64,000 nucleotides of DNA from Orbilia blumenaviensis (Eukaryota > Ascomycota > Orbiliomycetes > Orbiliales > Orbiliaceae): assembly GCA_036872755.1 (NCBI GenBank), contig JAVHNS010000002.1:2356001-2420000 (forward strand), read 5' to 3'. The stretch's first letter is position 1. Each line of letters begins with the position of its first letter. Below the pieces are notes generated by a model. That model worked only from the letters and a program-made list of their open reading frames with translations. It was not told the DNA's origin and did no database searches. This document shows positions 1 to 64,000 of the stretch, in pieces. The position numbers and the translations under genes are program-made.

Positions 1-272
1 GCAAAGTTCATGAGAAAATTATACATAATAATAAACCCCCCCCGCCCATAAAGAGCGAGAAGCACATCTCCCTCTGCCTGAGCCTGAGCCTGAGCTGGCT
101 GCAGGCAAGGGACCATAGGGTTGGGGCCCACCGTTAGATGGGACCCCAAGAGCAGGACCGTGGGCCTGCATCAACGGTCCTATAAGGACGTGGGGCCCTG
201 CAAATGCAATAGGCCCCTACGTCCTGTTTCCTTCTCCATTCTTCGGAAGGCTGCACGATATGTTATGTGAGT

Positions 273-300
273 GGCTCCCCCTCCCCCTCCCCCTCCCCCT
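273..300. repeat. CCCCTC microsatellite
   Basis: About four tandem copies of a CCCCTC hexamer. It creates a short proline-rich open frame that is not otherwise gene-like. Confidence 0.8.
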
Positions 301-999
301 TCTACTGTTAGGGGAGAAGCCCACCTACAGAACTACCGGTATCGCGATGGTAACCGCTGGTATGTCCTCCTTCGAGCCCCCCCGGGATTTGTGATATTCC
401 CGGTGGGGGCAGGCGTCCTCTTTATCTTCGGGGGGTGGCCGAGAGGGATGATGGGTCGTTGGTCTTCGTGGGTGTTGGGATAAAGTACTTTTGCAGAGCA
501 TTTGACCTTTATCCCAGCACAGAATCCATCGTTCTTGATGCAACTAGTTTCGACCAGCCAAACATCGCGCATTGGTCATGAAAGTAGTGCTTCCCCCACC
601 AGTGGCCAGCGATATATATCGTGGCCCCGGTTGTGATATCATCACGGGAAAATGGGATAACAGCGTAATAGTTTTGGCGACCCGACCATATCTTTGAGCC
701 CGGCCGCATGGGCCAGGGCTCAGTAAATATGCCCCATCAGGGCAGGTATTTGCCTAAAACCGGGCCCACGGCAGCACCAATACCTCCGTAGAGGGGATCG
801 TCGCCCATAGTAGGGCGGACGATCGGTTTCGAATCCACCGCCACCGACAATGCGCTGGAGACTAGCCCAACCGACCAATCTTGGAGGACTGGGTGTATGA
901 AATGTCGAGAGAGTGGGATGGATTTCCGGAGCATTGAAAGCAGGCGATCCACGCCCACTCCTGACCCCCGGCTTGGAGCCGTGGGGTCGAATGCACCTT

Positions 1000-1052
1000 G
1001 TGCTGTTGCTGTTGTTGCTGCTCCTGCTGTTTTTGTTGCTGCTGCTGATGCT
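1000..1052. repeat. CTG/GTT trinucleotide-rich tract
   Basis: An imperfect CTG/TTG repeat. It reads as poly-Leu on the plus strand and as poly-Gln on the minus strand. The open frames through it lack any other recognisable domain. Confidence 0.75.
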
Positions 1053-2442
1053 GGCGGTGCAATCTGGGCCGGTGTCATCTGGTCTCGTAAACACCTTGCC
1101 TCTAGCACATAGATTCGAAGCTATCGTAAATCGGCCCCCCATTTGTGTGGAAGGTCATGCCTGGCCACAGCCCTCTGGCTGGTGGCCTGGCGCCGCTTCC
1201 GCGAGCGCCATGAATCCCATCTGTCGATTGGGTCTCAATCTTTACCCCCTCGGTATGTAGTGGTGCGTATGCAACCACATGTACTACAGTGGGATTTGGC
1301 AGCATTGAGTATGTATCATGACTTTTGGGATTTCTTGATACATATCCTGGATGGAATGAGCCCCGGCGCTTGTGTGCGCCGAAGTAGTCACCGGTTCGGT
1401 GACATTAGGATTGCACAACCTTCCCATGCCCAAGGAAAAATGGCAGAGAGGTTCCAGAAGCGCTCTTCATCAGCACTTGTGCTGTCACCAAGTGCTGCCC
1501 CCCGGACCAGAGGCAATTGCCTCGGTCACATTGATTTTGGGAGTTCTGAGGGGACTTTTCTTGGGCCCCGGAGCTATGATATCTCCGTAAGCTTCCAGCT
1601 TTTGGCGAGGCGTGTCCTGTTGGTATGTATTAGCGTCTAAACAGAACCCTAGATTCTACGCATTCCACATACCTGTATGTAGTGTATGATAGCCTATATG
1701 AGCAATACAGATTCTGGGTGTTCGAAGCTTGGAAGCCCCCCATAAAGTTGATGTCTTTAGGCGTGTAGACCCCCTCCAGAACATCTGTACTGCCCTTCGC
1801 CCCGAGACTCAAGGCGACCGGGCCATCAAGTTGAACGCGAAGCATGCACGCGTCAAGCTAGGGCCCGGTGCGCCACTGTCTCTGCGGTCTTGTGAAGGTA
1901 TGTCTAGGGGCTGTTAGAATGTTTTCTTTCTTTCTTTTTCTATTGCATGTTTATTTCTGGGATAATGGACTATAACTTACTTCCAGTATGTCCGCACCAG
2001 CGCCCCCGGTCCCGGAAGCAGAAGATACGACAAATCAGTCGTCGGGGCTAAAATGCCCCGCGACTCCATCCCCTAGAAGTCAAAAGGCTTCAGTGGTAGG
2101 GATTGTATTACCTAAACTCTTAGATCTGAGAATCACTCAAGTGCGTCGATTGCAGCACCGATAAATACTCAGATTCTTGAGTCGGTATGCCTATATATGC
2201 CATCTGAGATTAGGACAAAGAATTACATGATGAAGATAATTATTTTCTAACCCCCGGATGACGGACGCATATTTTCCATCGAAAAAGGGATATCTCTTTC
2301 GGCTGGCTGTCACCATCATCACAATGGAGATAGGGCTCATCCAGATAAAGTATCTGAAAATTATACTTACCATTGGGGATTGTTAATCCATAGGAAGGCT
2401 CGGGGCCGTAGCAGCTATGACGCGACTACTACCGAATCAACG

Positions 2443-2482
2443 CGTGTAACATAGCTAAAATTTCTTTTGAGCATGTTACACG
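2443..2482. repeat. 10-bp perfect inverted repeat
   Basis: CGTGTAACAT at 2443-2452 and its exact reverse complement at 2473-2482, separated by a 20-nt AT-rich loop. It could be a hairpin or a dimeric protein-binding site. No function can be assigned. Confidence 0.5.
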
Positions 2483-4046
2483 AGGATTTCAGGAGCAAGG
2501 ATCGTGATCCAGTTCCGGGGAGAGGCTTGGACGATAGGCCATACGTTACCATTTAGATGGATATATTTTGGCGATGGACGGTAGCACGAGTAGAGCGTGG
2601 TGTGTGAAATTTTTGATGAAGGCGATGAGAGCGTGTGATGATTGAAGAAGATGGAGGAAAAGACGCGTGCGGAGTCTGGATAAAATATTTATTGCGTGCA
2701 GGTACCAGTCTAGGGTTAAAATATGGGATGCGTTGTAGATGTTGTAAAATTTACTGCGTTGTTGCACTCACTCTTGGCACTATCGATGATTTACGCTAAT
2801 CAGAATTAGGAAAGTTTGCGATTTTGTATTCTGCCAAACAAACGCAACACATAATTACGACAAGATCAGATCAAAACGGTTATGCAGCAGCTTGTTTCAG
2901 GCCTGCCTACGCCCCCGGTTTCAAAATGCCAGTTGTGGATGGTTTCGTTCTAAGTATACTTGGTTCTTGTAATAAGACTAACTTGGTTGGAGATCTACTT
3001 GACCGAGGTACAAAGATCAACTGAGGCCCTGGTGAGTTACTTGCATGACAGCGTCGGGTACCTATAGTTCCGGTTCCGCGTGGGGAACCTCCAACTCAGC
3101 CATTCAAAAGACATCGAGCTCACTGAGGGATACTACTTCATATACTACGTTTATGGCCTTTTTGGTTCTATTTTCTGTTGGGCTCAAGGGCAAGGGAGGA
3201 GAGAGGAGGATTATGGATCAGGTGGTCGAAGCATCGTGACCAGTACTGCTTGATAGAACAGTATTGGTACTTTTTATGCATGTCAACTCCCAACCTAACG
3301 GGATAACGTATGTATATGCACGCAGGTTGGCTAGAGGTCCCCACCATACTGCATTTGAGACTCCGCCCTGACTAGCTCGTCTAGAATCGAATCCGGACCC
3401 GTATCATCGCGGATATTGTATTTATTTTTTTGGGGAGGACTTTTAAGGTTGCTCGTTGAGGAACCTTACATATAAGTTTGTGCCACGGCTCTGGACTGTC
3501 CCCCTCTTCTCGGTTTCTTGAATTCAAATCATAGCGTTACCATCCTTCTATTTTCTTCTATTCAACTCTGTATTTTATTTTCTAAACGTCACAGGCCTTT
3601 TAATACTCTCTCTTTTCAAACCTTTCTTTCCTTCTCATAATAATAATACATCTTACGAGATCACTATTTAAATTTCTGTTTGTCGTTTGCTTTAGGTTAG
3701 CTAGACTCTACTACTCTAAAGTGCGGTGTCGTCATAGCCTTGTCGCCCGGGAGATTGCGTGTCGCAGCTTGTCCGCTCAGTCACTTAGTTAAGGCCCGTC
3801 ACTCAGTCACGCTGTTCGTTTAACCCCAACTAGGCGGCAGTAATCCATAATACAGCGCAGCCTCCTCACTCCACGCCTCTCTCGCTCTCTCTCTTTTCCC
3901 GTTCTCCACCTTCTCCCCGGACTACCTCCGATACCCTTCCAATATACTTAAAATCGAGAAGCCGACTTCATAATCTCTAACTCTAAGAACCCATTCCCCG
4001 AAACCTTCCGGCGTGCCGTAGTGCCGCTGTGTTAAAACCGATCAAT

Positions 4047-7000
4047 ATGAAATACCTAGCCCTCCTCACGGCACTCTCCGTCGCACCCCTATTAACTTCG
4101 GCGTTGAACTACTCTACTCCGAATCCAAAGCATTTCTCGTCGGCACTTGGCAATAACACAAAGGACTGTCCGCCTTGGTAGGTTGCCGAATTCTGGGACC
4201 TGTAATTCGACTTGTGAGGGAGTTAAACGAAACTAACATCGGGTTCGCCTTTTTTTTATTACAGCTTCAACTGTCACCTACCGGTCCACGAATGTAAACA
4301 GTTTGCAAACTGTAACTCGTATCACGGAAGATGCGATTGTCCCGCTGGTTGGGGAGGAGATGACTGCAGCGAACCAGGTGCGATAACATTACCCTTATTC
4401 CCGAGGTCATCTGTTTTAGGCGCTAACGGGGCTCGGCTGAATAGAGTGCGGCGGTCTCAGCGACGGACAGGAACGATACATCAGACCGAAGGGCGAAAAG
4501 TGTAAATGCAAAGATGGATGGGGTGGAATTAACTGCAACCGTATGGTATTCCATATTGTAAGGCCGAAAATAAGGCTGCCAAGCTAATGATTGATAGTCT
4601 GTACCACCAACGATGCCTGTATTCCTCTCATGCCGGAAGGCGTCGAGGGTACCTGCTACAAAGGCGGCCTTACCGTGAAGGAGAATTTCCAGATGTGCCG
4701 AGTTACCAGTACGATCCATCGATACAATCCTGCCGATGCGAATTACCACTAACAACTATATAGACAAGAAGATTCAGGACCAATTGGGAGATTCGAAAGC
4801 CGATGTAACCTTCTCTTGCAATACAGAGAAAGAAGAATGCAATTTCCAGTGTAAGGAACCGCCCAAGATAGCTTATTCGAGACATTGGACTAATGTATCA
4901 CCAAACAGTCTGGGTCGACGAGGAAGAATCGTTTTACTGCGCTCTCGATAAATGTAAATTCGATATGGACTTCACCCCTTCCAGCAATATCACTCATTAC
5001 AACTGCGAAACCATCAAGTGTAAATGTATTCCAAAGCGAATGATGTGTGGCAAAGAGGGATCGCTCGATATATCCGATTTCCTTACTGAGGAGATCAAAG
5101 GACCTGCCGAATTTTCCTGCACTGCTTCATACGAACCAGCCGATGCGAAGAAGGACGGATGCTCATTCTCAGAACCTGCGATGAATCAGTTGATCAGCGA
5201 TGTTTTTGGCGATAAAAGCATATTTTTAGACTGCCAGTCGGCGGAATGTGTGCCTAGCTCGTTGATTCCTGGGTACAAGCGACCACCAAAGAAAGTTAAC
5301 AAGGCTTTAATTGCTGGGGCAGTCGGAGGATCAGTTGTCACGCTGGCAGTCGTTGTTGGTCTACTCTGGTTCCTTCACAGGAAGTCGAACAAGTCCGGTC
5401 TCGGTCCTATTCACCTCGGGTTGGACGACGATGAATCGAGCAAACTTATTACGGAACACAAACCCGCGTCCCTTCTTTTCGAGGATATCTCTTACTCAGT
5501 CAATGGCAAACAAATCCTCACCGGTGTTCATGGAGTTGTTAGCCCGGGTCAAGTCATGGCGATTATGGGTGCATCTGGAGCTGGCAAAACGACATTCCTT
5601 GATATCCTTGCTCGCAAGAACAAGCGCGGTACCGTGGGTGGCAAGATACTTATCAATGGGCTTTCAGTTAGCGACAGTCAGTACAGAGATGTTATTGGTT
5701 TCGTTGATCAGGAGGACACTTGCATGCCTACATTGACGGTTTACGAGACGATCCTGAACAGTGCCTTGCTCCGTCTACCAAAGGATATGGATTTCAAATC
5801 CAAGCAAACCAGAGTTATGGAAGTCATGCAGCAGCTTGGTGTTTTGGGAATCAAGGATTCGCTCATTGGATCCGAAGAAGGAGAGCGCGGTATCTCTGGC
5901 GGAGAAAGACGTCGTGTTAGCATCGCCTGCGAACTGGTCACCAGCCCCGCTATTCTCTTCCTCGACGAGCCTACTAGTGGTCTCGATGCTTACAATGCCT
6001 ACAATGTTGTCGAATGCCTTGTATCCCTTGCTCAGAACTACAACCGGACTATCATCTTTACAATCCACCAGCCGAGATCCAACATTGTTGCACTCTTTGA
6101 TCGCCTCACTCTTCTCGCGAAAGGTCGAATGGTTTACTCTGGTGACTTTAGGAAATGCCAAGATTATTTCGCCAGCTGTGGATATCCTTGCCCGCCTGGT
6201 TTCAATATCGCCGATTTCTTAGTTGATCTGACGATGCATGCAAGCCACAAGAGAACCGTCGCCAGGGAAGAAAATGGAAGCTCCGAACCTAGCTCGTCGT
6301 CCACTGCAACTGAGAGGCCCCGACTCACTGGCCGCAAGAGGACCAACTCTGTTAGAGACCGCCAAGAACGTGCTCTTTTCACCCGAAAGTCCAGCGGCCT
6401 TGGCCAAGGCGCCGATGATGTTTCCCTCGCTTCTGTTCCTGATGAATCCGAAGCCCTTCTCGCTGATCCAGACCGTGAAGATGACGCAGGCCTCCTGGAA
6501 GGCTCTTTCACTGCCCACCAATCCGATTTGGACCTCCTAATCACTTCCTATCTCAACAGTGACATTTCCAAACAGGTCCATGATGAAATCCAGCAAATCG
6601 TTACGGCAGTCAATAGCACAGATGGCGATGCTGAGACAATCTTAGGGACTGGCCCAATCACAGGGTTCAAGCGTATCGGTTGGTTTGAGCAATTCTCGAT
6701 TGTGTCTGGTCGTACTTGGAAAAACCTCTACCGAAACCCTATGCTCATGCTTACCCACTATGCGATCCCGATCGTCCTTGCCTGTCTTTGTGGCTTCCTA
6801 TTCTATGGCATTACAGATGATATTGCAGGTTTCCAGAACCGCATGGGTCTTTTCTTTTTCGTCCTTGCTGTGTTCGGATTCAGCGCTTTGACATCTCTCC
6901 ATGTCTTCTCCCAAGAGAGATTATTGTTTGTTCGCGAACGTGCCAACGGCTACTATGCACCAATCACTTACTTCTCTAGCAAAGTCGTCTTCGACATCCT

Positions 7001-7567
7001 CCCGCTTCGCCTGCTTCCACCAATCATTTTGGGTGTAATCGTGTACCCCATGGTCGGTTTACTCCCGGAGTGGGGCGCCTTCTTCAAGTTCATTTTAGTG
7101 CTAGTGCTGTTTAATCTCGCTACTGCAACCCTATGTCTATTCATCGGTATTGTATTCAAGGATACTGGCATTGCCAACTTGGTGGGAAGCTTGGTGATGT
7201 TGTTTAGTTTGTTGATGGCAGGTTTGCTGTTGAATCACGACAAGATTCCGGGGCCTGCGAAGTGGCTTCAAGTGGTATGTTCGATCACTCCTATTTCTCC
7301 GTCCGGACTCATGACTAACTTGAAATCTAGATTTCAATCTTCCACTATGGCTTCGAAGCGCTGATTGTCAATGAGGTGACAACACTCCAATTGATTGATC
7401 GCAAGTATGGACTGGATATCTCCGTTCCGGGAGCAACCATCTTGACCACTTTTGGTTTTAATAACCAAGCCTACTGGGGAGATGTCATTGGACTTGGAGT
7501 GTTCTCTGGAGTGTTCTTGGTGCTTGGCTATTTAGCTATGCACTTCTTGTTGGTGGAGAGGAGGTAG
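4047..7567 (+). CDS. ADP1: ADP1-like ABCG transporter with EGF-like domains
   Basis: Seven exons, all in phase: 4047-4177, 4265-4377, 4445-4540, 4598-4708, 4764-4850, 4909-7274 and 7331-7567, giving 1046 aa (yeast Adp1 is about the same length). The protein starts with a hydrophobic signal-like segment ([19 protein letters not shown]). Cys-rich EGF-like modules follow ([24 protein letters not shown]), then a membrane segment, then an ABC domain. The ABC domain has Walker [10 protein letters not shown], signature [10 protein letters not shown], Walker [15 protein letters not shown] and H-loop IFTIHQPR. A Ser-rich linker and a C-terminal multi-span membrane domain complete it. This is the Adp1 branch of the ABCG/White family, which has an N-terminal lumenal region. 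The yeast protein is ER-located and its substrate is unknown. Most introns fall in the EGF-like part. The long exon alone would begin at an internal Met, so the upstream exons matter. The last intron carries an in-frame stop after its start, so the terminal exon is needed to finish the membrane domain. Confidence 0.93.
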
Positions 7568-8481
7568 TAGCTATACACACGACTGTATTGCTACCTCGGG
7601 GGGAAATTGGATTTTCTAGAAATCTAGACTTTATCGCAGTTGGATATCTAGCGTCTCGTCCTTGCTCGGGTTCTCTAGAAATATCGATATTAGAATGTAC
7701 GAGTGCACCTAAGAGATATCTGAAGGTGAACCAACGATCATTTCAACATGAATAGTGGTGGATTTGTAAGAGGTACGTTTATGAGAAGGACGAACGGTCC
7801 ATAATTGAACTGTATATGAAAGCATTTTGATGTCATTCCCCTCCTTTTTTTTCCTTTCTCTTTTCATTTTAATTTTGGAGACATCTTGACCTGGGAGTTT
7901 TATTTGGAATTATGTGGTTGTACTATGATATCAGATTGGTGCATCTTTTTGTTTGTCTTTTTTTTTTAAGCTTGTGGTATGATATAGGGGTATACACAGA
8001 GATAGAAAATCATATTTTCCATCACCTATAACAACTTTCCATAGTAAACCTCTGCAGATAAATCCCCGAAGTGGCAGGGATCACGAAAAAGATCGCTTTC
8101 GCGAGCTTCTTTGACCTGTACGCTTCCGGCGGCGAGCAAGGGGGGTAAGACACATATGCACGGGATTCCGCGTCTTGACTCATAAGCATTCCTCTTCGGA
8201 CGTGTTTCACAAGACTGGGCACGCGTGTGTGTCATAACTCGAATTGCTGGCAACTGCCCCAATGCTGCTGTAGCAGCTTAGATGCCATATTGCTTCAAGC
8301 TTATGGAAGGGATAGTGGATATGGAATTTTCAGAGTATAAGAATGCTGCCGAAGTCTGCCTTGCCAGTCAATTGTTTATCATCAGTTCGCCTTATGCTTC
8401 TTGAGCTTCGCTTTATTTCATTGTGATGCTACCTAGGCACCTATAGCAGATTGGTCGATTTAGCCATATATTATAAATACC
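7568..8481. other. intergenic, ADP1 3' end to F-box promoter
   Basis: AT-rich spacer of 914 bp with T-rich tracts (around 7845-7970), consistent with a 3' UTR and terminator followed by the promoter of the next plus-strand gene. I see no gene in it. Confidence 0.5.
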
Positions 8482-11400
8482 ATGTCAATCTCACTTGCTT
8501 CATTGCCCAATGAAATCCTCACCTCTATTTTTCAAGACGAATGTCTCTCAAACTTAGACCTCACGAGAGTCCAGCTTACCTGTCGACTATTCAGAGATAG
8601 CATCCAACAACAAGCCTGTCAACGGTACACTTTCCGAGTCGACGCTCCAGACCACTCGACATGGAGACTAGTCCGGTGTCTCCTCCAAAATCCAACAGCT
8701 GCCCAACGCTTCACCGAGATCAGGGTGGAATGGCAGCGTAGAAAAGCGGCAGACAAAGATACTTGGACTCCAGCCTGGAACTGGACAGCTGAGGAGCTTG
8801 AAAAGATCGCCAACATCTGTGAAACATGGAATATCTCCGAAGATACACAGTCTTGTCTTGAACAAGGTGTGAATTCGGAGGCCTTATTGCCGTTTCTGCT
8901 GGTATTCACACTGAATTTAAAGGTTTTGGATCTTGGAGATCCTAATACGGAGCTGGTCGCGCATAGTTATAGCGATTGGAAAAGTGGAAGAGCGTATGAG
9001 GCCCTTGGAGGGACTCCCGGTAGTCACAGGGATCAATTCGATGAGGAATGTGACAGCAATACACCAAACGACAGCGATAGTCTATTCTTCTACGAAAACG
9101 TACCCTGGTCGAGGGGGGTAGAATATACAAATGAAACTGGACTCCCTTCTCAATACGAAGCTAATGTCCTACCAGGACTGGCCAGTCTCGAACATTTTCG
9201 AATTGGGAATCCAGAAATACGAGGCTCTTCGTTTGAGGCGCCTCGTAGCGGGCCGATTTTTCGGCTCTGTTTTCTTCCAAATATAAAGACCATACATGCC
9301 TTTGGAGTGAGCAATCGATACCCTTACGAGGATACCGACTGGGGTCGGGATCTATGTCGCGTGGAGACTGGAACGTCTCCATTGAAACACTTAGTGCTTT
9401 ACACGGTGACAAATTCTACATATACGCCCCTCGCGAAAGGTCATACTCTTTCTGAGGCGGTAGCTAAGGGTCTTACCAATCTTGTGTCGGTTGAGATTAA
9501 GGATAGGCCGGATAACTATAAAATTGAGAAACGTTTTGATGAAGAATATTCTGATGATGACAGTATAAATGAGCCGGCTGCGACGCAAGCTGGAATTTGG
9601 GCGGCAGATGAAGCCCTTGGACGGTTGATTTTGCAGAATAACAAGAAGACTTTGCTACCGACGAAGATACTTATAAATGGAGCTGGGTTCAATGAAGACG
9701 GCCAATTCGATCAGGATGTGGCGAAAAAGAGGGCGCTGGCTGCGAAACAGGCGCTTTGGGAGCAGACACGAGGGAAGCTGGAGCGCTTGAAGGTACGTAA
9801 ACCCCTAGAGCCATAGATACCGAAGGGTTTACAACGAGAGTATAAATCCTTTTAATGCATTAATGTGCATTCGTATCACAGATGACTATTGCTTTTCTTT
9901 TTTTCTGGTTCGGTTGCTTACCGTTATCACACAATTGTAGCTTAAACCGTCTCCAATAGAGAGTATACAACCAGATTTGCTATCTCAAATCACTTTGACT
10001 CTCGGACGAAAGGATATATTCAAATTGATGCTGTCTTCCAAGACTTTCCAAGATGCTCGCTACCAAAGTATCTGGCTTCGACACGAACTGGGCAATATCA
10101 CCGAGTTCGAAAAGCGCTTGTATACAGGATTGAAGAGTCTTGAAAATATTCATCTTATGAGAGCGCCTCTGGTAAATCGGGATCCCCGAGGCCAGTTCTC
10201 GGATCTAAACATGGTACTAGATGCCATCAAAAATGGGACTGTGGCGGGCCCTAAGAAGATACAGCTTTCCCTTTATGGCTACAGTATGTGAACACATATA
10301 GGCACCGTTTTTATATGTTCGATACGGTGTTATCACTATTCATGAGCTCCTTTAGCTAATGGGTGCACAGAACCTGAGATCCAAGCTCCATCTCCATCAC
10401 CGTCTCCTCCTCTTCAACGGAGACGGGCGTTCAGAATGCCGACAGCCTTGGATGATATCGATATATATACGTCTGCTCCAGCTGCGATGGGGAATACCTC
10501 GGCCTCTACCCCTTCCTTTCGTCAACCCCCTGTTAAAGCTACACAACAAAGAAAAAGGAGTAAAAGGTCCCGGCTCTGGGCCTTAATGGATGATATCGAA
10601 TCTGAGGAGTCTGAATCTGGTTCGGAATCTGGTTCGGATGCGGCCGGAGAAGAAGTACCCCCCGCCTCTGCAGATGAGATTACACGTTATAGCCCTGATA
10701 AATACACCGACTTCCTCAGCATCCTGAAGGCGCACTCAGAAGCGAAATCCGCTTCTGAGGAGTTTCAATTGCATGTCTCGTTGGACTGTAGGCACGGCTT
10801 TCTTCTACAATTCTGCGATATGACGAGGTTGACGCAACTGCAAATACAAGGACCTTTCTCGGATTTTCGGTGGGGGAAAAAATTTAACCCCGCTAAAGGG
10901 CTTGTACCACTCATAAATATGCTTTCTAGTATGCCAGCTTGTTTGAAAACTTTGGTGTTTCAGAGAGGTTTTAACAAACCCGAGGGTACTCCTAAGAGAC
11001 TCGAAGCCCTGTGGGGTAATCTACGAGTTCTTCAGGATGTGGTTTCAAACATGACATCACTTACATCACTAGCTGTTAATGACGGGTATATTTATCACCC
11101 GTCGTTTATTCTTTTGCCGCCGGAAAGTGTTAAACGCCTGAAATACGCTGGTGAAGTATCAGCATCGTGGTGGCGGAAGTTTGCGAGCTTCCCGTTCACT
11201 GGTGTTGAGCTTCTAACGCTAAATTGCACAGGCCTGGGGTCTGAAGAGCTGACGTATTTGGACAGTGTGGGGGAGGAAATATATGAAATACCGGCGGACC
11301 TCAGACTTGGTAGCATCCAGATGACGGGGTTGAAGTGGATTGAGTTTCATGAGTTGTCCTTGCTCAACCAAAACTACCCAAAAGACTTACTCGAGTTGAT

Positions 11401-11752
11401 ATTGAAGAACAATCTTCAGATCTCCGCCCATTCCCTGAAGATCATAGCACAGGAAAGAGCCAATCGGTGCGTTGGCAAGATGGTTAAGAAATTCCCCCGA
11501 ATTATCAAAGAGCAGAGCAAAAGCTGCAAATGGCAATTGGAATGGGCATTTAAACAGGCAAGGGACCAGTATCTTTTTAATCACGTTACGAATCAGAGAA
11601 GTCTACCGCATGATAACTTCACGGATCAGGAGTTTGAGGCGGAGATGGAACGGGAAGTTGGGAAGGCGATAGTAAAGTGGTTTGAAGATTACTATGCGGC
11701 TGAGCTTGTGAAGGACTTTACGGAGGCTCTTAAGAAAAACCTGACAAAATGA
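8482..11752 (+). CDS. F-box protein with a second F-box-like segment
   Basis: Three exons that close in phase: 8482-9792, 9941-10283 and 10371-11752 (1011 aa). The N-terminus reads SLPNEILTSIF...LTRVQLTCRLFRD, a typical F-box. This motif binds Skp1 in SCF ubiquitin ligases, so the protein is probably a substrate-recognition subunit. At the start of exon 2 a second segment (QPDLLSQITLTL, then DIFKLMLSSKTFQD) again fits the F-box pattern. The remainder resembles the poorly conserved leucine-rich target-binding region of fungal F-box proteins. A Ser/Glu/Asp-rich stretch lies near residues 600-640. Unspliced, exon 1 would stop at 9816. The donor GTACGT at 9793 and the acceptor before 9941 join the frames exactly, and exon 2 has no ATG of its own near its start. 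Two adjacent F-box genes remain possible. The target is unknown. Confidence 0.75.
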
Positions 11753-11928
11753 CGATAGAGTGTGAATCTTTATTAGCGTATTAGTTTGTAGTTTTCCTTA
11801 ATAATCAAACTGTCCCTTCCCATATAACCGAGGTCCAAGTGTTAATTCAAGCCTTAGGTTTCGAGAAAATAGAATCTAAGCAAGGTTAATACCGGTAAAT
11901 GATTGTTTAGGTAGCTGGACCGTGCAGC

Positions 11929-13827
11929 TTAAGCCTTCCCTTTGCCCTTCCCCTTCCCAACCCCGTTATCATCGTCGCTATCTTCGTCATCACTCTTAAT
12001 CTCCTCGAATCGCCCTTCTTGCATCGCGGTTCTGACCGGATTTTCTACATTGATAACGCCAGTCCTATTCAGCCTCTCAAAAAGAACAAAGAGCTTTTCG
12101 GCTTCTCTCTCCTTCTCTTCATCTGTCATCCCTTCTAATCCTTGCACACCAGATGCCTCGATGTCTCTCAATTCATCCTCAAGATATTGGCCCGTAATGG
12201 GGTTAATCCTCCTACCACTCCTTCCACTATCCGATTCCGCAACCTCTTCAAGAGCCTCTGGTGGAATCGGAATCCCGCGCATCATCAGATACCCAGAAGC
12301 ATGGCCATAACCTACATTCTTGATAAGCTTAACTGGATCACTGTCTGAAATCTCAAAAAACAGGGTCTGAAGAATAAGTCTCGTATTCGTCGTCGTTGGA
12401 GATCCGGCAAGCCGTAGAAGCCTGCCTGGAAGTGTGGTGCTACTTTGGGATCCTAAAGGTGATGTTCGCTCTTTTTCTGAAGGCAGGAGGGTTTCGTGCA
12501 TGAGTTTTTTCACAGGTTCTGGGGCTGAGGGGTAGACTTCTATGAGTAGTTTTAGCAGAGAGAGGGCATGGTTGTCGAAGTCATCTACTGTAGTACTGCG
12601 AGAAGTGGTTGCGGATGTAGGCGGGACGGCAGCCCTGTCAAGTATTTTGAGAATTGCGGAAATGTGGATGGTAGGGTCTGAGGGTGGGAAGTAAAAATTT
12701 TGGGACTCTGGGGTTAAGGGGGGAAGGTTGCTTAGGGCATCAATAATATGGTGGGTTGGTGCCTGTAGTGGAGGGGATTGGATGGGGAGGGCAGAGAGAA
12801 GAGTTAGAAGTTGGGGGATTATCCTGTGACCATGAGTTAGTAAAAATTTTTTTGGCTAAGTTGGAAAAAGTGGGAATAGGAGGACATACGGAAGTAGCAC
12901 TGTAGAGTCGTCGGGGATTTTTGTAGTGAGAGTGTACAGGAGCTTTAGTGTATCCTGAAGAGCCATGGACTGCATCATCGGAACTGCTTGGGCGGTGGTA
13001 CTGGATGCAGCAGCCACATAGGCAGTTGCATGCCGTGTTATGGCCTAGGGGCGTGTTAGTCTTTCAAGATATTGCATGTCTGGCGTCAGTGGGAAGTAAT
13101 TACAGCTAGATTGTTTTTGACAAGATCATGTTCATCGATCCATTTATTCAAAAGGTGATCATCCTTTGCGAATGTGGTTGAGAAGAAGAGAATTCGTCCA
13201 AGGAGGAACTCATCGTCTACGTTTTCGCTCTAAAGTTATTGTTTAACGATGCATTCTAATAATGACTACAGATAAAACTTGAAAGGAGTTTAAGTAAATA
13301 CCTTGTATGCTTCACAAGCCTTCTCGACCCAGCCGCCCTCGATGAAATACTGGACGGTTTGCCGTTCAAGGTATAATGCATTGGCCAGGCACCGTAGTGC
13401 TTCTCGGGAAGAATCTGGATTATTAGGCCTGAATGCAACCTCTGCAAGAAAAGTGATTCCTTCTTGAGAGTATATTGCATCAGACCCAGAAACAGTTCGT
13501 CCATGAACCTTTAACTTTTCAAGAATAGCAAGCTCTTCTATATAATATTAATTCGTATATTAGCACACATGTATAGCCTTGGTGTGAGCCATTTGTAAAT
13601 GGGCGTGTTGTCTTTGTTGTAATTTGCGCGCAGGAGTGCAACCGACCTTGGGGTGTTAGTGTCTTCTCGGTGACGTCTTTTCGGAGCTGGTCCATCAGGG
13701 CAAGCACCGCAGCCCGTTTTACTAGTAAATTCAGTGGAATGTTAGATTTATCCGCTGTACTATGCCATTTTTGTTTTTATATAAGGACTTTTGAATGCAG
13801 GCGCGTACCGTTAGTAGTGTTCGACAT
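11929..13827 (-). CDS. ric8: RIC8/synembryn, G-alpha exchange factor and chaperone
   Basis: Multi-exon minus-strand gene. The start is MSNTTN in a 19-nt first exon (13809-13827). The second exon is 13647-13721 and the C-terminal exon ends at the stop at 11929. Family segments are clear: EALRCLANALYLERQTVQYF in the armadillo-like N-terminal half, FFSTTFAKDDHLLNKW, VGYGHASGYLMMRGI, and near the end LFVLFERLNRTGVINVENPV. The tail is acidic then Gly-Lys-rich. RIC8 proteins bind GDP-bound or nascent G-alpha subunits in the cytosol, promote nucleotide exchange and help fold G-alpha. In filamentous fungi they act in growth and development through cAMP/G-protein signalling. The gene is head-to-head with the glutaredoxin gene across 1.5 kb. 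The exact middle introns were joined by eye. Confidence 0.88.
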
Positions 13828-15331
13828 TGCGGATGATTCGATTCGGTTCGATTATGGTATCGTGATGCAAGTAGAAAGAAGCTGTGCAAAGAAATAGGAA
13901 GAAAAAAACTGAATAGAAAAGGAGAAAGGAAGAGAAAAACAAAAAGAGGGTCTGAGCCTGAGGAATCAAAAAGATGATATAACGATATACAAAAGACGAC
14001 GTCAGGCAAAAAAGCTTAGGGGACCAGTTAATTCGCAACTTTAGGGAAATTGCGAATAATCTTGTGGTCTAGGACAATGGCTGTATGAGTGACCCACAGC
14101 CAATTTAACGGTGCAGCGATGTGATGATAATTATAGCGACTCTTCAGTATTTTGAACTGTCAAGTATCTGCTCTGGTGAAGCTCCTGAAACATTAATGCT
14201 TCATCTTGACATCCGCAGTTGCCCTGTCCGTTGTGTGTATAATAATGTGGGCACATCTAATAAGTCCTTGAGAGGTGCTATTAGCACTTAGTTAAGATTC
14301 TGTGCTTATGAATTGGAGCTATAGAATTGGAGCCGGGGGGGATTGGGTTGGGAGGACAAGGTGGGCGCATGGAAGGTGGAGACCCGGAAATGCGCCAGTT
14401 GCTTGGGATGTGGTTACTAAGTAAACTAGGACCGCTAGCTAACCAGAGCAACCGAGGAGTATCTCCGTTCAGCCCAGAATCGGATGACTGGCAACTGCAA
14501 CTACTACGACCACGACAGAGCATTTTTACAAGCTGGGCTGGTTACTTGGTACTGAGGGAAGTACCTGATTACTAGGGAGATGTACATGTACCCACAGAGC
14601 AGAACAATTACCAGGCTCCCTGTGCATAGTTTTCATGCGAGCCACTGAGCATTGCAGCTGTCGTGTCGACTGTCATGTCCTGTCCCATCCCAGATAGGCC
14701 CCCCCCCTGGCCCGTCTCTTACTAAACCGTTTAACCAACTAGACTACGAAGTGGCAACTAAGTCACTAGCACACACCCATATCGAGAGAGTCGGCGACGG
14801 TCGGGTGGGAAGCTGCTGGATACATGCATTGCAGAGCCTGCATATGGCGAAATGTCGGGCGGGGTGTTGCAAGAGAGACGGAGGGGGACAACCAGCTTAC
14901 AGCTTAGAAATCGCCCCGCTTCGGTGCCACTATAAAATTCTTGTCGGCTGGTCCGACATGAACATCCTTCCCTCCATTTTGCTTGCAGTAAAAAGCGGTT
15001 ACTTAAGTCCCCCCTCCGAGGATCCCAAATAAAAAATAAACCACCCCGGCAGATCAGATAAAAAATCCTCCCTCGACGGCCTCCCTCCCTCTTCTTTATC
15101 AATCTCATCTGATAAATCTGCTTCCGGCTTCCATTGATCGATTTGATTAGTACCTTACCTAGGTACTTACTTGACTCTCTTCCCTTAACTTCAATTGCAT
15201 TGCATTGCCCCTCCACATCCGTCCTATAGCTACCCCTCCACTCGCCAAGCTCGATCGCAACCTTACCGACCGAGCCTTCCTCACACCAAAATTTGAAAAA
15301 ATTTAAAACACTAAAAAAAAAAGTGTCAGAA
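13828..15331. other. divergent intergenic, RIC8 / GRX4
   Basis: 1.5-kb region between two divergent genes, so it holds both promoters. The last 250 bp before the glutaredoxin start are CT-rich and then A-rich, typical of a fungal 5' leader. A long minus-strand open frame running from here into the glutaredoxin gene (14758-15690) is antisense to that gene and was not accepted. Confidence 0.5.
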
Positions 15332-16135
15332 ATGGCGACACTGCACACTCCGACAACCGTTGAGGCCTTCCGAGAGGTCTTCTCCTCCGTCCCAGACAAT
15401 ACCCTGCTTGCTATTTCCTTCCACACATCATGGGCTGCTCCTTGCAGGCAGATGAATGAGGCATTTGCCGCCATCGCCGGTGCTTCTTCGCCAGACAAGG
15501 CTGTCTTCGTCTCTATAGATGCCGAGGAAGTACCTGATGTCTCCGAGGAATACGAAGTCTCCGCTGTTCCTTTCTTCGTTCTCGTCAAGAGTCGCCAGAT
15601 CCTGCGTAAGATCTCCGGTGCCGACCCGAAGGAATTGAACGATGCCATCCAATCACTCAGTGGTGCTGCCAGCAAAGTCCCATTAGCCATCCCTCCTGCA
15701 CAAAAGGTAGCTGCTCCGACCAGCAGTAGCTATGATCATGCCAGTGCCGGTGCAGCGGCCCCTGCAGATCCGAACGGTACCACGGACAGCGCCGCGGCGG
15801 ATGACACAGAGTTAGAGGAGGAATCATTACACGAACGCCTGACGAAACTTGTCAACGCTGCTCCAGTCATGCTATTCATGAAGGGTACACCCGCAGAGCC
15901 GAAGTGTGGGTTCAGCAGACAGCTGGTGGCCATTCTCCGGGAGCGTAATATCCGGTACGGGTTCTTCAACATCCTCAAGGATGACGAAGTCAGGCAGGGA
16001 TTGAAGGAGTACAGCGACTGGCCTACTTACCCACAGCTATACCACGAGGGAAATCTGGTGGGAGGCTTGGATATCGTCAAGGAGGAGTTTGAGAATAACG
16101 AAGAGTTTTTGAGCGAGCAGGTAGTTCCGTCGTGA
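15332..16135 (+). CDS. grx4: monothiol CGFS glutaredoxin with thioredoxin-like domain
   Basis: Intronless, 267 aa. The first half is a thioredoxin-like domain with a WAAPC active-site-like motif (the canonical motif is WCxxC, so one cysteine is missing) around residue 31-35. A low-complexity Ala/Thr/Asp linker follows. The second half is a monothiol glutaredoxin domain with MKGTPAEPKCGFS, then SDWPTYPQLY and the GGLDIV glutathione-binding segment. This is the Grx3/Grx4 architecture. These proteins bind a bridging [2Fe-2S] cluster through the CGFS cysteine and glutathione in the cytosol and nucleus. They work with BolA-type partners in iron sensing and iron delivery. The open frame extends upstream from a TTG, but the ATG at 15332 (MATLHTP) is the natural start. 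Confidence 0.93.
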   Translation: MATLHTPTTVEAFREVFSSVPDNTLLAISFHTSWAAPCRQMNEAFAAIAGASSPDKAVFVSIDAEEVPDVSEEYEVSAVPFFVLVKSRQILRKISGADPKELNDAIQSLSGAASKVPLAIPPAQKVAAPTSSSYDHASAGAAAPADPNGTTDSAAADDTELEEESLHERLTKLVNAAPVMLFMKGTPAEPKCGFSRQLVAILRERNIRYGFFNILKDDEVRQGLKEYSDWPTYPQLYHEGNLVGGLDIVKEEFENNEEFLSEQVVPS

Positions 16136-17635
16136 TCAGGTGCAGATGCATGATTTGATTGATGAATATTTTGGTCCATCCACCCACCCATTCTTTCCTC
16201 CTCCCTTCTAAACCTACTAACGAAGAATTAACATTAATCGTGTGTGACCTATATTCTTTATGTTTATAATCGTATCTACTTTCCAGAGTGATAGTTGACT
16301 CTTTAAACTTTTTTTTCTTTTTTTTTTTGGTTCTTTTGCAATTCGAACGGGAATATGTGTATTGGCAGTACGAATTATGGCATCTACGGAGGAATGGATG
16401 CGACGAAAGCCTTCCAGAGCAGTCGTAAGGTCGAAGAGGATATGGAACACCGGTCGGGATACAAGGAAATTGGGTTTTTCTTGTACTGCGATATCCATAC
16501 GTTACGAATTTTTGCAATATGATATCGATATGAATCCAAACAGGATATATTACATAAGTTTTCTTGAATCTAGACCGTCCAATCTTGAGTCGCCTATTCA
16601 CGATAATGTGGGTCCGAGAAGGCTGCAAGGGTCAAGACGCACAGTGACATCATCGTTTTTTCAATTGAGATGTACCTGTATGTGTGTCCAACCTGGCCTG
16701 GTCGTGATCTCGAAATTGTCGAATCCGAAACATCGAGCTCTCTTTGTGTCCAGCTTTTTAAGATTTTAAGCTTGTGGGAATCGACAGGGGGGGTGAGACT
16801 CGAACTAAACTCTCCGTCGCCTGCTTAGCTAAGGTTGTTCCTGAGAACGATGAGAACTCTAGCCAATTGTCGACGGCGCTCACCGCCCTCGGAACCGGCC
16901 GCCGCTTCGAGCGCTTGTTCTGTTTGAGCTTCCTGATAAGATGTGAATTCCTCCAGGTTCGAGCACTCTGCAGGGGAAGAATCTGCAGGCTCTTTCACGG
17001 CATTCCCACCGATCTTCGACGGTGTTCATGGGCCCGCCTGTGCTCGCCATTGGCCGCTTATTCTGATAGCTAGCTGCGTGGCATTTGGTAATGTGACCAG
17101 CTTGATAGTGGTGGAGTCGTATACTATGCTATACGCTGAACTGGAGTTTAATCAACCTAGTAGAACTTTTTTTTCGAAATGTAATAGGCTGGTCATGGAG
17201 AGAACCTGCCAACATTGCTTTCTTTGTGATTACTTACCTCCTACGACTCGTTTACTCACCTACTGGAACCTCCGTTGGATTGATCTCCATACCTAATCAT
17301 ACCTCGCACTTGCATACAGTATATCTTCATACATCCCGTCGACCGTCTTTGTTCCTTGTTCGTATCGCAATCGTTGCATTGTGTCGAGTACTTAGCTTTC
17401 ATAGTCCGGATATACCACATTGTCAGCCGTAGTCGCGGTGGTCGATACGATACTTGCATTGATACCTCCCACATACCATTCATAACTCACTCACCTGAAG
17501 CAAACCAGCCTCTGCCTTAATTTTCGCAAGGGACGTCGTACTTCCCAGCTGGCTAGCACCATCGACGTCAATTTTCCAGTGACTTCAAGCAAGGTGAAAT
17601 CCAGACGCTTCTAGGTCGTGATAGAATAGTATACA
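16136..17635. other. intergenic, GRX4 to AMP deaminase
   Basis: 1.5 kb containing the glutaredoxin 3' region (a T-rich tract near 16308-16330) and the AMD1 promoter. A tRNA-like string on the minus strand near 16790-16850 does not fold as a tRNA. I see no gene here. Confidence 0.45.
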
Positions 17636-20600
17636 ATGACTGGTGGTGAGTGCAACTTCGAGCTGTTCTTGTCCGCTGTCCCATGTTCTGCACATCCCCA
17701 CAATCCAGCGCACCAGCCTCCGCCAGCACCGCTCGCGCCATGCCATGAACAGTGCATCCCGACAGCCGGAATTAGATCTTCACTAGACCTTCCATTATCC
17801 CGTCTTCCGTTCTTAAACCTCCATCCAGACCATCTAGAAGCATGAAAGGCTCGAAGTAGACCACTAACAGTCATTTCCAGCTGGCACAACCTCGTTCTCC
17901 CCAACCGGATCAGCAAACTCGTCTCCGTCGCTTCTTCCAACGCATGTAACCAACCACCCAGAGTCGGACGACGACTACTCCCACCTAGGTCATTCGCTCA
18001 CCTCACACGACAGCAAGTCCGGCCTGGCCATTGGCGGTCTTAAGAGCCAGCTTTTCAATACCGACGGTCCAAATGATACTAATACTGGGGAACCTTCGGG
18101 GGACAACAACGATGACGAATCTCCAGAGCGAACCTCTGACGAGGATGAGGCAAAACGACAACAACAAAACGCATTCTATGACTACCAAGAGGATAAAGCC
18201 TTGAAACAGACCGATGCGAAGCTTTTTTATAGCCAACTATCTCGAGTAAATACCATGACGGGTCCATTGGTCGATGCTGGTATGTCGCAGCAAGGGTCTG
18301 TCGCAGCTTCACCTGCTATAGTGCCCAAAACGGCACAAACGTTTGGCGGATTCTCGCCATTGGACTACTCGGCACATTTGCAGGCTAGTAGGGGTGGAAG
18401 TAAGGCGGGGAGCGTGAAGAGCTTTGGCGCACAGGTGCCCAAGGCGATGCCGTTGGGATATGGGTCGTTCGAGAAGCCTGTGGGTGAGGCAGAAGTGCAG
18501 GCACCGAATATGACGGGTTTCAATGCGATAAACAATGGCCCTGCGGCCCCGGCTCAGGCTGCTGGTGGCGGCTATGTAAGCCGTAAGTGATGCATTCGAT
18601 TGATTGTGGTAATTACTAGGCGGAGAATGTGGCTAATCCCGACATAGAGGATTCAAGTATCACAGCGGAGCTTCAGACTATCTACACGAACGTGCAGAAA
18701 ATTCTCGACCTGCGACACAAGTACATCCGACTATCCCTCCAGGGTCCAACCGACAATCCGAAGGATGATGCTGCTTGGAAGATCTACCCACCACCCCCAC
18801 CGCCTGTCTGGGTCCCAGAAGGTTCACAGATACTGCCTCCACGAGATGACCCGATGTACGGTGCCACGAATATTGACGGTTCTGCCGAACTTAATCGCTC
18901 TGGTGGAAAGTCAAGGAAACCTGGTCAGGATATTGGGAGCGACTTCGAGTTTGACGAGTGCGAGATTCCTGGGGAAGACGAAATGGAGTTTCGATTGGAT
19001 GATACCGGCGTATTCCAAGTCTATGAGAATCGCAAAGGTGAGATCGCGGTACTTCCTTTTATTGAAAAATGTATTACAGCGCTAATATATCCTAGCCATG
19101 GACAATGACCTCCCAATCGTCGCTATTCCTACAATTCGGGAATATTATATAGACCTTGAGGAAGTCTTAAATATCAGTTCTGATGGCCCGAGCAAGTCTT
19201 TCGCTTTCAGACGGCTTAGCTATCTTGAAGGCAAATGGAATTTGTACTCCCTTCTCAATGAGTATCAGGAAATGGCGGATTCGAAGCGGGTGCCCCACAG
19301 AGACTTCTATAATGTCAGAAAGGTCGATACCCACGTTCACCACTCCGCCTGTATGAACCAAAAGCATCTGCTCCGATTCATCAAGAGCAAGATGAAGAAG
19401 TGTCCTGACGAGGTCGTCATATTCCGTGATGGAAAGCATTTGACTTTGAGGGAGGTATTTGAAAGTATCAACCTTACAGCGTACGATCTTAGTATCGACA
19501 CGCTTGATATGCATGCCCACACCGATAGTTTCCACCGATTCGACAAGTTTAACTTGAAGTATAACCCGGTCGGGGAGTCTCGTTTACGTACTATTTTCTT
19601 GAAGACCGACAACTACTCCAAGGGCAAGTTCTTGGCAGAGATTACCCGTGAGGTAATTTCTGATCTCGAGGCTTCGAAGTACCAGATGACAGAGTACAGA
19701 ATTTCAATTTATGGTCGGTCTGAGGATGAATGGGATAAGTTGGCCGCTTGGGTCGTCGACAACAAGTTGTTTTCACATAATGTCCGCTGGTTGATTCAGA
19801 TCCCACGTCTGTATAACATCTACAAGGCCGAAAGTCTCGTTCAAACCTTCGAACAGGTTGTGACGAATATCTTCAAACCTTTGTTCGAAGTCACAAAGAA
19901 CCCTGCATCCCATCCAAAACTTCACGTTTTCCTCCAGCGTGTCGTTGGTATCGACAGCGTCGACGATGAGAGTAAACCAGAACGTAGACTCTATCGCAAG
20001 TTTCCGTTCCCGAAGGCTTGGAATACCGGCCAAAATCCACCCTACAGCTATTGGATCTACTATCTATTCGCCAATCTCGCATCCCTAAATATGTGGAGAA
20101 AGCAAAGGGGGTTCAATACCTTTGTCCTAAGGCCACACTGCGGAGAAGCGGGTGATACTGACCATCTCGCTGCTGCTGTGTTGGTCTGCCATTCTATTTC
20201 TCATGGCATCTTGCTCCGAAAGGTACCACTACTGCAGTATATTTTCTATCTCGATCAGATTGGTATTGCCATGAGCCCGCTCTCCAACAACGCCCTCTTC
20301 CTCGCATATGACAAGAATCCGTTCCTACAATACTTCAAACGCGGTCTCAATGTCTCATTGAGCACCGACGATCCTTTGCAGTTTGCCTTCACTAAAGAAC
20401 CATTGATCGAAGAGTACTCTGTCGCTGCACAAATCTACAAGCTATCTGCAGTCGATATGTGTGAACTTGCCAGGAACAGTGTGTTGCAAAGTGGGTTCGA
20501 AGCAGGGCTGAAGACAAGGTGGTTGGGTCACGGTTGGTATAAACGTGGAGTCGCTGGAAACGATATGGAGAAGACCAACGTACCGAATATTCGTGTGCAG

Positions 20601-21293
20601 TTTAGAGATGAAACTTTGAGGCAGGAACTCGATATGTAAGGGCTGATCCCTTCGCCATGATTTTACGATTGTAGACTGTTTGCTGACGTGAATATTAGGA
20701 TTGTTAAATACACAGCATCTCCGACGGCACAAAAGCTTACGGAACCAATCCAGCAACAGTTAGATGAAGCACCTACATCGCAGTTGAAGAGACTGGACTA
20801 CCTAAAGAGCCAAGGAAATCAAACTGGCGGAGCCCAGATTTCCAGACCGCAGAGTCCTACAACCTCGATGTATACCAATCCAACTGCTTCTGTTGCAATG
20901 ACCCCTAGCATTCATAGCTACCAGGTTCCTCCGACAACCCCGAAGATGATGTTGGCTTCTGGTACAGGTGAGGAGATACTTACTCCTACGGAACGAATCA
21001 ATTCTTTCAGTTTGAACCGTACTAGGAGTAAGAATGAAGGTAGAAGTCCGAATAGCGGTAGTGGGTCTGGACTGATGAGGGACACGAGCTTGGATAATAT
21101 TGTGAAGGCCACAGGGGAGATGGGGATCAGTGCTGGTGAACCAAGGGTTTGGCCGGGGATGATTAGCCGGCAGAGGACAGTCCCTGTGCCTGCTGTTGAA
21201 GGAGAGGGAAGCATTAAGGATGGAGCTACGGATGAGGAGGTAGTTCGGGGAACAGGTTTGTTGGATAAGATGGGGAATGCCAAGAGTGCCTAG
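17636..21293 (+). CDS. amd1: AMP deaminase
   Basis: Five exons in phase: 17636-17645, 17881-18582, 18648-19037, 19096-20635 and 20699-21293 (1078 aa). AMP deaminase converts AMP to IMP and ammonia in the cytosol as part of the purine nucleotide cycle. Diagnostic sequence includes [20 protein letters not shown] (zinc-binding His pair), HCGEAGD and the catalytic [10 protein letters not shown] near the C-terminal third. The N-terminal 350 residues are low-complexity and regulatory. A Ser/Thr/Pro-rich tail of about 200 residues is encoded by the last exon. The first exon is only 10 nt (ATG ACT GGT G) and is inferred from a good donor and the absence of an earlier in-frame ATG in exon 2. The catalytic exon would stop at 20639 if not spliced. 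The GTAAGG donor at 20636 and the acceptor before 20699 restore the frame. Confidence 0.93.
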
Positions 21294-21749
21294 TTGAGTA
21301 GTTGTAGAGACACCTCGACTTCCAGGGACAGCAGTTGGTTTTTAGGGAGCATATTTTAGATGGCGCGTTGACATTTTATTATTCGTCTTATCCCCTTTAT
21401 TTTGATAGGGTGTGTATCTTTTTCCTGATATTTCCTATGTGAAGAGCGTTGACGCCATGTTACTTTTATTGGGGTTTTCGACGTATGTCGAAGCAATATC
21501 ATTCCTAGCTTAACAGTTGCACAAGCTTTTACCATTGTAGAGATTGTCGGAATTTATCTGGAAAAAGTGATGGATTAAACTTAAAGGACCGATAAAGCAA
21601 AATTTGAACGAAGGAAAGGAGGGTAACTACTGCGAACTATCGAAACTCCAATAAACAATGCTGTACCCCCATTCTATTTCCATTTATTCCGGAGCCGACC
21701 CCAGCCCTTTATTATTCTTGTCTTGCGGCCTTTGATCCAAACACCCTCT
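21294..21749. other. convergent intergenic
   Basis: 456 bp between the convergent AMP deaminase and DUF1769 genes. T-rich stretches suit terminators for both strands. Nothing else is visible. Confidence 0.5.
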
Positions 21750-22982
21750 TTAGTCTATATCATCTTGGTTCGTCCCTGACGCCGCCGGGCTCTTACCCTT
21801 TTGGCTGGTTCTCTCATCACCATCTTTGGCATCTTCGAATTCGTCGTCGCCATCGTCGTCGCTTTCCTCCTCCTCTTCTTCGTCACCGTCAACTTCTTCC
21901 TTTGGCGTCAATGCAAACTGAACAACTAGGTAGACGGTCTGATCAACACGGTTCTTCAGCACATAGCGAAGCGGTTGGCCGTCCCAGTATTGTAGGATGT
22001 GGATGGAGATGCCAGGGAGGTTAAGCGCAAAATCTATATTATATCAGCACTGATCCGTACAGCCCCAACGAATATAAGGCTGCTAGATCGCAAGGTGAGT
22101 TTACCGTTGAAGTCGAGATACGGATTATAAAAATCCGTCCAATACTTCTCCCCTTGTTCAAACACGAATTTTCTCCTCTTCTCCTGCTGAACAAATAACT
22201 TCATCCTTGTTGCACTATCCATAGGAATGTTCTCCTCCGTTCCATCTTCGTTTTTTAACTTTGATTTATGCAAACCCTCTTCAAGAACATCGACTTGACC
22301 ATCCACTTGTTTTCCCCCATCGCGCCTTCCAACATCAATAACATTAACACTACTCAACACCCTTCCTTCTAACCACGGTTTCTCAGCCCATGGATCACCA
22401 TCTAATCCTGGATCTATAACCCATCTTGCAACTCTCCAAGCTATACCAAACCCGGGAGGAAGGTTTTTAGCGATCGGTTGTTCAAAGTCATTTCCTAGAA
22501 CTAGGTCATCGCCGTTGATGGAGGTGTTTTTGAATATTAATGGGGCGAACGATATGGAATATTTATCTTTGTTAGTTGAGTGAGGTGGGGTTTCGAAGTA
22601 GGGTGATGTTGAGGGGAGGGTTGTGTCAGCTGTGTATATACATACAAATTTCACCGTAGATTAGTAACATGGTTGATGCGTTGTGACTTGTGATATTTCC
22701 CAATCCATAATCCCTACCCCCCAAAAAAACCAAGGACAGGGATCAAGGATTAGGAATCTTGAAGGTCTCACGGAGCTGCATGCAGAGCTGAACCAAAAAA
22801 AACTAAAGGCATGACGCACATCCACGATAATTTTGAATGCGCACGAATAAATCTGTAGAAATGAGATCTGTGTCGAAGTGAAGCGGTCGTTCGGTGTTGA
22901 CGGGAACGGGGACGTGGGAGGATATATCGCGCGAGGGGCCGGCGGTGACGGTTAGAGTGTAGTTGGAGATTTTGCGGGTCAT
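21750..22982 (-). CDS. DUF1769 (UPF0590) family protein
   Basis: Three exons in phase on the minus strand: 22820-22982, 22105-22629 and 21750-22033 (323 aa). It begins MTRKISNYTLTVTAGPS and contains TSPYFETPPHSTNKDKYSIS, GDDLVLGNDFEQPI and LPPGFGIAWRVARWVIDPGL, all typical of the fungal DUF1769/UPF0590 family. The last exon includes GISIHILQYWDGQPLRYVLK, and the tail is very acidic (EEEEEESDDDGDDEFED). The family is found across fungi and is of unknown biochemical function. There is no signal peptide or membrane segment, so it is probably cytosolic or nuclear. Confidence 0.85.
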
Positions 22983-23673
22983 GGTTGACGTTCGGATCAG
23001 GTCTGATGCATACTATGCTGGGCGGTGGGCTTTTTAATTCTTCTTCTCTTTTTTTTCAACTAACGTGGTAAGTTGGGTACTTATTATGGAGGGGTGCTTT
23101 GCGGGCAAAGTTGCTGCTGGAAGGGAGCTTGATACTTGTACCCGGCCCGGGTGCTGTACTGGGTTTGGTATGTCGCTTTTGTGGTTAAGTGACGTCTACT
23201 CCCACGTGGTCATGGATACACGGTCAAATTAGATATCAATAAAAGCCAGCAGCACTGGAGATACAAATATCACAAATAGGTAGGTATATTGCACCGGCTT
23301 TCCATAGAGTGGGGAAATCTTTGGGCCTACTATGAATATACTGCCTCATCTAAACTACCCAGTAATCCTTAGGATTTTGTAACAATGCAAAAAAGGAATG
23401 AGAGAAGAAAACTTAACAAAAGAAACAAGCCGCCTGCGGTGCAACGCCGCATCAATTCGCGAAACTGCGTGCAGGTTTATCATCGAGATGACATGTAACT
23501 AGAGGACTATCTAGGTCTTGTTGGAATTTATGGCCAAGACGAAAATTTGCGAGTTTGATCTCACTAGACCTAAGTATCAAATATTATATATTGATTACAT
23601 ATTGTAGATGTCTTGACAGGTAAATACCTAGGTACTAATTACAGGTAATAGCGATGTAGATACAAAAAAATAG
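22983..23673. other. intergenic at left edge of accessory island
   Basis: 691 bp: DUF1769 promoter, then increasingly AT-rich DNA. No gene seen. Confidence 0.45.
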
Positions 23674-25464
23674 TTAAACTTTACTGTTATGCTCCATCTG
23701 AATATGACGGATGGTTCCATATTTATCCAAATAGTAGAGATCATCGCCGGTGGCAGCCAACATTTCAATGTGGGTGGGTGTTTCGAAATATTTCCAGTCC
23801 GTGATACTCTTTCCCCAGGTGTCCCCCAGGCTATTTACCCCGCCTTCATCATCTGTCTTTTTGTTGTACAATACCCCACGCCTCTGTTTCGATGTTATAT
23901 ATCGATGTGACTTTGCGGTTGCGAAATCGGGTCTGTTGGTTTCCATCTCGGCGCCCCTGTTCAACCGCTGCCCAAATGCTAAAGTGGCCCGGGCTCTTGG
24001 ATCTAACAATTTATTCCACCCACTTTCCTTCGTCCACTCGTAGATAGAGCCAGACTCTAATTTATAAAGTGTATCTCCACTGCCGATCAGTCTGGAACCC
24101 GCCTCAGGGTTGAAACTGCCAATAATATCCCAGCAATCGATTTCTTCATTGTGAACAAAGATATCGCCCTTTGCTGTCCATTCGTAAACCTTCGAACCAG
24201 TTGCTAAAATGGGTCTCCCAATCTCCTCTGACCCTAGCGATTGTGAAGAGGTATTAGAATCGGTGTCACTATCATCGAATGCTAAGATATCACCGTCATA
24301 TAAACGCATATAGAAATTTTTGCATTCATAGGATGATGCTATGGCGAGAAAAGAGCCCCCAGATTTGAATTTCTCCCATTTTCTCGAAGTGTGCCGGCAT
24401 CTCCAGACATCTTTGTATTCGTCTATCCGGTATATATAGTGGACACTGGACACGGACTCAGATGCCACTGGGTGCTCGCCAGCAGAATAAATCCTTTCCC
24501 AGAGCCCTGATGACCTCTTGTACCTCTGAATACTTCCCCTCTCATCAATTGCATACAGACCGCCATTCGGGGCAGGAATAATAGCCACGGTCTTTTTTGG
24601 TGTATACATACAATCCAGTGTGAGGTCCCAAGTCTTGTCTTGGGTCCCGAAGGCTTTCGGTTTGCTCAATTGCACACCCACCCCGAATTTAAGAAATGAG
24701 GACTTCAACCAAATCGCCTGGATATCCTTGAAACCAATCTTGGGACTTGATTTTGTGTATAGGGGCCACATAACTGTCGCCTTGTTTTCCGAATGTGGAA
24801 GACCGAATAGATGACCGACTTGGTGGAACACCACACTTTCCAAAGTGTCAGTCGACCAGTCCTCATTTTCATCAAAGATCATCTCCACGGGAGCTTTAGT
24901 ATTGGGGTGGTCTTCTGGAGGATGCACCACAACCCCCCACCCCCCTGCCTTGAGCCTGCCGTTGCTTTCCTTAGTCCACCTGATTACAATGTCTCCCTTT
25001 CCAGGATGTGGTGCGACCTCAACGAATTCCACAGGGTCAATGGAGTACTCGGCCCACGCTTTGAATGCCTTGACCATGGTTGAACGGGTTTTCTCGACTG
25101 AAATCTGATGTGAATATTCAGCAAAACAGTACGTAAGCCGGTTTTCGCCGGTACGAAACCCATGCCCACCGACACGATTGGGATTAAATAGGCTACTAGT
25201 TCCAATATCGCCATGGCAATGTGGCTTGTTGAAAAGAGTAGCGGTTGAATGGTTAAAGACGCCGGTTTTCGGAAGCCCGCATGACTTTTGGAATTTGTGG
25301 AGGCCAGTTGATAGAGCAGCATATCGATTTAAATAATCCGAAGGGTCCTTATACTTTGCTTCTGTACCAGCAGGCAGACAGTTGAAACAAGTCAGATGAG
25401 AGATTATATGGTCGATAGCAGTCTGGGTTTCTCCAGCCACATCGTTAGGCTTTGGTAGGAACAT
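23674..25464 (-). CDS. matrixin-like pseudoprotease, paralogue 1
   Basis: Single exon, 596 aa. Residues 1-85 are a propeptide: conserved HLTCFNCL (about 23-30), then a peptidoglycan-binding-like helix bundle (LHKFQKSCGLPKTGVF) ending in KPHCHGD, which resembles the MMP cysteine switch (Cys83). Residues 105-240 form a matrixin (M10) domain: LTYCF, AFKAWAEY, a structural-metal-like segment GGWGVVVHPPED and EMIFDENEDW. The zinc motif is HQVGHLFGLPH (His214, His218, His224), followed by the Met-turn ATVMWP. The catalytic Glu expected at 215 is Gln (codon CAA, 24820-24822), so peptidase activity is not expected. From about 285 to the end are short repeats of the type LYAIDERGSIQRYKR...W, suggesting a tectonin-like beta-propeller. 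There is no signal peptide. The start aligns residue for residue with paralogues 2 and 3, which supports it. Confidence 0.85.
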   Translation of the reverse strand: MFLPKPNDVAGETQTAIDHIISHLTCFNCLPAGTEAKYKDPSDYLNRYAALSTGLHKFQKSCGLPKTGVFNHSTATLFNKPHCHGDIGTSSLFNPNRVGGHGFRTGENRLTYCFAEYSHQISVEKTRSTMVKAFKAWAEYSIDPVEFVEVAPHPGKGDIVIRWTKESNGRLKAGGWGVVVHPPEDHPNTKAPVEMIFDENEDWSTDTLESVVFHQVGHLFGLPHSENKATVMWPLYTKSSPKIGFKDIQAIWLKSSFLKFGVGVQLSKPKAFGTQDKTWDLTLDCMYTPKKTVAIIPAPNGGLYAIDERGSIQRYKRSSGLWERIYSAGEHPVASESVSSVHYIYRIDEYKDVWRCRHTSRKWEKFKSGGSFLAIASSYECKNFYMRLYDGDILAFDDSDTDSNTSSQSLGSEEIGRPILATGSKVYEWTAKGDIFVHNEEIDCWDIIGSFNPEAGSRLIGSGDTLYKLESGSIYEWTKESGWNKLLDPRARATLAFGQRLNRGAEMETNRPDFATAKSHRYITSKQRRGVLYNKKTDDEGGVNSLGDTWGKSITDWKYFETPTHIEMLAATGDDLYYLDKYGTIRHIQMEHNSKV

Positions 25465-26196
25465 TTCTGAAAAGGGTTATAACGTGTTTACTGTATTGTC
25501 GCACAGAACTTGTACAATTGTGGTATATTCATGCTCTATCGACGTCAAAATATATATGTGGTATGGCATGTGGCACAGCAACCCCATCGCTACCTACTCT
25601 TTTAACCGCTGCCTAATATAATTGTGCGTTTCCAGTTTCAGAAACTCCTCGGTACGTGCAATTTTTTATTAACATCTGACAGTTGACCTGTCCCGTCCCT
25701 GTTAAATTTGTGTCTGGTGCAATAACATATTTTGGTCATTGAGTAAATCGCGCTGGCCGGCTATAGTGCCCGGAAATCTTACGCTCCTCGTAATTAATTT
25801 AGATGTCAGAAAACAATGCCTAAAGTTTCCCACAAAGAAACACTTACATGGTCTATGACACAGCTCCCTGTCATTGAGTATTAATACTCAGTAGTATTGG
25901 GACCACTTCGTGGAGGCTGGGTTACGAGATCAATAAGATTTACAAAGTATATATTTTTTGATGGTGGCCGGTGGCCGAAATTTATATTCGCTTACAATTC
26001 TTTAAAAACCTATTGTATTATTTGTATCAAATCATTGGATAGCATCAAAGTCAATTCAATCAACTGCAGCGCATTGAGATATAAATTGTTACATTAACAG
26101 AAGATCATTATTTGGGGATGGAGTTAATGTCCATTTATGAATTTTAATGGAAGATGACCATACACATGTAAATATAGTTTACAATCTAGATCTTGC
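25465..26196. other. AT-rich spacer between paralogues 1 and 2
   Basis: 732 bp containing the paralogue 1 promoter and the paralogue 2 terminator. A small AT palindrome (AGTATTAATACT) lies near 25877. No gene seen. Confidence 0.5.
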
Positions 26197-28014
26197 TTAC
26201 AAGATCACACACGATGACTTAGATGGTATATGCTCAACTGGCAAAGCCAGTTTATAGATGCATCCAGTCTCATCCAAACAGTACAAACTCGCATCGGCTG
26301 CCGAGAATTCTAGACCACGCTTAATTTCTGGCTGTTGGATCCACTGTACCGGCGAAGATTGCGAGGTTTCGTTTGTTAGCTTCGTGTATAAAACCTCGCC
26401 ATTCTTGCGATATATCCACAGGTATGATTCTGTAGCTGCAATTTGGGCAATTCTTTCATCTCCGTCCACTCTTTCCCATGTGGCATATGCATATGCACCA
26501 TCGCATTCCAATAGTCCGAGGCCCGAGAACTCTTGCAACCCATACATTCGACCCCCGGCGCAGACAACCTGTTTTGTTATGTGATCCGTGCTGACTGACT
26601 GCGACCGTTTACGGATACCACCAGCCACGGTTACAACCTGACTATAATTGCCCACCATCGTCCAAAGTACTAGATTATCAGCCGCCACAATACTGGTAAT
26701 CCAAGGGTGGGGTAAAGGGCCCTCGACTACCTTCCATTCCCCTTTTGGGGCTTCGTTGTTCTGAACATCGATATTAGCGAAATCGCATTCACCTACAGTT
26801 TCTTTTTCAGAATCTCGTTCCCCATACACCAAAATACTCTTCCCATTTTCTACTTTGTAGAGATCCTTGCCATCTCTAGCCGCTCCGATAATTTTTTCAT
26901 GTCGAGACCCTGGGTCAATACATCGGAGCGAATCCTTTTGTTCTGTGCATTGGTAAATTGCATTATTCTGACTCAATATAAAGAGGTATTTAGAATTGGC
27001 CTCGATTTGTGCAGCTACCAGGCCTCGATATGTGATAGCCCTGATCGGTTCCCATGTTCCGATTATCTTGTGGTTGTACTGGAAAACGCTACCGTTTGTA
27101 TCTCGTCGATAAAATTTATTACCGGGAGCCGCAACGATCTGTGCTACCTGGCCAGGTTCGGAATCCAGAATCTTATGCCACTTTCCACACTCTGGCTGCC
27201 ATTTCGCCCTTAGAGTCCCAAAATAGTCTTCATTGATATCTGATTTGGCCAGGATTCTATATGCCGGCCACATAATTGAATGATTGTTATCCGAGTGGCC
27301 AAGCCCAAGTATATGCCCCAGCTGATGGATCAGTACCCCAGAAAGAATATCTTTTGTGCACACCATTTCCTCATAAAAGCATATATCAATACACACCCTC
27401 ATGGGGTTGGTGCTTTCGATATCTTGATCCGCCCAATATGACATATAGACACACTCGTCTTCCCACTCAAGTATGTTTATGCGTCCGTCACGCTCGAAAC
27501 TGCTAATTTCAGATTGTGGGTCACCCAGTCGCTGCCGCCAGCGGATTTTAACGTCGGCGGAATGGTGAGGCGCTACTTCTTGGAACTCGTAAGGAATAGG
27601 ACAAGGCACCCTCCAAAACGTGAAAGCAAGGTCAAAGATTTCTCGAACGTCTCCCACGGGTATCGTGTCAGGGTACCTCTCGAAACAGTATTTTATTTCT
27701 GTATCTTCAAGCGTACTCCGAAGTTGTATATAATCCCCATGGCTGTCGACTTTATGGCAGTGAGGTTTTTTAAGTCGCTGGGAGGTGGCCACATCGAATA
27801 TTCCCGTTTCTGGAAGGCCCACCGACTTCTGGAATTTTGCAATACCGGTGCATAGTATGGCGTATTCATCAACTTCGTCTTTCGAATCGAGCTTTGCATG
27901 GGCTTCTTCTTCGGGCAAGCAGTTAAAACAGGCAAGGTGTTTTATGATGTGTTTGATCGCAGGTCGGGCTTCCCTTTGGATGTCTTCAGAGGTTGGCCAT
28001 GTTGCATTTTGCAT
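26197..28014 (-). CDS. matrixin-like pseudoprotease, paralogue 2, with CaaX end
   Basis: Single exon, 605 aa from the ATG at 28014 (MQNATWPTSEDIQREA). The open frame reaches back to a GTG at 28038, but the MQN start lines up with paralogues 1 and 3. The propeptide has HLACFNCLP and a peptidoglycan-binding-like segment (AKFQKSVGLPETGIF) with KKPHCHK. The matrixin domain has IKYCFERYPD, LAFTFW and HQLGHILGLGH with His at 230, 234 and 240, then the Met-turn SIMWPAY. The catalytic Glu is replaced by Gln231 (CAG, 27322-27324). The C-terminal half has repeats such as KFYRRDTNGSVFQYN, consistent with a beta-propeller. The last residues are SKSSCVIL followed by stop, a good CaaX box; Leu at the last position favours geranylgeranylation. 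The absence of a signal peptide agrees with a cytosolic, membrane-anchored protein. Confidence 0.85.
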   Translation of the reverse strand: MQNATWPTSEDIQREARPAIKHIIKHLACFNCLPEEEAHAKLDSKDEVDEYAILCTGIAKFQKSVGLPETGIFDVATSQRLKKPHCHKVDSHGDYIQLRSTLEDTEIKYCFERYPDTIPVGDVREIFDLAFTFWRVPCPIPYEFQEVAPHHSADVKIRWRQRLGDPQSEISSFERDGRINILEWEDECVYMSYWADQDIESTNPMRVCIDICFYEEMVCTKDILSGVLIHQLGHILGLGHSDNNHSIMWPAYRILAKSDINEDYFGTLRAKWQPECGKWHKILDSEPGQVAQIVAAPGNKFYRRDTNGSVFQYNHKIIGTWEPIRAITYRGLVAAQIEANSKYLFILSQNNAIYQCTEQKDSLRCIDPGSRHEKIIGAARDGKDLYKVENGKSILVYGERDSEKETVGECDFANIDVQNNEAPKGEWKVVEGPLPHPWITSIVAADNLVLWTMVGNYSQVVTVAGGIRKRSQSVSTDHITKQVVCAGGRMYGLQEFSGLGLLECDGAYAYATWERVDGDERIAQIAATESYLWIYRKNGEVLYTKLTNETSQSSPVQWIQQPEIKRGLEFSAADASLYCLDETGCIYKLALPVEHIPSKSSCVIL

Positions 28015-28725
28015 TGTAGGAATGAGTTGTGCAGCCACTATGAGCAGCAGTTACGTTTATACGGCCTTGACCTAGTGGACCTTATTGGGTTGATGTAGCG
28101 TTAAATTAATGTTAATAGCGTTGGAACTGTTAAATGAGATTAAGATATTTGTTTGCTTGTGGGTCTCTTTGATTGACGGATTATCGTGAATAGGCTCCTC
28201 GAATGATAGGTTTATACGCTTCCGACGTGTGTGTAGACATTAGAGATTTTTAGAGCGGGGCTGCTGGGGACGTCACAATGAGACGCATACGAGACCAGGT
28301 GGTGATTGGTTGTGCACGTGCATATTTGTACTGCCTGAGACATATCATCTTTTTTCCAGGCATTATATGATTACTAAGTCAGCATGGTCAAAAGTAGAAG
28401 CTAGGACCGGGCTGATGTTGTCTCTAAGATATAGATCATTATACCACTATCATTTTCAATATTAGATTATCTTTCATGCTTATGGTTAGTACTATAGTAC
28501 TACTAGGGACGAATATATAAATCTAATTCTTCTGGTGATATCGCGCTATAGTAGATAATTTTGCGAAAATCCGTTTATATATCAAGCAACCCTAGCTGTA
28601 GGGATTGCATCTACGGTTAGCTGGTTCCAGCGAATTGATATTGTAATTGTCTGAATTGAAAGGTTCGGAGGTTATACATGCAGGCGAGTATTTATTGTAC
28701 ACATATCGATATCAGTCAATCGATC
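28015..28725. other. AT-rich spacer between paralogues 2 and 3
   Basis: 711 bp, AT-rich, holding the promoter of paralogue 2 and the 3' region of paralogue 3. Small palindromic runs (for example TAGTACTATAGTACTA near 28489-28504) are present. No gene seen. Confidence 0.5.
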
Positions 28726-30582
28726 TCAACCCCCAAGTTTAGGCCGATAAATATAAATATTTCCACAACTATCCAGGCAATGCAAGTTGGAATCGGCTGC
28801 AACGAACTGCTCAACTCTCACAAGATGAATAGATGGCATTTGCACCCAACTCCCCGAGGTTCCCCAAATATCTTTGCGGTTATTATAGTAGCAGGCACGT
28901 TGTAACTTCGTTCCTGGCACTGCAAGATAGGCGTACACATAGGACCCAGTTGCCGCTATCATTACTTTTTGGGCGTTTTCGAGAAGGGTTACTTCGGGAA
29001 GATGTATATCTATCCAGGCCGGATAGATAGAACCAATGTCAGTCCCATCCCACTCATTCAGACTTCCTGTTGTTGCATCGAATCGATACAAGAGATTCTC
29101 AGAACCGACTATTTTGATGTTTTCCAGATCCATTTCCCCTTGGATTTGACGACACTGTCTATACCTCCCGTTAGACTGATGTATTGTCCCATTTTGGTGA
29201 ATTATGAACACTTCCGAGGCGGTTGCAACTATATCGACGGTCCCGCCCTTAACACACCGATCTAGCAAGACCCATCTACAATCCACTTCATTGCTGAAAC
29301 AGGACACGAAGACCTGAGATGTTCCGTATAATTGATATAATGCCTTTCCGTTCTTTGCAGCTCTGATTATCCTTGTAGGCGCATGCGGTGATGGAGACTC
29401 AATCTGTTCCCACATTTTACCACTCTCTCGCCGGTATATGTGTCCATCTTTCTGCAATAGGAATAAGTATTGGGAAGTAGCATCGATCTGTACTGCCGGG
29501 AGGTCTTGATTGACACATTCCCATTCGCCCCCACCTTCGTATTTCCAAACAGAGCCATCAACGTCCCGGCGATAGAGCTTTCCTCCAGGTGCAGCGACAA
29601 TTTCTGCAACTGTCCCGGGTTTCGATTCCGCCCTCTTGATTATATACCATTTGCCGTTATCTATGGTATCGATACCTCCAGTTTGTAATGGATACTTCAC
29701 TCTGATAGCACTGACATCACTACCGTGTAGCTTTGCATTGCGGTAAGCCGGCCACATAACCGCATTTTCATTATTAGAGTGCCCCAGTCCGAGTATATGC
29801 CCTATCTGGTGAATCACCATACAAGCCAGCCTGTCGGATACCTGTTGTTGGCCTCTCGTTTTTTCATCTGCCGGCTTGTCATCAAAGTAGATCTTGATAT
29901 CGGCGCATGTCCCTTCTTTCGACAATGGCGAGTAGGATATTGCAAAAAAGTCGTCTTTCCACTTGACTATCTCATGCTGCTCGCTCTCAGAGTCCACTGT
30001 TTCGACATCGGTATATTCTGTACTAGCATAGGAAGAGGAATCTGGGGTCGGCATTGTCGAGGTGTTTCGATTATCGATATTGTGCTCCTCATTCTCAGCA
30101 ACTAATCTCTGAAAGTCCTCTCGCCATGAAATCCGTATATCAACCTGCTTATGAGGCGACATCTCTACAAAGGACAATTTCGGCACAAATTGTGCGCTCC
30201 ATCCGGTTAATGCCGCCTCGAAAGCAGCTCTAACTTCAACAACACTAAGCCCATGATCCGGATACTGTTCGAAACAGTAACTCAGTTTACGGGTGCCTTT
30301 ATACCGCTGCTCTGGAAAGATACTATCTCCAGGGCCATTGTGGTTGTGACAATGTGGCTGACGTAAACATTCTGCGGTTTTGGGATCGAATATACCCGTT
30401 CCTGGGAGGCCCATAGACTTCTGGAATTTACCAATGGCTGTGGTTATGGCTGCATATTGCACGAGGCTGTCGGAGGCATCAGCTGGTTGGGTGTAACATT
30501 TGAAGCAGGAAAGATGTTTTTTGATGTATTCGATGGCAGGACTAGATTCCCGCATCACATCACTTGCTGTTGGATTTTGCAT
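28726..30582 (-). CDS. matrixin-like pseudoprotease, paralogue 3
   Basis: Single exon, 618 aa from the ATG at 30582 (MQNPTASDVMRESSPAIEYI). The frame is open back to a GTG at 30609, but the ATG matches the start register of its neighbours. The propeptide has HLSCFKC, IGKFQKSMGLPGTGIF and QPHCHNH. The matrixin domain has LSYCFEQYPD, FEAALTGW, KQVDIRISW and HQIGHILGLGH (His258, His262, His268), then AVMWPAY. The catalytic Glu is Gln259 (CAG, 29806-29808), as in the other two. A Ser/Thr/Asp/Glu-rich insertion of about 35 residues (including STMPTPDSSSYASTEYTDVE) sits before the zinc motif. About seven repeats of roughly 40 residues, such as KLYRRDVDGSVWKYEG and YLFLLQKDGHIYRRE, make up a beta-propeller-like C-terminal half. 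There is no CaaX box or signal peptide. Confidence 0.85.
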   Translation of the reverse strand: MQNPTASDVMRESSPAIEYIKKHLSCFKCYTQPADASDSLVQYAAITTAIGKFQKSMGLPGTGIFDPKTAECLRQPHCHNHNGPGDSIFPEQRYKGTRKLSYCFEQYPDHGLSVVEVRAAFEAALTGWSAQFVPKLSFVEMSPHKQVDIRISWREDFQRLVAENEEHNIDNRNTSTMPTPDSSSYASTEYTDVETVDSESEQHEIVKWKDDFFAISYSPLSKEGTCADIKIYFDDKPADEKTRGQQQVSDRLACMVIHQIGHILGLGHSNNENAVMWPAYRNAKLHGSDVSAIRVKYPLQTGGIDTIDNGKWYIIKRAESKPGTVAEIVAAPGGKLYRRDVDGSVWKYEGGGEWECVNQDLPAVQIDATSQYLFLLQKDGHIYRRESGKMWEQIESPSPHAPTRIIRAAKNGKALYQLYGTSQVFVSCFSNEVDCRWVLLDRCVKGGTVDIVATASEVFIIHQNGTIHQSNGRYRQCRQIQGEMDLENIKIVGSENLLYRFDATTGSLNEWDGTDIGSIYPAWIDIHLPEVTLLENAQKVMIAATGSYVYAYLAVPGTKLQRACYYNNRKDIWGTSGSWVQMPSIHLVRVEQFVAADSNLHCLDSCGNIYIYRPKLGG

Positions 30583-33068
30583 CTTGGGTTGGCGATTATT
30601 ACTGGCCACCGCTCTTCGTATCGTGGTAGGTATAGTCTGTGTGAAATTCTAGCTATCAGACAGAAGTCTATAACTCAGCTAGATATCGATGAATAGAAAA
30701 GCTATTAGTAACTTCTAAAGGTCCTTTTAAAGACAAATGGATTCAAAAGTCAGCTTTCTTTCTTTCGACTTTGCGGATCTGGGTCAAGAGAAATTCTGCA
30801 GGTGCACGCTCGCAGTGATGCTCGGGATACATTATACCTACGAGTTTGTAAGTGGGGTTTGTAGATTTCCGCATCGTTACGAGGCTGTCTTGTCTTCATA
30901 GAAGTTAGGCAACACTAACATAGCGCATACGCAAACATTAAAGTGCTGAATTCAGGCATCTTATGATGTAGTGTGACGGCACAGCTCGGCATCTTCCGTG
31001 AACCGGAATGAGACATTCTCCCTTAGAGTTCCCTTGGAACCCCCAAACTAGTATAGGTACTCTAATAGTCTTCCTTTCCCTCAAATACAACGATGTCATT
31101 ATAATTACCTTACAGGCTTTCGACAAAGTTGCGAGATGGCTTGAGGGCTTCAAAGCCGACCTAAGGAATTATAGTTTCTCTATATTGGCCATGAAATAAC
31201 CTGAACAGCAGAAACTTTTTCTCAAGCCAAACATCCCCCCCTATGGTATACATATATATTTATCTGTCTCGTAAACCAATCCGAAGTACGGGTCAAAACC
31301 CCAGAATTATTTAATCATGTAATCAGCCTATTATAAAATGCGTATGGGCTTTTATATGTTCAAACACTACGTACTAGATTCCCTGTGCCCCCTACTCTAG
31401 TTTGCTTGCTATTTTAATTATAATATTATCTTGAACCAATCTATAGTCGCCGCAGCCCAGTCCCAAATATAAGGGAAAGTTTCGGTGTAATACCGTATTT
31501 AATTATACTAGCTGTCGAAGACACATTACCACATTGATACTAGATTAATTTTTCATTGACTCAATCCTAGTTTTCAGCATAGTATGTAGAAGAAGGTTTA
31601 TACTGTTCATTGATTCCTTGTAGCACACAAAAATATAGATACCTCTGGGCGGATTTTAAACACAGACTGATTTACACCTCGTGCTTTGGTGCCACTATCT
31701 CGCAACTACCACCAGCTGCTGCAGCCACATCATGATAACATATAGATTGTCTCGTCACATATAAAGCTATTTCATAATGTAATTGTGATTATATTGCTCA
31801 TATATGCACATGAATTCGAGCAGCTAAGCTCCAAAAATATTCAACTAACAGTATCCTCCTTAGAGTTTCCGAGCGCTAGTGCTATGAACAACTTAATCAC
31901 AAAGGCGAGAAAGACAGGTATATAAGGTAAGGCGGTGAAGTTCATTCCTTTAAGTGTTTGCAAGTTTGCTGCCATATACCTATACACCTACGCAATACTC
32001 AAAGCAATGTGTAAATTAACACACAGGCCTGCCCGTGTGTTTGGGTCGTACTAATATTTATACTCTCCCAGGTTGGGTTGGAACCCGGAGTCGGGGGGGG
32101 GCGAATTTCACCCTGTTATAACCCAGCTTTCCTAGTCACAGATCAATTCACAAACACATACTATGGTGGTCAAAATGTATCAAAACGATATATGATACAA
32201 AATCGCACAAAATATACATTACAACTTCGCAAAATATATATCACAACTTAAGCGAGGTATAAGTGTGTTAATTTTTCACAATTATGCTCAACCATTAGCC
32301 TGCCCGCCTATCAGAGGCTGGAGAAAAGTTAGACAGCTAAGCGGCGAAAGGCTTAGGCTGCTTCCTTTCTACTAATAAATATAGGTAACTATATGTAATA
32401 GTGTGCGCGTGTTAAATGGCCGGGTATATGGAATAATTATGAGTTAGTATGGTTGAGCATAATTGTGAAAAATTAACATACTTATGCCTCGCTTAAGTTG
32501 TGATATTTTGTGCGAAGTTGTAATATATACCTAGGTATCGTTTAGACGCGTTTTGGCCGCCATAACATAGCTTTATTTTATAACAAATCTTACACCATGC
32601 CTATACCTGATTCATATTTATTTTTATTGACTAATTTAAATGATATCCAGTTATCAGATATCGGTATATAACTACTTAGGTAGGTATAAACAGACATTCT
32701 GGCCCTCCAGTTGCAACCAGAACCCACATACTACTATTCTAATCCCTCCACCTTTTCCGTAGTTAGACTAAACCACCGCAAGTTCTAACCCTTTGCTGAT
32801 GAGAGCCCTGCCATGATCCGCCGTGCAGATAACAACAAAATAAATAATAATCATAATAATGCTAGTAATGCATTAAGGAGCCCTCTCTTAAGCCCCGTAA
32901 GGTAAGCTGAATTGAGGAACGAGTAACAGGAAGAACGGAAAAGCGAATGCATATGAATGGTGAGGCTTTTTAAAAAGGAATAGAAATGAGATGAAGGAAG
33001 ACCGCTATCAATCTCTCAAGAGAAAGGAACAAGAAAAAAAAGTAAAAGAAGGAGAAGAAACTAATCTT
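30583..33068. other. 2.5-kb AT-rich gene-free region with a MITE
   Basis: No credible gene. It contains the promoter of paralogue 3, long AT-rich stretches, the TA-flanked inverted-repeat element at 32164-32562, and a small hairpin (ACACACAGGCCTGCCCGTGTGT, around 32019-32040). A 63-codon open frame at 31008-31199 has no recognisable domain. Confidence 0.5.
32164..32562. mobile_element. Tc1/mariner-type MITE, 399 bp
   Basis: Long terminal inverted repeats: left arm 32164-32295 and right arm 32449-32562. The outer ends are TGGTGGTCAAAATG and, reverse-complemented, TGGCGGCCAAAACG. The inner ends are nearly identical for about 60 bp (for example TTTTTCACAATTATGCTCAA). TA dinucleotides flank both ends (32162-32163 and 32563-32564), as expected for a Tc1/mariner target duplication. 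The 153-bp interior has no transposase, so this is a non-autonomous element. The left arm has about 20 bp extra compared with the right, so it is somewhat diverged. Confidence 0.8.
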
Positions 33069-36000
33069 TTAAAAGCTGCCCATACTAATCCAGGCACTCA
33101 TAAACCCCAACCGCTTGCCCATATCGCTATGCATAAACTTCACAAACTCTTGCTCACTAATCCTTCCAGGACCACCTCTAATAGCCATCTCCTCCCTAAC
33201 TGTTGCCAACGGATCCCTCGCCGAAACTGAAGCTAAAGCAGCAGATTCCCGTCTGGCGTCCAAAGAAGGTGAAGAAGCCGCTGAGTTCTGTGAAGTCAAA
33301 TCTGCGGAATCATCTAACACCGAAAACGGATTTTCCGGATCTCTATGCAGGTTATGATGGTGAGGCCGAGGAGCCGAGGGGGGCGACGAAGACGACGCCT
33401 TATCGATGTTTTCCTTATTCTCATCGTTGGACGGCTTCGGTCGCTCCCTCTCCTCCTCTGCCCTTCCCTGCAAATCTGCATTATTAGGAGATAAACCAGC
33501 AGACATCAAAACCTCCAATCCACCCTTCTCCTTCGGCAAAAACAGTGAATCAAGCATTTCGTTGATCCCCTGTTCGACAACTTGACACAGTATTTCCCTG
33601 CCTACATCCTCCTCCCTCTCCAACCCTCTACTAACAGCTGGCTTCTTCCTCTTCACAAAGTCATCCCCGTAATCGTCGTCATCGCTACCTTCATCGTCCG
33701 ATTTATAGTAATCTTCCAAGTAGTAGAGCTTCAACTCCTCTTTCATCGGACGACGAATGGGATCCTTAAGCCCACTTGTCCAGTCGTCTGGGAGATCGAA
33801 AGATGACGAACCGAACTGGGGTTCAAAGTTCGGAGCAGGAATAACGTAGGATCCTGGTGATGCGTTGACGGGTTCTGGGTCTTCGATAGGGTCTTCACGA
33901 GGCGGGGCAGGTGTTGCCACCCGTTCGATTACCGTGTCTGGGATATGATCTTCTTCTTCTTCCACTACCTCCTCTTCTTCCTCTTCCTCCTCCTCCTCCT
34001 CCTCGCCCCCCTCTTCTCCTTCCACAGGCTCTAGCCCCTGCTCCTCTTCTTGAGCTGGTTCATCTTCCCGTGGTTCCTCTTCGCAGTCGTTTGTATCTTC
34101 AGTCGGAGGCTCAGTGGTCGACAGCGGCTCTACTGTAACCTCCCCTCTATCATGCGCCTCCATAATCCTGTTCAAATCATGGATCATATCATCCATGCTA
34201 TCTGTGCTCCTGTTCAGAACATTGATCATATCCTCAACACTATCCATATTCCTTCCATCCCTAAGATTTCCAAAATTCGCAGTTCTCATATTATCAACGA
34301 TTTGTCCGAAATTGTCCCGGGTTTCGCGTGATAGCTCTAGCAGGGTTTCGTCAATGACTCCGGTAGCCGCCTGTCTCCCAAGCTCTCGAATCATAGCTCT
34401 CGCGTTCTCGACCCGTCGGATGGTATTAACTACTTCCTCAACGCCTTCAGGCTGGTCCAGAAGAAGAGAGTCTCTATTCTGTGGGTTCCGTAGTAATTCG
34501 GCGCCGTCGTCCAGAATCTCCCTTAATCTTGTTTCCCGCCCCGAAGACTCGGTATTCCCGTTCGTATTTCCCGTAGTGCTAGCAACGCTGTTCACCTGTC
34601 CATGTTCCTGTACCTGCCGTCTCAACCGCTCTGCAGCCCTTTGGTTCCTCCTCGCCATCCTCTCTCGCGAAGTATCTCTCATATGCCTCTGCAGCGCATT
34701 GGCCATAGTCTCGTTCCTCCGTCCTAGTTCATTCCCATCAGGGTTCAGCGCATCACGGTCGATATCATTAATCTCCTCGTTGAGAGTCTTAACTAATCTT
34801 GCTTCATCCGCATGCGGAATCGCCGCTGAGAATGCAGCTGATAGCGGCTGCGACCCGTGAATTACATTCTGCGCCTGCGTTGACTCCATCATGTCGTCTT
34901 CCACACCGGCAATGAGGTCCTTGACGAGATCCTTCTGCAAAGCATAGTAGGCCCTGAACATTTTCAGAACATCTTTGCGTTCTATATAACCGTCGTTATC
35001 GAGGTCATAAGCTCGGAAGGTCCGACGGAACTTTTCCGTCATATTGGCGGTTGTTGGGAGAGGTTTTCTGGTCTTGATGTGGAGACCCTTGACGAATTCT
35101 TCGAAGCCGATGAGACCATTCCCATCAGTGTCAAAGAAAGCGAACATGCGGTCGTAGATCAAGTTAGGCGGAGGCGGCCGAAGGTGGTTGTTTGGGACGA
35201 AGCACTTGTCGAATGTCTTCCGGTCGATACCGCCACCCAGGCCATTCGGATCGTCTGGGAACTCGGTTGCGGCAAGACATTTGAACTGTTCGTAGAGAGC
35301 CTCAATTTCTGGCGGGTCAAAGCATGTTTCCTTCGTAAACCTCTTCAATGCTTCAGGCGGGACGCTAACAGCCATGATATTCGGTTTTCCGGGGTATACC
35401 GGCTGCTGTGTCTTCTGAGGACTCCCCAAGAACGGAGCCGGTATCCTGACCTTATAGAACAGGTGAGTTTTCGGATGAATATCCTGTGCCTCGCAGGACT
35501 CGCAGAGGTCGAAGTCTATACAGTTCGAGCAACGATATCGGACGCCACGGATGGGCATGGCACTGCATAAGTTGCAGGTGACACCCCTATGGACATAACC
35601 CTGCTGTTTTGCTTGGTCTTCTGCTATCAGGTACAACAATTGCAGGACGTTTTGGTTCTCCTGGACATCCTTTGGTTCCCGGTCGTATGAGAAGTCGCTC
35701 TCGCCGCCGTCTTCCCGGTTCCCACGGGCAGCTACGCCGGCATTATTAAGCATGGTGGTTATGGCTTCATCATTAGGCAAAGATATGGGATCTACTGAGG
35801 GGATGGCATTTCTGGCGAATTCATCGCTAAGAGGGAGGGTTCCGTCGAGCCGAAGGAGAGCTTCGGCGGTCGCATTGGCGTGGTTTTGGTCGGCTGCAGC
35901 ATTGACATTATTGATATTAGGGCTGGTGGTAGTGGTCGTGGTCGTGGTCGTGCCGTTGGCGTTGCTGAACGATTGAAGACGGTTCCGTTGACGTTGGGCG

Positions 36001-36158
36001 TTCCGACGACGAAGCTGCTTCGGCTTCTTCTTTGGGGGAGAAGTATAGATATGGTGGAGGTGGAGGACGCCGAGAGCGACGATGACGCCGGTGATGATGA
36101 GGATTTGAGGGTAGTAGCGGGAGAGGGAGCTGGTTCGGGAGGACATGGCGGTATTCAT
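33069..36158 (-). CDS. membrane-anchored ZZ zinc-finger and EF-hand protein
   Basis: Single exon, 1029 aa from ATG 36158; a second Met five residues in (36146) is an equally good start. A membrane segment follows the N-terminus (ILIITGVIVALGVLHL), then a basic stretch. A ZZ-type zinc finger lies around residues 190-240 (CNLCSAMPIRGVRYRC, CIDFDLCESC, then the His pair region HPKTH). Two EF-hands follow: FFDTDGNGLIGFEEF and YDLDNDGYIERKD, both with good Ca-binding Asp/Asn/Glu spacing. The C-terminal half is largely disordered, with a long Glu run (about residue 740) and Ser/Pro-rich segments. ZZ domains often bind protein N-termini or SUMO, and EF-hands sense calcium. The fungal family is conserved but its role is not established. 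The gene is divergent from ERV14. Confidence 0.88.
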   Translation of the reverse strand: MNTAMSSRTSSLSRYYPQILIITGVIVALGVLHLHHIYTSPPKKKPKQLRRRNAQRQRNRLQSFSNANGTTTTTTTTTSPNINNVNAAADQNHANATAEALLRLDGTLPLSDEFARNAIPSVDPISLPNDEAITTMLNNAGVAARGNREDGGESDFSYDREPKDVQENQNVLQLLYLIAEDQAKQQGYVHRGVTCNLCSAMPIRGVRYRCSNCIDFDLCESCEAQDIHPKTHLFYKVRIPAPFLGSPQKTQQPVYPGKPNIMAVSVPPEALKRFTKETCFDPPEIEALYEQFKCLAATEFPDDPNGLGGGIDRKTFDKCFVPNNHLRPPPPNLIYDRMFAFFDTDGNGLIGFEEFVKGLHIKTRKPLPTTANMTEKFRRTFRAYDLDNDGYIERKDVLKMFRAYYALQKDLVKDLIAGVEDDMMESTQAQNVIHGSQPLSAAFSAAIPHADEARLVKTLNEEINDIDRDALNPDGNELGRRNETMANALQRHMRDTSRERMARRNQRAAERLRRQVQEHGQVNSVASTTGNTNGNTESSGRETRLREILDDGAELLRNPQNRDSLLLDQPEGVEEVVNTIRRVENARAMIRELGRQAATGVIDETLLELSRETRDNFGQIVDNMRTANFGNLRDGRNMDSVEDMINVLNRSTDSMDDMIHDLNRIMEAHDRGEVTVEPLSTTEPPTEDTNDCEEEPREDEPAQEEEQGLEPVEGEEGGEEEEEEEEEEEEVVEEEEDHIPDTVIERVATPAPPREDPIEDPEPVNASPGSYVIPAPNFEPQFGSSSFDLPDDWTSGLKDPIRRPMKEELKLYYLEDYYKSDDEGSDDDDYGDDFVKRKKPAVSRGLEREEDVGREILCQVVEQGINEMLDSLFLPKEKGGLEVLMSAGLSPNNADLQGRAEEERERPKPSNDENKENIDKASSSSPPSAPRPHHHNLHRDPENPFSVLDDSADLTSQNSAASSPSLDARRESAALASVSARDPLATVREEMAIRGGPGRISEQEFVKFMHSDMGKRLGFMSAWISMGSF

Positions 36159-36250
36159 TTCGATATTCGACTATATACCTAGGTAGCTACTTGAATCGTT
36201 AAGTGATAGGCTAGGTATGCTGTCAAGTACTCAGGAAAGCACTTCAGTAA

Positions 36251-36270
36251 GTAGGTAGGTAGGTAGGTAG
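36251..36270. repeat. GTAG tetranucleotide repeat
   Basis: Five perfect GTAG units. Confidence 0.9.
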
Positions 36271-36305
36271 CAAGCAAGCAGTGGTGAATTAAGGAGCTGG
36301 CCGAG

Positions 36306-36329
36306 GATGATGATGATGATGATGATGAT
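36306..36329. repeat. GAT trinucleotide repeat
   Basis: Eight perfect GAT units in non-coding DNA. Confidence 0.9.
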
Positions 36330-37130
36330 TAAGGTGCTCAGGGGAGGAGGATTGGAGGGGGTACACGGCCCATCCTGTGTTCAAGGAGGGAACAGGTGTA
36401 CCAGAGCTAATACTCCCAACTTGCAGACTCAAACTCCTCAACGATCGAACTACTCAATTGATTAAGGAAGCAGTTCGGTTGATTAGGTAAGTAGTATTGA
36501 CGGTTGAGGTGGGGGAAAAGTGTCAACAAGAAAGAATGAAAGTAAAGTACAGAATAACGACCGCGTGGAGAATGACAGGTGTTGGAAGTGGAGTGAGCTA
36601 TTGTTAAACGTTTGCGGTTGGAGGTTTGAAGTTCGGGATGGAAAGCGTGGTTTCGCGTGGGGTGAGAGAGAGTTGTATGTGTGTCGGACCGGGGTTGCAT
36701 GATTGGCGGATCCCCCGGTTGATCAACTGTGTTGCCAAGATCGGCACCCGGGGAATTTGAGACTGATTTCTGTCTCTCGGGGAAAGGGTACACAGGACAC
36801 AGTATGCATGGCAATGGCAATGGCACCACATCTCTGCTGTTCAGTCAGGTACAAGTTTCGAGTATCTGCTTAGTAATACACCCAAGGTAAAGGCTTATGT
36901 AGTATGCCCCACAATTAGCCGTTGTACAGATGCAGGACCGGTGTAGACGGGATGCGCATACTCTCTTTAGTAAATGTAGATGTTACAGGTTGTGCTTGTC
37001 TCAAGCTTATCGCGGGCAGGTATCGATAGAGCCAGAGCCAGAGCCAAAGTTGCAGTCAGAGGGAGAAATGTTGTGTGTGTGGGTGCGTGTGTGGTGCGTG
37101 CTATGATATCACCAAGGATCATTAACCAGC

Positions 37131-37163
37131 AGGCACAGGACAGGCACAGGACAGGACAGGCAC
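37131..37163. repeat. short tandem repeat (GGCACAGGACA type)
   Basis: Imperfect tandem copies of an 11-nt unit mixed with a GGACA pentamer, in non-coding DNA. Confidence 0.75.
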
Positions 37164-38007
37164 ATGCAACCACATTTATCATATCGTACACTATCAAAGC
37201 AGAGCACGACAAGCAGCCTGACTAATCCTGATCCCGATACTGACTGATCCCAAGCACTGAGCACTGGGACGGTATAGATTAGATTACCCTGCGAATCGAA
37301 TGACGAGGAACAGGCTACGTAGTACACTTTTAAATCTTTCCCTTCCTCTGGTTCCTGTTCTTCGACCCTCTGCCATTACGACCACTACTACCACTGCTAC
37401 CACCACAACTACATCATCGTTATCACCATCTGCATCACCACAACTATAATATAGTAGTATATACAACTATTGACGCTAGCTAATAGTAATATTGTTTTCT
37501 AACATCCTTATTCCAGAGGAAGAGGAAAGAGAAGGTACAATAGATACTTATTCACTTAGTACTTGGTATCTTCCTCTCTATCACGAGCTTGAAGCTACCT
37601 AGGCTAGCTCTCTCTCTCTCTCCTCTTCTTTCCTTCCTTCCTTTTTCCTGCTCAAACTCCACCACACGCAAAAATCCCAATTCCGCCACAACCACAACCA
37701 AAACCACTACCAACTCCAACCACAACGACAGCCTCGAGTCCGCTCCCGCTACCACCACCACTTCCAACCTCTCACCTCCCCACCCCCCCTCGCAGTACCC
37801 TCTCCCACCCGGCGACTCGACTTCACCGTCCCGTCTCGAATACCGGATATTACTAATAGTACCTAACCATCCAATCACACCTCTCCCCCACCTTGGGACG
37901 TAAAAAAAAAACCGAGACCGGAAAGAACAGACAGGAATCTATAAAGCGAAAAATCGCAAGTGACCGAGAACAGAGACAGAGAAAGAGAGACCAAAACTAC
38001 CGCCAAA

Positions 38008-38166
38008 ATGACCGGCGAATCGTGGCTATATCTCCTCGCAGTCCTGCTAAACGCAGTCAACCTCTTCCTACAGGTCTTCTTCACTATCATGTAAAACGCC
38101 CTTCCCTTTCCCCTCACACGTACACGCGACTAGCTGTCGTATACGTATTATCAAACTACATATACA

Positions 38167-38221
<55 letters not shown>

Positions 38222-38742
38222 CCATGCAGATAGCTAACATCAGGCATATTTGGTATATAGGTACTCTGATCTCGAATGCGACTATATCAACCCTATCGAT
38301 CTCTGCAACCGTCTTAACTCCTACATCATCCCAGAAGCTGCCGTCCACGGTTTCCTCACCGCCCTGTTCCTTATCAACGGTTACTGGCTCGCTCTGGTTC
38401 TGAACCTGCCGCTCCTAGCCTTTAACGCGAAGAAGTCCGTTTTCCTCCAAAAATCCACCGTAATCAATGTAAATATACACAGCAGATACTAACCTTATCT
38501 TTTTCGATCTAGAATCCTGGATAACGCCCACCTACTCGACGCAACAGAAATCTTTAGGACATTAAATAAGCACAAGAAGGTATTTTTTTTCCCTATCTTC
38601 CATATCAAAAAACTCGATTAGAATGGGGGAAAAGCTAACCAGGAACAAAAAGGAATCATTCATCAAACTTGGTTTCCACCTTGTCATGTTCTTCTTCTAC
38701 CTCTACAGCATGATCGTAGCCCTCATCCGCGACGAGTCGTGA
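38008..38742 (+). CDS. erv14: ERV14/cornichon COPII cargo receptor
   Basis: Four exons in phase: 38008-38090, 38261-38434, 38513-38579 and 38653-38742 (137 aa; yeast Erv14 is 138). It begins [20 protein letters not shown], continues with [20 protein letters not shown] and [16 protein letters not shown], and contains the hallmark [20 protein letters not shown]. It ends in a further hydrophobic segment. Cornichon proteins are small ER membrane receptors that load transmembrane cargo into COPII vesicles. Intron 1 contains an extreme homopolymer (14 T followed by 39 A). Confidence 0.95.
38167..38219. repeat. T14A39 homopolymer inside ERV14 intron 1
   Basis: Fourteen T followed directly by 39 A within the first intron of ERV14. 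The T and A runs can pair as a hairpin. Length errors in sequencing are likely for such a tract. Confidence 0.85.
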
Positions 38743-40031
38743 ACCGCTTCGCCGATCCGGAAGTTCCAGGACAGATTGAACAACGTCTAACCTACCCAAT
38801 TCTCACTTACCTCCAATCTATCTAAGAAACCATCTACAACCCGGATAAAAAAACATAGTAGCAAAAGAGGGAGTTAGGAAAACCGGGGGAGAAACACGAA
38901 AGTTATAACAAAGGAAGATAGTACAGCTTTATAAAGGTCTTTTTCAGTTTGTTTGGAGGAGCTTGAATCGCTTTTTTTTGGAAACGGGAGCGATAATTGG
39001 GGTAGTGATGATGGGTACTCTGGGAGCGCACGAATATCTATAAGTAATGAAAAACGAAGGAAAATTAGCAATGATAATGTGGTTGGATCTTTTCTTTTTG
39101 TGTAAAAAAGGCCTGCTGTTTCTTCTCCTCTGTTGTAACCCTTTTCCCCCTTCATTTTCTCTCTCGGACGGACTCCCTGGAACCCTCACCGGCGGCAAAA
39201 AAACCATCGACTATTTCAAAAGAAACGCGCGACTACTCACCTATTGAACCACCTACCTACCGACATGACACGACCAAACAAACAAAACGACTAATACCAC
39301 CTGCTACCTCATGTACCTACCTATCATTTTTCCACTTTTTTCTTCCTCTCTTTTCCTATGCTCTTTTTCTTTCTTTTTTTTTCTTTACCTTTTCTTTTAC
39401 TTCCTAGCCTGCATGTTAGATGTAACGTCTTTTATGAACCGGTTTTTTTTCTGTGTTCTTTCCTTTTTCTCCTTCCCTTCTTACTTTAATGTCTACTGGT
39501 ATTTTCAAATCAAGGGTATTAAAATATTTTTCCTCTTCTGGGGTTATAGTTGCGGCCGAGTGGTGTCCAGATACGAGATTGACCGGCTTATCCTACGATT
39601 TCTCTATAGAATCTTTCATGAAGGTATATGGCGTGCGATACCCGACAGAAACCTTCACGATCAGACGTCTAGCCAGACCAGACCCAAAGCAAAGCGAAGA
39701 AAAGAAAACAGTTTAAAAAAAGCTGATAGTACCGTCTGAATTCTTTCTTCTTTCTTTTAAAAAAAATATGCACAGTTCTGAATAATACGCGACAGGAGCA
39801 GTAGTATTTCCACAAGAATGTAACTTCCGCCCCGCCGCTATCTCACCCTCTCATAAAAGACAGACAGAACGAAAGAGAGAAAGACCGAATATGTAAATCA
39901 GCCCCTCCTTTTCGAAAAGATGCATATGCCATATCGATCGATAATAGAATCGTTGACATCACCTTCCAACCAAGAATAAAAAGATCGAGAGCTATAAAAG
40001 AAGGAGAAAGTATGAAGTTAAAGAAAGGGAT
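38743..40031. other. convergent intergenic, ERV14 / NMT1
   Basis: 1.3 kb between the 3' ends of ERV14 and NMT1. It contains strongly T/C-rich sequence around 39330-39480, which produces a Phe/Leu/Ser-rich open frame without motifs. Terminators of both genes must lie here. No gene seen. Confidence 0.5.
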
Positions 40032-42023
40032 CTACAGCATAACCATCCCGATTCCACTTCCGAACTTCTCATCCAGGCCCATCTTATTATTCATCCCCCC
40101 GGCAATCGGCGCCGTCCTATAATTATACAAGTAATAATGCAACTGCCCATCTCCAGCCCCAAACTTCTGATCTCCCAAAAACAGCACATTATCCAACAAC
40201 GTCAACGCGTTGAAGACGTCGAAGTTCATCTTCTTGGCTTCGATGAGTCCATCTTGCATTAAGTCGTTCAATCGCTTTTTTAACGCGGCTTTCATGGCAT
40301 CGTTGTCCTTGTGGCTGGCGAAGGCGGTTTCGGAGGCATAGTAGAAGAGGTAGGCGGCTTTGATCATGCCGTGTTTGGCGTTGTTGATGACTGAGGATTC
40401 GAGGCAGTAGAAGTTGAAGAAGTCGGTGACTTTGTGAGTTTGTGGGTCCTGTTTTCATCTTATTAGTATCTCCTTCCTCATACCTCTCTCGTTGTTTTGG
40501 TGGGTTATATAATACCTCAACGACGTATGTCCAGATAACTCTGTCCTCATCCTTCTCGCCGCCCTTATGCAAGAACCAATGCTCAATCTCGGCCTCATCA
40601 AAGACAGGCGCCATGTCAAACCTCGCCAAATACTTATCCAACAAAACCTTCACCTCAGCAACATCCTTCGTCTCCATAAGTCTCAACCCAGGGACCTTCG
40701 TCTCCGACGGCAGGGCATACTTCGTAATCTGCTTGGCACGGGTGCTATTCGGCGGCATCGGTGAAAACCCAACTTCGTGGAGTTTCAACCAATCCAGACT
40801 ACGATGATAGTATCTACAGCTGCTGATAGGAGTAGGAAGAACAGCACCACCGGTGTATAGAGCCTGCCAGATTCCTTCGACGTTGCAACGACGGGTGACC
40901 TCGCGGATGAGTACCGGTGCGAGACGCTTGTTGCGCAGTTTCTTGTGGATGCAGAGGAAGTTGACTTCGGAGCAGTTCAGGGTTGCGGCGCGGACTTTGA
41001 GGGTTAGGGGGATGGCGGAGATGAAGGCGACAAGACGGTTGCTGGTTTTTACGCGGACACCGACGTGCCAGTTCGCCTTCCAGCCTGGAGGCTTTAGGGC
41101 CCTGTTGTGTCACCGATATTGTTTTTAGCATATTATCCCTAGGCCCTCATAGAGATTGTAGTAAAAAGAAGGTACTGACCATTTGAAGAAAGCCGGAGAG
41201 TAGGCGAACCGGAACATAGCCTCGTCGTCTTCGACATAATGGCCGTTGAGAAGAGTGTAGACCTCCTTAAGCTAGATTCCCCCAAAAGCTAAGTCAGAAT
41301 AAAAACCTACCAAGGGTAGATTGTAGATAGATAGATAAACAAACCTCCTCCTCATTATCAAGATCAACGGTGCACCATGTGAAATCGTCAAGGAGCTGTG
41401 CAGGTTCCTTAGGAACCAACTCAGGATCTCCCTTCTTGATCTCTCCTTCTTCTTGCTGCTTCGCGGCGTCGTCGTCTGGGATATCGCAAGGAGAGCGATT
41501 AGTTATTCTATCTACAAATCTGGAAGTAGTATAGAGAGAGGAAGGGCATACCGAATCGTGGAACGGGCTGGGTCTGCCAGAACTTGTAGCTAGCCATGTC
41601 TTTCGCGTTCTTGCCGGTAGCCTACATATTACCAACATCTCATTATCAGCAAATACTCTCTCCATCTTCTCAATCACAAATAGAAATAAACTCAGGAAAT
41701 GATATCCGAACAAGAGGGATATTAAAAAAGAGTGAGAGGGAAAGAGGGAAACTCACCATTCCAGCCAATAGTTCTCCAAGCTTCATAGTCTCCAACATCT
41801 TCTGAACCGTAGCGGGATCCTTACCCTGCGTCTCAGCTCTCAAACCCGGATTCATCTTAATGATCTGATCCATTGTCTTCCTATCCAGCTTCCCGACGGG
41901 TTGCGACATATCCACCCCGGGAACCACGGATTCTGCAGCTGCTTGTGCGGCGGAGCTACTGCTCTCCTCGGCTGCTGAAGGAGGGGCAGCCGTGTCCTCC
42001 ACGATCTTGGATTCTTCGGCCAT
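40032..42023 (-). CDS. nmt1: glycylpeptide N-tetradecanoyltransferase (NMT)
   Basis: Multi-exon minus-strand gene starting [16 protein letters not shown] (42023) and ending GSGIGMVML at the stop at 40032. Family sequence runs throughout: [114 protein letters not shown] and [18 protein letters not shown]. The C-terminal Leu carboxylate acts as the catalytic base in this family, and the VML end agrees with that. The enzyme transfers myristate from myristoyl-CoA to N-terminal glycines (Arf, G-alpha and others) at ribosomes and in the cytosol. It is essential in the fungi examined. Exon joins in the middle were read by eye. Confidence 0.94.
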
Positions 42024-43243
42024 TATTCGTTTTGTTCGGTTTTATTGGTTTCGTTAATCAATTGATGGAAGAAGTTAAGTGGTAAAAAGGATAAGAAGAG
42101 ATAGACAAATTCGGTAATTTAGAAAGTGTGGAGAAGAAGAAGAAGAAGAAGAAGGGAGGTAGAAGAAGAGGAAGGAGAAGAAGAAGAAGGTGGGTTGGTT
42201 GTGTGTGGGTTGTGGTATATTTGTGGGGAACAAGGCCCGGAAATTGTTGTTTGTATGCGCCGGATATACAAAAGGAACACGATTCAACAATTCGATACAG
42301 AAAAAAGTCGAGTCCAGTCGAGTCGTTGGTTACGTCGCACCCGTGCTACAACTGAGTCGTGCTACTTCCACTTACTTATATAAGTCCCGATGATATTATA
42401 GTATAGTGTAGTATGGTAAATAATAACTGCGAAACGAGGCTATTACTTCGATAGTGGGGTCACCATCCAGGCACGGCACATGATCAGATACTTCTTTGCG
42501 TACCTCTAAATTACCTACTCCCAGCTACTTACCAAGGTAACAGGTAAGAAAGTATCCTAACAATCCACAGAAGCTCTGCTCTGGTGAGAGAGAGAGAGGC
42601 CACATAGACGTTCTGCTAAAATGGGTGCTACGGATAATATACGTACAGGAAACATGCCCTTTTTTGAAACAAGGCCGCGCGAAGAGTGTATGTAGTCGCT
42701 AGCTAAGCCCGAGCTTTGATTCTTTTTTGGAGCTCCCCCGGAAGCCTCGTTTGGGCCAACTCGGCTTTGGTTCCCGGAAACCGGGGTTTGGTGCTTCGTA
42801 TTTCCGGAGCCGGCGTGCACATCTCTAACAAGCTGTATTGTAGCCCTTGTCGGCTACTAGCAGATCTCGAATTAAACAAAAGGTCGGCGTATAGGGCCTT
42901 ATACTGTTTAGTACTTAAAAGAGGTAAGGTGAGTACTATAGGGTGTTCAGTAGTATAGTGTACCTACCTAGTTTAAAGAGTATATAAATCTAGTGACGCC
43001 TATACAGTTCTAACACGGACAGAGTAGTTAACAGGATACCTGGTACAAATAGCGGTATATAAAATAGAACAAAATAAAAATAAAATAAAATAGGACTTTT
43101 ATGCGCCGCTGAACCCCGCCCCAAATGCTAAGAACTCCAAACCGGGCATGACCATATCATATCATATCATAAAGAAGTAGGTATATAGAAGGCAGATAGG
43201 CCGGACCCAATGTAACACGAAATACTTAAAGGACGTGCGAGGC
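42024..43243. other. intergenic, NMT1 promoter and PNO1 3' region
   Basis: 1.2 kb. A GAA-rich tract near 42133-42190 lies in the NMT1 leader. ATATC repeats near 43145-43170 and AAAAT repeats near 43065-43095 lie toward PNO1. A GC-rich partly palindromic stretch sits at about 42730-42820. No gene seen. Confidence 0.45.
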
Positions 43244-44288
43244 TTAAAACCTTTCCTTCTGTCTGGCTGCCACGGTTCTCAGTGAGCCGTATACCTTGCC
43301 CTGTAATTCAAAAAAATTCCGTTAGTAATTTGAGTTACACGCGCAGAAGTTTTCAGATGCTTGTGACATACCGGTGGAGCACCCAAGATCAAGCTCACAA
43401 CTGCTTCTCTCGCCATTCTAATATTCTGGAAGGCACCAAGAATATGAATCTTAGAATCCGCTAACACAATCCTAGTCTTTGTCGCATTCTCAATGGCAAA
43501 TCTTGTCTTCCCGTCTTTGCCAGCAATACGTCCAATAGCTCTCGACAAATGCTCTCCTTGCAGAGTCTTCACATCCTTAATCTCGAACGTCTCGGTATAA
43601 AGCTCATCCAACCTCAACAGAGCGATCGCATCATCAATATCGAATCCCAGAGTGAAGACTTTTACGAAATCAGCGGCTTTTTGGAGGGCGCCTGGGTCTT
43701 CTGTTTTCTTCGAGCTACGGATTTCGACGGTTTTGGTGGCTAGGTTCATTCGGACTTCGACTTTGAGGTGCTCGACTAAGGGTTGGTAGATTTTGGGCCA
43801 GGCGGCTTTGAGTGGGGAGAAGCGGTGGGGTGGGACGGGAACTTTGCGGGTTTCTTGCTTGTGAAATCTTTCCTGAAAATATTGAAAAAGGTCCTTGTTA
43901 GTGGGATATTTCTCTCTTTCTTCTCGTTACCATTATGCGGGGTATTCATATATCAAGAAGAGGAAATTGCAAGCATACCGATTGTTTCGCAGGCTTGAAC
44001 ACTGGTCTTCCCTCTTCGTCTATCCGCATTTCTGTGTCCTCATGGACAGGATTTTCGGTGCTCTCGACAGCTGTGGAGAGAGTCTGGGCGGCGAGGGCAA
44101 TATCTTCGCTGGCTATTATTAACCGTTAGTATATTACTCATACAGTTCCTACATCGACACCTCCATCAGGAGGGTATCGACAGGGAACGCCAGTTGGTGG
44201 TTGGTATCTGATAGCTCATACCTTCGGACCACTGTGGGGCAGCCGACGGTTCCTCGACCGGCTTGATGAGAGCTGTTGGAGCTGGCAT
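43244..44288 (-). CDS. pno1: PNO1/DIM2 KH-domain ribosome assembly factor
   Basis: Four exons in phase on the minus strand: 44222-44288, 43979-44112, 43372-43872 and 43244-43300 (252 aa; yeast Pno1 is 274). The C-terminal KH region reads VEVRMNLATKTVEIRSSKKT, FTLGFDIDDAIALLRLDELY, LQGEHLSRAIGRIAGKDGKT and RMAREAVVSLILGAPP, ending GKVYGSLRTVAARQKERF. Pno1/Dim2 binds pre-18S rRNA near the 3' cleavage site in 90S and pre-40S particles and works with Nob1 and Dim1. The last 18 residues lie in a separate small exon. The gene shares a 403-bp promoter region with RMI1. Confidence 0.94.
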
Positions 44289-44691
44289 GGTGAATATTTC
44301 TAGCTGATGGTAGCGATTCTGACGGCGATTAAGTTCGTATGAGAGCGAATAGATAGGCAGTAGATGATTGTTCTGCGAAACTGTCTTGTGAAGTAATTCA
44401 AGTGCGACGGTATCGATTATGGTCTGAAGTTTTTTTTGTGGTTGGATTTGGATTGGATGAAGAAAAAAAAGTGAATGGGCGAATTAGTTGATTAGCAGGC
44501 AGGTTCTTTTTTTGGGTGGTCGCTGCTGAACAAACACCACCACCTTCTCCACGCAAACCACGTTCCACCAACCAACCAACAATGCTACTAGGTCCTTAAC
44601 ATCACGACAATGAGCTCCAGCATCATCAAATAAATACGGTCATATAAAGGGGGAAGCTAGGTTATAGGCATAGGCATAGGCATACCAAGGT
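44289..44691. promoter_or_regulatory. 403-bp bidirectional promoter, PNO1 / RMI1
   Basis: The two start codons face away from each other across 403 bp, so both promoters must be here or overlap. A T-rich tract lies near 44430, an A-run near 44462 and a CCAA-rich run near 44565-44580. No TATA element stands out. Confidence 0.6.
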
Positions 44692-45387
44692 ATGGCATCA
44701 CCAAACCTTGCCATCCAAATCTCTAGCCACCTCGTCTCCACCAAATCCATCCTCCCCTCCCAAGCCTGGCTCACATCCCTCCTCTCCAGCCAAAAGCCCA
44801 ACCTACCCCTCCAATCTCTCGTCCAAACCGCTCTATTCCGACTTCTCGCCTCAGAGATCACAGTCTCAGTCCAACCAACTTCCGAAAACACCTTCCCAAC
44901 CAACATCCATGACATAAAAATTGCTTCATCCCGTTTAAGAGGCCCTGTTGTGGTTCAAATCGTTGATGTGGAGGATATAGGACACAGCAAGCTCTCCCAG
45001 CTCGATGCTTTAGAGTCTGCGGAAAGAGGGGAGAAGATGAAGGGGAAAGAGGTTATCAGGGTTGTTCCTGGTGAGGATGAGGATAATGATCCCGATAATC
45101 TTGGACTTACGGGTGCAGGTGGACCTCATAAGCTGTTATTGGAGGATGCGAAGGGAACGAGGGTTTACGCCTTCGAGTTTAAACCAATTAGTGGCGTGGG
45201 CATTGGAATGAATATTGGGTGTAAGGCTGTCGTACGGGATGCAAAGGTAGTGAGAGGGGTTTTGATGCTTGAACCTGCGAATACGACAATGGTCGGCGGG
45301 AAGGTCGAAGAGCTGCATAAAGCATGGAGGGAACAGCGGAAGGCACGATTAAAGGCTGATATCGAGGTTCTCAAGGAAGACGGATGA
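44692..45387 (+). CDS. rmi1: RMI1, RecQ-mediated genome instability protein
   Basis: Single exon, 231 aa (usual for fungal Rmi1). The N-terminal helical part (SHLVSTKSILPSQAWLTSLL, then LVQTALFRLLASEI) and the OB-fold part (GPVVVQIVDVEDIGHSKLSQ, HKLLLEDAKGTRVYAFEF, IGMNIGCKAVVRDAKVVRGV) match the RMI1 N-terminal family. Rmi1 works with topoisomerase III and a RecQ helicase (Sgs1/BLM) to dissolve double Holliday junctions in the nucleus. The C-terminus is short and charged. It converges with the hydrolase gene, with only 81 bp between the stops. Confidence 0.9.
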   Translation: MASPNLAIQISSHLVSTKSILPSQAWLTSLLSSQKPNLPLQSLVQTALFRLLASEITVSVQPTSENTFPTNIHDIKIASSRLRGPVVVQIVDVEDIGHSKLSQLDALESAERGEKMKGKEVIRVVPGEDEDNDPDNLGLTGAGGPHKLLLEDAKGTRVYAFEFKPISGVGIGMNIGCKAVVRDAKVVRGVLMLEPANTTMVGGKVEELHKAWREQRKARLKADIEVLKEDG

Positions 45388-45468
45388 AGAAGAATTCAAC
45401 TTTCTATCAAAATCTAATCTCTCTGATATATTCACCGATCTATAGTGGAGGAGGAGGGGAAGGACCAT

Positions 45469-46886
45469 CTACAGCCCAAACATCTCTCGAATGACTAACC
45501 TCATCGCCGATGCTGTCAGGATCTGGTTATGGCCACCCCATGTCACCAACCTATTCTCAATCTTCCATCCACCGACTGGCACTCCTTCAACCCATGTATC
45601 AACATACCCTTCATCACCAAGCTCCAACCTCTGCTTCCTCTTCTCAATCTCCTCAAACTCTAGGGGCTTATCAATCTCCGCCGTCTCACTCTTCTCCTTC
45701 AGCGCCATAATCGCATTCGCAGCAGTATGAAACAGCACCTGCGAATGCGTCCAAACGATGCTATAATCATTATGCGCATGCACCATAGTCAACCTCAACT
45801 TAGGCGAATGCCTAATCAGACTCTTAATCCTCTCCTCCCCATCCCACGGCTCTCTAATATACCTCGTCAACCACTTTTGAACAATAGGATACGGCCTCAA
45901 CGGTGATAAGATCGGAATAACCCCGGCGGCAGAGTACGTCATCACCAAAGTCTTGAAATTCGTAAACCCAGAGCAAAGAACCACTCCTGCGAATTCTATA
46001 CCTTCTTCCCTAGCCAGCTTTTCGGTAACACCGAGGGTTACGGCGGTTCCTAAGGAATGGCCGACGACGAGGATACGGGAGGGTGGGATTCCAGCTGTAT
46101 TCATGGCGAATTTCAGAGCGGTGATGCCGTCAGTGATTAGTCCTTCTTCGGAAGGATCGCCGGTGCTGCGGCCGAAGCCGCGGTAGTCAAGTGTCAGTAT
46201 GTGAATTTTGGAGGGGTCGACGCCGGTCCAGGTGCGATATGCTTCAGGCCGGTAGCCTTGGGCGACGTTTCCGGCGTTCTATATGATAAGGAATTAGATC
46301 AGTATCTTCTATCAGAGGTCCCAACTAGAGAGGCCCATATCATACCCCATGGACTGTACTTGATGTTAGCAAAACCCTCTACATAATATATAAATATAAT
46401 AATAAGTAGAACCACTCACAAAAAACAATCAACCTGGCGTCTTCATCCTCCTTAAGCAATCTAAACCCAAGTGTCTGCGTAAAGTCCTCTACAAGACCCA
46501 CATCTCTCCTTAACAATTCGTCTCGGTGTTTGGCATACACATTCTGTGGGAGAATATGCCATGAGAACAACTTTTCGCCGTCTGGAGTGGTTAGGTAGAA
46601 TGGTGTTATCTCGTTAGCTGCGAATCCCAGCTGCTCTGGCCGGGATAAATCGGGCCAGATGGGGAATTTGATGTGGTGGAGGTAGACGAAGCTGGATTAA
46701 AATCCCGATTAGTTTAGTCCATTAAAGCATATGTGAGATACTATATGTTAGTAGAATGGAAATGGGAGGTTTATACTTCTTCTGTACGACTGGTATCGTG
46801 AGCAGCAACAGGAAAGATACGTAGATACCGCCGAAGCCCACCAGGGACCAGTATGCGGTCTTGAGTGTCGGGTTGAATGGTGCCAT
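45469..46886 (-). CDS. ABHD12-like alpha/beta hydrolase, membrane-anchored
   Basis: Minus strand, from MAPFNPTLKTAYWSLVGFGG (46886) to the stop at 45469. A hydrophobic N-terminal segment (YVSFLLLLTIPVV) suggests a single membrane anchor. Catalytic features are the oxyanion segment LIVFFHGNAGNVAQG, LDYRGFGRS, nucleophile elbow VGHSLG, and the late Asp and His regions (VHAHNDYSIVW; WGGHN). This is the ABHD12/Bem46-like group, mostly serine hydrolases acting on lipids such as monoacylglycerols and lysophospholipids at the ER. The substrate here is unknown. The His-Gly of the oxyanion hole is supplied by an 8-nt microexon (46346-46353). Without it the two flanking exons do not give the family sequence. 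Confidence 0.85.
46346..46353 (-). other. 8-nt microexon of the ABHD12-like gene
   Basis: On the minus strand the exon reads TCCATGGG between an upstream CAG acceptor and a GTATG donor. The preceding exon ends with one extra T, so the join gives TTC CAT GGG (Phe-His-Gly). The next exon starts AAC GCC GGA (Asn-Ala-Gly). Together this makes FHGNAG, the family's oxyanion motif. Confidence 0.8.
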
Positions 46887-47675
46887 TGCTGCTGTTGCTT
46901 TCCCAGAATAAACCAGGGATTTAGAAAAGCTAAATGGGGTAGGTTAAGCAGCTATAGCTTGTGTATCCAAGGACACCTAGGGTAGGTACCTTGGCTGAAT
47001 GGGAAGCTTATATGAATATCTTTCGAAGATAAACTAAGTGTTCGCTCTGGAGTCTAGACCCATAAGCAATTGCGAGCAATAGACAGACACTCCGAATACC
47101 CCGTCAACCCAGCTGTCCACGCGTACTTTTCCTACGTCCTAGTCAGAAAGAAGAGAAAAACTCGGCAAAGTCAAATGCCCGAACCCGAGTTTTTGCTGCA
47201 GCTGATACGAGCATGATTTAATTTTACGACGGCATAATAAAACACTTTGGGAAGATAACACCGACGTTTACAGTCGGCCGGCTGGCTGGGGGCGTCTGTG
47301 GCTGAATGAGGAAGGCCGAGGCAACTTTGCAAAAATGCATGGATGTCCAAAAGGGGAAAGCAGCTGTGTGGTATTTTGGGCAGTACAACGCTTTTACTTT
47401 AGTAGGTTCTCGGGAGGTTCATAGGTTTATTATCGACGCCTTTTATTCGTTTTGTAGATATGATCAGTGATCATTCTCGTTCGATGATCGTATAGAAAAT
47501 AAAATTTAATATATCATAAAACAAAGACTATTTCATCATTTGTAGCTGTATGTCTTGAGAAAATTCTTCCCCCTCCCCAGAGCACAAACCACAATACATG
47601 GTACATCTCCCCAAAACTAGCTCGTGAGAGAGCCCTTATCATACCATCAATTTATAAACTTACAAACTTTTCAAA
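46887..47675. other. divergent intergenic, hydrolase / acidic protein
   Basis: 789 bp with two divergent promoters. AT-rich toward the plus-strand gene. No gene seen. Confidence 0.5.
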
Positions 47676-50488
47676 ATGCCACCGAAAAAGAAATCTAAAA
47701 AGGTCTATCCGCGCAGACGGCCCGGTGAGACGCTGTCGGAACCGGAAAATAATGGCCGCTCACAGCTACCAATGTCCCCTCGGCGGGCTAGGAAGCTTCG
47801 GTATCGGCGTACCAGTAGCTTAAGAAGTGGTATATCTCCGGAACTTGATAGGCTGTCAGTAAGCCAAGAGAGCGCACTGGTAGAGGAGGAAGACAGCCCG
47901 GAGGAGGAAGACAACCCGGGGGACAAAGTGGAAAATAAGGAAGAAGAAAACGGGGGAAAGGGGGGGAAAGGAGAAGATAAGGCGGACAAGGAAGACGAAA
48001 AGGAGAAAGATAAAAAGAAAAACAAAAAGGACGAAGATGAAGAGGAAGATAAAAAGGACGAGGATGAAGAGGAAGATAAAAAGGACGAGGATGAAGAGGA
48101 AGATAAAAAGGACGAGGATGAAGAGAAAGATTCCTTCCCGACTATCCAACGTCCGAAAAGTCCGGGCGACAAAAAGGATCCAGGAGCAGGCGGGGCAGGT
48201 GCCTCTTCTTCTGGGCCGAGGGGACGCCGAACTCGAAGCAATACCATATCTGGAAATGTGTACCATCCAAGCAGTGGAAACCAGAGAGGGAATGGAAGAA
48301 GAACTACTTCTAAATCCGACCCAGAGGACGGAGAGATCATCGAAGATGATTCTACTGTTGACTCGAAAATCGGCGATACATCGGATGCCAAACCTGAAAA
48401 TAATGGCGGAGATAAAATGGATATTGAGACTAAAAGAGAAACCTCACAATATGCCCGGAAGGACGATACCGCTAGCAAAAAGCGCAATAGAGATGCTATG
48501 AACACGGATAGCGATGAAAGTTGGGACGATGATCTCGTGGACTTTGATTCCAAAAGCTCGACATCAAGCGAGGATGATACGAATAAACAACCTACCGAAA
48601 ATCCAATCAGCAATCCTATGGCCCCGGCTCCTCCAACCCACAGGATACTCCCACAGTGTTGGATGACTTTCGACGAGGATGAACTTTCTGAACCAGATAT
48701 AGATTGGTGGGACCAATTTGATCATTGTAATAACTTGAAATGGTGGGATGAAGGGTATATTTATACGGACTTTGATAGCCGTAGCTTCGCAGAGAGGTGG
48801 TGCAAAATTCCTTTTACAGAGTGGAGACGTACGTGGGAGATAGATGACGTTCGAGTAGAATGGTTGCGTGAGTACTACTAGTCTACACACTTTTGGGAAT
48901 AGGAATATCAAATAAATGGTTTTTTGGGCAAAGTGCTAAAGCTGTAATACTACTGCTGCAACATATAGGCGAGTTCTTAGACGACATCGTCCCGTGCATG
49001 GATTCGTCCCAATCCTTACCTACCACTTCCGGGAATAAACCTATCCACAAGGGCATGCTAGTAGCTGCGTTCATGTACCGTGCCGTTCAGATCTTTCGAC
49101 TCCGGTATAACTACGAGACAGTATTTTTGAATCTCGCCAAACGGATCATGATGGAACCAGGCCTGCTCGAAACCATCCCGCCATACTACCGTAGCATCTT
49201 TTGCAAAATCCCACACCTTTCCGATTTCAAACTCTCGCTGCCAACCAGAAATGGACGCAAAAGAGTGGCCATCGCCCAACCCTGCGAGTCTATAGAGCGG
49301 CAGCTAAAGGAAATTCGCTATTGGAAAGTTATAAAGAGAAGGATAGAAAGGGGACTTAAGGGAATACCTATGGGATGGATGACGCTACCGGACGATGACG
49401 GATACGTATTCCCTCATGTTTACGATGATCCGTACATATTCGAGCATTGTCCACGACATGATCCGATGCATCCTTTCAGAGTGGTTCCCCATTGCAAACG
49501 TCCGCCTGGCAAGGGGCCTATGCGTATGAGGCCGATGGAGTATGACGCTAGCCTGTGGATGTCACTCATTAGAAGTCTACATGAGCGTGACGGAGGGACA
49601 CTTGAGGAACCCCATCAGGATACTAAGTGGAGAAACAGATGTATCACGCTACATGAAACGACACAGGGGAGTGATAAGCAAATGGATACTCTGGTTCATG
49701 GGTGTGAGGAAGATATGGCTGATATGCGAAAGCGACATCTTATAGAATCTTGTAATGATGTTGAGATCTACGGGATTTGCATCCGCAGGACTGAAGCGGT
49801 TATGATTAGGTTGCGGAGGATGGAGTATCAAATATCGAATGTTTACAACCTGAAGGATAGAGGTCACCAGAGGGAGTTTTTGTGGTTGATTGTTAATGTT
49901 GTTACTGAGGTGTTTTGGGGGAAGAATATTTTGAAGGAGGGTAGGAAGGAGCCAGACAATTTGCCGAGGCCGGTGGCTATCCCGGATGGCTATATTATAT
50001 CAATCGATGGGTATGAAGGGCTTGAACTTGAGGTTAGGGAGCGAGCTGATGATGGGATGGTCGTGGATAGTGGAGATGATGATGGAGATGATGTTGATTC
50101 TGATGAGGATGGGGATGATGCTGATATAGGGGGTGAAGATGAAGAGGAAAGGGACAACGCTAGCCATGGTATGCCCTGGGTGCAGGTTGGTGGTTACAAT
50201 GAGGATGGTGAGGATGATTACGCTACTGATTATGGAGGCGATGGAGCCTATGAGGAAGACGATGGGTATGAGGAAGACGATGAGGGTGGTTATACGGACA
50301 ATGAGCATGGTGGCGATGACGGTGATGACGACGATGATTGGGACAGCGGCAAGAGCTTTACAAAGGACGATAGTGAAGAAAAGGAAAGTGAAGAAAGTGA
50401 AGAGAGCCACAAAAGTGGAGAAGGAGATGGAAAAGATGACGAAGATAAGATGGAGGATGTTAAGAGAACTGATGACTCTATATCATAA
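47676..50488 (+). CDS. large acidic protein of unknown function
   Basis: Two exons in phase, 47676-48867 and 48969-50488 (903 aa). The N-terminus is very basic (MPPKKKSKKVYPRRRP) and could be a nuclear localisation signal. Next is a long Glu/Asp/Lys-rich stretch containing a 27-nt tandem repeat that encodes DEDEEEDKK. The middle (about residues 320-740) looks like a folded domain rich in Trp, Tyr, Met and Arg, for example WWDQFDHCNNLKWWDEGY and AFMYRAVQIFRLRYNYETVF. The end is again strongly acidic (Asp/Glu/Gly runs). I recognise no family. Exon 1 would stop at 48881 if not spliced. The GTGAGT donor at 48868 and the acceptor before 48969 restore the frame. Two separate genes cannot be ruled out. 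Confidence 0.65.
48030..48131. repeat. 27-nt in-frame tandem repeat
   Basis: Three full copies and one partial copy of a 27-nt unit encoding DEDEEEDKK, inside the acidic protein gene. The copies are nearly identical, which suggests recent expansion or homogenisation. Confidence 0.9.
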
Positions 50489-50839
50489 TCTTCAAAATTA
50501 CAGAGGTTTATTAGCCATGGCTGGCTACTGGAAGATTTGTTTAGTACGGGTGAGTGAGTGGTTCTATGATATCAAAAGGTCTTTACTACTCATTATCACT
50601 ACTTAGTTTATCAAGCTATGTGTTTTGATGATACTAACGCCGAAGCATGCTTGCATGAAGACAATTGATCCTGATCTTTAGTTCAAATATGTTTAAGAAC
50701 TTGAGAAAAGTAGGACCACTAGATTGAAAACTCCCGAATGGATTTCATAAAATGCACTTTTCGCCCCGCGGCCCGCTCTATAAACAAAATGATAGGATAT
50801 AATAAGGGAGAAAATTGAGAGAAACAAATATCCTTAGAA
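50489..50839. other. convergent intergenic
   Basis: 351 bp between the 3' ends of the acidic protein gene and ILV1. No gene seen. Confidence 0.5.
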
Positions 50840-52781
50840 TCACTGGCACATGAATGTCTTGTACACCGGATTATCTGTCTCTTCTCTAAATGGGTATCCC
50901 AGTTCTTTCAGGAACGAGCTGAAGGTATCAGCATCCTGTGCAGGTACTTGGATACCAGCGAGTATATGTGCCACATCAGATCCGTAATTCCGGTAATGGA
51001 ATGTGCTGATATTGTAACTCGGTCTCATTGTTCTTAAGAACTTGGCGAGAGCACCGGGACGTTCGGGGAACTCTGTAAGAGGGAAGGATAGTCAGTTTAT
51101 TTTTATAAATCTTGTGAAAGAATTGTAATATAAACCATCCAATGGGAATAAGCAGAGGAAGTGGTACTCACCAAACGCAAAAAGCCTCTCATTTTCGACC
51201 GGTTTTCCAGAGACAAAAAACCTCGCATGCGTCTTAGCAAACTCGTTATCGCTAATATCCTTCGCCTCCATTCCATTCTCATTCAGATTTTTCAATATCT
51301 GCGGCAAATCCTCGTCTCTATCTTTGACTTGTATCGCCATGAAGATGTGTGCCCGCTCGTCGTGGTTCATCCTGTATGTAAATTCTGTAACAATATACGG
51401 TAGCACAAACTCAATCATTGTCAGAAAAGCGCCGGGCTTCTCCGGGATAATCACTGATAGCAGTGCCTCCTTCTTCTCACCAAGCTGTGCACGATCGGCG
51501 ACAAAACGCAACCGGTCGAAGTTCATGTTGGCACCTGATAGGACGGCGGTGTATGCATCCGTCTCTTCGATCTGCCGGGTTGTAACATACTTCTTCAGCC
51601 CGGCGAGGGCGAGTGCGCCTGCAGGTTCCACAATCGCCCTTGTGTCCTCAAAGACATCTTTGATAGCGGCACAGATCTCATCTGTTGTGACCTGTAAGAC
51701 CTCATCGACATTTTCTTGGCACAATCGGTAGGTTTCCTCGCCGACAAGTTTCACAGCAGCGCCGTCGGCAAACAACCCTACTTCTTTCAAGGTCACCCTA
51801 TCCCCCGCCTCCAATGAGAGGTGCATGGCATTGGCATCGTAGGTTTCCACACCAATCACTTTAACATGCGGCGCAATCCTTTTCAAATAGACACTGATCC
51901 CAGCAATAAGCCCACCACCGCCAATGCAACAGAACACAGCTTTCAACTCCCGTAGGTTACACTGTCTGACAAGTTCCATGCCGATGGTACCCTGTCCTGC
52001 GATAACATAGGGGTCATCGAACGGGGAGATATTGGTGAGGCCTTGTTCGAGTTCCAGGCGTTTACACTCCTCCTTTGCGGCATCGAAGTCTTGTCCGTGG
52101 AGGACAACTTTAGAACCCAGACGGGCAACGTTGATATGCTTGATTGCGGGTGTGGCTACGGGCATCACGATGGTTGCTGGAATTCCCAGTGATTTGGCTG
52201 ATAAGGCGACGCCTTGGGCGTGGTTTCCTAAAAATCCATATGAAGCATATTAGCAATTTATTGATCCTTTTCTTCCAAATATTATATAAATTAAAATTGG
52301 GCGGTGCTATCGTTCGAATGTTCATACCGGCAGAACATGCCACCACACCCTTTCTCCGTTCCTCATCTGACAGATGTGCGATCTTATTATGCGCCCCTCG
52401 AATCTTGAAGCTGAACACCGGTTGGAGATCCTCTCGTTTCAGAAGGACTTTGCATTTTAACCGCGCGCTGATGTTTGTGGCGTATGTCAATGGTGTTTCT
52501 TCGACGACTTCGTAGACTCGGGAGGTTAAGATAAGACGGAGGTACTATAAAACAGCATTTCCCACAAAGGAAAGAAAAGAAATATAATTGTCAGTAAGGA
52601 CCGATAAGAAAAATTGCCAAAGTGCGAAATTCTAAGAAGAACGTACGTCTGGATTGCCATCTGGCAGCAGGTAGTCTGGTGGGATGGTAAACTTGGATCT
52701 GGTGCGGCCATTGCCTGGCGACGGTGTCGCAGCATATTCTGTGATTCCGTTAAGGCGAGGATATGTTTCGGCTGGGGCCAT
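50840..52781 (-). CDS. ilv1: threonine dehydratase (threonine deaminase)
   Basis: Multi-exon minus-strand gene from [20 protein letters not shown] (52781) to [10 protein letters not shown] and the stop at 50840. The PLP domain is clear: [40 protein letters not shown] with the PLP-binding Lys in [24 protein letters not shown] phosphate loop and [12 protein letters not shown]. Two ACT-like regulatory repeats follow ([35 protein letters not shown]), as in the biosynthetic, isoleucine-inhibited enzyme. It converts threonine to 2-oxobutanoate, the first step of isoleucine synthesis, usually in mitochondria. The predicted N-terminus is short and not clearly an amphipathic presequence. An upstream exon or a cytosolic form is possible. 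Confidence 0.93.
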
Positions 52782-53688
52782 TGCTGCGGTATATTATATG
52801 AAAAGACGGATGATTCGATTGAATGATTGTAGTGGTCGATAATGAAGTCAATGATTAAGGATCGTGAAGAAAAACGAATCACCCCTTCTTCTTTGATTCC
52901 TCCGGACCTGGGTATTTATATATATCCCACTCTGCGACTTGAAATAGTAATAGATAAAAGATACGGAATTTACCCTCTCAGCAGCGAATGAAGTTCTTTC
53001 GATCTCAAATGACTCCCCCAATTAACAAGCTAGCTCGAAAGCCCCGGTTGAAAAACCCGCCCTCGTCCCAAATATGGTAGAAACGGAAAAAAGAAAACGA
53101 CTGAATTGCGCCCGATGTCGGTTCAGGCGAAACTAATGCAGGTCGAACAACTTCAACGCTGTGAGCGCCGAACCAAGTACAACGTCGGCAACACATCCTT
53201 AATGGTGGAAATGATCCACGGCTCGTGGGAGGCTATTGATGTAAAAACACTACGAATACTATTGATAGTACGATGCTAGGCCGCATCACAGATGGGGTGA
53301 TACCGCCGGAGTGTAAAAAATTACCATAGTACATATACATGTGTAGATAGCAATACAATTTGCGGACATGGGTTAGTGTATTGTGGATATATAAAATAAC
53401 ATCAAAGTTTTAAAATAAATAAAAATAGAAATAAAAAATAGAGAAAAAAAGACCTTTCCGTTTGCGCCTTGCTTGCAGGTATCTTAAGTGCCGAATTAAT
53501 CCGTAAATTTCACATGCAGTTTTACATGTTATTAAGACATAAAAGAAAATCGTCAAAGATCGATCAAAGCGAATATTGTACTGGGAATGAAGTTAATGTT
53601 CAACAAATGGTCGCGAGAGCGTTTGATGATGTCGGGTTATATGCTATTCCAGTTAGTCTCTATTATCTTTTGTAATATAATATAGCTT
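52782..53688. other. intergenic, ILV1 promoter and permease 3' region
   Basis: 907 bp: ILV1 promoter and an AT-rich stretch from about 53340 to 53460. The left part of the permease 3' end may extend here (an alternative last exon near 53593-53644). No separate gene seen. Confidence 0.45.
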
Positions 53689-56021
53689 TCATCTAGAGGA
53701 ACTTACAATATATCGTACGACCTGGCTCCCGTCTGCCAGGTACTCCCGCTGTGTCTCCACAGCGTACCCAAATAATGGTAATACCTTAGCGAATCCAACC
53801 CAGTACAGTGCTCCTCCGATAAGCACACATATACCGGTTACCGGAATTGCAAAGTAGTTGTTCAGTCCGAAACCTGGGATGGTACAATTTGGGACGAACA
53901 TTGCAACTGCGAGATAGCAATTGAAGATGGTCCATGCTACTATAAATGGCCATTTGACGTGGAAGCTAGTACGCTCTTCCTTCCATGTAGAATTTGGATG
54001 ATGTTGAAGGTAGAGAAGTCCAATACCCAAGAAGATGTTGATTAATGTTCTGCTGTAGGTTGCGAAGGTGTTGAGGAAGGTATAACCGCTCTCGGAACGA
54101 CCCAGAGCAAGGACCCAGAGAGAAGTAAAAATCCAATGAAGAAAGAGTCCACCAGATGGAGCTTGGCGAGGCCAGTCACTGGCAAAGAACTTAGACCACG
54201 GGAGAACTCCTTCCTTAGCAAGTTCTTGCTTCGCTATAAATTGATAGTTAGACACCGCACGATATGATATCAGACTGAATTTGCAGCTATACGAACCTCG
54301 AGAGAATGCAAAGGAGGCGGCAAAGACGTTGCCCAACGCCGAAAGTCCAATAAAAACGGGGACGGCAATGTTACTAAAGTTATCCGAAACCCTCATCCGC
54401 TTGAAGAATGTGACCGCCACGACGTTGCTTACTCCGCCATTAATAATATCCTGTTTTGGGAGAGCAGCGAACTATGAAGTCGAGTCAGCAGGTTCTCGAA
54501 TGCAAGGGGTATTTCGGATTGTAACATACATAAGCAACATTGGCTAAAACGTAAAGAATACTGACAACGGATACTGCTATCGGAGCAGACCACTTAAGCG
54601 TCTTTGCGGGGTTTTTGACTTCGGAAAGAACGTAGTTCGCATTCTCCCATCCTGTGTAAGCGAAGATTACTTGAGCCAAAGCCACCGGAGCATTGTTCGC
54701 ATCACCGCCACACGAAATCACTGCTCTGACATCGGGCGGGGTCTCAACCGTCGTTGCATTCCATACGCCATCGAAGTGTCTGTAATTCCCGCTGGGCTGA
54801 CGGCTATCCAATACCCCTTCAGGATTTGCGAGGACGGCGAATCCAGCACACACCACAACGCTTAAAATGATAAGCTTGAAGCTGCCGAGAACGTTACCCA
54901 CATGAATTCCCAAACGTGGGAGAAAGGCATGGATTAAACATATGCCAGTAATGACGAAGAATCCGGTCAATGCTCTTAGCCATAGTGGCGTTGGTAATCG
55001 AACCTGCCCGTTTGATGCGAGGAACATATAGTTGGTGAACAGAACAACGTTGGCTGCTGTGACTTGTGATGTCACAAATTGAAATGCGAATAGACATCTA
55101 TATAAAAGTTAGTCTGATCGATCGATACATTTTCCCAAAAAAGAAGAAGAAGAAGCCTTACGTTGCGAAATATTTCGGTTTTGTGAGTATTCTTTCGAGC
55201 TACGGCCGCCAATGTAGTTTGTCAGTACCTTGCATAGCCGCTGCATGAACTCTATAGCGAATCCAAAGGTTTGGGAAACAACGCACATATATCTTTTCAC
55301 CACCACTCCGAGGCAATGCCAGCCCGAATTCGAGATATACAAACATCCTATCAGAAAACTTTGTGAGCTTCGAAATCCAAGTATCTAATCGAATTGATAA
55401 GTCGGAAAATACCCTCTACAATGCACATTTCCGGTTAGTTTCAAACTTCCGATCCCTATGGAGTCTAGTGGATATGGAATCTTACAGTAACGACACAACA
55501 CCACCAATTATCCAAAAGAAGAGTGAGAGACCGGTGCTGTCGGTCGACCGCACGACCTGGTCCACTGTCGCAAATATACCGGACCCGATGATACGGTTTA
55601 CAATTAATAATGCAGTTGAAGTGTATCCGAGCTTTCGATCTACGGAGATTTTATAACGTCAGAATCTATATTGCGTTCTGTATCAACTGCGATAGCGTTG
55701 CTGATAACGTTATGCAAGGTACCGCCAGAACCCTATGACGAAAGGGTTCCGCATCGCAACCTCACGGCATCTGCGCAGAGCTTCAGGGCACGTGCGCTAG
55801 CTCGTGAGCTTCTACGAAGCGATAGGATTTGATTGTCGCTTACCTTCGGGTATAATGTAGTGGTACGGTGTACTCTCGTCTACCGACTTCTCATCTCCGC
55901 CCTGTCCCGCCGGCGCAAGCTGTCGGTTCGTCGCCGCATCGCTGGGTGCCCTCGTGGGTAATGGTATGTAATCATCCTCGGTCGGCTCTGGTATGAACGT
56001 CCGTTGGTATATCGTCGTCAT
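53689..56021 (-). CDS. APC-family amino-acid permease, MUP1-like
   Basis: Multi-exon minus-strand gene. Exon 1 is 55844-56021 (MTTIYQRTFIPEPTEDDYIP, a hydrophilic N-tail). Exon 2 starts at 55639 and gives DRKLGYTSTALLIVNRIIGS followed by GIFATVDQVVRSTDSTGLS, with the GSG(I/V)F signature of APC transporters. Later segments include FAYTGWENANYVLSEVKNPA and many hydrophobic helices, consistent with about 12 membrane spans. The closest group by motif is the fungal MUP1/MUP3 (methionine, L-type) permeases at the plasma membrane; the substrate is inferred only. The frame stops at 53689, but the last codons VSSSR overlap a good GTAAGT donor. A further exon ending near 53593 is possible. Confidence 0.82.
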
Positions 56022-58370
56022 CCTGCAAGGCAGTGGAAGCTTCCACAAGACCGGGGGGAAGGATAGTAGAAGATAGGAATGTATTCAAGAAAGGAAACCC
56101 AACAGAAGGATGATAGAAAAATAGTGCAAAAAGAGGACGTTGAGCCAGGCAGCCAACCGCCTTGCGCCTTTTTTAAAGAGATGTGAATGCCCCAGTCGTT
56201 TGAAAGTTGGTAAGCCTCACGGGTTGTCGCAGCGGGCTCCACTATTTTTCGCCAATGGATCGGATATCGGGATGGATAACGATATGTTTCTACTGGGTGT
56301 GCGGATTCGGCTTCTAAAACGTCGCTACCACCTTGAGAAACATCGAGCTATCGCCTTGGAACCAAGAAAAAAGAGAATTGGCATTGGAACACATGATGGA
56401 GGGAAAAGACTAGAAGGAGACTTGGGCAGATGTTCCTGATTTTGAATAGTCTAGCTTTTTGCTGATGACAATTGCCCCATATTTAGACTGAACGGGAAAT
56501 GCACTGGATCATGCAAAGTATTGAGAGCCGCTCATCCTTTACATTTGAGCCCTCGGGTTTTTGGTCAGACATCGAATGATCAAGGAGGCTGAATCTCTCT
56601 TTTCTTGGACGCCCTTGACCGCTGTTCCAAGTTTGGCATAGGTACAGCAGCGGTACAAATACGGAAGAGTTGCGCATTCCCCGGCAAGCATCGTCCGGGG
56701 GGGCAAGCTTCCAGTCGTAAAAATTGAGTTTCGGGCTGCATCCTTCAAAAATTTCAAGGAAACTGGCGGGAATTGCTCACTTTACAAGGGGGTGCGGGCA
56801 CGAAACTAAGCCTACCTTGGCCCTGCAAATGCAATACTGAAGCTTGCTGGTCAATACTAAGCCAGGTCCTATAATATATTCCAGACTTTAAGGGACTGCT
56901 CCCTCTTCAACTAAAAATATTACAAATTTGCCATTGGATTCCGAAAGCAGGCGACGACCATTCGCTTGCTGCTGATGCTCGCGGTTGCTGATACGATTCG
57001 ATGGTTTCCCTCGCTCCGGGATTTGGAAAGGCGATTATAGATATGCGGATGATAACAAATTCCGACGATAGCCCTTGAACCCCACCACCCAAGGGTCGGG
57101 CAATCTAGCTGCATGCTTAAGCAGATACTTCTTCAGTACTTTATACACACTTGCTTTGAGAAGTCAACCAGCCAACCCCTCCCGCGCTATTTTAAAAAAG
57201 ATAAACCCCAAAGAAAGAAACGAAGGAAAAGAAAAGGAAAAAACAACCAAGATGACATGATCTTGGGGGTGGGGAGCTGGCCAGGAGCTTAGCTTTGACA
57301 GCTGTATGTATAATATCCCCGAAACAACCACCTGCATAATAGAGCATCGGGAAGCTTTTGGCGGGAGTCATGATCAAAAGTAGTCAGCAATAAGATCAGC
57401 AAGCACACTACGTACACATGAGGCTCGAGGGGCGCAAGGCTGAATAGACATGATATGGGGGGTCTGAAGGGAAACCGTATACGGCATAGCTATACCTTTC
57501 CGCAGCAGGTTAGCATTCTTGTTCATGCCAACCAAACACGAACAGGCTACAGTGCTAGCGAGTGAAGTTTCGTTTGTTCTCAAGAAACAGTTGCATGCGC
57601 ATGCACGGTCAGTCCGTTTTCCACCGCGGGTCCTGTGACCTGCATCCCAGACGTAATGTTGGGTCCCAAGGCCGGCGAATATGAATCTGGCCACCCGCTC
57701 ACCGCATTCCCTCCTTCGTTCGTTCGTTTTCCTAAAGTTGCAAGTTCGAGTTAATGTTGCAGACTGCAGCGCCAAACGGCATAACTCTGCGCCCTTCGAG
57801 GTTGCCGCCATTCCATCCGATTCGAGGTGGCTAAATAAGAGCCGGATCCTTGGACGCCGCCCTCCTTCAAGATTAATTAAGAGAACTGTACCGAATGGGA
57901 CGAGAAGAGGGAAGAGGGAAGAGAAGAGCACAGAAGAGCACAGAGGGCGTGAAGTTTACGGTTTCTGTCCAACCAGGAAGGGACCGACTTTTTCACTCGA
58001 CCGAACATGCAGAATAAACGTCCGCTCTTGACCAGAACTAATATCGATATCTCCATATCCACTCTTGCTCATGGTCCAATATCCCAAGTCCCAGCCCCGC
58101 CACTGCTGCTCTGTTTCAAAATAGTGGATCTCCAACCGGACCATACGTAATTGCATCTCGTATTCTTCTCCGGATTTTCTAGCCATTCTATCCTTATTCT
58201 TATTCGACGGAGCCCCTTCGTACCGACATCGATAGCCTCCAAGGCATCGGCCAAAAACTCCGACACTTATCTAAACCAGGCTATTCAGCACACGAGCTGA
58301 CGCCACCGCACTACCGACATTCACTCGAGGGGTCCTCCTCCACCCCTCATTTTTTCCCTTTGATGTATCC
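56022..58370. other. 2.3-kb divergent intergenic
   Basis: Between the divergent permease and Ser-rich protein genes. A few open frames exist on both strands (56140-56439, 57374-57931, 57956-58186), but none shows a family motif or supported splicing. Probably promoters and leaders, unless an unrecognised gene is present. Confidence 0.4.
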
Positions 58371-61300
58371 ATGGCTTCCCACGATTACGACTTCAGCGAC
58401 TTTCTAAGGACCTCCCATCTTGGCTTCCGCCTGTACAAGAACAACTTTACCCAATCGCAAGGTGCATCGCAGGCTTACCAGGTTTGCGGGGACAGACTAC
58501 TGGTCCTCAGCGCCTGTCTCAGGCTTCTCGACGAACAAGGCAGCGTAGACAACGGATTGTTCGTAGGAAATGTCCAAGCGCAGGTCAACAAATATGTTCC
58601 CAGAATCGGAGACTTCAGAACGACGATAGAAGAGCTAGGCGCCCTGATACGGGAGAACAACGAGAATGGGCGACCGTGGGAGGCGATCACGGGCGAGGAC
58701 CTGGCTGAGCTGGAAAAGCTGAGCGCGGCGATGAAGAAGCAGAGCAGGTCGATACATAACATTCTGGTTCTCGACCGTATGATGGATGTGTAAGAACAGG
58801 CCCCTCCGAGTCGAGTCGATACAATCTTTTCCCCCCCAATTGCCCCGCGTGTTGGGAGGGTGCAGGTCTGATGGAGCTAACAACACATGTTCCCCCATGC
58901 ATGGCGATGCAATATAGACATCGAGCACTCGAGATTCTTGGACATGAAATAATTAGAAGACCGGTACCAGCACAGCCCGTGATAGAGATGCCGATTCCAA
59001 TGCCTACGACGATGTCAGAGCAGATGGCCAATTTGGGGCTTACCGATGAAGAGGGCCTATACAGAAGAGCGACATCAGTCAGCCATCAGATCGAGGAGGA
59101 AACCATTGTATCGCCGTCCTCGCCGAGAGTACTACAGATTCCAAACCAAAAAGAGTCAGGCATATGGGGGATTGAAGCCTATCAAGCAAATTTAAAATAT
59201 AGCGGCATAGGGATAAACATGGGGGGTACCAGCAGGCAAACTCGAAGGCCTTCAAACAACCAGGCATTCTACGGCATTCACAGGACGAACTCCATGTCGA
59301 ACTCTTCAGATACAGGACGCAGTCAATCGGGTAGCTCTTCAAGGAATAACTCGACACAAACACTGGATAGCCAGGATAACGGCTCACCGGCGCAAAGCCC
59401 TACATACTACGTTTCACATACAGGCAACAATGTTAGGGAGCGGGAAAGAGATAAAGTGCGATATGATGAGATCGCGCACATAAGTGGGATGAGGATACAG
59501 CCTTCACTGAGCAGTAGAGGCTCGTCAGACTCGCCCACGAACCTATCGGCGGATTTCGCACCACATAGTCCGCCGGTTAATTCTAGTTTATCATTTCAAG
59601 GAGCTGGATCTATGAGAATACCGAGACGACCTGTGTCGTCAACAGGCTCCACAGGGTCGGCGTCAAACACTGGGCTCCATCCTTTGATTACGCCCAGTTA
59701 CCAGCCCTTGCCTGTATACGAGTCTGGAACTCGCTCGCCGAGAGATATCGGTCTGCCAGGACAAAGGGATTCTTCATATTCGGACGGCTCAGCAGGTCAA
59801 TCGTCAGAATCTGGACGGCCAAGCTATGGTTCCTCGGGTTACATAAGAGAATCTTCAGCTGGGCCTTCTTCAAGGACGTCTGACTCCGGTCCATTCAGTC
59901 CTCCCATAAGAAGGGACTCAGAGATAACTGCGATCATCAGCCCGCCCGGACATCGTGGTTCAGAATCATCGAGGGGCAGGTCAAATCCAGTCGAGTTCCA
60001 AGAGCCATACCCACGAGCCTCGAGAAATAATTCCTTCGCGATTGTTCCTGATGTAAACCTTCTTTCGAACTATCCCGTGGAAACCAGCCTTGCTAACAAG
60101 CCAACCCAGCCTTACTCGGATCCTCCTTTCTCACCAGATACTCTGGGTACTGACCTTCTCCCCCGCAGCCAAAGGCCTCCTTCGATCGCCTCCAGGGATA
60201 GCAAAGGCGAGGACAATCTCAAGCCCGGTGAGAGTCTTATCTATCAAGGGTGAATTCTACCGCTATTCCAAGGCATTTCGGTATATAGTGCTAAAGGCTT
60301 TTTATTAGGAAACCCCAATCCGCGAACACCATAGAGGGACCATATGATCCTTCAGAAGTCCGTGTATACAAAAACTCCATCACCAACAACTATCGTTTCG
60401 TTACAACCGTCTTAGACAACCCTTCCGTCCCAATATCCCACTCACAGCACTTCAGGTCGCGTGAACTCGAGCTTGTTCCAGAATAGTAAGGCTCGTCTAC
60501 GCTTCTCCTCTACACCCCCAGCTAACACTTCGAAATAGCGGTTACGATCCTCTCGCTCGCCCGATCATCTGGCTCCGCGAGGTCGAAGATGTTAACAAAT
60601 CCCGCCGGCCGCTCGAAATCATGCCAGAGCGAGAAATCCCGGCAATCCCGGCGTTCAGGTTCCGATCTCTTCCAGAGATGCTCGATTTCCAATCCGCTCT
60701 CCTCGGCGAGATTTGCTATCTTGATATGTAAGCGCATCTCATCTTCGTCTTTTCCTGCTTCTAACTTCAGCTGTTCTCTTAAAAAATATGCGTGTTGTTC
60801 TGCCTGTGTGTTCGTATGCATATGCATGACGCCCACGCAACAGCGAAAAAAATCGATTAGTGATCTCAGTCTTACGATCCGATCTTTGAACAATCCACAA
60901 CTGACAAATGGCATAAATATAGTGAAACCGTCCGTTTCGTACGCCTGAAGGGCGCAGCCAAGGAGACTCGACGGATTGACAATACGAGAGTCCAGCTTTG
61001 GCATCCAGCTCCATCCGATAAACGCACGATCGATGATTCTGCATCTTTCGTAACCGTGGGAACGTCGCGAACCCATGCGAACCCGGCAATAATGCAACTG
61101 AAGTGGTCGAGGATGATGGTTTATTTGGGAAGATCGAATGACTTTGTGACGGTGTTTAGTATGCATTATGGCCTTCTTTTTTCGGTTTCATTGCGGTACT
61201 AATACTTTGGGGGGTGGTAGTTACCGATGATATTACGCTCCGTCAGTCGAAAAAGGGAAATACCCTCGTGTTCGAGCCGACAAAATATACGGGTCGTGCC

Positions 61301-61635
61301 CTGTTCAAATCCCGCGACGGCGTCAAAGCCAAAGTCGTCGGTGGAGGACGAAAGAAGGGGGGTGTTAGGCTCGACATGAAGGGGCTCACACCCGATGATG
61401 AAGAGAATTTCCCGATGTTCAAGACTTTCGAGATCGAGTTCGAAGACGCAGAGAGTAAGGTTCCCACTCTAACACAACGATCTCAAATTTCGCTAACTTT
61501 CGAATAGGTCAAGTCCGGTTTATCTCCGTTTGGGACCAGCTGATTCAGGAACGAAGACGGATGCGAAGCGTCATCGACAAAAGAAGAAGACTGGCAGATG
61601 AGCGGGTGCTCCTTGCTGGCGGTGGCGGCAACTGA
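58371..61635 (+). CDS. Ser-rich fungal protein of unknown function
   Basis: Seven exons in phase: 58371-58776, 58866-60249, 60309-60485, 60539-60727, 60923-61158, 61221-61454 and 61508-61635 (917 aa). The N-terminal 135 residues look helical and globular (DYDFSDFLRTSHLGFRLYKN, DFRTTIEELGALIREN). A middle part of about 450 residues is Ser/Pro/Gly/Thr-rich and disordered (GQSSESGRPSYGSSG). The C-terminal 320 residues look folded (EGPYDPSEVRVYKNSITNNY, YGYDPLARPIIWLREVEDVN, ETVRFVRLKGAAKETRRIDN) and end in a basic helix (LIQERRRMRSVIDKRRRLAD). I do not know the family. The layout of two ordered ends and a disordered middle suggests a scaffold or regulatory protein. Both ends read as genuine protein across small exons, which supports the model. 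Confidence 0.75.
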
Positions 61636-64000
61636 TCGACATACGATACCCTTTCGGTGGCCGGCCATCAAATACCTCTACATCGGCTGGCCTTCCATTT
61701 GTTCATACGACCTCTTTTATACCTACGACATATACCATCACACTTCCAAGCGGGTGTGTATAACCAACATATAGGTGGTTACATACTTACTATATATCTC
61801 TTTGTTGATGCAAGCGAGCTTTTCTGACACGACGATACGGCCTGGGTGGGACACTCTTTTAAAATTCGTTGTCATATTCATTATTCCCTTTTTAAATTAT
61901 TCGGCCTTGACACTGCGAGAAACCTTTTAGCCATGTATCGGACAGTTCTTTCGGCCATTTCTCTTTTCCTTATTATTCATTTGTTTTCAAGGAAGGCATA
62001 TATACTTTGATACTGCCAATGAGCGCTTTCTTCTTCTTTTTTTGGCTTGGGACAAAAAGAATAACGGCGTTCATAGAAACCAAAAATAATATCCCCCTCT
62101 TGCGTTTGTCCTTATGACGGTCACCTCTATTATTTTACGGGGGACTGCTCAGGGCTTCTGTTTGTAGTTTAGCTTTTTCTTAGTATAGCTAGGATCTGAT
62201 GTGCTCTCATATACCCCCTCCCTTATTATTAGCGATTGACTCCTGTTTCTTCCTCCAGACGGTTTATATGTTTTTAATTGGTTTTGATCTGTCAACCTAG
62301 AGATTCGCCGAGGAGCAGATGCCTGAGCACTCGTATGGGTATCATTTTGTTCTCTCTGCTTCTGTATTTATCTCTATCGATATCCATTTCTTTCAGTAGT
62401 ATTAGCTGCTGGCTATCTCCCCAGTTAATCAGTATCAAGCCCCGTGTGAAATATCCATTTTTCGGTTTTAGAAGAGCAACAGATTCAGATCATAATACTA
62501 ACTCCCTGCTCCATACCACTTCTGCAAAGAAGATTTAATTGGTATTGTTTTATATATATTCTCAGACGGGACCAGTCTCTCCCTTCGGCCTCCACAAAAT
62601 ATACGTATTGGTATATAGGCCTAGCTATCCCATGGGGGGGAAATAGCATGGCTTTTTCATATGGTCTCGTAAGATAACAAACAAACCTCTACGAAGTAGC
62701 CCGCTTTTTACTATAATCTTGCCCATTGCAAAGATACTATATACATGCAATGACGCTGTGGGGACAGTGCAGCGACATTGAAATGTCATTACAGTCGCCG
62801 TTTTCCCCCCTTTTTTTTATTTTTTAAACTAAAATAAGTGTACATACGTCTATAGACAAACTTATTAATCTTAGCCCCATATGTAAGTAGCTTAGTCTTT
62901 AAATTTAGCTTAAGTCGGCAGTTTAGAAGGCGGGCCTACAAGCAGACACCAACTACCAGCCAGCCTGTGGACCGCCAGCCTGTCTGCAAACTGCGAGCCT
63001 GCGAACCAGTGAAATTTCAACTTACTAGCTTGTGAACTTTTATCTTATATACACTTCAGCATATGTGAACTACTATGAAGAGCGACGCATGTTATTCAAA
63101 TATCTCCTCAAGAAGGTAAAGTAATTAGCCATCGTGGACCCCGTACCTAGTAGTTACTCAACGTGCAACGGCCACTCTAAGAAATACTACAAACACTATC
63201 AAATTTCGAGCTAATCACTAGTCGCCACAATCCGGGACTAAAATATCTAGATCAATCAAGTTTAACGTATACCTCATAAATAACCAAGTAATCCACACTA
63301 AAAAAAACCGACTTGCAGGCCGACCATGACGAAAGTCCAGCCTCGGCAGACGAAGTTAAGCTAAGCAGAAAAATGACACCACAAAAACAACGCAAAGCTC
63401 ATAAGTACTTTGGAGGTGAACGCTTGCTACACAAAACCCTATGTTCCACAAGTCGTGATATGCCGGTTCGGCAAAATGGGGAAAGTTATAGTACACGCGG
63501 ACTTCAAGGGTATTTATTCATATGCAGTTAAGATATCTCGGTAGGTCGGTGATACCTAACGCATCCTCAGAGGCGTGCAGAAGAACAGCAAAGGTTCCAC
63601 AACAGCAAAGACGTCAAGGCTGTCTTTACCTAAGCCATGGTAGTATATATCTTACCATGGGCGTGGCCAGATGAATGTCCAGCTATATCATAGATAACGG
63701 TCATATAATACCTGTGCCGCACAAAAAGCCGCATAATCTATATCACGGCTAGTATAGTAGATGTATATAAATAACGTTCAAGCGGTCTTTCCGGCAGACC
63801 AGGTTACGTTATGTTCCTGTTACGTAACAATAATCATATAAAAGCAGAAAGAGAAGCATTCCAATCCGTTCTCGAGGTCTTATTCTCCATATTTGATTCC
63901 CCCGCGCGCGGTCCGATAGAGAGATGATCATGAAGAATAAATTGAGGAACGAATTAGTGGATAAAAGCCGATCGATTGAGATGAAGATATGTGTATATTT
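61636..64000. other. gene-free 3' stretch
   Basis: 2.4 kb with no recognised gene. It is AT-rich with T-runs (around 62036 and 62812) and several small palindromes (for example GACATTGAAATGTC near 62775). Around 62950-63005 there are irregularly repeated GCCTG pentamers. Open frames at 62278-62538 and 63313-63531 lack motifs. Confidence 0.45.

What the first reader, a model, noticed from the sequence alone, without database searches (positions are those of the whole stretch)
23674..30582. Three tandem matrixin paralogues, all with catalytic Glu replaced by Gln
Seen: three adjacent minus-strand genes read HQVGHLFGLPH, HQLGHILGLGH and HQIGHILGLGH. Zinc-binding His residues, Met-turn (VMWP/IMWP) and the core fold segments are kept, but the general-base Glu is Gln in every copy (codons CAA, CAG, CAG). 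Known: in M10 metalloproteases this Glu is needed for catalysis and Glu-to-Gln mutants are inactive. Inference: the change was fixed before the duplications and kept by selection. This would be a family of zinc-binding pseudoproteases that bind peptide or matrix substrates, act as decoys, or signal. Conserved loss together with conserved fold is unusual.
Basis: partly seen in the sequence, partly recalled or inferred. Interest (0 to 1): 0.9.

Follow-up and report, generated by a model that had tools for sequence, protein, structure and literature searches.

The report
Dead-enzyme matrixins in nematode-trapping fungi
A fungus related to the nematode-trapping Orbilia carries three old neighbouring genes for zinc-protease look-alikes that keep the metal site but have lost the residue needed to cut proteins, as have the relatives found in that fungal family, so they probably bind something instead of cutting.

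Summary
Three intact minus-strand genes encode a proMMP-like prodomain, a matrixin domain and a C-terminal beta-propeller, with HQVGH/HQLGH/HQIGH and codons CAA, CAG, CAG. Ten other metzincin-like loci listed in this genome, six over the Pfam cut-off, all read HE. The 13 fungal family members found (Orbilia/Arthrobotrys plus one unnamed source) all lack the Glu: 9 Gln, 3 His, 1 Tyr. All 11 bacterial-type relatives aligned have Glu. The tree needs one loss of Glu before three old paralogue lineages split, then Q to H twice and Q to Y once: the loss is conserved, Gln itself is not. The zinc His triad and the cysteine-switch Cys are invariant. The fungal rows also share seven invariant Cys/His absent from the bacterial rows. 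The predicted N-terminal fold matches MMP proenzymes best (Z to 15.5). Best reading: a locked, zymogen-like, non-catalytic zinc protein with a propeller recognition arm, probably intracellular. HQ and HH pseudoproteases are known among ADAMs; my paper searches showed no M10 family of this kind. Function and zinc content are untested.

The parts
28726..30582 (-). Gene A: 618-aa pseudo-matrixin (prodomain, matrixin domain, beta-propeller); lineage A, with O. oligospora and O. javanica relatives
   Evidence: ORF; Pfam PF00413 65.0 bits and PF01471 26.4 bits; tree; model
26197..28014 (-). Gene B: 605-aa pseudo-matrixin of the same layout by alignment; lineage B, with A. megalospora P0009 and unnamed P0008
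   Evidence: ORF; Pfam PF00413 53.5 bits; alignment; tree
23674..25464 (-). Gene C: 596-aa pseudo-matrixin of the same layout by alignment; lineage C, with A. megalospora P0025 and A. conoides P0026
   Evidence: ORF; Pfam PF00413 74.5 bits
29779..29811 (-). Zinc motif of gene A, HQIGHILGLGH; the catalytic Glu is Gln (CAG)
   Evidence: column table
27295..27327 (-). Zinc motif of gene B, HQLGHILGLGH; Gln codon CAG
24793..24825 (-). Zinc motif of gene C, HQVGHLFGLPH; Gln codon CAA
30346..30354 (-). His-Cys-His at the MMP cysteine-switch position of gene A (residues 77-79), where the bacterial rows have Arg-Cys-Ala/Gly/Leu
   Evidence: Cys in 24 of 24 rows, flanking His in 13 of 13 fungal and 0 of 11 bacterial rows; alignment to proMMP PRCGVPD
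30496..30516 (-). Fungal-specific HxxCxxC at and just after the end of prodomain helix 1 of gene A (H23, C26, C29)
   Evidence: 13 of 13 fungal, 0 of 11 bacterial rows; helix 14-26
28729..29664 (-). C-terminal beta-propeller of gene A (residues 307-618)
   Evidence: AF2 model; Foldseek and VIA-align matches

Best explanation
These are three old members of an Orbiliaceae pseudoprotease family. Shown: a proMMP-like prodomain plus matrixin domain that keeps the three zinc histidines, the Met-turn and the cysteine-switch Cys, but has lost the general-base Glu in all 13 members found; a beta-propeller follows. Inferred: the zinc is held by three His, probably also by the switch Cys of a prodomain that is never removed, so the domain is a stable, permanently latent zinc scaffold with at most trace peptidase activity. 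The faster-changing propeller is the recognition arm, for a glycan or a peptide. The protein most likely works inside the hypha, or when the hypha is damaged or eaten, as a binding protein of the fungal cytoplasmic-lectin type, rather than as a secreted enzyme.
Confidence: 0.7

Rival explanations
1. Rewired zymogen: the prodomain lock is itself the function. The zinc/cysteine-switch site plus the fungal-specific Cys/His set (H23, C26, C29, H77, H79, C103, H144) form one or two metal or thiol sites that sense redox state or zinc and move the propeller.
For: 7 of 12 fungal-specific invariant positions in residues 1-300 are Cys or His, against 3 of 23 in the mirror set of bacterial-specific invariants. 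Switch Cys invariant in 24 of 24. Bacterial His at columns 168 (absent in 13 of 13 fungal rows) and 232 (absent in 12 of 13; P0002 keeps it) and Cys at columns 93 and 221 (absent in 13 of 13) are missing in the fungi.
Against: No coordinates to show that the residues meet in space. Cys and His are often conserved for other reasons. The hypergeometric p of 8e-7 treats related rows as independent. A disulfide or plain packing would also fit. The alignment near column 168 is gappy.
Confidence: 0.25
2. Active but altered peptidase: another residue (for example the invariant E140, or the substituted His or Tyr) activates the zinc-bound water, giving a slow or specialised enzyme.
For: Zinc His triad (13 of 13), Met-turn Met (12 of 13) and fold are kept. 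PMC11266112 notes that some supposed pseudoenzymes proved active.
Against: The inferred ancestral residue, Gln, is not a base, and the position then changed three times. E140 is equally invariant in the HE relatives (24 of 24), so it is not a fungal substitute. Engineered Glu mutants serve as inactive forms.
Confidence: 0.1
3. Secreted decoy or inhibitor-trap that binds inhibitors or matrix of nematode prey.
For: All named fungal members found come from Orbilia/Arthrobotrys, nematode predators; a fold that could bind MMP ligands.
Against: No strongly hydrophobic N-terminus in any of 13 rows. A docked prodomain would cover the cleft. No prey-side evidence was sought.
Confidence: 0.1
4. Decaying genes: the Gln is one step in the loss of function.
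For: Some O. oligospora models have shortened propellers (P0003, P0005, P0007), and P0007 lacks the Met-turn Met.
Against: Three intact frames, relatives across species, invariant zinc His and second-position constraint; no convincing remnant copy in the window.
Confidence: 0.04

Closest known systems
Matrix metalloproteinase proenzymes (MEROPS M10A by recall, Pfam PF00413)
   Same: Prodomain with cysteine-switch Cys, matrixin fold, HxxGHxxGxxH zinc ligands, Met-turn; proMMP-10, -1 and -9 are the top structural matches.
   Different: General-base Glu absent, switch arginine replaced by His, no signal peptide seen, a propeller unlike hemopexin (recalled) at the C-terminus.
ADAM7 (HQLGH) and ADAM29 (HHLGH), M12 metallopseudopeptidases (PMC11266112, Table 2)
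   Same: Zinc His kept, Glu replaced by Gln or His: two of the three substitutions seen here.
   Different: Family M12, single-pass membrane proteins grouped with sperm maturation (section heading); disintegrin-type rather than propeller C-terminal part (recalled).
Ecm14, fungal M14 pseudocarboxypeptidase (PMC11266112 section 3.4)
   Same: Fungal protein with a prodomain and kept zinc ligands that has lost the general-base Glu (Lys there).
   Different: Different peptidase family and fold.
Bacterial-type PG_binding_1 + matrixin proteins (P0011 Dactylosporangium, P0012 Kocuria, others)
   Same: Prodomain-like part then matrixin, in P0011 and P0012 followed by repeats (P0012 passes a beta-propeller Pfam model); closest non-fungal relatives found.
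   Different: HE in 11 of 11 aligned; lack the fungal Cys/His set; some have ricin-type or no long C-terminal part.
Tectonin 2 of Laccaria bicolor (5fsb)
   Same: Propeller match to the C-terminal domain (TMt 0.65-0.67); named among fungal lectins that lack a signal sequence (PMC6272156 passages).
   Different: A lectin without a protease-like domain; RCC1-like structures rank above it; sugar binding untested here.

Membership tests
Matrixin fold family (Pfam PF00413) | Profile score above curated cut-off | tested here: met
   74.5, 53.5 and 65.0 bits against 24; 13 of 13 family members match at E 0.1 or better
Matrixin fold family (Pfam PF00413) | Three zinc-binding His and Met-turn Met | tested here: met
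   His 13 of 13 at all three positions; Met 12 of 13
Matrixin fold family (Pfam PF00413) | Metzincin fold in a structure model | tested here: met
Active M10A peptidase | General-base Glu (HExxH) | tested here: not met
   0 of 13 fungal rows
Active M10A peptidase | Peptide-bond hydrolysis | not testable with these tools
   needs a bench assay
proMMP zymogen | Cysteine switch PRCGxPD | tested here: inconclusive
   Cys 24 of 24, but Arg is His and the following residue is His in 13 of 13 fungal rows
proMMP zymogen | Structural zinc site of the MMP catalytic domain | tested here: inconclusive
   bacterial His at columns 168 and 232 absent in 13 and 12 of 13 fungal rows, but the region is gappy and the ligand role of these columns is recalled
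Metallopseudopeptidase | Catalytic residue lost while the fold is retained across a family | tested here: met
   (fold tested on gene A only)
Metallopseudopeptidase | Demonstrated lack of activity | not testable with these tools
   none
Tectonin lectin (Pfam PF19193) | Profile match | tested here: inconclusive
   1 of 13 members (P0006, E 6e-7); not listed for the three window proteins
Tectonin lectin (Pfam PF19193) | Beta-propeller fold | tested here: met
   (gene A); shared with many propellers, not specific
Tectonin lectin (Pfam PF19193) | Binding of O-methylated sugars | not testable with these tools
   none

The most novel reading that the evidence does not exclude
A lineage of nematode-trapping fungi took a prodomain-matrixin-propeller protein of bacterial type, deleted the catalytic step, rebuilt its metal and thiol ligands (new HxxCxxC, HCH, Cys and His; old His and Cys gone) and kept the zymogen lock as the working part: an intracellular zinc/thiol-gated recognition protein. 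It would be a lineage-wide M10 pseudoprotease family in which the zymogen state, not the enzyme, is the functional state.
Probability: 0.22. Interest if true: 0.72.

Novelty: new variant of a known kind. Interest (0 to 1): 0.52.

Why it matters
Most metallopseudopeptidases are in M12 and M14 according to PMC11266112 (Introduction), and its two tables list no M10 case. A multi-species M10 family with one inferred loss and a kept zymogen layout would let one ask directly what a matrixin fold does when it cannot cut. It also bears on database names: three of these proteins (P0003, P0006, P0009) are labelled 'matrix metallopeptidase 19'.

Tried and rejected
Recent or erroneous HQ change: rejected, orthologues in several species lack Glu.

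Gln under strict selection: rejected, His and Tyr occur.

dN/dS between paralogues: tried. Nei-Gojobori dS undefined, YN00 failed, ML dS at implausible values (7.8-22); I quote only codon-position differences and Nei-Gojobori dN.

Domain conservation was first counted on 13 chosen pairs (13 of 13), then on all 78 pairs (75 of 78); the three exceptions are P0001-P0008, P0001-P0009 and P0005-P0007. I report the second count.

Third profile search for more relatives returned four rows, all already known. Bacterial genome scan with P0011 gave one Microvirga plasmid locus, matching query residues 255-463 only; a follow-up of that genome listed six PF00413 matches whose motifs I did not read.

Pfam Tectonin search of the own genome found nothing, but its control genomes rang nowhere either, so it shows no absence.

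VIA-align rows for the full-length model were filled by propellers, so the N-terminal part was folded and searched on its own. The third Foldseek job was not used. Genes B and C were not folded.

Literature: no paper on a fungal or M10 pseudoprotease family showed up. Searches list only 20 of 110 and 20 of 58 papers, and the library lacks most subscription journals. sought measured effects of Glu mutants in MMPs; one search gave none, and from the listing (20 of 163) I read passages of PMC3225336 only. The listing led to passages of PMC6272156.

Species: not identified; 'Orbiliaceae relative' rests on best protein matches.

Full report
What is there. The window is G000:C2:2356001-2420000 of a 42.46-Mb, 23-contig genome. 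Three uninterrupted minus-strand genes lie at 23674-25464 (C), 26197-28038 (B) and 28726-30609 (A). Their zinc motifs and Gln codons are as reported: CAA in C, CAG in B and A. Pfam assigns Peptidase_M10 to each (74.5, 53.5 and 65.0 bits for C, B, A against a cut-off of 24) and PG_binding_1 to A (26.4 bits, cut-off 23); B reaches 16.2 bits for it and C is not listed. A tblastn of eight family proteins against the window gave 30 hits: 25 lie in the three genes and five outside, the best of these at E 0.004 and 27% identity.

Relatives. Two single-protein searches of 5.8 billion proteins returned 13 fungal members, window genes included. The other 13 hits are P0011-P0023. I dropped two before alignment: P0020, a plant entry that reads HE, and P0013, which has no zinc motif. 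That leaves 11 rows, called bacterial-type here; only P0011 and P0012 carry an organism name. A profile search with the 13 fungal rows added none. The searches need shared exact words, so more distant relatives may be missed.

The catalytic position. At the position of the MMP Glu the 13 fungal rows read Q in 9, H in 3 and Y in 1; the 11 bacterial-type rows all read E. Five of the nine Q rows are O. oligospora variants. In the same genome a PF00413 search listed 13 places: the three window genes and ten others. Of these ten, six reach the cut-off, three of them only with their neighbours in the frame, and four do not. All ten show an HE motif in an open frame; L022 also shows unrelated His-rich matches in another frame. 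Some of the ten are better called other metzincins (L013 scores higher as Reprolysin_5).

History. A maximum-likelihood tree of 24 rows separates bacterial-type from fungal rows at 100/100 and needs four changes in all: one from E, then, as I read it, Q to H twice and Q to Y once. The fungal side splits into three lineages (C 94/90, A plus B 94/90, B 100/98, A 97/98). Each holds one window gene and at least one gene from another source. So the duplications predate those species, the loss of Glu predates the duplications, and Gln is the parsimonious ancestral state. P0024 and P0026 are long branches, so their placement is unsure. The position itself was left in the tree alignment.

Selection. 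Between the window paralogues third codon positions differ at 65-70% and second positions at 38-45%; synonymous distance is saturated and Nei-Gojobori dN is 0.66-0.83. That indicates purifying selection on the proteins but gives no usable ratio. Over all 78 pairs of fungal rows, prodomain and catalytic domain are each more conserved than the propeller in 75; without the four extra O. oligospora rows, in 34 of 36.

Rewired ligands. In residues 1-300, 12 positions are invariant in the fungi and absent from the bacterial-type rows; seven are Cys or His (H23, C26, C29, H77, H79, C103, H144). The mirror set of bacterial-specific invariants has 3 Cys/His of 23: His at column 168 and Cys at columns 93 and 221. 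The bacterial His at column 232 is missing in 12 of 13 fungal rows; P0002 keeps it. The naive p of 8e-7 ignores relatedness. No coordinates were returned, so whether these residues form a metal site is open.

Where it acts. No fungal row has a strongly hydrophobic stretch in its first 35 residues (best 10-residue mean hydropathy 1.43). This is a crude test. Cytoplasmic, signal-less fungal lectins that act when eaten are a known class, with tectonin 2 among those named (PMC6272156 passages). That is the basis of the proposed role, and it is inference.

Known background. PMC11266112 (outline, passages, Introduction with tables, section 3.4) lists metallopseudopeptidases: ADAM7 HQLGH and ADAM29 HHLGH are close parallels; no M10 protein is in its two tables. 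PMC12587646 (passages and one section) says fungal MMPs are scattered singly among bacteria in its tree, and its main text as held has no mention of Orbilia. MMP28 E241A is described as inactive in PMC3225336 (passages). From memory, not checked: matrilysin with Gln for Glu keeps a small fraction of activity, so 'dead' should be read as 'at most trace'.

Verdict. It is a new variant of a known kind, of middling interest, because pseudoproteases are known but an M10 family with a kept zymogen layout and a changed ligand set did not show up in the papers I could search.

Noticed in passing
26200-26211: Gene B ends in Cys-Val-Ile-Leu, a CaaX-like prenylation end (motif recalled). Its relatives P0008 and P0009 do not end so.
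   Followed up: partly
28726-30582 (relatives P0003, P0005, P0007): Some O. oligospora models of lineage A have shortened propellers, and P0007 lacks the Met-turn Met; either strain variation or gene-model errors.
   Followed up: no
L014 (Microvirga sp. VF16 plasmid): A plasmid locus encodes the repeat part of the Dactylosporangium relative (best segment 57% identity, query residues 255-463).
   Followed up: partly
L007, L009, L010: Three further short matrixins with HE and, by eye, no signal peptide; L007 and L009 have Gln/Asn/Pro-rich tails.
   Followed up: partly
46421-46648: Weak tblastn match (E 0.004, 27%) to the propeller part of P0006 on the minus strand, outside the three genes.
   Followed up: no
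15293-16135: ORF that reads like a monothiol glutaredoxin with a CGFS motif behind a thioredoxin-like domain (named from memory).
   Followed up: no
47676-48881: ORF with an acidic DEEEDKKDE repeat tract.
   Followed up: no
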